DNA from: Alteromonadaceae bacterium
GTDB taxonomy: Bacteria; Pseudomonadota; Gammaproteobacteria; Pseudomonadales; Cellvibrionaceae
NCBI GenBank assembly: GCA_002746115.1
Contig: NVXL01000024.1
Location: forward strand, 1 to 46,881
Reading direction: 5' to 3'
DNA length: 46,881 nucleotides
In this document: positions 1 through 46,881 of the stretch, piece by piece
Numbering within the stretch: position 1 is the first letter of the stretch
Layout: each line of letters starts with the position of its first letter
The notes under the pieces: generated by a model
What the model saw: only the letters and a program-made list of their open reading frames with translations
The model's database searches: none
What the model was told of the DNA's origin: nothing
Position numbers and translations under genes: made by a program

Positions 1-7
1 AAACTTA

Positions 8-2869
8 CTAATCCGTAAAAACTAATTCACCTTTTGCTTCTTGTTCTTTAAATTTTTGTACAAGTGCCAATGCATCAGGAATTACATCGCTACATAAAAT
101 AATAAGCGCCCCTTTTACAGCATTTTTAACTGCATAGGTTATGGCTTCTTTTTCTGATGGGATAATCGTTACTTTTTTATTAGGGTCTTTCATTTTAATG
201 CCATCATTCAACATTTTAATGAGCTCTTCTTCTGTTTTTCCACGTAAGTGTTTATCCTGACGGATAATAATTTCATCAAACATTTCGGCAGCAATGCCTC
301 CCATTTCATTATTATCTTCTTCGCGCCTGTCTCCAATGCCCGCAATTATACCAATCTTAACTGTGGCATCAAGATTATTAACAAAGTCTTGTAACGCTCG
401 CATTCCTGCTGGGTTATGAGCATAATCTAATAAAATATTGAAGTTTTCAAACTTAAATAAGTTTAAGCGCCCAGGGGTTTGTGAAGCTGAAGGGATAAAA
501 GTTTCTAAAGCGGCTTTCATATCTTCAATACGGTTATTGCCGTAATAGTGTTTTTTAAACTTGTAAGCCCCACAATAAAAAGGCGACCTAGCAGGATAAT
601 GGGCGGGGTTAAATGAATATACAAAATCACTGCTAACTTCTATTCTCGCCTCGGTGGTAAATAAAGCCTGTTGATAGCCGACTTTTTGAGCTTTTTTACG
701 GTAGCGAGTAATTAGGTCACGGATCGCTCTCGCCAGTGGGAATTTGTTACGGACTAGTGCTGTTAGCGTTAGTTCAGGGTGGCTGAGTAAGTCGCTTACG
801 ATTAAATTAATAAACTTTATAAGCACGCCCTGAGGAACATCACCTTGGCGTAGCTCCCTATCTAACCAGCGCACCAAATCATTTTGGCTAACATCCAGCC
901 ACGATTGGTTTAAATCATAGTGTTCGACAGAATCCGCTGTACTGTAGGTTACCTTGTTGCCGTCAACATCGATTTCCCAAAGATTACTGCTTTCGGTAAC
1001 CTTGAAGCTAGGCAGTTTTGCTAGGTTGTCTAATAGGTTCCACTCATTAACATCGAGTAAAACTTCGCGCTCTACTAGCTCTAGCTCTCCCTGAATGAAG
1101 GCGCATAATTGGGGTAACGAACCAGAAGTTTCGCCTCTGTCGGCGGGTGAGCGTGAAACCTCAATACGGGCATTGTGAATGCGCAAGTCCTGTTCGATGG
1201 ATTTTTTATTTGCTGGCTTGCCCGCGCTCTTAACGATGATTTTTTTCAGGTTTTCCGACACTTCCCCTCGTACTTTTACAACAACGGTGCCTTCTTCGGT
1301 GGTCGTAGCGGTGAGCTGTGCACGCTCATCATCATTGAGTTTGTCGAGTTCTGGCATGGTGGCCACTTCAACGACCACTTCAGTAGGCTTTATTATAGAG
1401 GGTTGAGGGGTTCCGTCTTCGCCAAATAAATCATTGTGATTATCATGCCCTTCGTATTGGCGTACATATTCTGCAATGTCTAGCTCTTCAAAGCCCATGG
1501 CGATGAGCTTATCTTTTAACTCGGTGGCGGCTTTAGCAAAACTGGTCGTCGCTAGGTGAGCATAGGCGCGATTTAGGTCTTCAATCACACGACGACGAGC
1601 ATAGGGCATACGCAATACACGCCCTAGTAGTTGTTCAGCAGCTGTACTAGAACTCACCTGCTTAACCGAACAAAATACATAAGCAAAGGGGCAATCCCAG
1701 CCTTCTTTAAGTGCTTCAATCGTTATGATGTATTCAATAGGGCAATCGGTAGCGAATAGATTTATGTTGTCTAACTCTCGTTGTTTACCGGTAACGACTG
1801 CAATTTTTTCTGGTTCTATTTTTAATTCATCTAGTAAATAGCTTTTTAAAACATCAACGGTAACAGTCCCGTTTTTAGCTTCGGCTTGTAGTAACGCGAT
1901 AGGGCGTATGTAGTCGGTATCTTTTTGTGCTTCAATTGCTAAGCGATTTCTGTTTGCTACGGCGTCACCTATGGCCTGTTTCCAGCCTTGCGGTTCTTCG
2001 GCTAACATTATCGGTAGTTTGATCATTTCTTCTGCTTTTAATTCAGCAGCAGAAACATTGAATAAAATATTACTGCCGTTATCCAAGCTTTCATTGGGAG
2101 TCGCGGTAAATTCAATAATTGCGGCAGGGTGAAGGCGGCGCAAGGTATCAAAGGTTAGTTTTGTGCGCGCATTGTGGGCTTCATCAATAATAACCAAAGG
2201 GTTGTGCAAGGCTAAAAGGTTTGCGAAGGAGTATTTAACTTTGCCTAGTTCGCGGGCAGTTAAGCCGTTTTCTTTTAGGTCGCTTTCGCTAACCGTTTCT
2301 AATTGGTTATAGCGAGGATGACTTTGGCTTATTTTAGAGAAATGTGGTTCAAAGTTTTCATGATAGGCGTAAACTTTACGGCCACTGGTATCGTTAACGG
2401 TTAAGTTTTGTCGAGTAGACACCACTACAACGGTTTTATTGCCGATATCTTGAGGGCGAATATTAAAGACTTCATCAATGTCTAATACGAGCACTTGGTG
2501 ATTAAAGGCTTGGTCGAGTTTTTCTCTATAAGGATGGCCGTTTTGCTTAAGGGCTTCAACCGTTTGTTGGCGAATAGTGGTACTGGGTACTAACCAAAGT
2601 ACCACAGGGAATTCCACTTCTAAATAATCACGGCCAGCCGTCACAATAGAATGAGAGGCCAACACCGTCTTGCCGCCTCCTGTAGGGATGCGAATACACA
2701 CATAGGGCACCTCACCAAATTGATAATCACGGTAAGGAGTTGCGGGTAATTCTTGTGCCTCTAATGTATCGCTATAGGCTTGCTTTACATCACTACTTTG
2801 TTTGGCTTGACTTAAAAATGCTGCAAGCGCATCCATTGCCCGCTGTTGATAACCTTTGAGTGCAAACAT
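8..2869 (-). CDS. Type III restriction Res subunit (helicase) with a CphA-like C-terminal segment
   Basis: The first ~775 residues are the DEAD/DEAH helicase-translocase of a type III restriction enzyme. Walker A (TGGGKT) lies at about residues 63-68, followed by the DEAH box (IIDEAHNA), EFTATPN and the motif VI-like region EQLLGRVLRMP. The Res part stops at the motif GAYKFKKHYY, just where the family normally continues into its endonuclease domain. From about residue 778 (position ~540) the frame continues as the C-terminal Mur-ligase-like domain of cyanophycin synthetase: TPGRLN, LLDYAHNPAG, GIIAGIGDRR, IIRQDKHLRGKTEEE and LCSDVIPDAL. The usual nuclease domain therefore appears lost, so cleavage activity is doubtful. 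It lies 34 bases downstream of mod and is probably cotranscribed with it. The chimera may be real or an assembly join; the tail is lysine-rich and looks more AT-rich than the rest. Confidence 0.85.
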   Translation of the reverse strand: MFALKGYQQRAMDALAAFLSQAKQSSDVKQAYSDTLEAQELPATPYRDYQFGEVPYVCIRIPTGGGKTVLASHSIVTAGRDYLEVEFPVVLWLVPSTTIRQQTVEALKQNGHPYREKLDQAFNHQVLVLDIDEVFNIRPQDIGNKTVVVVSTRQNLTVNDTSGRKVYAYHENFEPHFSKISQSHPRYNQLETVSESDLKENGLTARELGKVKYSFANLLALHNPLVIIDEAHNARTKLTFDTLRRLHPAAIIEFTATPNESLDNGSNILFNVSAAELKAEEMIKLPIMLAEEPQGWKQAIGDAVANRNRLAIEAQKDTDYIRPIALLQAEAKNGTVTVDVLKSYLLDELKIEPEKIAVVTGKQRELDNINLFATDCPIEYIITIEALKEGWDCPFAYVFCSVKQVSSSTAAEQLLGRVLRMPYARRRVIEDLNRAYAHLATTSFAKAATELKDKLIAMGFEELDIAEYVRQYEGHDNHNDLFGEDGTPQPSIIKPTEVVVEVATMPELDKLNDDERAQLTATTTEEGTVVVKVRGEVSENLKKIIVKSAGKPANKKSIEQDLRIHNARIEVSRSPADRGETSGSLPQLCAFIQGELELVEREVLLDVNEWNLLDNLAKLPSFKVTESSNLWEIDVDGNKVTYSTADSVEHYDLNQSWLDVSQNDLVRWLDRELRQGDVPQGVLIKFINLIVSDLLSHPELTLTALVRNKFPLARAIRDLITRYRKKAQKVGYQQALFTTEARIEVSSDFVYSFNPAHYPARSPFYCGAYKFKKHYYGNNRIEDMKAALETFIPSASQTPGRLNLFKFENFNILLDYAHNPAGMRALQDFVNNLDATVKIGIIAGIGDRREEDNNEMGGIAAEMFDEIIIRQDKHLRGKTEEELIKMLNDGIKMKDPNKKVTIIPSEKEAITYAVKNAVKGALIILCSDVIPDALALVQKFKEQEAKGELVFTD

Positions 2870-2903
2870 GTTGTTCTTTGTCCTATTAAGTCTTTGGCTG
2901 CTG

Positions 2904-4434
2904 TTACAGGGCTTTTACATCGTAAGGGATCTGCTTAAAAGTGATGTTTTCTTTCTGCAAGCGAGTATCGCCTAAGCGTGCGGTTTCGCCGTAAATTACT
3001 TTGGGGCCATCAAATTTCGGTAGTAGCCCTAAGGTTTTACCAGTAAGTACATTGCCGCCAGTGGGTCGTTTGTCACCAAGGATGCCGTTGTAGAGTAGGT
3101 AATAAGCTGTACCGTTATGGGTGCCAATTAGGGGGGAGAGTTTCTTTTTACCCAGCGGTAAGCGTGTTTCGATATACCAGATATGCGCGGCCAATGTGGG
3201 GAATTTAATTTCGGTATTTAGCAGGCCGAATTCATCGAATACTGTTGGACCCAACTTGCAAAAGCGGAATCCACCGCCGCCTTGCCAGTAGACTGCTTTG
3301 GAAATGCCACCTTGCTCCCCATCGATTACTTTTTGCAAGCGAGGCTGGCAATGAGTTTGAGCGTGGTCGCCGATTTCCACACCTATGTAATGACGATTTA
3401 GCTTAGCAGCGACCGCTACGGTAGTCGCGGAACCAAGGAATGAATCAAAGACCAAATCACCCTCTGTAGTCGCAATTCTGAGAATATTCTCCATTAACGT
3501 TTCGGGCTTTGGGGGTTGCAAAGGGGTCATCTTCTACTAGTTTGAGCTGTTCTTTTCGACCGTCTTGAGTATGCCCAACATCCTGCCATAACCATATGCT
3601 TTGGGAGACAACCCCATCATCTGCAACGGAGCTTAAGTGGCGCTTAAACGAAGGTACTTTGTTCTTTTTCTCCTTTCCCCACCAAAGTAATTCGGCCTCG
3701 ACATGCCGAACGTGGGCTTCTTGCCCATACGCCCAAACCCTGCTTTTCTTTGGCCAAACCTCATTTTGTGTTAGCGGGTGAATTATTGGGTAATATAAGT
3801 TTGGTCTTTCGTTTGACGATTTTGCACATGTATAATCACCTGCCTTCCAGGCTCCCCTAGGGTCGTCATCTGGGTTTTTATAAGCCGAATTTGATTTTTC
3901 ACTACGAGGTAGTTTATTTGGCCGCCAAGCGTCTTTGGCCTTTGCATAAACTAAAATATGATCATGATTATCACTAAACCAAATCGCATCATTCGCAGGG
4001 GCGTATTTTTTTTGCCACACAACATTGCAGATAAAGTTGGTTCTACCAAATATTTCATCTAAGATAACCTTTAGATAGTGACTTTCATTATCGTCAATAG
4101 AAACCCAAATACTCCCATCTTCTGATAGTAGCTCTCGCAATAATTCTAGGCGTGGGTACATCAAAGACAGCCAATTACTGTGCTCCAAATTATCATCGTA
4201 ATGCTCAAATGCACTTTTGGTGTTATACGGCGGATCAATATAAATACACTTCACCTTACCTGCATAAAACGGCAATAAGGCTTTCAGCGCTTCAAGGTTA
4301 TCGCCTTGAATCAACAGATTCTCACTGTCTTTGTCACCGTAGGAAAGCTCAGGGACTTCCTCTAATAATCGATAAGCGCTCTTGGCAGCGGCTTTGGTGG
4401 CTGAATCTTTGTTGAGCCAATGAAGCAGTGGCAT
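2904..4434 (-). pseudogene. Type III restriction-modification Mod DNA methyltransferase, frameshifted
   Basis: The product would be an N6-adenine DNA methyltransferase that also gives sequence specificity to Res. The upstream frame (start at 4434) has LLIQGDNLEAL and the catalytic motif DPPYNT near residue 69, then the target-recognition region. It runs to DDPFATPK and then goes out of frame. The downstream frame resumes at PETLMENILRIAT and carries the AdoMet motif DSFLGSATT (family members usually have GSGTT) and the type III ending GEQGGISKAVYWQGGGGF. The break is a one-base excess in the stretch CCCCCAAAGCCC at about 3505-3515; removing one C restores T-P-K-P. The upstream reading ends at 3457, inside the overlap. 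As written the enzyme is split. Possible explanations are a real mutation, slippage switching, or a homopolymer error. Confidence 0.85.
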
Positions 4435-4891
4435 GGTATCCCCAGTGTATGTGCTTGTTTTTTATGTTAAGTGGCTTTTTTTAGCCGCCTATTGCTTTGA
4501 ACGCTATTTTTCGCCCTCATAAGATACATGGGCATTCTAAATGATTCCACTAGGGGTTGTTGTTTGGTAGTGTATTGCTTGAAATTGATCGATACAGCAT
4601 GGTATGACGGTAGATATTGATTGCTTTTATGCTAAGCCTTAGTTGCCCATAAAGGCAGCGCAAAGTTGCAATTGCGCTTATTATTCCATGAATACCATTA
4701 TTGATAGCCAAATTTCAAAGTAACATGCTTGATAAGGGAGTGGGCTTGGTCGGGGTTAGAGAGGCGTCGGCTATTATCCTACTATCCCCGAAGCATACTC
4801 GCTTTCTAGCTTTAAGCGGCATTAAGCCAATTATCAAAAAGTTGGCACCCATGAAAAACACACCGATCAATATTCAAATAAGGACAAAACA
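4435..4891. other. Intergenic region between mod and the Mrr-type gene
   Basis: This 457-base stretch separates divergent genes, so it should hold the promoter of mod-res (leftward) and that of the Mrr-type gene (rightward). I see no convincing -35/-10 pair, hairpin terminator or coding frame. A 64-codon open frame starting TTG at 4701 ends in an ATGA overlap with the next gene but has no ribosome binding site and no recognisable features, so it is not called. Confidence 0.5.
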
Positions 4892-5917
4892 ATGAAAGTA
4901 TGGGGCATTCACATGGGGGAAAAGGTGGGCTCTTCACCTTTAGATAAACACTATGTCGCTATTGGTTGGCACGAACTGGGTGATTTAACGCAGTGCTCAG
5001 ATTCACGCGAACAGTTAAAAAACGCCTTACTTGAAACCTTTTCCGACATCAAAAAAGGCGCAGTGGCGGGCAATGCCGGGGTCTTGTTTCGCTTTGTAAA
5101 TAGCATTCACGTTAACGACATAGTGGTCTACCCCTCCAAGGCCGACAGAATGGTCAATATTGGCCGCGTAACCAGCGACTACCACCATGTAGAGCACGAC
5201 CAACACGAATACCCCAACCAGCGCAGCATAGAATGGTTGGGCAGCTTCCCGCGCAGCGACTTTAGCCAAGCCGCACTCAATGAAATAGGCGCGTTTATTA
5301 CCCTATTTACGGTTAAACGCCATGCTACCGAATTCTTAAACAAAGTAAACCTGACAGCCTCGCTAGAACAAAGCGATAATTACAATCCCGACGACGCCGA
5401 AGATGACACCGACGCAAGCGATGACAGCACCGCCACCGAAAGCGTTGCACAGCAAGCCGTGCAAACCACCGAAGACTTTATAATTAAACAACTGCACAGC
5501 AAATTAAATGGCTATGAGTTCGAATACTTTGTCGCGCACATACTCGAATGCATGGGCTACAAAGCCCGCGTATCCTCTAAATCCGGCGACGGCGGGGTAG
5601 ACGTGATAGCCCACAAAGATGAACTCGGTTTCGAACCCCCCATCATCAAAGTGCAATGCAAAAAATCCACCGGCCAAAACGGCGAACCCGAAGTTAACCA
5701 ATTACTGGGCGCCTTGGGCGAAGGCGAATATGCCTTGTTCGTAAATCTAGGCTCATATTCCCGCCCCGCACGTTTACTAGAGCGCAACAAAGCCAAACTA
5801 CGGCTTATTGATGGCGACGAACTGGTGGACTTGGTGCTGGAACATTACGGCCAGCTATCGCCCAAATACCGAACCTTGTTGCCGTTAAAGCAAATCTACG
5901 TGGCAGATTTGGCTTAG
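4892..5917 (+). CDS. PUA/EVE-like plus Mrr-family restriction endonuclease (probable type IV)
   Basis: This 341-residue protein has two regions joined by an acidic, low-complexity linker (about residues 160-185). The C-terminal part (about 205-300) is an Mrr-type PD-(D/E)xK nuclease: FEYFVAHILECMGY, GDGGVDV with Asp237, and the VQCKK strand with Gln255 and Lys257. The N-terminal part (1-150), with AIGWHELGD, NDIVVY, IGRVTSDY and SIEWLG, resembles PUA/EVE-like domains that read modified bases; that assignment is my inference. Together they suggest a modification-dependent nuclease cutting foreign DNA with altered bases. The ATG follows AAGGACAAAACA, a good ribosome binding site. Codons end mostly in C, unlike the T/G-ending neighbours, which suggests recent acquisition. 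It is divergent from the type III system. Confidence 0.85.
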   Translation: MKVWGIHMGEKVGSSPLDKHYVAIGWHELGDLTQCSDSREQLKNALLETFSDIKKGAVAGNAGVLFRFVNSIHVNDIVVYPSKADRMVNIGRVTSDYHHVEHDQHEYPNQRSIEWLGSFPRSDFSQAALNEIGAFITLFTVKRHATEFLNKVNLTASLEQSDNYNPDDAEDDTDASDDSTATESVAQQAVQTTEDFIIKQLHSKLNGYEFEYFVAHILECMGYKARVSSKSGDGGVDVIAHKDELGFEPPIIKVQCKKSTGQNGEPEVNQLLGALGEGEYALFVNLGSYSRPARLLERNKAKLRLIDGDELVDLVLEHYGQLSPKYRTLLPLKQIYVADLA

Positions 5918-6041
5918 CAAAATAGTGTTGGTGAAGGCCTGTAGGCTTTTTTCAAGCTCTGCAGATAGCCCTCACCATAGCAACTAGCTTATTGATGAGA
6001 GCGTGGTTGCATTTTTTGCGGGCTGCTAAAACGTGCCGACA

Positions 6042-6188
6042 TCAACTATTAAAAAAGCTTGAGGAAATCCCCCTCTTAAAAACAATACCGTAAATACCGT
6101 CACAAGAACGAGCCTGGGTTAATTTGTGATGGTAACCTAGCCGATGAAATCCATTTGAGATAGGCGTGATATCATTTTTATCAGTCAT
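6042..6188 (-). CDS. Small protein of unknown function (48 residues)
   Basis: A short open frame starts at an ATG preceded by AAGGATGATCT, a strong and correctly spaced ribosome binding site, and reads MTDKNDITPISNGFHRLGYH at the N-terminus. It has no signal peptide or membrane segment and I recognise no family. It lies in the gap between the Mrr-type gene and a frameshifted hypothetical gene and is transcribed in the same direction as the latter. The good start signal is the main support; the frame could also be the start of a longer, decayed gene. Confidence 0.4.
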   Translation of the reverse strand: MTDKNDITPISNGFHRLGYHHKLTQARSCDGIYGIVFKRGISSSFFNS

Positions 6189-6257
6189 AGATCATCCTTA
6201 AACGGCAGAAAGAGTGTAGTTTTTAATGACTAAAAGTCTATGAGTCTAAACTCTAGA

Positions 6258-6675
6258 CTAATGAAGGCAGTTATTTGATTGGCAATTTGTGTAAACATAG
6301 AAATTAAGCGATTCTCCTGATTGGTCTTTGACGCATAATAAATCAGGTTCAATACCCAGCTCATAATCACTGGGAGCGTGCATTTTAAAGCGTGTACATT
6401 GCTGTATAAAGTAGAGCGTTAATCCAGGTTTTTCGTCCGAACTTACAGTAAAGTCTAGTCGTGCAATCTCAGGCATTGACCCATCATGTCCATCAACTGT
6501 TATTTCGGTAACAGCCCTCGATTTCTCAGGCAATGTAAAGAATTCAAGATGCTTCTTTGCCGCAGAACCCCAAGAGAGACAGCGTCGCAACTGATGACGC
6601 TAGCCACCATTTATAGCCAGCTCCACCAAGTAATGCTGCCATCAAAGCTACTATGATTAATCTGCTTTTGTTCAA
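6258..6675 (-). pseudogene. Frameshifted membrane-anchored hypothetical protein
   Basis: A TTG start at 6675, with AAAGG nine bases upstream, opens a frame whose first residues (LNKSRLIIVALMAALLGGAG) form a basic start and a hydrophobic anchor or signal segment. This frame runs out near 6590-6560, where a second frame shifted by one base carries on for about 100 residues: SAAKKHLEFF, EITVDGHDGSMPEIARLDF, GLTLYFIQQC, ending TNCQSNNCLH. The total length of 418 bases is one base over a whole number of codons, consistent with one extra base near the CTCTCTTGGGG stretch. The body looks like a small extracytoplasmic beta-rich domain with several Cys residues. I do not recognise the family. It may be a real pseudogene or a sequencing error. 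Confidence 0.45.
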
Positions 6676-7012
6676 GCGTTAAAGCCTTTACTTTATATGT
6701 TTACAGGAGAGCATTATGACAGTGCTGGCCAAATCGCTTTTTTCTTGGGGTGAAACCTACTTTATATTAAGTTAACATGTAAGGCAATTGTTTGCATTCA
6801 GGCGTAAATCATGGCGAGTTTTTCAATTTTGTTCAGGTTGTCGAAGGTTTTTAATTCTTGAATTTCTGGGTTGTTGAATAATGCTGTAGTTTAATTTGGG
6901 TTTTATCTGAATCCGTGTTTTTTGGATTCGGGGAGGGCTTTCAAAAGTGCAGAGAGAAAATGCGCTGGGACTTTTGCTTGGGTTTCTTAAGTTGATATTT
7001 ATCAGATCGGGT
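6676..7012. other. Region without an intact gene; possible decayed coding sequence
   Basis: No intact gene is visible. On the minus strand two short frames without starts read like protein C-termini: one of 26 codons ending at 6903 (KVPAHFLSALLKALPESKK, then a stop) and one of 30 codons ending at 6798 (FNNPEIQELKTFDNLNKIEK, ending in AMIYA). A toxin gene would be expected downstream of the ParD-type antitoxin here, but neither fragment matches ParE as far as I can tell. The inverted repeat GAATCC/GGATTC at about 6909-6929 is not followed by a T-run on either strand. Confidence 0.3.
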
Positions 7013-7270
7013 TTAACCCTTAATGTCGTTAAACAGTGAATCCAGAGCCGTCTTTGACTTAATGACTATGCCCTCGCCGCGATCCAGTTGATCGGCGCCT
7101 ACTTTAAGTTGTTTGCGCAGGCGAGCCAGCGTTACTTCGTGCATCCAGTCTTCATGGGTATCCATAAAGCGCAGGGCTTCACAGATGACTTCGCTGGTAT
7201 TGTTGTATAAGCCGCTTTCAACTTTGTCTTTAGCGCGAGATTCTAATTCGGTAGTCAGTGATATGTGCAT
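7013..7270 (-). CDS. ParD-family antitoxin (CopG/Arc-like), apparently without its toxin
   Basis: This 85-residue protein begins MHISLTTELESRAKDKVESG, the ribbon-helix-helix start typical of ParD antitoxins, followed by YNNTSEVICEALRFM. The C-terminal half is charged and would bind and neutralise a ParE-type toxin; the N-terminal part would dimerise and bind its own promoter. I chose the ATG at 7270 over the upstream TTG (7282) because GGAGGCCACC sits directly in front of it. A parE gene normally follows parD immediately, but the next 300 bases contain only broken frames. The gene may therefore be an orphan that regulates in trans or persists after toxin loss. Confidence 0.8.
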   Translation of the reverse strand: MHISLTTELESRAKDKVESGLYNNTSEVICEALRFMDTHEDWMHEVTLARLRKQLKVGADQLDRGEGIVIKSKTALDSLFNDIKG

Positions 7271-7354
7271 GGTGGCCTCCAAGGGTCGGTTAGGTAAATG
7301 GTGGTGAGCCAGAAGCGAATCAACTGTTGTGGGCGATAATCCGAGGCGGTACTT

Positions 7355-8362
7355 TTAACCGAAAGTCTCAGCAAGCATTTTACCCAGCTTAGTCAGGCGA
7401 TATTGTTGTAATCGGCTGTTGGGCTTGTCGGGAATGGTCAATTCAACTAGACCCGCTTCGAGCGCAGGTTTGAGGTAACGTTCACGAAAAGATTTACGGT
7501 CTTTAAGTGACAGCCCCTGTTGAAGCTGGTTTCGATTTTGCAACTCTGTCTGCTTTGCCAAGAAGCCGAGCAGGTTTTTGACTTGGGGGGTGACTTGGGG
7601 GGTGACTTGGGGGGTGTTTTTAATCGTCTCCAGAATCACGCCCAACATAAACTCGATAAAGGGTGCAGAATCGGCTTGGTTGGTACTTTGATTGATCGCT
7701 TGGTAATATTTACTTTGATGTTCATGCACCATACTCTCTACAGGCAGTTGCGCCAGCAGTGGGTTCCACTGGCTTAATATCAAGGTTTGCCACAGGCGCC
7801 CCATACGGCCATTACCGTCGGCAAAGGGGTGAATAAACTCGAACTCGTAGTGGAAAACCGAACTCGTGATTAATGGGTGTTGGTCGGAGCTTTGTAGCCA
7901 AGTGAGTAAATCGCCCATGAGTTGGTTAACCCGACCAGCCGGCGGTGCCATATGTACCACCACATCGCCATTCATGACGCCTACGTTGCCGCTGCGGTAC
8001 ATCCCTACATCGTCGATCAACCCGGCCATTAATATTTGATGGGCGTTTAATAAATGATTTTCATTGGCTGCTTGCCAAGTTTCGAATTGCTCGTAGGCTT
8101 TAATGGCGTTGCGAGCTTCCTGTATTTCTCTGGGGGGTGCCATAACCCGTTTGCCGTCCAGAATGGCGGTGATTTGCTCTTCACTTAAGGTGTTGCCTTC
8201 AATTGCCAGTGAGCCTTGGATAGTGCGTATACGGTTGATACGGCGCAAGCGCAGGCTCTGTTTTTCTTCCTGCACGGCCAGCCGACCTAGCTGCTCGCTG
8301 ATCTGCGAGATCAGGCGGATAATGGTTGGGGTGATGGTATAGGGAGGTTGGCCGTTACTCAT
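7355..8362 (-). CDS. Fic-domain protein (probable AMP-transferase) with built-in inhibitory motif
   Basis: Fic enzymes usually transfer AMP, or another phosphate-containing group, from a nucleotide to a target protein. The catalytic motif HPFADGNGRMGR is at residues 178-189 and is complete, including His178 and the anion-binding GNGR. An N-terminal motif SLAIEGN (51-57) fits the class II inhibitory (S/T)xxxE(G/N) signature, so the protein probably restrains itself. The C-terminal part (about 260-335) looks like a winged-helix domain (LSLKDRKSFRERYLKPALEAGLVE). A linker made of TPQV repeats, from a 12-base tandem repeat at about 7571-7616, joins the two. The start follows GAGAGAATGAACG. It lies just past the tmRNA terminator in the accessory region. 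Confidence 0.9.
   Translation of the reverse strand: MSNGQPPYTITPTIIRLISQISEQLGRLAVQEEKQSLRLRRINRIRTIQGSLAIEGNTLSEEQITAILDGKRVMAPPREIQEARNAIKAYEQFETWQAANENHLLNAHQILMAGLIDDVGMYRSGNVGVMNGDVVVHMAPPAGRVNQLMGDLLTWLQSSDQHPLITSSVFHYEFEFIHPFADGNGRMGRLWQTLILSQWNPLLAQLPVESMVHEHQSKYYQAINQSTNQADSAPFIEFMLGVILETIKNTPQVTPQVTPQVKNLLGFLAKQTELQNRNQLQQGLSLKDRKSFRERYLKPALEAGLVELTIPDKPNSRLQQYRLTKLGKMLAETFG
7571..7616. repeat. 12-base tandem repeat inside the Fic gene
   Basis: The unit GACTTGGGGGGT (plus strand) is present three times in direct succession with partial flanks and encodes repeated TPQV. As 12 is a multiple of three, copy-number change alters linker length without breaking the frame. Each unit has a six-G run, so slippage of single bases would instead truncate the C-terminal domain. 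Confidence 0.85.
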
Positions 8363-8474
8363 CGTTCATTCTCTCTATAAATACTCTGCTAAATGGTTGT
8401 GAATTGACGGCTTGCCCAGGGTCAGGTCGGCTCTGACTCTTTCTTGTGAGATATTTTTTCATTTTCTTCGGAAA

Positions 8475-8508
8475 TAAAAAAAGGCCATCCGAGAACGGAT
8501 GACCTTTA
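8475..8508 (-). terminator. Intrinsic terminator of the tmRNA gene
   Basis: On the minus strand AAAGGTCATCCG and CGGATGGCCTTT form a hairpin with a TTCT loop, followed by a run of T residues (TTTTTTTATTT). It lies six bases beyond the CCA end of tmRNA. Confidence 0.9.
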
Positions 8509-8513
8509 TGAAT

Positions 8514-8899
8514 TGGTGGAGGCGGGGGGATTTGAACCCCCGTCCGTCAGCACTCTGCTCGCGGCTCTACATGTTTAGATTCCGTCAATTAATTTAGCCT
8601 CAGAACAGCCCGACGGGCAGGACGTAAGAGGTGAGTCCGCTGTTATTTAGCTATGCCACCGCGATCAGAATGGACACTGCGATTCAGTTCTGTTTGACAG
8701 TTAATACCGCGGTACTGACACCTTGATATGAACCGCTAGCGGACAAGCCGCTAGAGTGAAGGGTTATGCGGCTAGCGCAGCACCTTCGTAGTTAGCATCG
8801 TTTGCAACTATAAGTTTGCAGCTTTGGATTAACGTGATTAGCTACCCTCACGACATGCACCTTGAGTTTTGTAACCAGCGTCGAATCCTAATCGCCCCC
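8514..8899 (-). ncRNA. ssrA: Transfer-messenger RNA (tmRNA, SsrA)
   Basis: The RNA rescues ribosomes stalled on broken messages and tags the nascent chain for proteolysis. The 5' end GGGGGCGATTAGGATTCGACG and the 3' end with the T-arm GGGGGTTCAAATCCCCC followed by CGCCTCCACCA form the tRNA-like half; the seven-base acceptor stem pairs with one G-U. The tag frame at 8764-8805 starts at GCA after a typical upstream A-rich element and encodes ANDANYEGAALAA then TAA. CCA is encoded. Its protein partner smpB is at 12369-12845. The 3' end of ssrA is a common integration site for genomic islands, and an accessory region lies on that side here. Confidence 0.97.
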
Positions 8900-9092
8900 G
8901 GGTCTGTTAGCGCTTTATCAATGGATCCCAAAAGCACAGAAATACAAAACAGTATATGAGTATAAGCTTTTAGTGTTGTGAGTACAGGACTTTCTTTAGT
9001 TTTTAGCGTCTTTCCCGCGAGTGGCGGTTTTTTGCTTGCATTGTGTCTTTGCTCTTATAAAGTAGCGCCTTGGAATCTTGGTACTAATAACA

Positions 9093-10514
9093 ATGACGAA
9101 TAATGGCAGCTTGAATATGGCGAGTTTTTTTCACACCTTAGTAAGTCAAAAATCGAGGCTGGCTTTGCTGGGAGGGTTGTTGGCGGCAGTGCTGATGTAT
9201 TGGCTTTTAGCGCAAAGCGGTCTGTCGCATGAGGCACGATTACTTGCTGGGTTAACCGTGCTTTGTGCCATTTGGTGGGTATTTGAGCCTATACCCATTC
9301 CTGTGACTTCTATTTTGCCTATCGCGATCTTGCCTTTGTTGGGGGTGATTGAACCGAGTGCGGTTGCGCAATCGTATGGTCACCCGCTGATACTCTTGCT
9401 TCTGGGCGGGTTTATCTTGTCTATGGCGATGGAGCGGAGTGGGGCGCATCGGCATATTGCCTTGATTATGTTACACCTGCTTGGCGGCGGTAGTGCGCGA
9501 CGAGTGGTGTTTGGTTTTATGTTGGCGACGGCGGCGCTCAGTATGTGGATATCCAATACGGCGACGACTTTGATGATGCTGCCAGTCGCACTCGCAGTGA
9601 TTAAAGCTGGAGAGGATGAAAGTATTGCCGTGCCGTTATTGCTGGGAATTTGTTATGCGGCGAGTATTGGCGGTATGGGAACGCCGATTGGCACTCCACC
9701 GAATTTGATTTTTATGAATGTCTATGAAGAGACTGTCGGCAAAAGCGTGAGCTTTTTACAGTGGATGAGCTGGAGTGTACCGGTGGTGATCGTCTTTGTG
9801 CCTTTGGTGGGTTTTTGGTTAACACGCAAACTTAAGAATACTGGCAGTTTTTCTATTCCTGATAAAGAGCCTTGGACGATTGATCAAAAGCGGGTGCTCT
9901 GGGTGTTTGCTATCACAGCCCTTGCTTGGATTACGCGGTCGGAGCCCTTTGGTGGGTGGAGAGATCTCTTGGGTTTGGCCAGTGCGAATGATGCGAGTGT
10001 GGCTTTGTTGGCGGTGGTGGCGATGTTTATCGTGCCGAATGGCAAAGGCGGTAAGCTATTGGATTGGCAGACGGCGAATAAAATTCCCTGGGGAATGTTG
10101 CTCTTGTTTTCTGGTGGAATCGCTTTGGCTAAGGCTTTTGTGGCGACGGGGCTGGCAGGGGCGATTGCGGATCAGTTAGCCGCTTTTGCGGGCTTACCGG
10201 TCATGCTGATGATACTGTTGTTGTGTTTGGCGGTGACGTTTTTAACCGAGGTGACAAGCAATACGGCGAGCACGAGTTTGCTAATGCCGGTGTTGGCAGC
10301 GGCTGCGGTGGGCTTGGATATTGACCCCTTGTTGCTGATGGTGCCTGCGGCGCTGAGTGCGAGTTGTGCATTTATGTTGCCGGTGGCAACGGTGCCGAAT
10401 GCAGTGATATTTGGGAGCGGTAAGGTGACTATTCTGCAAATGGTGAAAGCGGGTTTTATGTTGAATATAATCGGCGTGTTGGTGATTACCGTGTTAATGA
10501 TGCGTTTGACTTAA
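9093..10514 (+). CDS. DASS/SLC13-family sodium-coupled anion transporter
   Basis: The ~473-residue protein is an inner-membrane carrier with about 11-13 hydrophobic segments. Two copies of the family hallmark are visible: SNTATTLMMLP in the first half and SNTASTSLLMP in the second, the paired SNT motifs that bind Na+ and carboxylate in DASS carriers. GTPPNLIF and LPVATVPNAVIFGSG also fit. Substrates of the family are dicarboxylates, citrate or sulfate; which one applies here cannot be read from sequence. I chose the ATG at 9093, though a TTG at 9078 and an ATG at 9117 are possible because no start has a clear ribosome binding site. It stands alone, convergent with the mercury operon. Confidence 0.88.
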   Translation: MTNNGSLNMASFFHTLVSQKSRLALLGGLLAAVLMYWLLAQSGLSHEARLLAGLTVLCAIWWVFEPIPIPVTSILPIAILPLLGVIEPSAVAQSYGHPLILLLLGGFILSMAMERSGAHRHIALIMLHLLGGGSARRVVFGFMLATAALSMWISNTATTLMMLPVALAVIKAGEDESIAVPLLLGICYAASIGGMGTPIGTPPNLIFMNVYEETVGKSVSFLQWMSWSVPVVIVFVPLVGFWLTRKLKNTGSFSIPDKEPWTIDQKRVLWVFAITALAWITRSEPFGGWRDLLGLASANDASVALLAVVAMFIVPNGKGGKLLDWQTANKIPWGMLLLFSGGIALAKAFVATGLAGAIADQLAAFAGLPVMLMILLLCLAVTFLTEVTSNTASTSLLMPVLAAAAVGLDIDPLLLMVPAALSASCAFMLPVATVPNAVIFGSGKVTILQMVKAGFMLNIIGVLVITVLMMRLT

Positions 10515-10536
10515 GGTTTGAGCTGCCTTTTGAATT

Positions 10537-10764
10537 TTAATCATTGCTGGGTGTGCAGCAGGGTTTGTTTTCTTGTATTGGCGGGCAGGGGGTTGTGCCG
10601 TAAGAGCAAAAAACACAGCAGTCGCCTTTTAATGGTTTAAGCACGGTTTTACAGTTTTCGCACTCGTAAAACCATTGGCACGCATTTGTAGGCATTTCTT
10701 CGGTTTTTTTATGCCTGCATTCTGGGCATATTATTTCAGAGTTTAATTCGATAGATTTGTGCAT
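10537..10764 (-). CDS. GDCCVxC-domain small Cys-rich protein of the mercury operon
   Basis: This 75-residue protein contains four metal-binding-type cysteine pairs: CPEC, CENC, GDCCVFC and CC near the end. The GDCCVxC signature names a small family often found next to merT and merP; its exact role is not established, though metal binding is likely. The ATG at 10764 is preferred over that at 10785 because AAAAAGG lies at the right distance and the earlier one would sit almost on the merP stop. It is the last gene of merR-merT-merP-GDCCVxC. Confidence 0.85.
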   Translation of the reverse strand: MHKSIELNSEIICPECRHKKTEEMPTNACQWFYECENCKTVLKPLKGDCCVFCSYGTTPCPPIQENKPCCTPSND

Positions 10765-10789
10765 GATTGGCCTTTTTGTTTCCATGGTT

Positions 10790-11068
10790 TTACGGTTTTT
10801 TGACTGTTGACGGGTAACCTGCGTCAGAGGTTGCTTTTGTCAGGGCTTCGGCGTTGGTTTTAGTGCTTTCAAAGCTAACTAGTGCTTGTTTGGTTTTATA
10901 GTCGACGTTTGCAGAGTTAACCCCGTCGATATTTTCAAGGGATTTTTTTACGGTGATTGGGCAAACTGGGCAATTCATTGTGGGTAAATCAAGTGCAACT
11001 GTTAATGTTTCTGAAGAAGCTGCGATGCAAAATGTGCTCAGCGCACAAGCTAAAATTAATTTGTTCAT
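10790..11068 (-). CDS. merP: MerP-like periplasmic mercury-binding protein
   Basis: A signal peptide (MNKLILACALSTFCIAASS) is followed by a heavy-metal-associated (HMA) domain. The metal site is MNCPVCP, matching the GMTCxxC motif with Met in place of Gly-Met order, then IDGV, the FESTKTNAEALTKA helix and AGYPS. MerP captures Hg(II) in the periplasm and hands it to MerT. The ATG at 11068 follows AGGTGATTACT. It lies 27 bases after merT in the same operon. Confidence 0.88.
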   Translation of the reverse strand: MNKLILACALSTFCIAASSETLTVALDLPTMNCPVCPITVKKSLENIDGVNSANVDYKTKQALVSFESTKTNAEALTKATSDAGYPSTVKKP

Positions 11069-11095
11069 AGTAATCACCTAAAGTAATGTTTTGGT

Positions 11096-11443
11096 TTAAG
11101 CAAACCAAATAATCCAATATTTGCTTGTTACAAGCGATAAGGCTAAGACGGCACTTACCCAAAAGGCTATTTGTCGCCTCTTTCTAACCTCGGGTATGGC
11201 GCAAGCTGTATCGGAGGTGCACGCTTCTATCGGTCTATATAGTTGCCACCCTGCAACGCCAAATAAGGTAAAAGTGGCGATGACAAAGTATATGTTATAA
11301 GGGGCGAGTAGGGTGAGGCTTCCAATCCATGAGCCGCTAATGCCGACCAATAACAGCACCAGAGGCCCTGCGCAGCAAAGACCCGCGCCCATTGCGGCGA
11401 GAACTCCTCCGATAATGGGTAAGTTAGGTAGTTTTGAGGGCAT
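11096..11443 (-). CDS. merT: MerT-like mercuric ion transporter
   Basis: This 115-residue inner-membrane protein has three hydrophobic segments and the Cys pair GLCCAGPLVLLLVG in the first one, which accepts Hg(II) from MerP. A second Cys pair (CTSDTAC) sits in the cytoplasmic loop, as in MerT. I chose the ATG at 11443: GGAG precedes it, and any longer reading would run through the MerR promoter at 11474-11505. No mercuric reductase (merA) is present in the window, so fate of the imported metal is unclear; sensing, sequestration or a merA elsewhere are possible. Confidence 0.88.
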   Translation of the reverse strand: MPSKLPNLPIIGGVLAAMGAGLCCAGPLVLLLVGISGSWIGSLTLLAPYNIYFVIATFTLFGVAGWQLYRPIEACTSDTACAIPEVRKRRQIAFWVSAVLALSLVTSKYWIIWFA

Positions 11444-11473
11444 TAGTCGCTCCAAGTTATTATGTGTGGCGCA

Positions 11474-11505
11474 AGTGTAAGCTCCGTACCACTGTACGGT
11501 GTCAA
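11474..11505 (-). promoter_or_regulatory. MerR-controlled merT promoter and operator
   Basis: TTGACA (-35, 11505-11500) and TACACT (-10, 11479-11474) are separated by 20 bases, the over-long spacer typical of MerR targets. The spacer holds the dyad CCGTACAGTGGTACGG (11484-11499), close to the known mer operator with GTAC half-sites. The -35 overlaps the last codon of merR. Confidence 0.9.
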
Positions 11506-11894
11506 AGGTTTTTCTGTAAGGAGTCAATGATAGGGCAGTGATTGTCGTCTAGGTTGTGATGGCACTGACTGACAAGCGTATTTAGGGCGGACTCAAGGCG
11601 CTGTAAGCCTGCTATTTTCTCTTTTACCGTGGCGAGTTTTTGTTCCGCTAAAATTTGAACTTGGGCGCAGGGTTTATCGTTTAGTTGGATTAGGTTGGCA
11701 ACTTCATTAAGGGTAAAGCCAAGCTCTTGAGCGTTCTTGATAAAACGAATGCGTTCGATTGTTTTTTCTGGGTACTGGCGATATCCCTGGATGGGTTTGG
11801 GTGGTTGTTGTATCAGCTTTTGGCGCTCATAGAAGCGGATGGTTTCTATGTTGATACCCAGTTCTTTGGCTGCTTTACTGATTGTCTTGGCCAT
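11502..11894 (-). CDS. merR: MerR-family mercury-responsive regulator
   Basis: The 130-residue protein has the MerR winged-helix start (ISKAAKELGINIETIRFYERQKLI, GYRQYP) and a long dimerisation helix. Three cysteines at residues 76, 111 and 120 occupy the positions that bind Hg(II) in MerR, supporting mercury rather than copper or zinc as the signal. It is codirectional with merT, not divergent as in Tn21/Tn501, and its stop overlaps the merT -35 box. Readthrough from merR could therefore add to merT expression. No second mer-type operator is evident before merR itself. Confidence 0.9.
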   Translation of the reverse strand: MAKTISKAAKELGINIETIRFYERQKLIQQPPKPIQGYRQYPEKTIERIRFIKNAQELGFTLNEVANLIQLNDKPCAQVQILAEQKLATVKEKIAGLQRLESALNTLVSQCHHNLDDNHCPIIDSLQKNL

Positions 11895-12032
11895 ACCTTA
11901 TCTCGTGTGCTGGTGTTCGAAAGTTGAACTTAACCTACCGTGAAGATCCAAGGCTCACTTAAAGTCTTGGTGGTTGAGCCTACTACTTCTAGTTAATATG
12001 TAGGTGAATATTATTAATACGAGGGTTTTTGT

Positions 12033-12332
12033 GTGATTAGATTAATGTTGGCAGCAACTTTATTACTGTCGTCTACAGCTTATGCTCAAGATTGGGAAGA
12101 GACGGCAGCTAGCCTTTCTTCGTTGCGCGCTTTCGGTGCCAAGCTGGTGTCGAGTGATTCGGAGACAATAAAGGATGGAAAACTCGCATTAATAACATAT
12201 TGGAAAGCTGCGCGTGGTAAGACGGATGTGGACTATTATCGCTGTGTTGATGAGGTGACGAGTGGGTTTGAATTTGTGAGTCAGCAGTGTTGGAAAATTA
12301 AAGCCGCCAAAAGCAGGCGGCCAGTCGAATAG
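12033..12332 (+). CDS. Small secreted protein of unknown function
   Basis: The frame starts at GTG after CGAGGG, with a clear signal peptide (MIRLMLAATLLLSSTAYA, cleaved before Gln). The mature part of about 81 residues has two cysteines (YYRCVDE and QQCWKIK), likely a disulfide, and ends in a basic tail KSRRPVE. I do not recognise a family. It lies divergent from merR and convergent with smpB. Confidence 0.7.
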   Translation: MIRLMLAATLLLSSTAYAQDWEETAASLSSLRAFGAKLVSSDSETIKDGKLALITYWKAARGKTDVDYYRCVDEVTSGFEFVSQQCWKIKAAKSRRPVE

Positions 12333-12368
12333 TATTGAATTTGTGAACAATCGTATTCAATGGGCCAA

Positions 12369-12845
12369 TTACTTAGCATGATCACGTAAAACGCGTTGTT
12401 TTTGTACGCTCCAATCACGTTCTTTTTCGCTTTGGCGTTTGTCGTGTTGTTGTTTACCTTTGGCCAGGGCGATTTGGCATTTAACCAAATGTTGCTTCCA
12501 ATAAATCGAGGTGGCAACAATGGTGTGGCCTTTTTGCTCGGTCGCTTGTTTGATTTTGGCCAGCTCTTTAGCGTGCAGCAAAAGCTTGCGAGCGCGATTT
12601 GGGTCGGTTACGAAATGTGTGGAGGCCTGCGGCAGCGGCTGAATTTGGGCGCCTAGTAGCCAAGCTTCGCCATCTTTCATAATGACGTAACTTTCTGTGA
12701 GTTGGCCTTTGCCAGCACGCAGCGCTTTTACTTCCCAGCCTGAAAGCACGAGACCTGCTTCAAACTTCTCTTCTAAGAAGTAGTCGTGGCGGGCGCGTTT
12801 ATTCTGCGCGATATTATTACTTGGTGGTTTCTTCTTTTTACTCAT
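12369..12845 (-). CDS. smpB: SsrA-binding protein SmpB
   Basis: SmpB binds the tRNA-like half of tmRNA and carries it into the A site of stalled ribosomes. Typical motifs are [44 protein letters not shown] and the basic C-terminal tail with [10 protein letters not shown] that reaches into the mRNA channel. Length (158 residues) is normal. I chose the ATG at 12845 (MSKKKK); an earlier TTG gives three more residues. ssrA lies 3.5 kb away on the same strand. Confidence 0.97.
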
Positions 12846-13089
12846 AATCAAATAGGCCTTGTTGGTGAAGTGCCCTTTAAGTGGGCAACACAGACAGCCA
12901 TGAATCTCTTAATGGTAGTGTTCCGATAGGTGCAGATTTTGTGTGTCGGATAAGGTATTAGTATAAATTGAATGTTATGTGAAATTAAGGATTTGATGGG
13001 GAATTTTTACCAAACTCGCGTAGAATAGTGTCGCAAAGCCCCTTTTAAACCTTATCTCACCTCAGTAGACCCTATACGGTTGATCAATA

Positions 13090-14538
13090 ATGCCTCATAA
13101 CGCACAGACCAAGGTTTCGGACTCTCCACTTACGCGAAATATTCATGGTGTCTGGGGGAGTCGTTGGACGTTTATCTTAGCGGCTACCGGCTCCGCAGTT
13201 GGCTTGGGCAACATTTGGAAATTCCCTTACATTACTGGCGAAAACGGTGGTGGCGCGTTTGTACTGGTCTATCTGTTTTGTATTGCGCTGATTGGCATTC
13301 CTGTCATGGTGGCAGAGGTATTGCTCGGGCGTCGTGGTCGTCAAAGCCCGGTAAATGCTATGCGCTATGTGACTCAAGAGGCGGGTTTAAGCCGCTTCTG
13401 GGTGGGTATTGGTAGTATGGGCGTATTGTCTGGCTTGTGTATTTTGGCGTTTTATAGCGTGGTTGCAGGCTGGATTCTCGATTATGTTTTTGCTTTGGGG
13501 CGAGGTGAGTTTCAAGGCGCCGATAGTGCCACTGTCGGGAAGTATTTTTCTGACCTTCGTGCTAATACCAGCTTGGTGATTATGTGGCATAGCGCTTTTA
13601 TTTTGCTTACCGCAGCGGTAGTCGCAGCGGGTGTGACCAAAGGTTTGGGGATGGTGGCAAAAGTACTGATGCCGCTTTTGTTTCTCATGTTATTGATGAT
13701 GTTGGTTTATGGCGCGATTCACGGTGATTTTATGCGCGCGCTGAAATTTATGTTTGAGCCGGATTTCAGTAAGGTTTTCTTTGAGTCTATGCAATTGCAG
13801 GGCGACGGTAAATGGCTGGAGTGTCCTGCTCAAGCAAGTAATTGCGAGCTTAGATTTACCACGGGACCTACGGTGGTTGCACTTGGACATGCGTTTTTTA
13901 CTTTAAGTTTAGGTATGGGCTCGATTATGGCTTACGGCGCTTATATGCCGGCGGATGCAAAGATTGGCTCTACGGTCATTACCGTTGGTATTTTAGATAC
14001 TTTGGTGGCTTTGATTGCGGGGCTTGCGATTTTCTCGATTGTTTTTGCTAGTAACATTGAGCCTGGCAGCGGCCCAGGTTTGTTGTTTGTGAGTTTGCCT
14101 GTAGCTTTTGGTTCTATGAGCGGTGGCCTTGTATTTGGCGCGATCTTTTTTACATTAGTGGCCATTGCGGCATGGAGTTCAGCGGTATCTCTAATTGAGC
14201 CCGGAGTCGCATGGTTGGTCGAAACGGGTAGGTTTAACCGGGTTACGGCGAATATGCTTTTGGGGCTGTTAGCGTGGTGCGGTGGTGTGGCGAGTATTTA
14301 CAGCTCGGAAGTCTTCAACTTTTTCGATTTTATCACCTCGCAAGTGATGTTGCCTTTGGGTGGTTTGTTGATTGCATTATTTGTAGGCTGGAAGATGCGC
14401 CCAAGTATAATTGAGCAGGAGATGGATGCCGAAGGGCACTTGTTATTGGATATTTGGTTGTTTGTGTTGCGCTATGTATCTCCTGTATTGGTGGCTGTGG
14501 TTTTTATCACAGCATTGTGGAAAACGCTTAGTGCATAG
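13090..14538 (+). CDS. Neurotransmitter:sodium symporter (NSS/SNF) family transporter
   Basis: The 482-residue membrane protein shows the NSS signature in TM1 (GSAVGLGNIWKFPYITGENGGGAF), which carries the Na+ and substrate contacts, then VAEVLLGRRGR. The unwound TM6 region (FFTLSLGMGSIMAYGAYM) and the Na2 site region (AWSSAVSLIEPGVAWL) are also visible. About 12 hydrophobic segments are present. Bacterial relatives import amino acids such as tryptophan, leucine or tyrosine; the substrate here is unknown. No clear ribosome binding site precedes the ATG. It is followed by ratA on the same strand. Confidence 0.92.
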   Translation: MPHNAQTKVSDSPLTRNIHGVWGSRWTFILAATGSAVGLGNIWKFPYITGENGGGAFVLVYLFCIALIGIPVMVAEVLLGRRGRQSPVNAMRYVTQEAGLSRFWVGIGSMGVLSGLCILAFYSVVAGWILDYVFALGRGEFQGADSATVGKYFSDLRANTSLVIMWHSAFILLTAAVVAAGVTKGLGMVAKVLMPLLFLMLLMMLVYGAIHGDFMRALKFMFEPDFSKVFFESMQLQGDGKWLECPAQASNCELRFTTGPTVVALGHAFFTLSLGMGSIMAYGAYMPADAKIGSTVITVGILDTLVALIAGLAIFSIVFASNIEPGSGPGLLFVSLPVAFGSMSGGLVFGAIFFTLVAIAAWSSAVSLIEPGVAWLVETGRFNRVTANMLLGLLAWCGGVASIYSSEVFNFFDFITSQVMLPLGGLLIALFVGWKMRPSIIEQEMDAEGHLLLDIWLFVLRYVSPVLVAVVFITALWKTLSA

Positions 14539-14615
14539 GTCGAAAACGGATGGCGGCTCACCCGTGTTGGGGAGCTGGCTTTGGGGGATCGACATTGAGA
14601 AAAAGAAGTGGTGTT

Positions 14616-15047
14616 GTGAAGAAAATAGAAAGAAGCGCCTTGGTAGCGTTTAGTCGCCAGCAAATGTTTGCCTTGGTCAATGATATCGAATCGTACCCGC
14701 AGTATATGGCGGGCTGTGTTGGCGCGAAAATTCTCTCACGTGGGGATGATTGGCTAGAAGCGCGTTTGGTTCATTCAAGCGCGGGGTTTAAGCAGTCCTT
14801 TATAACGCGGAATCAACTGGTTGAGCCGAGCTCGATGAAGATGAGCTTGGTCGAAGGTCCTTTTAAAACCCTTCAAGGTGAGTGGTCATTTCAAGCTTTA
14901 TCGGATTCTGCTTGCAAAGTGTTGTTTAGTTTGGAATATGCATTTTCCAATCGTCTATTTGGAATGGCGGCGGGCGCAGTGTTTGAGAAAATTGCGTCTG
15001 AGCAAGTGCATTCTTTGTGCGAGCGCGCAAAAGCTATATATGTTTAA
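14616..15047 (+). CDS. ratA: RatA-like START-domain protein (COQ10/polyketide cyclase type)
   Basis: The protein of about 143 residues has the family start VKKIERSALVAFSRQQMFALVNDIESYPQY and FLEYAFSN-like C-terminal pattern of the COQ10/RatA START fold. RatA was described in E. coli as a toxin that blocks association of ribosomal subunits; homologues bind ubiquinone, so the true role is debated. I chose GTG at 14616, which matches the usual N-terminus; the upstream ATG at 14550 adds an atypical extension. Its nearness to smpB and rnfH matches the smpB-ratA-rnfH-bamE neighbourhood of gammaproteobacteria. Confidence 0.85.
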   Translation: MKKIERSALVAFSRQQMFALVNDIESYPQYMAGCVGAKILSRGDDWLEARLVHSSAGFKQSFITRNQLVEPSSMKMSLVEGPFKTLQGEWSFQALSDSACKVLFSLEYAFSNRLFGMAAGAVFEKIASEQVHSLCERAKAIYV

Positions 15048-15141
15048 TGTTCGCACTTTGTTTGAATTGATAAAAAGCTGAATTGATAACTGTTTAATTG
15101 ATAGCTGTTGAATTTATAAACAATATTTGGAGAGTATATCC

Positions 15142-15471
15142 ATGACTGATATGGAGCCTATTACGGTTGAAATCGCATATGCCTTACCGGATCGGCAAAA
15201 AATTATTGAGGTTTTAGTTGAGCCGGGGACTACGGCTTATGTGGCTGTGTGCAAATCGAAGATAACGGATTTTTTTCCTGGTTTGGATATTGAAACCGCT
15301 AAATTTGGTATTTTTGGGCAAGCCTTGGGCAACAAAGGCACAAAGGCGCCTAAAGAGCATGTGCTGCATGCTGGTGACCGGGTGGAGATTTACCGCCCAT
15401 TGATAGCTGATCCTAAAGCGGCGCGCAAGAAGCGTGCTGAGAAGGCTCAGGCGCAAGCTCAAAGTAAGTAG
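15142..15471 (+). CDS. rnfH: RnfH family (UPF0125, RatB) ubiquitin-like protein
   Basis: The 109-residue protein has the beta-grasp pattern of UPF0125: ITVEIAYALPDRQKII, GTTAYVAV, FGIFGQALG and HVLHAGDRVEIYRPLIADPK. Its C-terminus is Lys/Arg/Ala-rich. The ATG at 15142 follows TTGGAGAG; an upstream in-frame start (15127) lies on that site and is not used. It pairs with ratA. The molecular role is not established. Confidence 0.9.
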   Translation: MTDMEPITVEIAYALPDRQKIIEVLVEPGTTAYVAVCKSKITDFFPGLDIETAKFGIFGQALGNKGTKAPKEHVLHAGDRVEIYRPLIADPKAARKKRAEKAQAQAQSK

Positions 15472-15483
15472 GACGTTTGTCGT

Positions 15484-15533
15484 GGCTTAGATGACAAACC
15501 CTGTGATCGTTTACTGGGTTTGGTATCTAAGCC
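15484..15533. terminator. Bidirectional hairpin between rnfH and bamE
   Basis: Arms GGCTTAGATGACAAACCC (15484-15501) and GGGTTTGGTATCTAAGCC (15516-15533) pair at 16 of 18 positions around a 14-base loop. It lies between convergent genes, so it may stop transcription from both, although no T-run follows on either side. Confidence 0.6.
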
Positions 15534-15542
15534 GGCACGGTG

Positions 15543-15950
15543 TTAGTCGAACTTGGCGTCTTTTTTACGTTTGGTGTCTTTGAGGGCTTTATCTTGCTCT
15601 TCTTCGACTTGTTTTTTGATGGGGGAGTAGTTGCCGTCCCAACGGGTAACTTTGTCGTCTTCAAAAAAAATTACGAAGTGATTATTTCGTAATTTTTTAT
15701 CGCCGAGTTTGAGAGTATAGAAATAATCCCATCGATGTTGATTGAAGCTATCTTCAATCATCGGGCTACCCATAATAAAACGTACCTGACGTTTGGTGAG
15801 CCCGGTTTTTAGTTTGTCGATCATTTCTTGATCAATGTAGTTGCCTTGTTGGACTTTCATCTTGTAAACACCGGGAAATTTGATGTTCGAGCAGCCACTT
15901 AAGGCGGACAATGACAATACGATCAGAGCTAATTTTATTACTTTTTGCAT
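15543..15950 (-). CDS. bamE: Outer-membrane assembly lipoprotein BamE
   Basis: BamE is a small lipoprotein of the BAM complex that inserts beta-barrel proteins in the outer membrane. A lipoprotein signal with lipobox LSGC ends at Cys20, followed by the domain: GVYKMKVQQGNYID, LKTGLTKRQVRFIMGSPMIED, HRWDYFYTLK and FFEDDKVTRWDG. A Lys/Glu-rich C-terminal extension (about residues 115-135) follows the core. It is divergent from fur, as in many gammaproteobacteria. Confidence 0.96.
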   Translation of the reverse strand: MQKVIKLALIVLSLSALSGCSNIKFPGVYKMKVQQGNYIDQEMIDKLKTGLTKRQVRFIMGSPMIEDSFNQHRWDYFYTLKLGDKKLRNNHFVIFFEDDKVTRWDGNYSPIKKQVEEEQDKALKDTKRKKDAKFD

Positions 15951-16032
15951 AACAGGGGTTTCCTAATTCGTCAGGGCGTGGATAATACTCGATATTTAAG
16001 CAACCTGAGAAGCCCCTCGGAGGATGATTCAA

Positions 16033-16443
16033 ATGGCGACTGAAAATCAAGAGCTACGTAAAGCTGGTTTAAAGGTTACTTTGCCTCGACTTAAGATCCT
16101 GCAAATCCTAGAAAATTCCGATCAAAGACATTTAAGTGCAGAAGACGTTTACAAAGCTTTGTTAAATGCTGGTGATGATGTGGGTTTGGCCACGGTTTAT
16201 CGGGTGTTAACGCAGTTTGAGTCTGCAGGTTTAGTGGAACGCCATAACTTTGATGGCGGACATTCAGTGTTTGAGCTTGATCGCGGCGATCACCATGACC
16301 ATATGGTATGTGTGGACTCTGGTAAGGTCATCGAATTCCATAATGATGAAATTGAGCGTATCCAAGAAGAAGTTGCAAGAGAGCGCGGATATGAAATTGT
16401 AGGGCATAACCTTGTGCTTTATGTGAAAGTTAAAGAAACCTAA
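16033..16443 (+). CDS. fur: Ferric uptake regulator Fur
   Basis: The iron-responsive repressor has the winged-helix N-terminus (RKAGLKVTLPRLKILQIL, GLATVYRVLTQFESAGLV) and the metal region GGHSVFELD, HHDHMVC, GKVIEF. Where E. coli Fur has CxxC there is CVDS, so the structural zinc Cys pair is reduced to one Cys, as in Pseudomonas Fur. I chose ATG 16033 because GGAGG sits nine bases before it; the ATG at 16024 overlaps that site. 136 residues. Confidence 0.97.
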   Translation: MATENQELRKAGLKVTLPRLKILQILENSDQRHLSAEDVYKALLNAGDDVGLATVYRVLTQFESAGLVERHNFDGGHSVFELDRGDHHDHMVCVDSGKVIEFHNDEIERIQEEVARERGYEIVGHNLVLYVKVKET

Positions 16444-16524
16444 AGATTTATAGGTCTCGTTAGGAGGCTTATTCAGGCCTCCTACATGCTCAAGTCGACA
16501 AAAATTCCTGAATTGTCGCAAATT

Positions 16525-18207
16525 TCAAGCTTTTGACATTTCTAGCATTTGTTTGGCGTGTGCCAATGATTGGGTTGAGCCAACATCTCCGCCCATCATC
16601 CGAGCAATTTCAGCAATTTTTTCTTCGCCTTTGAGTTCTCGTAGCGATGAATTTGCGCCTTTCTTGCTGACTTGCTTCTCGACCAGAAGGTGTTGATGAG
16701 CCTTGCTGGCCACTTGTGCAAGGTGTGTGACGCACAGTACTTGCCCGCGATCACCAAGCTCACTAAGCATTTTTCCTACGACATCGCCTGTGGTGCCGCC
16801 TATACCTACATCTACCTCATCGAATACTAAGGTAGGGATGCCGCTGGTGGCAGCGGTGATGACTTGGATGGCGAGGCTAATACGTGAAAGCTCACCTCCT
16901 GATGCGATTTTATGCAGGGCTTTGGCAGCTTGACCCGGCATGGTGCTAATTAAAAACTCGACCCTCTCGTTGCCGTGAGCGCCTGCGTTGTCATTTGTTG
17001 TTAGTGGTGTGAGGGCAATCTCGAAGCTAGCGCGCTCCATTGCTAAGCCGCTAAGTTTTTTGTTGACCTTGGGCATCAGGGTATTGGCGCCTTTGTTGCG
17101 CTTTTTGCTGAGTTTTTGCGCATGCTCCTGATAGCTGCTGAGGGCTTGTTTTTTCTCAGCTTGTAGTTGTGCAATGAGCTCGTCGCCACTGCTTAGGCCT
17201 TTGAGCTCTTGTGCGAGGGATAGGTGTAGTTCGAGTAAGTTTGGGGCGGAGACACGATGTTTTTGGGCTATATCGTAGATTTGACTGAGGCGTTGCTCTA
17301 CTTCGTTTAAGCGTGCGGGGTCTTGCTCGTTGCCGTCGAGGTAATAATCTAGATCTGATTTGGCTTCTTGTACGTGAATGCGCGCGCTTTCTAATAGCTC
17401 GCCGACGTTGGCAAGTTGTTCTGGTACCGGGTTTATTTGGGATATTAGGTTTAACGCGTTGTTAACCTTGTCGATGATGCCTTGATCGTCGGTGCTGCAT
17501 AGTGTGGCGGCATGCTGGCAGTTGTGTAAGTTGCTGGCCATGTTGGTGAGCAATTGCTGCTCTTGCTCTAGTTTTTGCAGTTCGCCTTCTTGCAAGTCGA
17601 GCAAATCGAGTTCGTTAACTTGGTATTGTAAAAGTTGGAAGCGCGCGTTGCTTTCGTCGCTTTGGGCGCTTGCTTGCTGAAGTTTTTCGTCGATCGTGTG
17701 TAAATTTTTATAGGCTTGTTTGACTGTTTTGGCTAGTGCAGTGGCGCTAGCGTATTCGTCCAGTAAGCGACGATGGGTGCTTTCCAGTAGTAAGGATTGG
17801 TGAGCATGCTGGCTGTGAATGTCGATCAGTAACTCGCCGAGCTGTCGGAGTTGACTCAGTGGTACTATTTGGCCGTTGATGTAGGCGCGTGAGCGGCCTT
17901 CTTTGGTAATCACGCGGCGGAGTATGCATTCTTGTTCATCGCTATCTGATAGAAGTTCTTGTGTTTTCAGCCAGCCTTGCACGTAGGTGAGGGCGCTAAG
18001 GTCAAAGCTTGCGTGGATCTCAAGCTTGTCACTGCCAGGGCGAACTTTATCAGCATCGGTCTTATCGCCCAAGGTTAGGCCTAGGGCGCCCAGCAAAATA
18101 GACTTACCGGCGCCGGTCTCACCGGTAATGGTGCTCAGGCCGCCATGTAGTTCAAGGTCAAGTTGTTGGACTAGGGTGAAGTCTTTGATGTGAAGCTGGC
18201 TGAGCAC
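16525..18207 (-). CDS. recN: DNA repair ATPase RecN
   Basis: RecN is an SMC-like ATPase acting in double-strand break repair. Walker A (GETGAGKSILL) is at residues 30-39, a coiled coil spans the middle, and the C-terminal signature ASGGELSRISLAIQ, Walker B TLVFDEVDVGIGG and TH-LAQVA follow. Length 560 is normal. It starts with GTG, preceded by GGAGAAATGCT; an ATG seven bases earlier is out of frame. A LexA box lies upstream. Confidence 0.97.
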   Translation of the reverse strand: MLSQLHIKDFTLVQQLDLELHGGLSTITGETGAGKSILLGALGLTLGDKTDADKVRPGSDKLEIHASFDLSALTYVQGWLKTQELLSDSDEQECILRRVITKEGRSRAYINGQIVPLSQLRQLGELLIDIHSQHAHQSLLLESTHRRLLDEYASATALAKTVKQAYKNLHTIDEKLQQASAQSDESNARFQLLQYQVNELDLLDLQEGELQKLEQEQQLLTNMASNLHNCQHAATLCSTDDQGIIDKVNNALNLISQINPVPEQLANVGELLESARIHVQEAKSDLDYYLDGNEQDPARLNEVEQRLSQIYDIAQKHRVSAPNLLELHLSLAQELKGLSSGDELIAQLQAEKKQALSSYQEHAQKLSKKRNKGANTLMPKVNKKLSGLAMERASFEIALTPLTTNDNAGAHGNERVEFLISTMPGQAAKALHKIASGGELSRISLAIQVITAATSGIPTLVFDEVDVGIGGTTGDVVGKMLSELGDRGQVLCVTHLAQVASKAHQHLLVEKQVSKKGANSSLRELKGEEKIAEIARMMGGDVGSTQSLAHAKQMLEMSKA

Positions 18208-18253
18208 AGCATTTCTCCTGCAGGATTTGTGATGTTGGTAGTATGGCTGGTAT

Positions 18254-18269
18254 CTGTTTTTATATACAG
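18254..18269 (-). promoter_or_regulatory. LexA (SOS) box upstream of recN
   Basis: The 16-mer CTGTTTTTATATACAG matches CTGT-N8-ACAG of gammaproteobacterial LexA sites, 47 bases before the recN start. RecN is a classic SOS gene. Confidence 0.88.
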
Positions 18270-18316
18270 TCTTTTGAGTGTTTTTGTGAATGATTATATG
18301 TCGTCAAGCTATAAAG

Positions 18317-18344
18317 CTTGAATGCCGAAAATTTGCCCCCATAT
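18317..18344 (+). promoter_or_regulatory. Sigma-32-type heat-shock promoter of grpE
   Basis: CTTGAA (18317-18322) and CCCCATAT (18337-18344) are 14 bases apart, close to the RpoH consensus CTTGAAA/CCCCATnT. It would start the grpE message about 110 bases before the gene. Confidence 0.8.
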
Positions 18345-18401
18345 CGGAGGCATCTGATTAACTGGCAAAAATTTAGACGTTTTTTACGTGATAAGACAGA
18401 A

Positions 18402-18443
18402 CTTAGACCTTAGACCTTAGACCTTAGAACTTAGACCTCAGAA
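18402..18443. repeat. Heptamer tandem repeat in the grpE leader
   Basis: Six consecutive 7-base units, CTTAGAC with two variants (CTTAGAA, CTCAGAA), lie between the heat-shock promoter and the ribosome binding site GGAG at 18452. Confidence 0.92.
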
Positions 18444-18460
18444 GAAGTGTGGAGTAGATT

Positions 18461-19045
18461 GTGGCAGACGAAGAACAAACCCAGAGTGAAATAGACGATG
18501 CCTTGGAAGATGATCAAGTCACAGTGTCATCGACATCCGAAGAAGTGAATGATGGTGAGGCATCTGTAAGTGAGCTTCAAAAGCAGGTGGAGACACTGAA
18601 AGAAGCGCTTGAGGATTCTCAGGAGCAGTCTTTGCGAGCGGCGGCAGAAATGCAAAATATTCGCCGACGTACCGATTTGGAGCTGGAGAAAGCCCACAAA
18701 TTTGGCAATGAAAAATTCGTAAACGACATGCTGCCTGTTGCCGACAACCTCGAGCGCTCCATTCAAGCCGCATCGGCTGATGGCGTTGAGATTGCTTCCG
18801 TTGTCGAAGGTATTGAGCTGACCTTAAAAACCTTATCGGATGCTTTAGGGCGACATAAGGTGGAAGCGGTAAGCCCTGAAGGTGAGCCCTTTGATCCACA
18901 AGTGCATCAAGCGATGACTATGGTAGAAAACCCTGATGTTGAACCTAACACCGTTATTAATGTGTTCCAAAAAGGCTACACACTTAACGGTAGATTGGTT
19001 CGACCAGCGATGGTTGTGGTAGCAAAAGCCCCCGCAAACAGTTAA
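18461..19045 (+). CDS. grpE: Nucleotide exchange factor GrpE
   Basis: GrpE releases ADP from DnaK. The 194-residue protein has an acidic disordered start, a long dimerisation helix (SELQKQVETLKEALEDSQ), the motif RAAAEMQNIRRR and the C-terminal beta domain (EPFDPQVHQAM, VFQKGYTLNGRLVRPAMVVVAK). The start is GTG, with GGAG seven bases upstream. It precedes dnaK by about 200 bases, and a heat-shock promoter lies ahead of it. Confidence 0.97.
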   Translation: MADEEQTQSEIDDALEDDQVTVSSTSEEVNDGEASVSELQKQVETLKEALEDSQEQSLRAAAEMQNIRRRTDLELEKAHKFGNEKFVNDMLPVADNLERSIQAASADGVEIASVVEGIELTLKTLSDALGRHKVEAVSPEGEPFDPQVHQAMTMVENPDVEPNTVINVFQKGYTLNGRLVRPAMVVVAKAPANS

Positions 19046-19241
19046 ATCGCTTAATAATACTACCAAGCCTCTTGAAAAAAGGACGCTTGGACAAATATTA
19101 GCTAGCAACCAAGCCGCGTATGTTCAATTGCAAAGCGCGGTTTATGACACCGGCACATCGTAGTCGGTTATTTTAAAAATTATTTCTTTACGGCAGATCA
19201 GATTGGATCGCCGGGATAAATACTTAAAGTGGAGAGTTTTA

Positions 19242-21197
19242 ATGGGCAAGATTATTGGTATTGACTTGGGTACAACCAACTCCTGTGTATCCGTACTAGA
19301 AAACGGTAAATCAAAAGTTATCGAGAATGCCGAAGGCGATCGTACAACTCCTTCGGTTGTAGCATTTGCTGAAGACGGTGAAATTCTGGTTGGTCAAAGT
19401 GCCAAGCGTCAAGCTGTTACCAACCCAACGAATACGCTATTTGCGGTTAAACGTCTAATCGGGCGTAAATTTGATGACGATGTTGTGCAAAAAGACATCT
19501 CTATGGTGCCGTATAAAATTGTTAAAGCTGACAATGGCGATGCATGGGTTGAAGCCAAAGACGACAAAAAAGCACCACCGCAAATTTCTGCGGAAGTGTT
19601 AAAGAAAATGAAAAAAACCGCTGAGGAATACCTCGGTGAGAGCGTGACAGAAGCTGTGATTACAGTCCCGGCTTACTTTAATGACTCCCAGCGTCAAGCG
19701 ACTAAAGATGCTGGTAAAATTGCCGGTCTAGAAGTTAAGCGTATCATCAACGAGCCAACGGCGGCGGCACTAGCCTACGGTATGGATAAAGGTGAGGGTG
19801 ATCGCACTATTGCAGTGTACGATTTAGGTGGTGGTACTTTTGATATCTCAATTATTGAGATTGCTGACGTTGACGGCGAGCATCAGTTTGAAGTGCTCTC
19901 AACTAACGGTGATACCTTCTTAGGCGGCGAAGATTTTGATTTTCGTTTGATTGAGTATCTAGCCAGCGAATTCAAGCAGGCTAACGGTATTGACTTGCAT
20001 AACGACCCTTTAGCTTTACAGCGGTTGAAAGAAGCGGCTGAAAAAGCAAAAATCGAATTGTCTTCTAGCCAACAAACTGAAGTGAACCTGCCTTACATCA
20101 CTGCAGACGCGACAGGCCCTAAGCATTTGGTTGTGAAGTTGACTCGCGCTAAGCTTGAGTCCTTGGTAGAAGAGTTGGTTCAGCGCTCTTTGGCGCCTTT
20201 GAAGATAGCCATTGACGATGCTGACCTTTCTGTTAGCGATATCGACGACGTTATCTTGGTTGGTGGTCAAACACGTATGCCAATGGTTCAGAAGAAAGTC
20301 GCTGAATTCTTTGGCAAAGATCCGCGTAAAGATGTTAACCCTGATGAAGCTGTTGCTATGGGCGCGGCAATTCAAGGTGCAGTTCTGGCGGGTGACGTAA
20401 AAGATGTACTTCTCCTTGACGTATCACCACTGACGCTTGGTATCGAAACTATGGGTGGCGTTGCTACTCCGCTTATCGAGAAAAACACCACGATTCCTAC
20501 TAAGAAATCACAAGTGTTCTCAACGGCAGAAGACAATCAAACCGCGGTAACGATTCACGTTGTACAGGGTGAGCGTAAGCAGGCGTCACAAAATAAATCA
20601 CTTGGTCGTTTTGATTTGGCTGATATCCCGCCTGCGCCACGCGGTATGCCACAGGTTGAAGTATCTTTTGATATTGATGCTAACGGTATATTGAATGTCT
20701 CCGCTAAAGATAAAGCAACAGGCAAAGAGCAGTCCATTATCATTAAAGCCTCTTCAGGTTTGGATGATGCTGAAATCGAAAAAATGGTACGTGATGCAGA
20801 AGCTAACGCTGACGCTGATCGTAAGTTCGAAGAGCTGGTAACTGCACGTAACAGCTTAGAAGCTTTGATTCACGCCACTAAGAAAACCTTGGAAGAAGCT
20901 GGCGATAAAGCCACTCCAGAAGAGAAAACGGCGATCGAAGCAGCTGTAACAAAAGCAGAAGAAGCTGCTAAAGGCGATGATAAAGAAGCGATGGAAGCAG
21001 CTACTAAGGAAGTTAGCGAAGCTTCTAGCTCTTTAGCGCAAAAAATGTACGAGGAGAAAGCGGCTCAACAAGGCGGACAGCCAGGAGCTGCGTCTGGAGC
21101 ACAGTCTGATGCAGAAGAAGCCAGTGCACAGCAAAAAGCGGATGAAGAGGATGGCGTAGTTGATGCTGAATTTGAAGAAGTTAAAGACAGCAAGTAA
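19242..21197 (+). CDS. dnaK: Hsp70 chaperone DnaK
   Basis: The ATP-driven chaperone folds new and damaged proteins with DnaJ and GrpE. The nucleotide-binding domain begins [15 protein letters not shown] and contains [27 protein letters not shown] and [13 protein letters not shown]. The substrate domain starts near [14 protein letters not shown], and the tail ends EEVKD. Length is 651 residues. I chose ATG 19242, preceded by GGAGAG; a longer frame from 19203 has no support. Confidence 0.98.
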
Positions 21198-21258
21198 GCC
21201 ATAGTCGGTGATTGCTAGTCAGTGTGAGTGATTACGCTGACCAGCTAAAAAAGAGCAA

Positions 21259-21290
21259 ATAAAAGCAGGCAGCAATGCGCCTGCTTTTAT
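21259..21290 (+). terminator. Intrinsic terminator between dnaK and dnaJ
   Basis: A perfect 12-bp stem, ATAAAAGCAGGC with GCCTGCTTTTAT, encloses an 8-base loop and has its T-run inside the right arm. It separates dnaK from dnaJ, so dnaJ may depend on readthrough or its own promoter. Confidence 0.85.
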
Positions 21291-21334
21291 GCTATTTCAG
21301 ACCCTAGCATTGCAGTAAACCACTGAATGAGCCC

Positions 21335-22465
21335 ATGTCAAAGCGCGATTATTACGAAGTATTAGGTACCCCAAAATCGGCCTCTGCTGCTGAGCTGAAA
21401 AAAGCTTATCGGCGCGTCGCGATGAAGCATCATCCCGATCGTAACCCAGACGATTCTAGTGCAGAAGAAAAGTTTAAAGAGGCGAACGAAGCCTACGAAG
21501 TGCTTTCTGATAGCAACAAAAAAGCGACCTATGATCAATATGGTCATGCAGGCCTTGAAGGTGCTGGCGGCGGTCACGGCGGTGGTGGTGCTGGTAATTT
21601 TTCTGATATTTTCGGTGATGTGTTCGGCGATATTTTTGGTGGCAGCGGTGGTGGTGGCCGAGGGCGCGGTGGTCCTGCGCGCGGCTCCGACTTGCGCTAC
21701 ACCCTGAGTTTAGATTTAGAGGAAGCGGTAAAAGGTGCCACGGTTAAGATTACTGTGCCTACCGTGGTTAGCTGTAAGCCCTGTAGTGGCAGTGGCGCAA
21801 AGGCTGGTACTAGCGCAAGTAACTGCTCTACGTGTGGTGGTGTTGGTCAGGTGCGTATGCAGCAAGGGTTCTTTTCTGTGCAGCAGGCTTGCCCAGCGTG
21901 CCGTGGTAAAGGTAAAACAATTACAGACCCATGTGGTAGCTGTAGCGGACGTGGACTCAAAGAAGAGACCAAGACGCTTTCCGTTAAAGTGCCGCCAGGT
22001 GTTGATACTGGCGATCGTATTCGCCTTGCTGGTGAAGGCGAGGCCGGTGCAGATGGTGGCCCTTCTGGCGATCTATACGTCCAGATGTCGGTTAATGACC
22101 ACGAATTCTTCCAGCGTGACGGTAAGAATCTTTATTGTGAAGTGCCTTTAAGTATCTTTGATGCTTGTTTGGGCGGCGATATTGAAGTGCCGACGCTTGA
22201 TGGTCGAGTTAAGCTCAAGGTGCCTGCAGAGACGCAAACCGGTAAGCTATTCCGTATGCGAGGTAAGGGTGTGGTGCCTGTGCGTGGCGGTACTTCCGGT
22301 GATTTGCTCTGTCGTGTGGTTTTAGAAACGCCGGTCAAGCTATCAAAAAGCCAGACCGCTTTGTTGGAGGAGCTGCGAGACTCCACTAAGGGGAATAAGC
22401 ATTCGCCTAAGCAAAGTACTTGGTTTGCAGGGATGAAAAATTTTTTCGGTGAGATGAAACTCTAA
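21335..22465 (+). CDS. dnaJ: Co-chaperone DnaJ (Hsp40)
   Basis: DnaJ delivers substrates to DnaK and stimulates its ATPase. The J domain (residues 1-70) contains HHPDRN, followed by a Gly/Phe-rich stretch. Four zinc motifs come next: [24 protein letters not shown] and CGSCSGRG, then the C-terminal substrate domain. Length 376 is typical. The ribosome binding site is weak. Confidence 0.98.
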
Positions 22466-22469
22466 TTAG

Positions 22470-23321
<852 letters not shown>

Positions 23322-23386
23322 GGTTTGAATGTTAGGTCTTAGGTTTTAAACCTGCTATCCAGTAGCGCGTAGTCCCTTTCAAATAA

Positions 23387-23422
23387 CGCTGTGCTTGAAT
23401 AGTAAGCTATTCAAGCACAGCG
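23387..23422. terminator. Perfect 16-bp hairpin after dapB
   Basis: CGCTGTGCTTGAATAG and CTATTCAAGCACAGCG form a fully paired stem with a four-base TAAG loop. It lies 65 bases beyond dapB. The following ATTGTTGTTC is only moderately T-rich. Confidence 0.7.
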
Positions 23423-23530
23423 ATTGTTGTTCGAAGCTTAAATAGTATGAATCCCCTTTTCACTTTGTCCGAATTGAATCTTTGTCGTTTTTCGAACCCG
23501 TCTGGTTCGATAGCCTGTCTATTGTTGCGC

Positions 23531-23579
23531 GCCATTAACACTGCCGCTAAAGTGTGATTTAGGCGAAGTGTTAATGGCA
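23531..23579. terminator. Imperfect hairpin after the receiver-protein gene
   Basis: GCCATTAACACT and AGTGTTAATGGC form a 12-bp stem with a partly paired apex (TAAA/TTTA). It lies about 20 bases beyond the stop of the minus-strand gene at 23601 and may be its terminator, though no T-run is evident. Confidence 0.45.
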
Positions 23580-23600
23580 TGAGCTCCAATTGTATAGGTA

Positions 23601-25058
23601 TTAGCGACCGTCAAAGTTTAGTTCGAAGGTGACTCTGTTATTTCTAGCTGCAATGGCATTCCATTCCGACGCTGAGCTTATGCCGCTTATCGGTGGGTAG
23701 CTTTTGGATGGTTGTGAAAAACCTGCGATATCTAATGCGATGTTGATCTCGCCCGACTGAATGGGGATTGAGGATTGCTCAAACTGTATAAACGGGATGC
23801 TGACATAGCTCTCGGGCGTTTCATCGATGTTGATATCTTCATAAAAAGTACATTCGCTGAGTGCTGTGTCGTCTGATGCAAGCATCCAGTTGGCTGTTTC
23901 CGATTGGCGGGCTAAACAGTAGTTGCCGAAGTGGATCTTTAGCTGAATAAAACCACTAAAGCCACTCTGGCTTAGCTTATAGACTAAATTCTGGATGTTT
24001 AGCACTTGGCCTTCGTCAAGGGGCGATTCGTTAAACGGGTATTGCATATCGATAGTCATGACCCAGCTGAGGGTATCGATTAGTGCTTTAGGGTTAAGCT
24101 CTGTGGCGGTGCTTTTGCCTGATAGGCTCGTAGTGTTGGCGGCCTTGGTTTTTGCGGCATTGCTGGTAGCTTGTTGTTCGCTAAGGTTTATAACTGAGTT
24201 GTTAAGTGTTCCAACTTGCTGTGTGGAGCGATGCAAAATAAAGGCTATCGCAGCAATGCCAATGAGTATAAGGGTGATTAGAGTGTTGGAGAGAAAGCCT
24301 GCGCGCGCGCGCTCAGCTTGCGCTTCGCCATTGATAACGGATAGTGGGATGTCGTCAACGCGGATATCGTCAATGGATATGTGGTCAAACTTGTGTTGTA
24401 GCTTTTTAAACTGTTTTGCTTGAGATGTTAGTTGTCGCTTTATGTCGGCGAGCAAAGCTTCTTGTTTGGTTTGGTCGTTGGGCGGAGTTTCGCTTTCTGG
24501 TGCGTCTAGGTATGGAGCCTCTGCAATGGATAACGGGTCAAACACTGTGCTGCTTTTTTTGTTTGCTCTCATCAGCCGACTTTCAGCAGCGCTAGGTAGC
24601 TCGGGCGTGGCCTGTGTTTCAGTGGTTTCAGTGAGTGCTGGCTGGCTGTTAACGTTTTCATCTTCCTTGTCTTGCTCATTATGCAGTTTGATATGCAGCC
24701 GTTTCATCAGGTTGTCGAGATTGGACTTTTTGAAGGTGTCTTTTGATAGCGTGTCCAGTGCCCCAAGGGCGCGCGCATGGCTCACGTATACGTCACCGCG
24801 TTGAGCGGTATACATAATTACCGGAATCATTGCGGTGCTGGGGTTGCCTTTGATGATTTTAAGCGCCTCCAATCCATCCATTCCATCCATGTGGTGATCC
24901 ATGAATATGATGTCGGGCGCCAAGGTTGGCAGTGAAGCGAGGGCTTGCTCAGCGGAGAAGGCGACATTGACTATGACGTCATAGATGCGTAGTAGCTTCT
25001 TCAGGCGAAATTGTGCCGTTTTAGAATCATCAACAATTAAAGCGGTTTTCGTAGACAT
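23601..25058 (-). CDS. Membrane-anchored receiver-domain protein with periplasmic C-terminal domain
   Basis: Residues 1-125 form a complete response-regulator receiver: acidic pocket Asp10/Asp11, phospho-acceptor Asp54 (IIFMDHHMDGMDG), Thr84 and Lys106. A polar, acidic linker (126-200) and a coiled coil (200-225) follow, then one membrane segment at about 256-276 (LITLILIGIAAIAFIL). The remaining ~200 residues should lie in the periplasm and include Cys381 and Cys403, a possible disulfide. This part faintly resembles OmpA/MotB-like peptidoglycan-binding domains (YPFNESPLDEGQ, ending RNNRVTFELNF), which is inference. No DNA-binding, kinase or enzymatic output domain is seen. The order receiver-membrane-periplasm is unusual: phosphorylation inside could control an outside domain. 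It stands alone, without an adjacent kinase, in place of the usual dapB-carA junction. Confidence 0.85.
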   Translation of the reverse strand: MSTKTALIVDDSKTAQFRLKKLLRIYDVIVNVAFSAEQALASLPTLAPDIIFMDHHMDGMDGLEALKIIKGNPSTAMIPVIMYTAQRGDVYVSHARALGALDTLSKDTFKKSNLDNLMKRLHIKLHNEQDKEDENVNSQPALTETTETQATPELPSAAESRLMRANKKSSTVFDPLSIAEAPYLDAPESETPPNDQTKQEALLADIKRQLTSQAKQFKKLQHKFDHISIDDIRVDDIPLSVINGEAQAERARAGFLSNTLITLILIGIAAIAFILHRSTQQVGTLNNSVINLSEQQATSNAAKTKAANTTSLSGKSTATELNPKALIDTLSWVMTIDMQYPFNESPLDEGQVLNIQNLVYKLSQSGFSGFIQLKIHFGNYCLARQSETANWMLASDDTALSECTFYEDINIDETPESYVSIPFIQFEQSSIPIQSGEINIALDIAGFSQPSKSYPPISGISSASEWNAIAARNNRVTFELNFDGR

Positions 25059-25317
25059 TGGTACAGGTACACCTTTATTTTTATCGCCTGCTGGAAGGTC
25101 GCCGATACTTTAAGTGAGCATCGAGTAATAAGCGCCAGTTTTGGATAATAGCAGTCGGTTGCTGATTCTCAAGGAAATGGGTCACTGTAATATAAGTTCA
25201 AGCTGTCGGAGGGTAAATAATATGACGGCCTTGGCCTTGTCGGTACTTAGATTGAATATCCTTAGTCACAGCTTGTGTTCGTGTAGACAGTCTGACCAGT
25301 TTTAACGTAGAATCCGC

Positions 25318-25467
25318 CCACTATAAAGTGGTTGGCTTCAAGTCAGTGAAAAGCATGGCTAAGTGCGCTGTAACTACACATGTAGATACATAAGTAAACA
25401 CATAAATTATGTGCTTTCGTGCAACGACCATAAAAAGCGAGTTGAAGATGCCTTCATCTCGTTTTTT
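25318..25467 (+). ncRNA. Candidate leader or small RNA upstream of carA, ending in a terminator
   Basis: TATAAA (25322-25327), with a poor -35 TTTTAA 16 bases before it, lies inside the palindrome CCACT-ATAA-AGTGG. About 100 bases later the hairpin AAAAAGCGAGTTGAAG/CTTCATCTCGTTTTTTT (25432-25467) forms a clear intrinsic terminator. A transcript of about 135 bases would result, ending 228 bases before carA. It could be a free small RNA or an attenuated carA leader. No homology evidence is available. Confidence 0.35.
25432..25467 (+). terminator. Intrinsic terminator in the region upstream of carA
   Basis: The stem GCGAG-TGAAG/CTTCA-CTCG (one mismatch, loop ATGC) is followed by seven T residues. 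The strong T-run is on the plus strand. No gene precedes it on this strand for 2 kb, so it must act on an unannotated transcript. Confidence 0.75.
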
Positions 25468-25694
25468 TGTATGAGTAAGCCAGTCTGTTGCGATGGTTAA
25501 GTTGCTTGTGTACTTGGTGTTTTTGCTTTCGCAGTGCGATAGAAGCCCCTCAACGATATATTGAGATGGCTGCCAAAGGGTAGTTAATAGACATAAATTA
25601 TGCCTTTCCAAACAAAAGCGATGCTTAATTTGGACAAGATCTTACTAAGATAAAGCGTATTCTTAAAGTACACAGTCTTGCGGAGGACTAATCA

Positions 25695-26903
25695 TTGGTT
25701 GATGAGCGAATTGCCCCGGCGCAATTGAACTCCCGAATATTCGGTTCAGGCACGCAACGTCGTGCAATATTGGCACTTGCAAATGGTAGCGTATTCCATG
25801 GTGAGGCTATCGGTGTTGATGGCTTTAGTGTGGGTGAGCTGGTGTTTAATACGGCTATCACTGGTTACCAGGAAATCCTTTCCGATCCATCCTACGCTGA
25901 ACAAATTGTCACTTTGACGACACCTCATATTGGTAATACTGGTGCAACTGAGGATGATGACGAGTGTGCAAAAGTTTGGGCTCGTGGTTTGGTTATTCGA
26001 GATCTGCCACTAATTGAGAGCAACTTTCGCTCTGGTCAGTCGTTAACTGACTATCTAAAAGCTAAAAATATTCTTGGTATAGCTGAGCTTGATACTCGTC
26101 AAATTACGCGCATCCTTCGTGACCAAGGGTCGCAGAATGCTTGTTTGATGGCTGGTGACGATATCGATGAAGCTAAGGCCATAGCGATCGCACGTGACTT
26201 TGCTGGTTTACAGGGCTTAGACCTCGCGAAAGTCGTCACCACTGACGAGCAGTACAGTTGGAAAGACGGCGCTTGGCGGCTTGGTGAAGGTTTTAGCACT
26301 GCTGAGTCTATTGCTGAGGAAAGTGGCGGCTTGAAACCTTATCGTGTTGTGGCCTACGACTTTGGTGTTAAGCGTAATATTTTACGTATGTTGGTTGAGC
26401 GCGGTTGTGATTTGACTGTTGTGCCAGCAAAAACGCCAGCGGCTGATGTGCTAGCGATGAACCCGGACGGGGTGTTCCTCTCGAATGGTCCTGGTGATCC
26501 TGAACCTTGTGATTACGCGATCGACGCGATTGGAAAGATTGTTGATGCCGGTATTCCAACTTTTGGTATTTGCCTTGGGCATCAGTTATTAGCGCTAGCA
26601 AGTGGCGCAAAAACTAAAAAAATGAAGTTCGGTCACCACGGCGGCAATCACCCGGTGCAGGATTTAAATAGCAGTAAAGTGATGATTACGAGCCAAAATC
26701 ACGGCTTTGCCGTTGATGAAGATACGTTGCCAGCAAATCTCACCGCAACGCATAAGTCGTTGTTTGATGGCTCTTTGCAGGGAATCGCCCGTAGCGATAA
26801 GCCCGCATTTAGCTTTCAGGGTCACCCAGAGGCAAGCCCTGGCCCCCATGATGCAGCTGGGCTTTTTGACCACTTTATTGACCTTATGAAGCAAGCTCGT
26901 TAA
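25695..26903 (+). CDS. carA: Carbamoyl-phosphate synthase small (glutaminase) subunit
   Basis: CarA releases ammonia from glutamine and passes it to CarB for carbamoyl phosphate, the precursor of arginine and pyrimidines. The N-terminal domain ([35 protein letters not shown]) is followed by a class I glutaminase with the nucleophile Cys293 (GICLGHQ) and His377/Glu379 ([11 protein letters not shown]). It begins with TTG, preceded by GGAGGACTAATCA. Length is 402 residues, slightly longer than in E. coli. Confidence 0.97.
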
Positions 26904-27027
26904 ACCACGTTCGTTTACTTTCGTTCATTAAGCAAAGCGTGTTTTACCGTGCTTTGCGCAGAGGGCTCTAGAGGTCCTCAGACAACTTATAAATTTCAAC
27001 GCGTCAACCTGAGCAAACATTTTCCCT

Positions 27028-30000
27028 ATGCCTAAACGTACAGATATTAAAAGCATCTTGATCATTGGCGCAGGCCCGATCGTGATCGGTCAAGCTTGTG
27101 AGTTCGATTATTCCGGAGCGCAAGCGTGTAAAGCCTTACGTGAAGAAGGCTTTCGGGTGATTCTGGTCAACTCCAACCCTGCGACCATCATGACCGACCC
27201 CTCTATGGCGGACGCGACTTATATCGAGCCTATTACCTGGCAGACAGTTGCGAAGATTATTGAGAAAGAAAAGCCTGATGCGCTGTTGCCCACAATGGGT
27301 GGGCAGACGGCACTTAACTGCGCGCTAGACTTGGCTCGTGAAGGTGTGCTTGATTTACATGGTGTTCAGCTAATTGGAGCCAACGAAGAGTCTATCAATA
27401 AAGCGGAAGATCGCAGCTTATTTGATAAAGCGATGAAAAAAATTGGCCTCGAATGCGCGCGTGCGAGAATTGTTCATACGCTCGATGAAGCCAATGAAGT
27501 GCCTAAAGAATTTGGTTTTCCGGTAATTATCCGCCCCTCATTCACTATGGGCGGCTCTGGCGGTGGTATTGCGTATAACTGGGAAGAGTTTGAAGAGATC
27601 TGTACGCGTGGTTTAGATCTCTCACCAACGAACGAATTATTGATTGATGAGTCATTGCTTGGTTGGAAAGAGTATGAAATGGAAGTTGTTCGAGATAAAA
27701 ACGACAACTGTATTATTGTTTGCTCCATTGAAAACTTTGATCCGATGGGCGTTCATACTGGAGACTCCATCACCGTTGCACCTGCGCTGACGCTGACGGA
27801 TAAAGAATATCAGATCATGCGTAACGCCTCTATTGCGGTATTACGTGAGATTGGTGTGGAGACTGGCGGATCTAACGTGCAATTTGCCGTTAACCCTGAA
27901 GATGGGCGCTTGGTTGTGATCGAGATGAACCCTCGGGTATCTCGCTCATCGGCATTAGCATCCAAAGCAACGGGCTTCCCTATCGCCAAAGTGGCTGCGA
28001 AGCTGGCGGTAGGTTACACGCTCGATGAATTGAAAAACGATATTACCGGTGGTGCAACTCCGGCTTCGTTTGAGCCTAGTATTGACTACGTTGTTACTAA
28101 GATACCGCGGTTTACGTTTGAAAAATTTGGTGATGCGGATGCCCGCCTCACGACTCAAATGAAATCTGTGGGCGAAGTGATGGCGATTGGTCGTACCTTC
28201 CAAGAGTCTTTACAAAAAGCGATGCGTGGGCTTGAAGTCGACTCCTTTGGGTTTGAACCAAAAGTCGACCTTAACGCGGATGACGCGAAGCGGATTATTC
28301 GTCATGAGTTATCGACACCTGGCGCTGAGCGTCTTTGGTACGTGGGTGATGCTTTCCGTTCAGGCATGACTGTTGAAGAAGTGCATGAAAAATCGTGTAT
28401 TGATCCTTGGTTCCTCGTTCAGATTAAAGAGCTGATTGATATTGAGTCCGACTTGGGTTCAATGCGCTTGTCGCAATTAGACAATGACATCATGTTCCGC
28501 TTGAAGCGTAAAGGCTTTTCGGATGCTCGATTAGGGGAGTTGTTGGCCGTCAGTGAAACGATGATGCGTAAGCATCGTCATAAAGTAGGCGTTCATCCAG
28601 TTTATAAGCGCGTGGATACTTGTGCGGCAGAGTTCTCAACGTCTACTGCCTATATGTACTCGACCTATGAGCGTGAGTGTGAAGCCGAGCCTAGTGATCG
28701 CGAAAAAATTATGGTGATCGGCGGCGGTCCAAACCGGATCGGACAGGGGATTGAGTTTGATTATTGTTGCGTGCACGCGTCTTTGGCCGCACGTGAAGAT
28801 GGTTACGAAACGATAATGGTGAACTGTAATCCTGAGACGGTTTCGACGGATTATGATGTTTCGGATCGCTTGTATTTCGAACCTGTAACGCTGGAAGATG
28901 TACTGGAGATCGTACGTATTGAAAAACCGAAAGGTGTCATTGTACAGTTTGGTGGTCAGACGCCACTGAAACTTGCAAATGCACTGGAAGCTGATGGCGT
29001 GCCAATTATAGGTACAAGTCCTGAGGCCATTGATCGCGCGGAAGATCGTGAGCGATTCCAGCAGATGATCGAACGTTTGGGCTTGTTGCAGCCGTCTAAC
29101 GCGATCTGTCGTTCCGTCGATGAAGCTATTCGTGTCGCACCTCAAGTGGGCTATCCTTTGGTTGTGCGCCCGTCTTACGTACTTGGTGGGCGAGCGATGG
29201 AAATTGTCTACACTGAGAACGAATTACGTTATTACATGACTAATGCCGTGCACGCTTCAGATGATGCGCCGGTGTTACTTGACCATTTCTTGAATAATGC
29301 GATTGAAGTCGATATCGATGCGGTTTCTGATGGTGAGCAAGTGGTGATTGGTGCGATCATGCAGCACATTGAGCAATGTGGTGTGCATTCGGGTGATTCT
29401 GCCTGCTCGTTACCGCCTTACTCGCTTCCTGAAGACGTGCAAAACGAAATGCGTGAACAAGTGAAGCAAATGGCGATAGAGTTAGGCGTCATTGGCTTAG
29501 TGAATGCGCAGTTGGCTTATCAAGACGGCAAAATTTATATTATCGAGGTTAACCCGCGCGGCTCCCGTACGGTACCCTTTGTGTCGAAGTGCATTGGTAC
29601 TTCGCTTGCGAAGATTGCGGCTTTGTGTCAAACAGGTAAGAGCTTGAGTGAGCAAGGCTTTACTGAAGAGATTGTGCCTAGTTATTACAGTGTTAAAGAG
29701 GCGGTCTTCCCGTTTAACAAATTCCCTTCAGTCGACCCGATACTTGGTCCGGAAATGAAGTCTACTGGTGAGGTCATGGGTGTTGGTGTTACTTTTGGTG
29801 AGGCCTTTTACAAAGCTCAAGCCGGTAGTGGTTCCGCTTTGCCTCAAGGCGGAAGAGCGTTTATCAGTGTTCGTGATGTCGACAAAAGTGGCATTGTTAT
29901 GGTCGCTAAAGAATTGGTTGATCAAGGCTTTGAGATTGTAGCGACACGAGGTACTGCACGTGTTTTGGCGGATGCAGGCATCGACGTGACTATTGTCAAT

Positions 30001-30249
30001 AAGGTAGCCGAAGGGCGTCCACATATTGTTGATATGATTAAAAATCGTGAAATACAGTTGGTGATTAATACTACCGAAGGTAAACAAGCGATTAATGATT
30101 CAGCCTCTATACGTCGCAGTGCTGAGGCGAACCATGTTTACTACACAACTACCTTAGCAGCTGGTAATGCTTTGTGTCTGGCTCTGCCTTACGGCGAGAA
30201 CTATGAGGTGCGGAGTTTGCAGGATCTTCATGCCGGCATTACTAAATAA
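27028..30249 (+). CDS. carB: Carbamoyl-phosphate synthase large subunit
   Basis: The 1073-residue enzyme has two homologous ATP-grasp halves: the first ([36 protein letters not shown]) makes carboxyphosphate and carbamate, the second ([31 protein letters not shown]) phosphorylates carbamate. A C-terminal MGS-like regulatory domain (about 940-1073; [30 protein letters not shown]) responds to UMP and ornithine in E. coli. It follows carA after 124 bases. Confidence 0.98.
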
Positions 30250-30280
30250 TTGTTGAAAACCTATTGAGAAAAGCTTAGCT

Positions 30281-30754
30281 ATGCAAAAGTACCCAATGAC
30301 AGTTGAAGGCGAAAAAGCCTTAAGAGAAGAGCTAGAAGAGCTAAAAAAAGTTGTTCGTCCGCGCATTGTTGCTTCCATCGCTGAAGCTCGGGAACATGGT
30401 GATTTGAAAGAGAATGCTGAGTATCATGCTGCCCGTGAGCAGCAAGGGTTCTGTGAAGGTCGAGTTCAGGAAATTGAAGCGAAGTTGTCTACTGCACAGG
30501 TCATTGACGTGAAGGCTCTTCCAGCTGGCAATCGTGTGATTTTTGGCGTGACTGTCAACCTTATCAATGTAGGTACCGATGAAGAGATTACCTACAAAAT
30601 TGTGGGTGAAGATGAAGCGAGTATTAAGCTTAATAAAATCTCTGTAACATCGCCAATCGCTAGGGCGCTTATCGGCAAAGAAGTTGGTGATGTGGTCGTT
30701 GTGCGTGCACCGAAAGGCGATATAGAATTCGAGATTGATGGTGTTAAGTATTAA
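30281..30754 (+). CDS. greA: Transcription elongation factor GreA
   Basis: GreA enters the secondary channel of RNA polymerase and triggers cleavage of backtracked RNA. The N-terminal coiled coil ([40 protein letters not shown]) includes the acidic tip residues. The C-terminal FKBP-like domain ([27 protein letters not shown]) follows. The 157-residue length is typical. It is the last gene after carAB, in the usual order. Confidence 0.98.
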
Positions 30755-30765
30755 GCGTTAAATTC

Positions 30766-30806
30766 ACACCACTATAGTGCTACAGATCGCAGCAGTATAG
30801 TGGTGT
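30766..30806 (+). terminator. Hairpin directly after greA
   Basis: ACACCACTATA and TATAGTGGTGT form an 11-bp stem with a 19-base loop, starting 11 bases after the greA stop. No T-run follows. Confidence 0.45.
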
Positions 30807-30823
30807 AAAGTATTTGATAATGT

Positions 30824-30858
30824 ATAAGGGCGCGCATCTATTTTGCGCCCTTATTTGT
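30824..30858 (+). terminator. Intrinsic terminator of the carAB-greA group
   Basis: ATAAGGGCGC and GCGCCCTTAT form a 10-bp stem with an 11-base loop, followed by a short T-containing tail. Confidence 0.8.
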
Positions 30859-30887
30859 GTCGGTTTTTTTTACTTTTCCTTTTTTCC

Positions 30888-30908
30888 TTTTGTCGCCTTG
30901 TGACAAAA
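30888..30908. promoter_or_regulatory. Palindrome in the greA-cNMP intergenic region
   Basis: TTTTGTC and GACAAAA flank seven bases. This may be a regulator site for the gene starting at 31190, but it is far (about 280 bases) from it. The rest of 30859-31189 holds only GGCGCC-rich repeats (about 31015-31045) and no gene that I can support. Confidence 0.25.
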
Positions 30909-31189
30909 ATTGTACTCTGGCAACATTCTAGTTCTTTTTGTTTTTAAGCCGCTTCCTTTGCGTAATAAACCTCCCACCTCTGAAGGCCTTGATGTTTAAG
31001 GGCTCACGTTATTTGGCGCCAAAAAGCGCCGTTTGACGCCACAGCGGCTGTGCTTTTGGTTCGTATATTGCAATACCGTTTGTAAGATAGAACGCTACGA
31101 CCTAAAAAACGGTAATCTTAAAGCTGTAATCACGATTATGTTAGCCGGGTTGAGCGAAGACGCAATGACTGACGAAGAGCGAGCGTATT

Positions 31190-31705
31190 ATGTTAGCTGA
31201 AAATCTATATTATTCAGGTCGTAATGACTTTGTTGACGATGAGGGGCGAGAGCAGATATCGTTATTTTCAGGCTTAGATGAAAAGCAGTTAGATAAGCTC
31301 TATGCCTTGATGACGCGTTTAAATGTTGATCACGGCGATCAAATTTTTGCACAAGGGCAACTGCCTTGCAATATCTACATAGTGCACTACGGTTTGGTGA
31401 ATCTACAGGTCGATTGTGGTGAGGATTCTACTTCAGTGATTAACTATGCGTCTGGTGATTGTTTTGGTGAGACGGCGGTGTTGGGGGCGCAGCCTCAAAT
31501 GGGACGTGCTATATCTGTCGGTAATACGCAGTTACTAGTGTTATCACAGTCGGTTTTGATGGCTTTACTTGAGTATGACGCACCCCTCTTTGCGGTGCTA
31601 ATGATTAATGTTACGCGAGAGATAAGCCGTCAAATGCATGGTATGGTGAATGCTAAGCGCGACGATAGTGAATGCTTCTTCGGTAAATCCAATTATGTTT
31701 TGTAA
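31190..31705 (+). CDS. Cyclic-nucleotide-binding-domain protein without an output domain
   Basis: Residues 20-140 form a cNMP-binding (Crp-type) beta-barrel: SLFSGLDEKQLDKLYALM, GDQIFAQGQLPCNIYIVHYG and the phosphate-binding cassette-like GDCFGETAVLGAQPQMGRAI, with the FGETA and R residues expected for cyclic nucleotide binding. Unlike Crp there is no helix-turn-helix after the C-helix; the chain ends at 171 residues. It may act by binding a partner protein. The ribosome binding site is weak. The gene stands alone, ending before a bidirectional terminator. Confidence 0.85.
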   Translation: MLAENLYYSGRNDFVDDEGREQISLFSGLDEKQLDKLYALMTRLNVDHGDQIFAQGQLPCNIYIVHYGLVNLQVDCGEDSTSVINYASGDCFGETAVLGAQPQMGRAISVGNTQLLVLSQSVLMALLEYDAPLFAVLMINVTREISRQMHGMVNAKRDDSECFFGKSNYVL

Positions 31706-31784
31706 GTTGATTCCGTTGCGCTAGATGGGTGGTGTTTCTCCGGCGCTTAAATCAGCGCTCAAAACAGTATTGCATTAATGTTTA

Positions 31785-31827
31785 AATAAAAAAGGCGATC
31801 CAATAACATTAGGTCGCCTTTTTTATT
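31785..31827. terminator. Bidirectional intrinsic terminator
   Basis: AATAAAAAAGGCGA and TCGCCTTTTTTATT form a perfect 14-bp stem with a 15-base loop. A- and T-runs flank it on both strands, serving the cNMP gene and the convergent BaeSR group. Confidence 0.9.
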
Positions 31828-31859
31828 GCTTTTTATCTGGCTTTTGTTAATTTCGCTGC

Positions 31860-32336
31860 TTACCAGTGGTGGATGGTATCGGGGTAATCTTGTTTGTCCT
31901 GCTTGTTGGCAGCGTCATTGCATTCGCCGCGGATATGTTGTTTGGGTGGGTATAGCTGCTCATCTAAGAGCCAATATCCATTGCGACAGTAATGATTTTC
32001 TAAAATATGTACGTCGGCGAGCTGTATTAAGTGCTTACGTGTTTGTTCCAGTGTTCGTTTGTCTTTCTTGTTTCGTCGCGACCTTTTGCCTAAGCTATCT
32101 TCTGGTGATTGCTCTTTTCTGTTATGTTTAATCGTTACTTGAAAGTGCTTTAGGCCGCTTTCAGTTATTCGGGTATCGAATTTTGCAAGTTCCCGGTTAG
32201 GCGATTTATTAACGCAAGCATTGGTTAACAGGCTTATAAACATAATCGTCAAAAGTGATAGCATTCGCGATTGGCCTGTTGTCTTAATCGCTGTCGTTTT
32301 AATTGGCAGTGTTTTAGCTAGTAGTGCTTTAATCAT
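31860..32336 (-). CDS. Probable lipoprotein of unknown function, last gene of the baeSR operon
   Basis: The frame contains a hydrophobic stretch MLSLLTIMFISLLTNAC with a lipobox-like LTNAC, preceded by a Lys-rich n-region. The mature part is charged (KRSRRNKKDKRTLEQTRKHL) and has two further Cys residues (HYCRNGYW and GECNDA). I recognise no family. The ATG at 32336 lies inside the end of baeR, so translation is likely coupled; a start further in (at the Met before LSLLT) would give a shorter signal. It could be a target or accessory of the two-component system. Confidence 0.6.
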   Translation of the reverse strand: MIKALLAKTLPIKTTAIKTTGQSRMLSLLTIMFISLLTNACVNKSPNRELAKFDTRITESGLKHFQVTIKHNRKEQSPEDSLGKRSRRNKKDKRTLEQTRKHLIQLADVHILENHYCRNGYWLLDEQLYPPKQHIRGECNDAANKQDKQDYPDTIHHW

Positions 32337-33042
32337 TGTCATCACTCAAATTGGGTTCGAATTTATAACCTACGCCATAGATGGACTTAATAATATCGCT
32401 ATTAGGGGCGGTGTCATTGAGTTTTTTTCGCAGCTTTTTGATGTGGCTATCTACCGTTCGATCACTCACAATTCGGTAGTCGTGATAAATGTTATCTAGG
32501 ATCTGCTGTCTAGAGAATATTTTCCCCGGCTCATTAAATAGTAGTTTGAACAAGTTTAGTTCAATTTTTGTGAGCTCTACCGTGGCATTCTTAATAGTCA
32601 GTTGTAGCTTTTCTGTGTCAAGGGAAATTAATACTGCACTATTGTTGAGCGGTGGTTTTGAACGGTTCAGTCGCCATAAAATGGTTTTAATGCGCGCAAC
32701 GACCTCGCGAGGGCTGTAGGGTTTGCATATGTAATCATCGGCACCGATTTCAAGCCCAAGTAGTCGGTCAACCTCCTCAACTTTGGCAGTAGTAATAATA
32801 ATAGGAATAGCGCTATTTGAACGGATACTCTTGCAGATGTCGAGGCCGTTTTTACCCGGGAGCATTAGGTCTAATAATACGAGGGCGGTTCGATTGTTTT
32901 TTATCCATGGCTCGACTTCGGCGCCATTGCCGATGACATGAGTTGGGTAACCTGCTGCTTGAACATACTCTTCGATTAGGGTGGCAAGGTCGGGTTCGTC
33001 TTCCACGATTAATATCGTATCAACTGCTGTATTTTCTGCCAT
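32329..33042 (-). CDS. baeR: OmpR-type response regulator, BaeR-like
   Basis: The receiver domain has the acidic pair in VEDEPD and phospho-acceptor Asp58 (LLDLMLPGKNG), then TTAKVEEVDRLLGLEIGAD and DYICKPYSPREVVARIKTIL, almost identical to E. coli BaeR. The winged-helix C-terminus includes RTVDSHIKKLRKKL and YGVGYKFE. BaeR controls envelope-stress and efflux genes in enterics; whether targets are shared here is unknown. Its start overlaps the baeS stop. Confidence 0.93.
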   Translation of the reverse strand: MAENTAVDTILIVEDEPDLATLIEEYVQAAGYPTHVIGNGAEVEPWIKNNRTALVLLDLMLPGKNGLDICKSIRSNSAIPIIITTAKVEEVDRLLGLEIGADDYICKPYSPREVVARIKTILWRLNRSKPPLNNSAVLISLDTEKLQLTIKNATVELTKIELNLFKLLFNEPGKIFSRQQILDNIYHDYRIVSDRTVDSHIKKLRKKLNDTAPNSDIIKSIYGVGYKFEPNLSDDND

Positions 33043-34490
33043 TAGAGGCCTCTTCTCTTAAACTCTATAGTCAAAGCCAAGCCGCCTAGAGTGGCGTGCT
33101 TGGCTGTTATTTCGCCTTGATGGCTTTCGACGATTTTTTCGCAAATACTTAAGCCTAAACCTGCGCCGCCAGTGTTGCGGTTACGGGACGATTCAACGCG
33201 GTATAGGCGTTCAAAAATCTTATCTATGGATTCGCCTGAGACCCCGGGGGCGCTATCGTGTACGGCGATAATTAGCGCGCTATCGTTACTATCGAGATGT
33301 ACTTCGATTTGTCCGGGGGAGTCGGTGTAACGATAGCTGTTTTCAATCAAATTGTTCATCAGCTGCTTGATGCGCGTACTATCGGCCATCATGAACACGT
33401 CTTTTTCTTTCGATCGACAAACAAAATGTAACTCTAAGCCTTTCTCCCTAAATCGATCACTATTGCTGGCAACAATGTCGCTAACAAGTTCCTGAATATT
33501 GCAGAGTTCTTTGCGATATGTAAGGGCGCCTAGGTCGGCGAGTGAGAGTTCATACAAGTCGTTAAGGATGTGGTTTAGGCCTTCAACATTTTTTTGTAGC
33601 AAGTTAATATTTTTAATGCTGGGTTTTCGTATACCGTCTTCCATTGCTTCAAGCTGAGCTTTGAGTACGGCAAGTGGGGTGCGCATTTCATGCGAAATGT
33701 CCGCCACCCAGCATTTTCGCGCTTGCTCATTTTTTTCTAATGTTCGTGCCATTTCGTCAAAGTTGTTGCATAGCTGACCTAGCTCATCATTGGCTTTGGT
33801 CTCTATTCGTACGGAAAAATCACCTTCAGCAAGCTTCTTGGCGTTTTTTGATAGGAGTGTTAATGGTGTGATGATCCAGCGTGATACGAGCAATGCTATG
33901 ATCAGTGAGGTAAATATCATAACGATACAGATAATAGCGAAAGAGCGAATCTGTTGATCTACAAATAGCCTATCTACAGCCCGTAAAAAAGCTTTGGGTT
34001 TTACGTAGGCGATGTAAGCGATGACTTGGTCTTCCGTTTGAATCGCGCGGTAAATGTAATTTGCATCTTCATCGATTCGTCCTGCAATGAGGTTTTTGTT
34101 CTCGTCGGTTAAAATTAGATGCTGAAAAAACGCGCGTTGATTGGTCTGTAGCTCTTTGTCGAGTGTTTGCCTTTCTGTCCAGTCCTGCTGCTTTGGGCCA
34201 AGTAGTGACGACGGGCGATTTTGGTGCTGTAGGTATTGGCGGTAGGTGGCGTCTCGCAGTTTTGCCCAGTGCGAAGGGTTTTCTATGAAGGGCGATAGCG
34301 ATTCAGATTCTAGGTAAGCTGAGCGCACCGCGAGTTCAAGCGGTTCGAGGCGCTCAAGGATTTGGTCTGTCGCATAATCTAAAAAACGTTTTTTCACGCT
34401 TAGGTGTGTGAGTATTAACAGCGCACCTAAACCAAGGATTAAAGCGAAAAAAAATGTCAGCCAGAGTTTGATACGTATGCTTTTAATCAT
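33042..34490 (-). CDS. baeS: Sensor histidine kinase, BaeS-like
   Basis: The 482-residue membrane kinase has TM1 (about 9-30), a periplasmic sensing region, TM2 (about 183-205) and a HAMP domain (about 205-255). The phospho-acceptor helix has His267 in VADISHEMRTPLAVLKAQ, and the ATP-binding domain carries NLIENSYRYTD, HDSAPGV and GGAGLGLSI. The DISHEMRTPL-LEAMEDGIRK stretch is like E. coli BaeS. It is the first gene of baeS-baeR-lipoprotein. Confidence 0.93.
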   Translation of the reverse strand: MIKSIRIKLWLTFFFALILGLGALLILTHLSVKKRFLDYATDQILERLEPLELAVRSAYLESESLSPFIENPSHWAKLRDATYRQYLQHQNRPSSLLGPKQQDWTERQTLDKELQTNQRAFFQHLILTDENKNLIAGRIDEDANYIYRAIQTEDQVIAYIAYVKPKAFLRAVDRLFVDQQIRSFAIICIVMIFTSLIIALLVSRWIITPLTLLSKNAKKLAEGDFSVRIETKANDELGQLCNNFDEMARTLEKNEQARKCWVADISHEMRTPLAVLKAQLEAMEDGIRKPSIKNINLLQKNVEGLNHILNDLYELSLADLGALTYRKELCNIQELVSDIVASNSDRFREKGLELHFVCRSKEKDVFMMADSTRIKQLMNNLIENSYRYTDSPGQIEVHLDSNDSALIIAVHDSAPGVSGESIDKIFERLYRVESSRNRNTGGAGLGLSICEKIVESHQGEITAKHATLGGLALTIEFKRRGL

Positions 34491-34733
34491 GGCGTCTTAG
34501 GTTGGGGTTGCACTTGGGTTACGCCAGGTTGTTCAGGTTGTGGCTTATATGAAAGCCGAGTATTGTGCTTTCTGGGAGCAAGTGCAACGTATGTGGGCGG
34601 GAAATCAATTTGTTTTCACAATCTGCAGGTGTTTTGTAGTTAAATTGTTTTAGCCCAGCTAGGTTATGGCTTAACTAAGTTTTTGCTTAACTATAGGGCT
34701 CCCGCTGAAGATAAAAGTTGATGCTGGGCTTAC

Positions 34734-35033
34734 TTAGCGAGCGTTTGAAGCTTTGACCGGCTGATTTCGGGATTCGCGATATATTAGGGCGACTTTGCCA
34801 ATTTCCTGGACTAAAGTAGCCCGGCTTTGCTTGCAGAGTTCTTCTACGAGCTGTTTTCTTGTATCTCTGTCAGTGATCACGAGCTTAATTTTGATAAGCT
34901 CGTGATCATCAAGTGCACGACTGAGTTCTGTGAGGACGCTTTCGCTCAGGCCTTTACCTGCTATGGTAACGACGGGCTTTAAGCCGTGGCCGAGTGAGCG
35001 AAATCGTTTTTTTGTTTCTGTAGGTAATGCCAT
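34734..35033 (-). CDS. yhbY: YhbY-family (CRM domain) ribosome-associated RNA-binding protein
   Basis: The 99-residue protein is a single CRM domain with the fold start RSLGHGLKPVVTIAGKGLSESVL, the Gly-rich GKG loop, HELIKIKLVI and IGKVALIYR. It binds the pre-50S particle in E. coli. Divergent from rlmE, as in most gammaproteobacteria. Confidence 0.93.
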   Translation of the reverse strand: MALPTETKKRFRSLGHGLKPVVTIAGKGLSESVLTELSRALDDHELIKIKLVITDRDTRKQLVEELCKQSRATLVQEIGKVALIYRESRNQPVKASNAR

Positions 35034-35180
35034 TGCTTGTATGCCTTAATTTGCTGGACTTTCTGTAATCAGGCATTGTACCTTTTACCGCCCTTGTTTT
35101 TACAGGGGAAGAGGGCTTGTTTTTGATGAACTTTTGTTTTTGATGGGCTCTGAATTAATTTATTTGCGGAAGATATAATA

Positions 35181-35807
35181 ATGGCGCGCTCCAAAAGCAG
35201 TAACCAGTGGCTGCAAGAACATTTTAATGACTCGTATGTAAAAAAATCTCAGCAAGACGGTTTGCGTTCAAGGGCGAGTTATAAGTTAATTGAGTTGGGT
35301 AAAAAAGATCGATTGTTCCGTGCTGGGCAATGCGTTGTCGATCTTGGATCCGCGCCGGGAGGCTGGTCGCAAGTCGCGGCTAGATCAGTTGGAGATCAGG
35401 GTAGGGTGGTGGCTTCTGACATTCTGTCGATGGACGCAATCGCGGGTGTTGAGTTCATACAGGGTGATTTTACCGAGGAAAAAGTCTTCGAACAATTGCT
35501 AAGTTGCTTAGCTGATGGTGGTGCTGATCTTGTAATTTCAGATATGGCCCCCAACTTAAGTGGTATCGCTGATATTGATCAGCCGCAAGCGATGTATTTG
35601 GTTGAATTGGCGCTTGATATGGCCTTCAAAGTGTTGAAGCCTGGTGGTGGTTTTGTCTGCAAAGTCTTTCAAGGCGAGGGTTTTGATGGTTTGCTGAGGC
35701 AATGTCGATCTACTTTTTCAAAAGTGATGGTTCGCAAGCCGGATGCTTCTCGAGCGCGATCAAAAGAGATGTATTTTGTTGCTAAGGGTTACAGGGGCGA
35801 GCATTGA
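35181..35807 (+). CDS. rlmE: 23S rRNA 2'-O-methyltransferase RlmE (FtsJ)
   Basis: RlmE methylates U2552 of 23S rRNA in late 50S assembly. The AdoMet motif is [15 protein letters not shown] and the catalytic residues are in [23 protein letters not shown] and [15 protein letters not shown] (K-D-K pattern). The 208-residue length is normal, and GGAAG precedes the ATG. It is first in the rlmE-ftsH-folP-glmM group. Confidence 0.97.
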
Positions 35808-35869
35808 GCTATTTAGCCTTATTAAACGCCTGTAAATAATGTAATTGTTCTTAGTGAGTGGATGATTTC

Positions 35870-35900
35870 TTGTTTCCTGATGTGCTATGGGATCTATAAT
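35870..35900 (+). promoter_or_regulatory. Candidate promoter of ftsH
   Basis: A consensus -10 TATAAT (35895-35900) follows a TTGTTT element 19 bases upstream. Spacing is long and the -35 is imperfect, so the call rests mainly on the -10 and its position about 90 bases before ftsH. Confidence 0.35.
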
Positions 35901-35992
35901 ATATTATGGGCTTGTGACATCGGGAACAAAGCACGTAAAGGCTGCAAACACGGCGCTTTATCTAATTAACTTCATGACGAGAGGGTAAATCC

Positions 35993-37891
35993 TTGAACGA
36001 TATGGCTAAAAACGTAGTTTTGTGGCTAGTGATTGCGGTGATTCTGTTTTCCGTTTTTCAGAATTTTAGTTCCGCGCCACCTGCAAATGAGGTGACGTAT
36101 TCCGAATTTGTCCATGATGTTAAATCTGGTCGAGTGCGTGAAATCGAAAATAGTGGCCGTATTATCCGTGGTATTGATATGGATGGTAGTCCCTTTACCG
36201 TCATTCGACCTGATTTAATTGATAGCCAGATTATTGATGACCTCATTAATAATGGTGTGCAAGTGCGCGGCGTCGAGCCGGAGGAACCTAGTATTTGGCA
36301 GAGCCTCCTGGTGGCGAGCTTTCCTATTTTGCTTTTTATTGCGGTATTTGTCTTTTTTATGCGTCAGATGCAAGGCGGTTCTGGCGGACGTGGTGGCCCG
36401 ATGAGTTTTGCGAAAAGCAAGGCGAGGTTGTTGGGTGAGGATCAAGTGAAGACTACTTTTGCTGACGTTGCCGGTGTTGATGAGGCGAAAGAGGAGGTTC
36501 AAGAGTTGGTCGAATATTTGAAAGACCCATCTCGCTTCCAACGTCTGGGAGGTCAACTTCCTCGTGGTGTGTTAATGTCAGGCCCACCAGGGACGGGTAA
36601 AACGTTGTTGGCCAAAGCCATAGCTGGTGAGGCGAAGGTGCCTTTTTTCTCTATTTCAGGCTCTGACTTTGTTGAAATGTTCGTTGGTGTCGGCGCTTCT
36701 CGCGTGCGGGACATGTTTGAGCAGGCGAAAAAGCAAGCGCCTTGTATTATCTTTATTGATGAAATTGATGCTGTTGGTCGCCATCGTGGTAGTGGTCATG
36801 GTGGTGGTCATGATGAGCGTGAGCAGACATTAAACCAGTTGTTGGTTGAAATGGATGGGTTTGAAGGCAACGAAGGTGTGATTGTTATTGCCGCTACAAA
36901 TCGCGTGGATGTGTTGGATAAGGCCTTAACTCGTCCAGGTCGTTTTGATCGACAAGTCTATGTTGGTTTACCTGATGTACGTGGTCGTGAGCAGATCCTG
37001 AAAGTACATATGCGTAAAGTTCCGCTGGATAACGGCGTAGATCCTAAGGTGATTGCTCGCGGTACTCCTGGATTTTCAGGCGCTGACTTGGCAAACTTAA
37101 TTAATGAGGCGGCTTTGTTGGCTGCACGCGCTAACAAGCGTGTTGTCACAAGTGAGCAGTTCGAAAATGCTCGGGATAAAATCTTGATGGGTACTGAACG
37201 CCGTTCTCTTGTTATGAGCGATCAAGAGAAAGAGAGTACCGCCTATCATGAGGCTGGACATGCGATTGTTGGTTTCTTATCTCCTGAGCATGACCCTATC
37301 CATAAAGTGACAATTATTCCTCGTGGTCGGGCGCTTGGTGTGACGCAATTTCTTCCAGAAGGCGATCGACTTTCTGAGAGTCGTCGTAAGTTGCTTAGTC
37401 AGATCGCCGTTGCGTACGGTGGGCGCATTGCTGAGAATATGAAATACGGTAAAGAAGGTGTGAGTACTGGTGCTGCGCAAGATATTAAGTATGCCACTCA
37501 TATCGCTAGGCAGATGGTCGTCAACTACGGCTTGTCTGAAAAACTAGGCCCGTTAGATTACGATAATCGTGATAGCGATGGCCTTAATTCCCGGTCTATC
37601 TCTGGATTGACTGCTCGCTTGATCGATGAGGAAGTAAAAGCGATAACTGATCAATGCTATCAAATGTCGACAGAAATACTGGATGAAAATAAAGATATTC
37701 TAGAGTCTATGAAAGCCGCATTGATGGAGTATGAAACCATTGATTCAGACCAGGTCGCCGATCTTATGGCTCGTAAAAGTGTGCGTCCTCCCAAAGAGTG
37801 GGCCGATAACGATTTTGATGGTGATACTAAGCCTGACGATCCAAAAGCTACTGAAAAACCTCCTGTTGCCGGTCCGGTAGGGGAACATTAA
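35993..37891 (+). CDS. ftsH: ATP-dependent zinc metalloprotease FtsH
   Basis: This membrane-bound AAA+ protease degrades misfolded membrane proteins and regulatory substrates. Two membrane segments (about 8-24 and 105-123) flank a periplasmic domain. The AAA module has Walker A GPPGTGKT (197-204), [11 protein letters not shown] and RPGRFDR, and the zinc site is HEAGH (419-423). Length is 632 residues. I kept the TTG start (35993) because GAGGG is well spaced and MNDMAKN resembles Pseudomonas FtsH; the ATG at 36002 is an alternative. Confidence 0.97.
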
Positions 37892-38042
37892 CGCCTAGTG
37901 TTTTTTGCGATTTACGGCTCTGAATAAAAGCTGTTGTTTGGAGCGGTACGTCGTTGCTCCGGCGAGGCTTTTTCTTTGTTTGCCGTTTACATTGCTCAAT
38001 ACTTAATGTCTTTTCGTTTTCTTCGGAGTGAACTCCCAAGTT

Positions 38043-38894
38043 ATGCTGTACCAATTTTCAGGTCGATCAATTGATTTTGACCAGCCTAAAGTTATGGGGG
38101 TTCTGAATGTTACCCCGGATTCATTCTACGATGGCGGAGCCTTGTATTCCTCCGGTAGGTTGAACCTTGATCTTGCAATTGATCGAGCCGCTGTGATGGT
38201 GGGGGAGGGCGCTGATTTTATCGATGTGGGGGGCGAATCCACACGACCGGGAGCCGATCCCGTTGATTCGCAAGAAGAGGTCGATCGGGTTCTGCCTGTT
38301 GTAGTGGCGATATCGAAACGTTTAGATGTTGTTATTTCTATTGATACTAGTACCGCGCAGGTGATGACTGAGGCGGTTGCGTCTGGCGCTGCACTGATCA
38401 ACGATGTGCGAGCACTTCAACGTCCCGGAGCGTTGCAAGCTGCTGTAGCCGCGGGAGTTCCTGTTTGTTTGATGCATATGCAAGGTGCTCCGATAGATAT
38501 GCAGTGCGCGCCGCTATATGATGAGGATGTTGTAGTAGAGGTGAGCGCCTTCTTACAGCAGCGTATTGATGCCTGTGTGGCTGCAGGTATACCTGCAGGC
38601 CGCCTGTTGGTTGATCCCGGTTTTGGTTTTGGCAAAACGGATCATCACAATATACGGTTGTTAAAAAAACTTGAAGAGTTAACCCTGTGGGGGATGCCTC
38701 TTTTGGTTGGCTTGTCGAGAAAGTCTATGATTGGGCGCTTGCTTGAGCGGGATACCTATGATCGTTTACCTGCTAGTCTCGCGCTAGCTTTAGCTGCAGT
38801 CAGTCGCGGCGCAAACATACTGCGTGTTCATGATGTGGCGGCTACAGTGGATGTTATTAAAATAAATCAGTTATTGAGTGAATCAGAAGGTTAA
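38043..38894 (+). CDS. folP: Dihydropteroate synthase
   Basis: FolP joins p-aminobenzoate to the pterin in folate synthesis and is the sulfonamide target. Motifs are [43 protein letters not shown] and [16 protein letters not shown], and it ends near [13 protein letters not shown] chose ATG 38043, where the usual start lies; a GTG at 38028 is possible, but GGAG abuts it. It ends just ahead of glmM. Confidence 0.96.
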
Positions 38895-38898
38895 GTAT

Positions 38899-40245
38899 AT
38901 GTCTCGAAAGTACTTTGGCACTGACGGTGTTCGCGGTCGTGTTGGTGAAGGGGTGATTACGCCTCAGTTTTTTCTACAATTTGGCTGGGCCGTGGGTAAG
39001 GTACTTGCCGACATGGAGAAGCGCAAAGAGCCCTGTAAGGTTATAGTGGGCAAAGACACACGCGTATCCGGATATATGTTTGAGTCAGCGATAGAGGCTG
39101 GTTTGATTTCTGCAGGGCTTGAAGTTATGTTGATCGGGCCAATGCCGACTCCTGCGATAGCCTATCTGACTCGAACCTTTCAGGCTTGTGCGGGTATTGT
39201 CATTAGTGCTTCTCATAACCCTTTTGGTGATAATGGTGTGAAGCTGTTTGACTCCAGGGGTTGTAAACTGCCTGATTCGGTAGAACTCGAAATTGAGCGA
39301 TATATCGATCAGCCGCTGGTTACTGCAAAGCATGTTGGCCGGGCGAGTCGCGTAGATGATGCTGAGGGGCGCTACGTAGAGTTTTGCAAGGCGTCTTTAC
39401 CTATGGGCTTTAGTTTGTCGGGTTTACATATCGTGCTTGATTGTGCGAATGGAGCAACCTATAACGTGGCGCCAAAAGTGTTTACCGAGCTGGGTGCGAG
39501 AATTTCCACCATCGGAGTGACTCCGAATGGCCTGAATATTAACCTCGATTGTGGCGCGACTGCATTAAATCAGTTGCAAAAAAAGGTGTTGGATACGAAC
39601 GCCGATCTGGGTATTGCTTTTGACGGTGATGGCGATAGGGTAATGTTTGTTGATCAGCGTGGTGAGGTGGTTGATGGTGACCAGCTGCTTTATATTATTG
39701 CCGCTAGCCGTAAAAAGCATGGTGGCGAGTGTGAAGGCGTTGTCGGCACGTTGATGACCAATTTTGGCGTGGAGCTAGGGTTTCAGTCGTTAGGAATTCC
39801 TTTTGCTCGCGCTAAAGTGGGCGATCGTTACGTTATCGAGATGATGAAGAAAAACCGCTGGTCTATTGGGGGGGAGTCTTCCGGCCATCTTGTTTGCAGT
39901 GATGTAAGCACTACAGGTGACGGTATAGTCTCCGCATTGCAGGTTCTAAAGGCTCTACTTGCTGAAGATCAAAGTCTGTATGAATTAAAGCAGTCCATGC
40001 AAAAATTCCCTCAAATCATGATCAATGTACCTATTTCTCATCGTGTGGATTTGGATGATAACGCGACAATTTGTGACGCTGTGACAAGGGCTGAGCAAGA
40101 GCTGGGCGGGAACGGTCGTGTATTATTGCGCCCTTCCGGAACTGAGCCCGTTGTTCGCGTTATGGTTGAGGGGCGAGATCACTCATTAGTGACTAAATTG
40201 GTGCAACAGTTAGCGGATGTGGTCAGCGTCGAATGCCGGCAGTAG
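38899..40245 (+). CDS. glmM: Phosphoglucosamine mutase
   Basis: GlmM converts glucosamine-6-phosphate to glucosamine-1-phosphate for peptidoglycan and LPS precursors. It begins [13 protein letters not shown], and the phospho-serine loop is [12 protein letters not shown] (Ser105). The metal loop is [11 protein letters not shown], the sugar loop GGESSGHL and the phosphate-binding loop [14 protein letters not shown]. The ATG at 38899 follows AAGG at nine bases, so it starts four bases after the folP stop. Confidence 0.97.
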
Positions 40246-40433
40246 GTGTAATAAAGCCTGTTTTTAACGAAAACTCGAGACAATGATAGATTGCAGTTGT
40301 AACCAAGTACATTCTGCTATAACATTCGCGTCCCTCGGATGCCGTAACACGTTTTAAAAGATAAAACGCCGTAGACGAGACGAAATAAAGCGGTCAAACA
40401 TCTTAGTTTGATGAAATTGCGATTAGAGAGTAA

Positions 40434-40853
40434 ATGATGGAAAATATCATACTGTTAGTACACCTGTTGACTGCGCTAGCTATTATTGGGCTAATTCTTC
40501 TTCAGCAGGGTAAAGGTGCCGATATGGGTGCATCTTTTGGTAGCGGTTCATCGCAGACGCTTTTTGGCGCATCTGGTTCTGGTAATTTCTTTTCTAAGAT
40601 GACTGGGTTGTTAGCTGCTTTGTTTTTTGCAACAAGCTTTGGTTTGGCTTACATTGCGCAAGAGCAGACGAAAGTTACTGATGATTTGAAATTACCCACG
40701 GCAGTCGAGGTTGAATCAGATTTGCCAGCGCTTGTTGATGACCTGCCTGTGGTTACTGGTGGTGCAGGCCTTGTTGGTGATGTGCCTGCTATTGAAAATG
40801 AATCTGTTAATCCTAGCGGTGATGATCTACCCTCAGTAGGCGGCTCTAACTAA
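40434..40853 (+). CDS. secG: Protein-export membrane subunit SecG
   Basis: SecG is the small subunit of the SecYEG translocon. Two hydrophobic segments (about 3-23 and 52-72) flank GKGADMGASFGSGSSQTLFGASGSGNF, the conserved loop. A ~60-residue acidic C-terminal extension (TEVESDLPALVDDLP-like) follows, as in many gammaproteobacteria. Two ATGs adjoin (40434, 40437); GAGAG precedes both. The gene lies before tRNA-Leu. Confidence 0.95.
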   Translation: MMENIILLVHLLTALAIIGLILLQQGKGADMGASFGSGSSQTLFGASGSGNFFSKMTGLLAALFFATSFGLAYIAQEQTKVTDDLKLPTAVEVESDLPALVDDLPVVTGGAGLVGDVPAIENESVNPSGDDLPSVGGSN

Positions 40854-40881
40854 GCTGTTACCGCGTTAAAGTTTTGTGATT

Positions 40882-40966
40882 GCCCAAGTGGTGAAATTGG
40901 TAGACACGCTATCTTGAGGGGGTAGTGGCGTAAGCCGTGCCGGTTCAAGTCCGGCCTTGGGCACCA
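40882..40966 (+). tRNA. tRNA-Leu (anticodon GAG)
   Basis: The acceptor stem GCCCAAG/CTTGGGC and the encoded CCA are present. The anticodon stem CTATC/GGTAG encloses the loop TTGAGGG, with GAG at 34-36. The long variable arm (TGGCGTAAGCCG) is a leucine-class feature, and the T-arm has GGTTCAAGTCC. Position between secG and rimP matches leuU of E. coli. Confidence 0.97.
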
Positions 40967-41171
40967 TTTATTAAGAGAGGTTTTCGTATTGTGACTGCCT
41001 CTCGTTCTGTTTGAGCGGTACAGTTATTGTTACTGCTAAAAAGTGCTCAGCAATTAGTTTGTTGGAGTGCTGGTGTTAGACGTAGCTGGTGTAGGGGCGT
41101 TACTTAACGGCAATAGGTCGAGCCAATTGTAATATATTTGCGTAGAAAATCGATCTAGCGCCATCCAGTCG

Positions 41172-41201
41172 TTGAAGCGTCTTTAGTTGTACTGGTATAA
41201 T
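41172..41201 (+). promoter_or_regulatory. Strong sigma-70-type promoter upstream of rimP
   Basis: TTGAAG (41172-41177) and TATAAT (41196-41201) are 18 bases apart, with an extended-10 TG just before TATAAT. It would start transcription near 41208, 340 bases before rimP. Confidence 0.65.
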
Positions 41202-41207
41202 CCGGCC

Positions 41208-41334
41208 AATACGGACTCGGGCTCCCTCGTAGGGTTTGCTTTTTGTGTTACACAAAGAACATTCACACAGATAGTAACGCGTCTTTCATGTCTTTGAATT
41301 GTTGTAAAAGGCCCCTATCATGGGGCTTTTTACT
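41208..41334 (+). ncRNA. Candidate small or leader RNA upstream of rimP-nusA
   Basis: From the strong promoter, transcription would run about 127 bases to an intrinsic terminator (41306-41334). No coding frame is visible in it; it contains the palindrome-like TTTTGTGTTACACAAAG (loop of a possible hairpin). It may be an independent small RNA or the attenuated leader of rimP-nusA-infB. No homologue can be checked here. Confidence 0.35.
41306..41334 (+). terminator. First terminator in the rimP leader
   Basis: AAAAG(G)CCCC and GGGGCTTTT form a 9-bp stem with a bulge, the loop is TATCAT, and the right arm ends in five T residues. Confidence 0.8.
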
Positions 41335-41460
41335 TTCTAGCTTATCGGGCTTACCTTTGTGTGGGGCTGTTGTCAGCTCACTTATAATGTTGAAGTCTAA
41401 TGAGTAATTTCGAAGTTTATAGTTTTTACCGATATTACCGATAGTGCGGATGAATATTAG

Positions 41461-41486
41461 AAATGGGCTTTGATGCCCATTTTTTG
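41461..41486 (+). terminator. Second terminator in the rimP leader
   Basis: AAATGGGC and GCCCATTT form a perfect 8-bp stem with a six-base loop (TTTGAT), followed by a T-rich tail. A TATAAT at 41383-41388 lies about 80 bases upstream but has no good -35 element. Confidence 0.8.
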
Positions 41487-41551
41487 TTTTGGTATACAGG
41501 CTGTTAGTTTATGGTTGTTAATCTTTTGTGGCGGATGGGGAGAGTTTTTTT

Positions 41552-42007
41552 GTGGTTATGAAACAAACCCGTCTTGAAGAGTTAGTTGGTCCGGTTGCGG
41601 AGTCGCTAGGTTGTGAATTGTGGGGCTTGGAGTTGCATATGCAAGGCAAGCACTCGTTATTGCGCATCTATATCGATAAGGCGGACGGGATTCACCTAGA
41701 AGACTGCGAACGCGTCAGTCGTCAAGTTAGTAGTGTGATGGATGTTGAAGACCCTATAAATGGGCATTATTTGCTAGAGGTGTCCTCTCCAGGAGCCGAT
41801 CGAGCGCTGTATAAAATAGAACATTACAAGGCCTATGTCGGTCAAAAAGTATCTTTGAAGTTGCGCGTTGGTTTTGAGGGTAGAAAAAAATTTACGGGCC
41901 TACTCAAAGGAGTGGAAGGCAGCGAAGTCGTGTTGGAAGTGGATGATGATGAATACCTGCTTCCGTATGAGTTGATAGATAAAGCAAATATTATTCCCAC
42001 GTATTGA
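41552..42007 (+). CDS. rimP: Ribosome maturation factor RimP
   Basis: RimP assists 30S assembly. The domain reads LEELVGPVAESLGCELWGLEL, LLRIYIDKADGIHLEDCERVSRQVSSV, YLLEVSSPGADRAL and FTGLLKGVEG. The start is uncertain: GGGGAGAG best fits GTG at 41552, an ATG at 41558 is close, and a GTG at 41528 would include the ribosome binding site. It leads the rimP-nusA-infB-rbfA operon. Confidence 0.95.
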   Translation: MVMKQTRLEELVGPVAESLGCELWGLELHMQGKHSLLRIYIDKADGIHLEDCERVSRQVSSVMDVEDPINGHYLLEVSSPGADRALYKIEHYKAYVGQKVSLKLRVGFEGRKKFTGLLKGVEGSEVVLEVDDDEYLLPYELIDKANIIPTY

Positions 42008-42025
42008 GGAATTAGAGGCAAATCA

Positions 42026-43519
42026 ATGAAGAAAGAAATATTACTGGTCGCAGACGCTGTATCCAACGAAAAAGGTGTTGACCGGGAAGTAATTTTTCAG
42101 GCGATTGAGTCTGCGTTAGCATCTGCTACCAAAAAACGCTACGACGAAGAATCAGACATAGAAGTGACTATCGATCGTAAAACGGGTGAATATAGTACCG
42201 TACGTCGTTGGGCAGTTGTTGATGACGACACCATGGCAGAGCTTGGTACGCAATTTACTACCGAAGAAGCTGCCGAGGCCAGCCCAGACTTAAAAATAGG
42301 TGATATCCACGAAGAAGTCATTGATAATGTTGAGTTTGGGCGTATTGCTGCACAAACAGCTAAACAAGTAATTGTGCAAAAAGTACGTGAAGCAGAGCGT
42401 GCTCAAATTGTTGATTTGTATCAGGGGAAGGTAGGTGAACTAGTTTCCGGTACAGTGAAAAAGGTTACTCGTGACAACATTATTGTGTATCTCGGTAATA
42501 ACGCTGAAGGCATTCTTCCTCGGGAAGAGTTAGTCGGGCGCGAAGTCTTTCGTATGAACGATCGAATTCGCGCGCTATTGGTCAATGTGTGCCCAGATAA
42601 CCGTGGGCCTCAGCTATTTTTAAGCCGCGCTTGCCCAGAGATGTTGGTCGAACTGTTTAAGATTGAAGTGCCAGAGATTGCTGAAGAGGTGATTGCATTA
42701 AAAGGTGCGGCTCGTGACCCGGGCTCTAGAGCTAAAATAGCTGTTGCTACAAATGACGGCCGTATTGATCCGGTTGGTGCTTGTGTTGGTATGCGCGGTT
42801 CACGAGTGCAAGCGGTATCGAACGAACTCGCAAACGAGCGTATAGATATTGTCCTTTGGGATGAAAACCCAGCTCAGTTTGTCATTAACGCTATGGCGCC
42901 AGCTGAAATTGGCTCGATCGTTGTCGATGAAGAGACTGGTTCGATGGATTTAGCCGTCGATGAAGAGAACCTAGCGCAAGCAATTGGGCGTGGGGGGCAA
43001 AATGTTCGACTCGCTTCTGATTTGACTCAGTGGCAAATTAACGTCATGGGTGTCGATGAGTGGAATGGGAAGCAATCAGCAGAAGCTGACAATTCTCGTG
43101 ATATCTTCATTAAGCACCTCGATGTTGATGAAGATATAGCCGATGTACTGGTGGATGAAGGTTTTACCAGTTTAGAAGAAGTCGCATATGTACCCATGGA
43201 AGAGTTTATTGCAATTGATGGCTTTGATGAAGATATCGTCGTTGAATTGCGCGACCGTGCCAAAGACGCTCTATTAACCCAGGCATTAGCTTCAGAAGAG
43301 AAGACGGGTAGCTTGGAACCTGCAGAAGACCTTCTCACTATGGAAGGGATGGACGAGGCATTAGCTAATGCAATGGCTGCTCAAGGCATTATAACGATGG
43401 AAGACTTAGCGGAGCAGTCGGTTGATGATCTAATGGTTATCAAGAGTATCGACGAGGCACGTGCCGGTACATTAATTATGAAAGCCCGTGAACCGTGGTT
43501 TGCGGAAGACGCGAAGTAG
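42026..43519 (+). CDS. nusA: Transcription factor NusA
   Basis: NusA promotes pausing, termination and antitermination on RNA polymerase. The N-terminal domain ([26 protein letters not shown]) is followed by an S1 domain ([20 protein letters not shown]) and two KH domains ([30 protein letters not shown]). The C-terminal acidic repeats (about 350-497) match those of gammaproteobacteria. It follows rimP by 18 bases; GAGGC is the ribosome binding site. Confidence 0.98.
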
Positions 43520-43620
43520 GCGTTGAGATACTTTTTTTGCTGCTAAGGCAGCTTTACGCTATTTGTAGTGCAATAGATTTTTTAACCTGACGAAATGATT
43601 ATCGGGAACTGAGATAAAAT

Positions 43621-46560
43621 ATGGCTGACGTAACCGTAAGTGAACTGGCTACCTCTGTAGGTGCTTCTGTAGATCGAATATTGATGCAGATGAAGCAGGC
43701 AGGGTTGTCGCATACAGCGGCGGATGACATCGTGTCAGATGAGCAAAAGCAGAGACTGCTTTCGTTCCTGAAGTCTAGTCATGGTGGTGCTGAAGTTGCC
43801 GAGGCTCCTAAGAAGATCACCTTGAAACGTAAAACCATTTCAACATTGAAAACCGGTTCTGGTAGCGCTCGGAAAACGGTTAATGTTGAAGTGCGTAAAA
43901 AAAGGACTTATGTTAAGCGAGATGTTGACGAATCTGGGGATTTGTTAGCTGACTCAGTATCTGAACTTGAAGCAAATGTTGATGTTGTAGCTGAGGGGAA
44001 TTCGGTATTAGTGGCGAGCAATGAAAATATTGTTGAAGAAAGTACGCCAGATACTGATGTTCAAAAGACTGCCCCAGCAAATACCGCTGAAGATCAAGCC
44101 TCTGTAAATGCAGAGACGCAGGAAAGTGAGGTGTCTAGTGAGGCTCCTGTAGACGAGGTGGTCGCTGCCGTTATAGAAACGCCCGTCGAAGCTTCTGCAG
44201 ATGAAAATGTTGGGGCTAAAGATGATAGTCCAGTTGTCAAAAAACCACCCGTAGCGGCAAAGAAGAGTACCTTTTCTTTGGTTGACGATGCTGAAATTTT
44301 GCGCCAGAGAGCGGCTGTTGCTCGCAAGAAGAGAGAAGCCGATCTGATTGCAGAGAAAGCGCGTGCAGCGAAAAAGCTACAGGACGAAAAAGAGCAAAAA
44401 GAAAACCCAAAGACTGAAAAAGCAAGTCCTGAAAAAACAAGTCCTGAAAAAGCTAAGCAAGAGCGGTCAGGGGCTAAATCAGAGCGACATCCTAACGTTA
44501 CAAAAAGTGCTGATGACTCTCATAAACACGGGAAAAAACGCGAAAAAGCTGCCCCTACTGCTTTCGAAGAAGGGGAAGATAAATCTAAGCACAGAAAAAC
44601 AGCGGGTAAGGCTGTTAAGAAAGTCGCGGCTCCGAAGAAAGCCTCTTCAGCCTTGGACTATGTCGAAGATGTCTCTGAAATTGAAGAAGTGATTCATACG
44701 CCTAAGCGTAGAAAGCTATCTTCAAATAACGGCAGGCGTCCGATCAAACTATCGAACAAGCCCGCGAACAATCGCCATGGTTTCAAAAAGCCTACCGCCA
44801 AAATCACTTATGACGTTGAGCTACCAGAAGAAATTTCTGTTTCTGAACTAGCTTCACGCATGAAAGTTAAGGGCGGAGAAGTCGTCAAGCAGCTAATGAA
44901 GCTTGGAACGATGGCAACAATGAATCAGAGCATCGACCAAGAAACTGCACAGCTTGTGGTTGAAGAACTTGGCCACCGTTTTGTTTTAGTTAGTTCCGAT
45001 GCGATTGAACATGAACTGAAAGAAGATTCCTTTGATGATAGTCCGTCGGAAAGCGTTAGTCGTGCGCCGGTAGTGACCGTAATGGGGCACGTCGACCACG
45101 GTAAAACCTCGCTGTTGGATTACATCCGAAAAGCAAAAGTTGCATCCGGTGAAGCCGGTGGCATCACTCAGCACATTGGTGCTTATCGAGTAGGTACTAG
45201 CCACGGTGAATTGACCTTCCTAGATACCCCAGGGCACGCTGCGTTTACGGCTATGCGAGCACGCGGTGCACAATGTACTGATATTGTTATTCTTGTTGTT
45301 GCTGCTGATGATGGTGTTATGCCGCAGACAGAAGAGGCGATCCAGCATGCTCGCGCTGCTGGTGTACCAATTGTTGTGGCGATTAACAAAATTGATAAAG
45401 AAGGCGCAGACCCTGATCGTGTTAAAAACGAATTGTCTGCCAAGGACGTTATCCCTGATGATTGGGGCGGCGATACGCAGTTTATTCAAGTGTCGGCTCA
45501 TACTGGTGAAGGCATTGATAGCTTATTGGAAGCTGTGGCACTTCAATCAGAGTTGCTTGAGCTTAAAGCGCCTATCGCCGTACCGCCTCGTGGTGTAGTG
45601 ATTGAGGCGCGGATGGATAAAGGTCGGGGTGTTATTGCGACTGTACTTGTGCAAGCCGGTATGCTCAAAGTAGGCGAAATCTTACTTGCGGGTCAAAGCT
45701 TTGGCCGTGTGAGAGTGATGACGAACGAGCGCGGCGAACGTGTTAACGAAGCTAGTCCTTCAACCCCAGTTGAGCTGCTAGGTTTGGATGTGCCTCCTAA
45801 CGCTGGCGACGAATTTATCATTGTGAAAGATGAGCGTAAAGCACGTGAAGTTGCAGGTTTCCGCGCTGAGAAAGAGCGCCAGGAGAAGCTTCAGCGTCAA
45901 CAGGCGAGCAAACTTGAAAATATGTTTGCTGATATGTCGGCAACTGAAAAGAAAGTCTTACCTATTGTTCTTAAAACCGATGTGCGTGGTTCGCTTGAAG
46001 CTATTCAATCCGCACTTTTAGATATCGGTAATGATGAAGTTCAAGTGAATTTTGTTGGCGGTGGCGTTGGCGCAATTACTGAAAACGATTTGAACTTAGC
46101 CTTAACTTCGGGCGCTATTGTCCTAGGCTTTAATGTCCGTGCAGATGCTTCTGCACGTAAAACGGCCGAGTCAGAAGTAATTGAGATTCGTTACTACAGC
46201 ATTATTTACCAACTGATAGATGAAGTAAGAAGCGCTCTTGGGGGAATGCTGGATCCTGAACGTGTTGAAGAAATTGTTGGTATTGCTGATGTTCGTGATG
46301 TATTCCGATCGCCTAAGTTTGGTCAAGTTGCAGGTTGCATGGTGGTTGAAGGTGCCGTACACCGTAATAAGCCAATTCGTGTATTACGCGAAAATGTAGT
46401 GATATTCGAAGGTGAGCTGGAATCTTTAAGACGATTTAAGGACGACGTAAACGAAGTCAGAAATGGTATTGAGTGTGGTATCGGTGTGAAAAACTATGAC
46501 GTTAAAGTTGGCGATCAAATTGAAGTGTTTGAAGTCAAAGAAGTTGCTCGCGAGCTTTAA
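43621..46560 (+). CDS. infB: Translation initiation factor IF-2
   Basis: IF-2 brings fMet-tRNA to the 30S subunit and drives subunit joining with GTP. A short N-terminal fold ([20 protein letters not shown]) is followed by a long charged linker rich in Lys/Glu/Ala (about 80-350), in which the unit SPEK repeats. A second N-domain copy ([22 protein letters not shown]) comes next, then the G domain with [20 protein letters not shown] and NKIDKEG. The C-terminal domains complete a protein of 979 residues. It lies 100 bases after nusA. Confidence 0.98.
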
Positions 46561-46605
46561 TCCGAGTATCTAACGTATTAACAAGAACACTGAGAATCAA
46601 CACTA

Positions 46606-46881
46606 ATGCCAAAAGAGTTTAAACGCGCAGATCGGGTTGCCGATGCCATACAGCGTAGTATTGCACAGCTAATTCAAAAGGAAGTTCGTGACCCTAGAGT
46701 GGGTATGGTGAATGTTAATGCCGTATCGGTCACCAAGGATATTTCGATAGCACGTGTCTATGTGACCTTTGTTGGTCAAAGTGGCGATACGGAAATTAAA
46801 GCGTCTGTAGATATATTGAACAATGCATCGAGTTATATACGTAATTTGATGGCAAAAGACCTTAATATACGAACCGTCCCA
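46606..46881 (+). CDS. rbfA: Ribosome-binding factor RbfA (partial, runs off the right edge)
   Basis: The first 92 codons are present. They read MPKEFKRADRVADAIQRSIA, then QKEVRDPRVGMVNVNAVSVT, ARVYVTF and ILNNASSYIRN, typical of the KH-like 30S maturation factor RbfA. It follows infB by 45 bases in the usual operon order. The C-terminal end lies outside the window. Confidence 0.95.
   Translation, partial: MPKEFKRADRVADAIQRSIAQLIQKEVRDPRVGMVNVNAVSVTKDISIARVYVTFVGQSGDTEIKASVDILNNASSYIRNLMAKDLNIRTVP

Follow-up and report, generated by a model that had tools for sequence, protein, structure and literature searches.

Inside-out control by a membrane protein has a precedent in the c-di-GMP receptor LapD (PMC3032553). 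In a stretch of 46,881 nucleotides from an Alteromonadaceae bacterium (contig NVXL01000024.1; here, the window), we identified a gene for a 485-amino-acid protein with a proposed logic similar to that of LapD (PMC3032553), i.e., a cytoplasmic input that would be converted to a periplasmic output across the inner membrane. In contrast to this protein, LapD senses c-di-GMP via degenerate GGDEF/EAL domains, its periplasmic part is folded differently, and the two are not homologous; the degenerate GGDEF/EAL domains with HAMP that characterize LapD were not found in the 485-amino-acid protein, for which Pfam returned PF00072 only. Taken as an analogy, LapD is the nearest working analogue, albeit a non-homologous one. 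CheY-like single receivers, of which RR468 and CheY are the best PDB matches, share with the protein the receiver fold and the full active site; unlike them, it is predicted to be membrane-tethered with an extracytoplasmic domain, and it has no DNA-binding, enzymatic, or c-di-GMP output. The domains of OmpA, MotB, Pal, and YfiB (PF00691 fold) share with its C-terminal domain the predicted fold, the order of strands and helices, and an N-R-V-E-like C-terminal end; unlike these domains, the C-terminal domain matches no Pfam family, has Gly or Ala in place of the Asp of the HTD motif, carries a two-Cys insertion after strand 2, and is joined to a receiver.

The gene is an open reading frame at 23601-25058 on the minus strand that starts with ATG, encodes a receiver, linker, coiled coil, transmembrane (TM) helix, stalk, and OmpA-like domain in that order, and is kept in 28 of 78 relatives. 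It is flanked by dapB and carA, both on the opposite strand. An earlier note, made from the sequence of this DNA, had claimed that the gene interrupts a common dapB-carA order and that no kinase is adjacent, and both claims were borne out. Of the 20 relatives checked (with the window and genome G006 not counted), 7 have dapB upstream of carA at a distance of at most 1.5 kb, supporting that the receiver gene breaks into a common order, and the insertion between dapB and carA is also present in G006 and G030. No kinase gene adjoins the receiver gene among the open reading frames in the window or in the relatives' loci. At the convergent ends of dapB and the receiver gene, we identified a 16-bp perfect inverted repeat (23387-23422) that is terminator-like in both directions, and upstream of the receiver gene, a candidate sigma-70-like promoter with an extended −10 element (TTGAGA-16-TATTAT; 25145-25172, minus strand). 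As consensus matches, the repeat and the promoter-like site would fit a stand-alone transcript of the receiver gene.

The receiver domain (residues 1-120; 24699-25058, minus strand) matches Response_reg (PF00072) at residues 7-114 with an E value of 7e-21 and a score of 74.8 bits compared to a curated cut-off of 30.2; no other Pfam domain matched the protein. All 28 aligned homologues have the phospho-acceptor D54 (codon at 24897-24899, minus strand) and the catalytic residues that act with it (D10, D11, T84, and K106), which supports that the receiver is kept active. Judged by profile and active-site residues, the receiver is a normal member of PF00072, and we infer that it is phosphorylated.

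Following the receiver is a low-complexity cytoplasmic linker of variable length (residues 121-195; 24474-24698, minus strand), modeled mostly at a pLDDT <50. AlphaFold predicts a cytoplasmic amphipathic or coiled-coil helix at residues 196-227 (24378-24473, minus strand), where the aligned segment is conserved as LFExHIAxVR, and then a continuous helix at residues 242-313 that runs through the membrane segment to a compact domain. The protein contains one strong hydrophobic segment with a 19-residue Kyte-Doolittle mean of 2.33 at residues 257-275 (24234-24290, minus strand). Acidic residues are absent from this predicted single TM helix, NTLITLILIGIAAIAFILH, and the hydrophobic segment is kept in 92 of 92 proteins with the C-terminal domain (mean hydropathy 2.2, minimum 1.5). 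The charge bias around the helix under the positive-inside rule (36 versus 35) was uninformative. The extracytoplasmic part of the continuous helix forms a stalk (residues 276-313; 24120-24233, minus strand), along which the pLDDT falls from ~83 to 56, such that its far part is modeled at low confidence.

The exported part comprises ~210 residues and includes the C-terminal domain (residues ~323-485; 23604-24092, minus strand), which AlphaFold modeled at a pLDDT of 95 based on 80 sequences. While Foldseek matches for the full-length model were swamped by receivers, the PDB matches listed as best for the C-terminal domain were YfiB, Pal, MotB/MotS, OmpA-like domains, PomB, TssL, and ZorB; the best had an E value of 3.3e-3 at a probability of 1.00, and none reached an E value of 0.001. 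In a profile comparison, the domain matched OmpA domains of the same genome with a probability of 36%, and 12 unrelated families used as controls reached ≤0.4%; when the OmpA set was slightly reduced, the probability dropped to 12%, and the relaxed alignment was collinear from end to end. None of the 28 members had a Pfam match in the C-terminal domain, including to PF00691 at an E value of ≤1; the gene is absent from the PF00691 hits of its own genome, and a PDB sequence search with the domain profile gave a chance hit only. In the relaxed alignment to the OmpA profile, 74 of the 80 sequences have Gly and the other 6 have Ala in the column of the peptidoglycan-binding Asp of the HTD motif; the column of the Arg in LSxxRA is uncertain by one residue. 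Because the domain resembles OmpA in its fold and neither the profile nor the ligand Asp agrees, we file it as OmpA-like and not as a member of the OmpA family.

Two Cys residues, a Trp, and an Asn are invariant in the 80 sequences of the C-terminal domain, and L, G, G, Y, P, A, A, N, and R are nearly invariant. Trp466-Asn467 (23658-23663, minus strand) belong to the motif (A)GEWN..A..NNR, which the profile alignment places at the NRRVEI end of OmpA. The invariant pair is Cys381 (23916-23918, minus strand) and Cys403 (23850-23852, minus strand), with a spacing of 20-26 in all 92 members and of 21 in 82 of these; each of the 92 has exactly two Cys within the domain. Cys content is 0.96% on the C-terminal side versus 0.11% on the receiver side, where it is thus approximately eight times rarer. 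This distribution is as expected for an oxidizing periplasm, and together with the model fits a periplasmic, degenerate OmpA-like domain that would be stabilized by a disulfide.

The architecture proposed in the earlier note is in agreement with these analyses, i.e., an intact phosphorylatable receiver (D54, T84, and K106), a linker, a coiled coil, one membrane segment, and an extracytoplasmic domain of ~200 residues, the last two by predicted topology. Instead of a hydrophobic stretch outside the membrane or a cytoplasmic C-terminal fold, we found a conserved predicted membrane helix and a predicted envelope fold. The guess that this fold is OmpA/MotB-like was right at the level of the fold, while the statement that there is no known output domain stands with respect to Pfam and falls with respect to the fold, which is known.

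The architecture extends beyond the window. The C-terminal region has one homologue each in 28 of the 78 relatives, and since a protein query and a profile retrieved the same 28, presence is all or none. A class-wide profile search identified carriers in 19 of 276 sampled genomes, and the domain was recovered in other genera with E values down to 1e-52, which excludes chance. Almost every genome has a single copy; in the class sample, G213 had two matches, one of which was at a contig edge. Dozens of named metagenome-assembled genomes and isolates carry the same architecture, including Teredinibacter, Saccharophagus, Marinimicrobium, Cellvibrio, Thiodiazotropha, Ketobacter, Steroidobacteraceae, Woeseiaceae, and others, and intact members have the receiver, linker, membrane helix, and exodomain in this order. 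The architecture is a gammaproteobacterial family with members far beyond this genome. Among these members, we found no fusion protein that gave a clue to function, and a 723-residue frame in G320 was rejected as a fusion because it is merely an over-long open frame.

A search with the receiver profile only recovered the same receiver subfamily in tail-anchored proteins that consist of a receiver, long coiled-coil helices, and a C-terminal membrane helix. These proteins have the receiver subfamily and the membrane tether in common with the OmpA-type proteins but lack the periplasmic domain, and occur in Marinobacter (L131 and L136), Ketobacter (L132), and several other lineages; further loci are L135, L193, L194, L197, and L199-L203. 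In a receiver tree based on a short alignment of 117 columns and rooted on seven divergent receivers, the OmpA-type proteins together with L111 and L190 form one group (support 96/89) that is nested among the tail-anchored proteins. This nesting suggests that the tether predates the periplasmic module, and the tree would most simply be read as a single gain of the exodomain by proteins that were already tethered. L111 (Aliikangiella marina) and L190 (G089) have the same receiver subfamily and a membrane helix with a different exodomain, in which two Cys are 45 residues apart; this exodomain looks like an exchanged output. In Ketobacter, an OmpA-type (L082) and a tail-anchored protein (L132) are encoded on one contig. 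In two Marinobacter genomes, the gene for the tail-anchored receiver is preceded, at a distance of 53 bp, by one for a protein with MORN repeats and a PEGA domain (L131:4629-5945), which is a possible functional partner.

Gene neighborhoods were considered as a source of partners for the OmpA-type proteins and rejected. Different lineages have different neighbors, and those with an annotation are unrelated genes of metabolism (dapB/carAB; M16 peptidase/aceEF [pyruvate dehydrogenase]; PEP carboxylase; PP2C-kinase protein; glycosyltransferase/esterase; racemase/SIR2), so that neither a kinase nor a target could be named from them. Co-occurrence with FimV was uninformative because FimV is universal. 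In the class sample, flagellin genes were present in 17 of 19 carriers versus 135 of 257 non-carriers (P = 0.0015), and among the relatives in 27 of 28 carriers versus 40 of 50 non-carriers (P = 0.09), both uncorrected for phylogeny and genome size. Two complete carriers have no flagellin, and flagellin was rejected as a partner clue because it is enriched but not obligatory, and the enrichment is confounded. At the Steroidobacteraceae-type loci (L097, L101, L104, L115, L122, and others), the gene immediately after that of the receiver encodes an alpha/beta hydrolase; as called, the two genes often overlap or lie within ~20 bp of each other, and several of these loci have a glycosyltransferase or PAP2 gene upstream. 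This gene set is a lineage-specific operon.

These observations are best explained by a response regulator that spans the membrane and signals from the inside to the outside, a reading to which we assign slightly less than an even chance. An unlinked kinase or phosphorelay would phosphorylate Asp54 in the cytoplasm, and based on the behavior of the receiver family, the phosphorylated receiver might alter dimer or coiled-coil packing. This change could travel along the predicted continuous helix through the membrane to the putatively disulfide-stabilized, degenerate OmpA-like module, which would then most likely bind or release a partner protein in the periplasm or outer membrane, in the manner of the OmpA-fold proteins YfiB and Pal; the YfiB-YfiR and TolB-Pal entries among the Foldseek matches are OmpA-like folds solved in complex with partner proteins. 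The Gly or Ala in the HTD Asp column of all 80 sequences argues against simple peptidoglycan anchoring, and loss of this canonical ligand favors a protein partner over a plain wall anchor. The active receiver, the conserved C-terminal module, and the modeled helix that joins both sides support this reading, as do the Cys distribution and the precedent of LapD, and the inside-to-outside direction proposed in the earlier note is plausible. The uninformative charge bias, the lack of a linked partner or kinase gene among the loci analyzed, and the low-confidence stalk weaken it. The tail-anchored receivers of the same subfamily also count against it because, without a periplasmic part, their tether can serve a purely cytoplasmic role.

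Such a role is the core of the main rival, which we judge possible but on balance unlikely. Here, the receiver would act in the cytoplasm close to the membrane, as a localized scaffold, an effector, or a phosphate sink. The only role of the OmpA-like domain would be to hold the receiver in place in the envelope, and no signal would cross the membrane. The nested position of the OmpA-type proteins, by which tethering alone is probably the older role, agrees with this, as do the conserved cytoplasmic helix in the linker and the L111/L190 subclade, the two-Cys exodomain of which gives the impression that exodomains are exchangeable. A plain wall anchor, however, would be expected to keep the peptidoglycan-gripping Asp, and this residue is lost from an otherwise strictly conserved exodomain. 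The same exodomain might instead read the state of the envelope (for example, a ligand, or redox through its two Cys) and set how fast the receiver is phosphorylated or how available it is. Transmembrane sensors normally signal in this direction, and the Cys pair is invariant and in an exposed location, but a receiver is normally the module that receives the input, and the protein has no cytoplasmic output domain to relay a signal; we consider such a sensor improbable. Very improbable is a cell-wall clamp of the MotB/Pal type in which the receiver gates peptidoglycan attachment. The OmpA/MotB fold identified by Foldseek and the uncorrected flagellin enrichment in the class sample point toward it; however, the canonical Asp is lost in all 80 sequences, the TM helix is devoid of the Asp present in that of the MotB stator, two complete carriers are without flagellin, and the annotated neighbors, among which there is no gene for a MotA partner, are not motility genes.

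Our search of the open-access literature returned no description of membrane-anchored, transmembrane, or tail-anchored response regulators, which is weak evidence of novelty; the architecture is real, conserved, widespread, and apparently undescribed. The outputs of response regulators are generally understood to be cytoplasmic. We tentatively propose, at somewhat less than an even chance, that widespread response regulators in Gammaproteobacteria pass a phosphorylation signal outward across the inner membrane to a degenerate OmpA-like periplasmic effector without involving gene expression or c-di-GMP. The occurrence of the family in the cultured genera Teredinibacter, Saccharophagus, and Marinimicrobium makes it open to experiment. 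If true, a family in which an active receiver is coupled to an envelope domain would represent a direct two-component route to the cell envelope.
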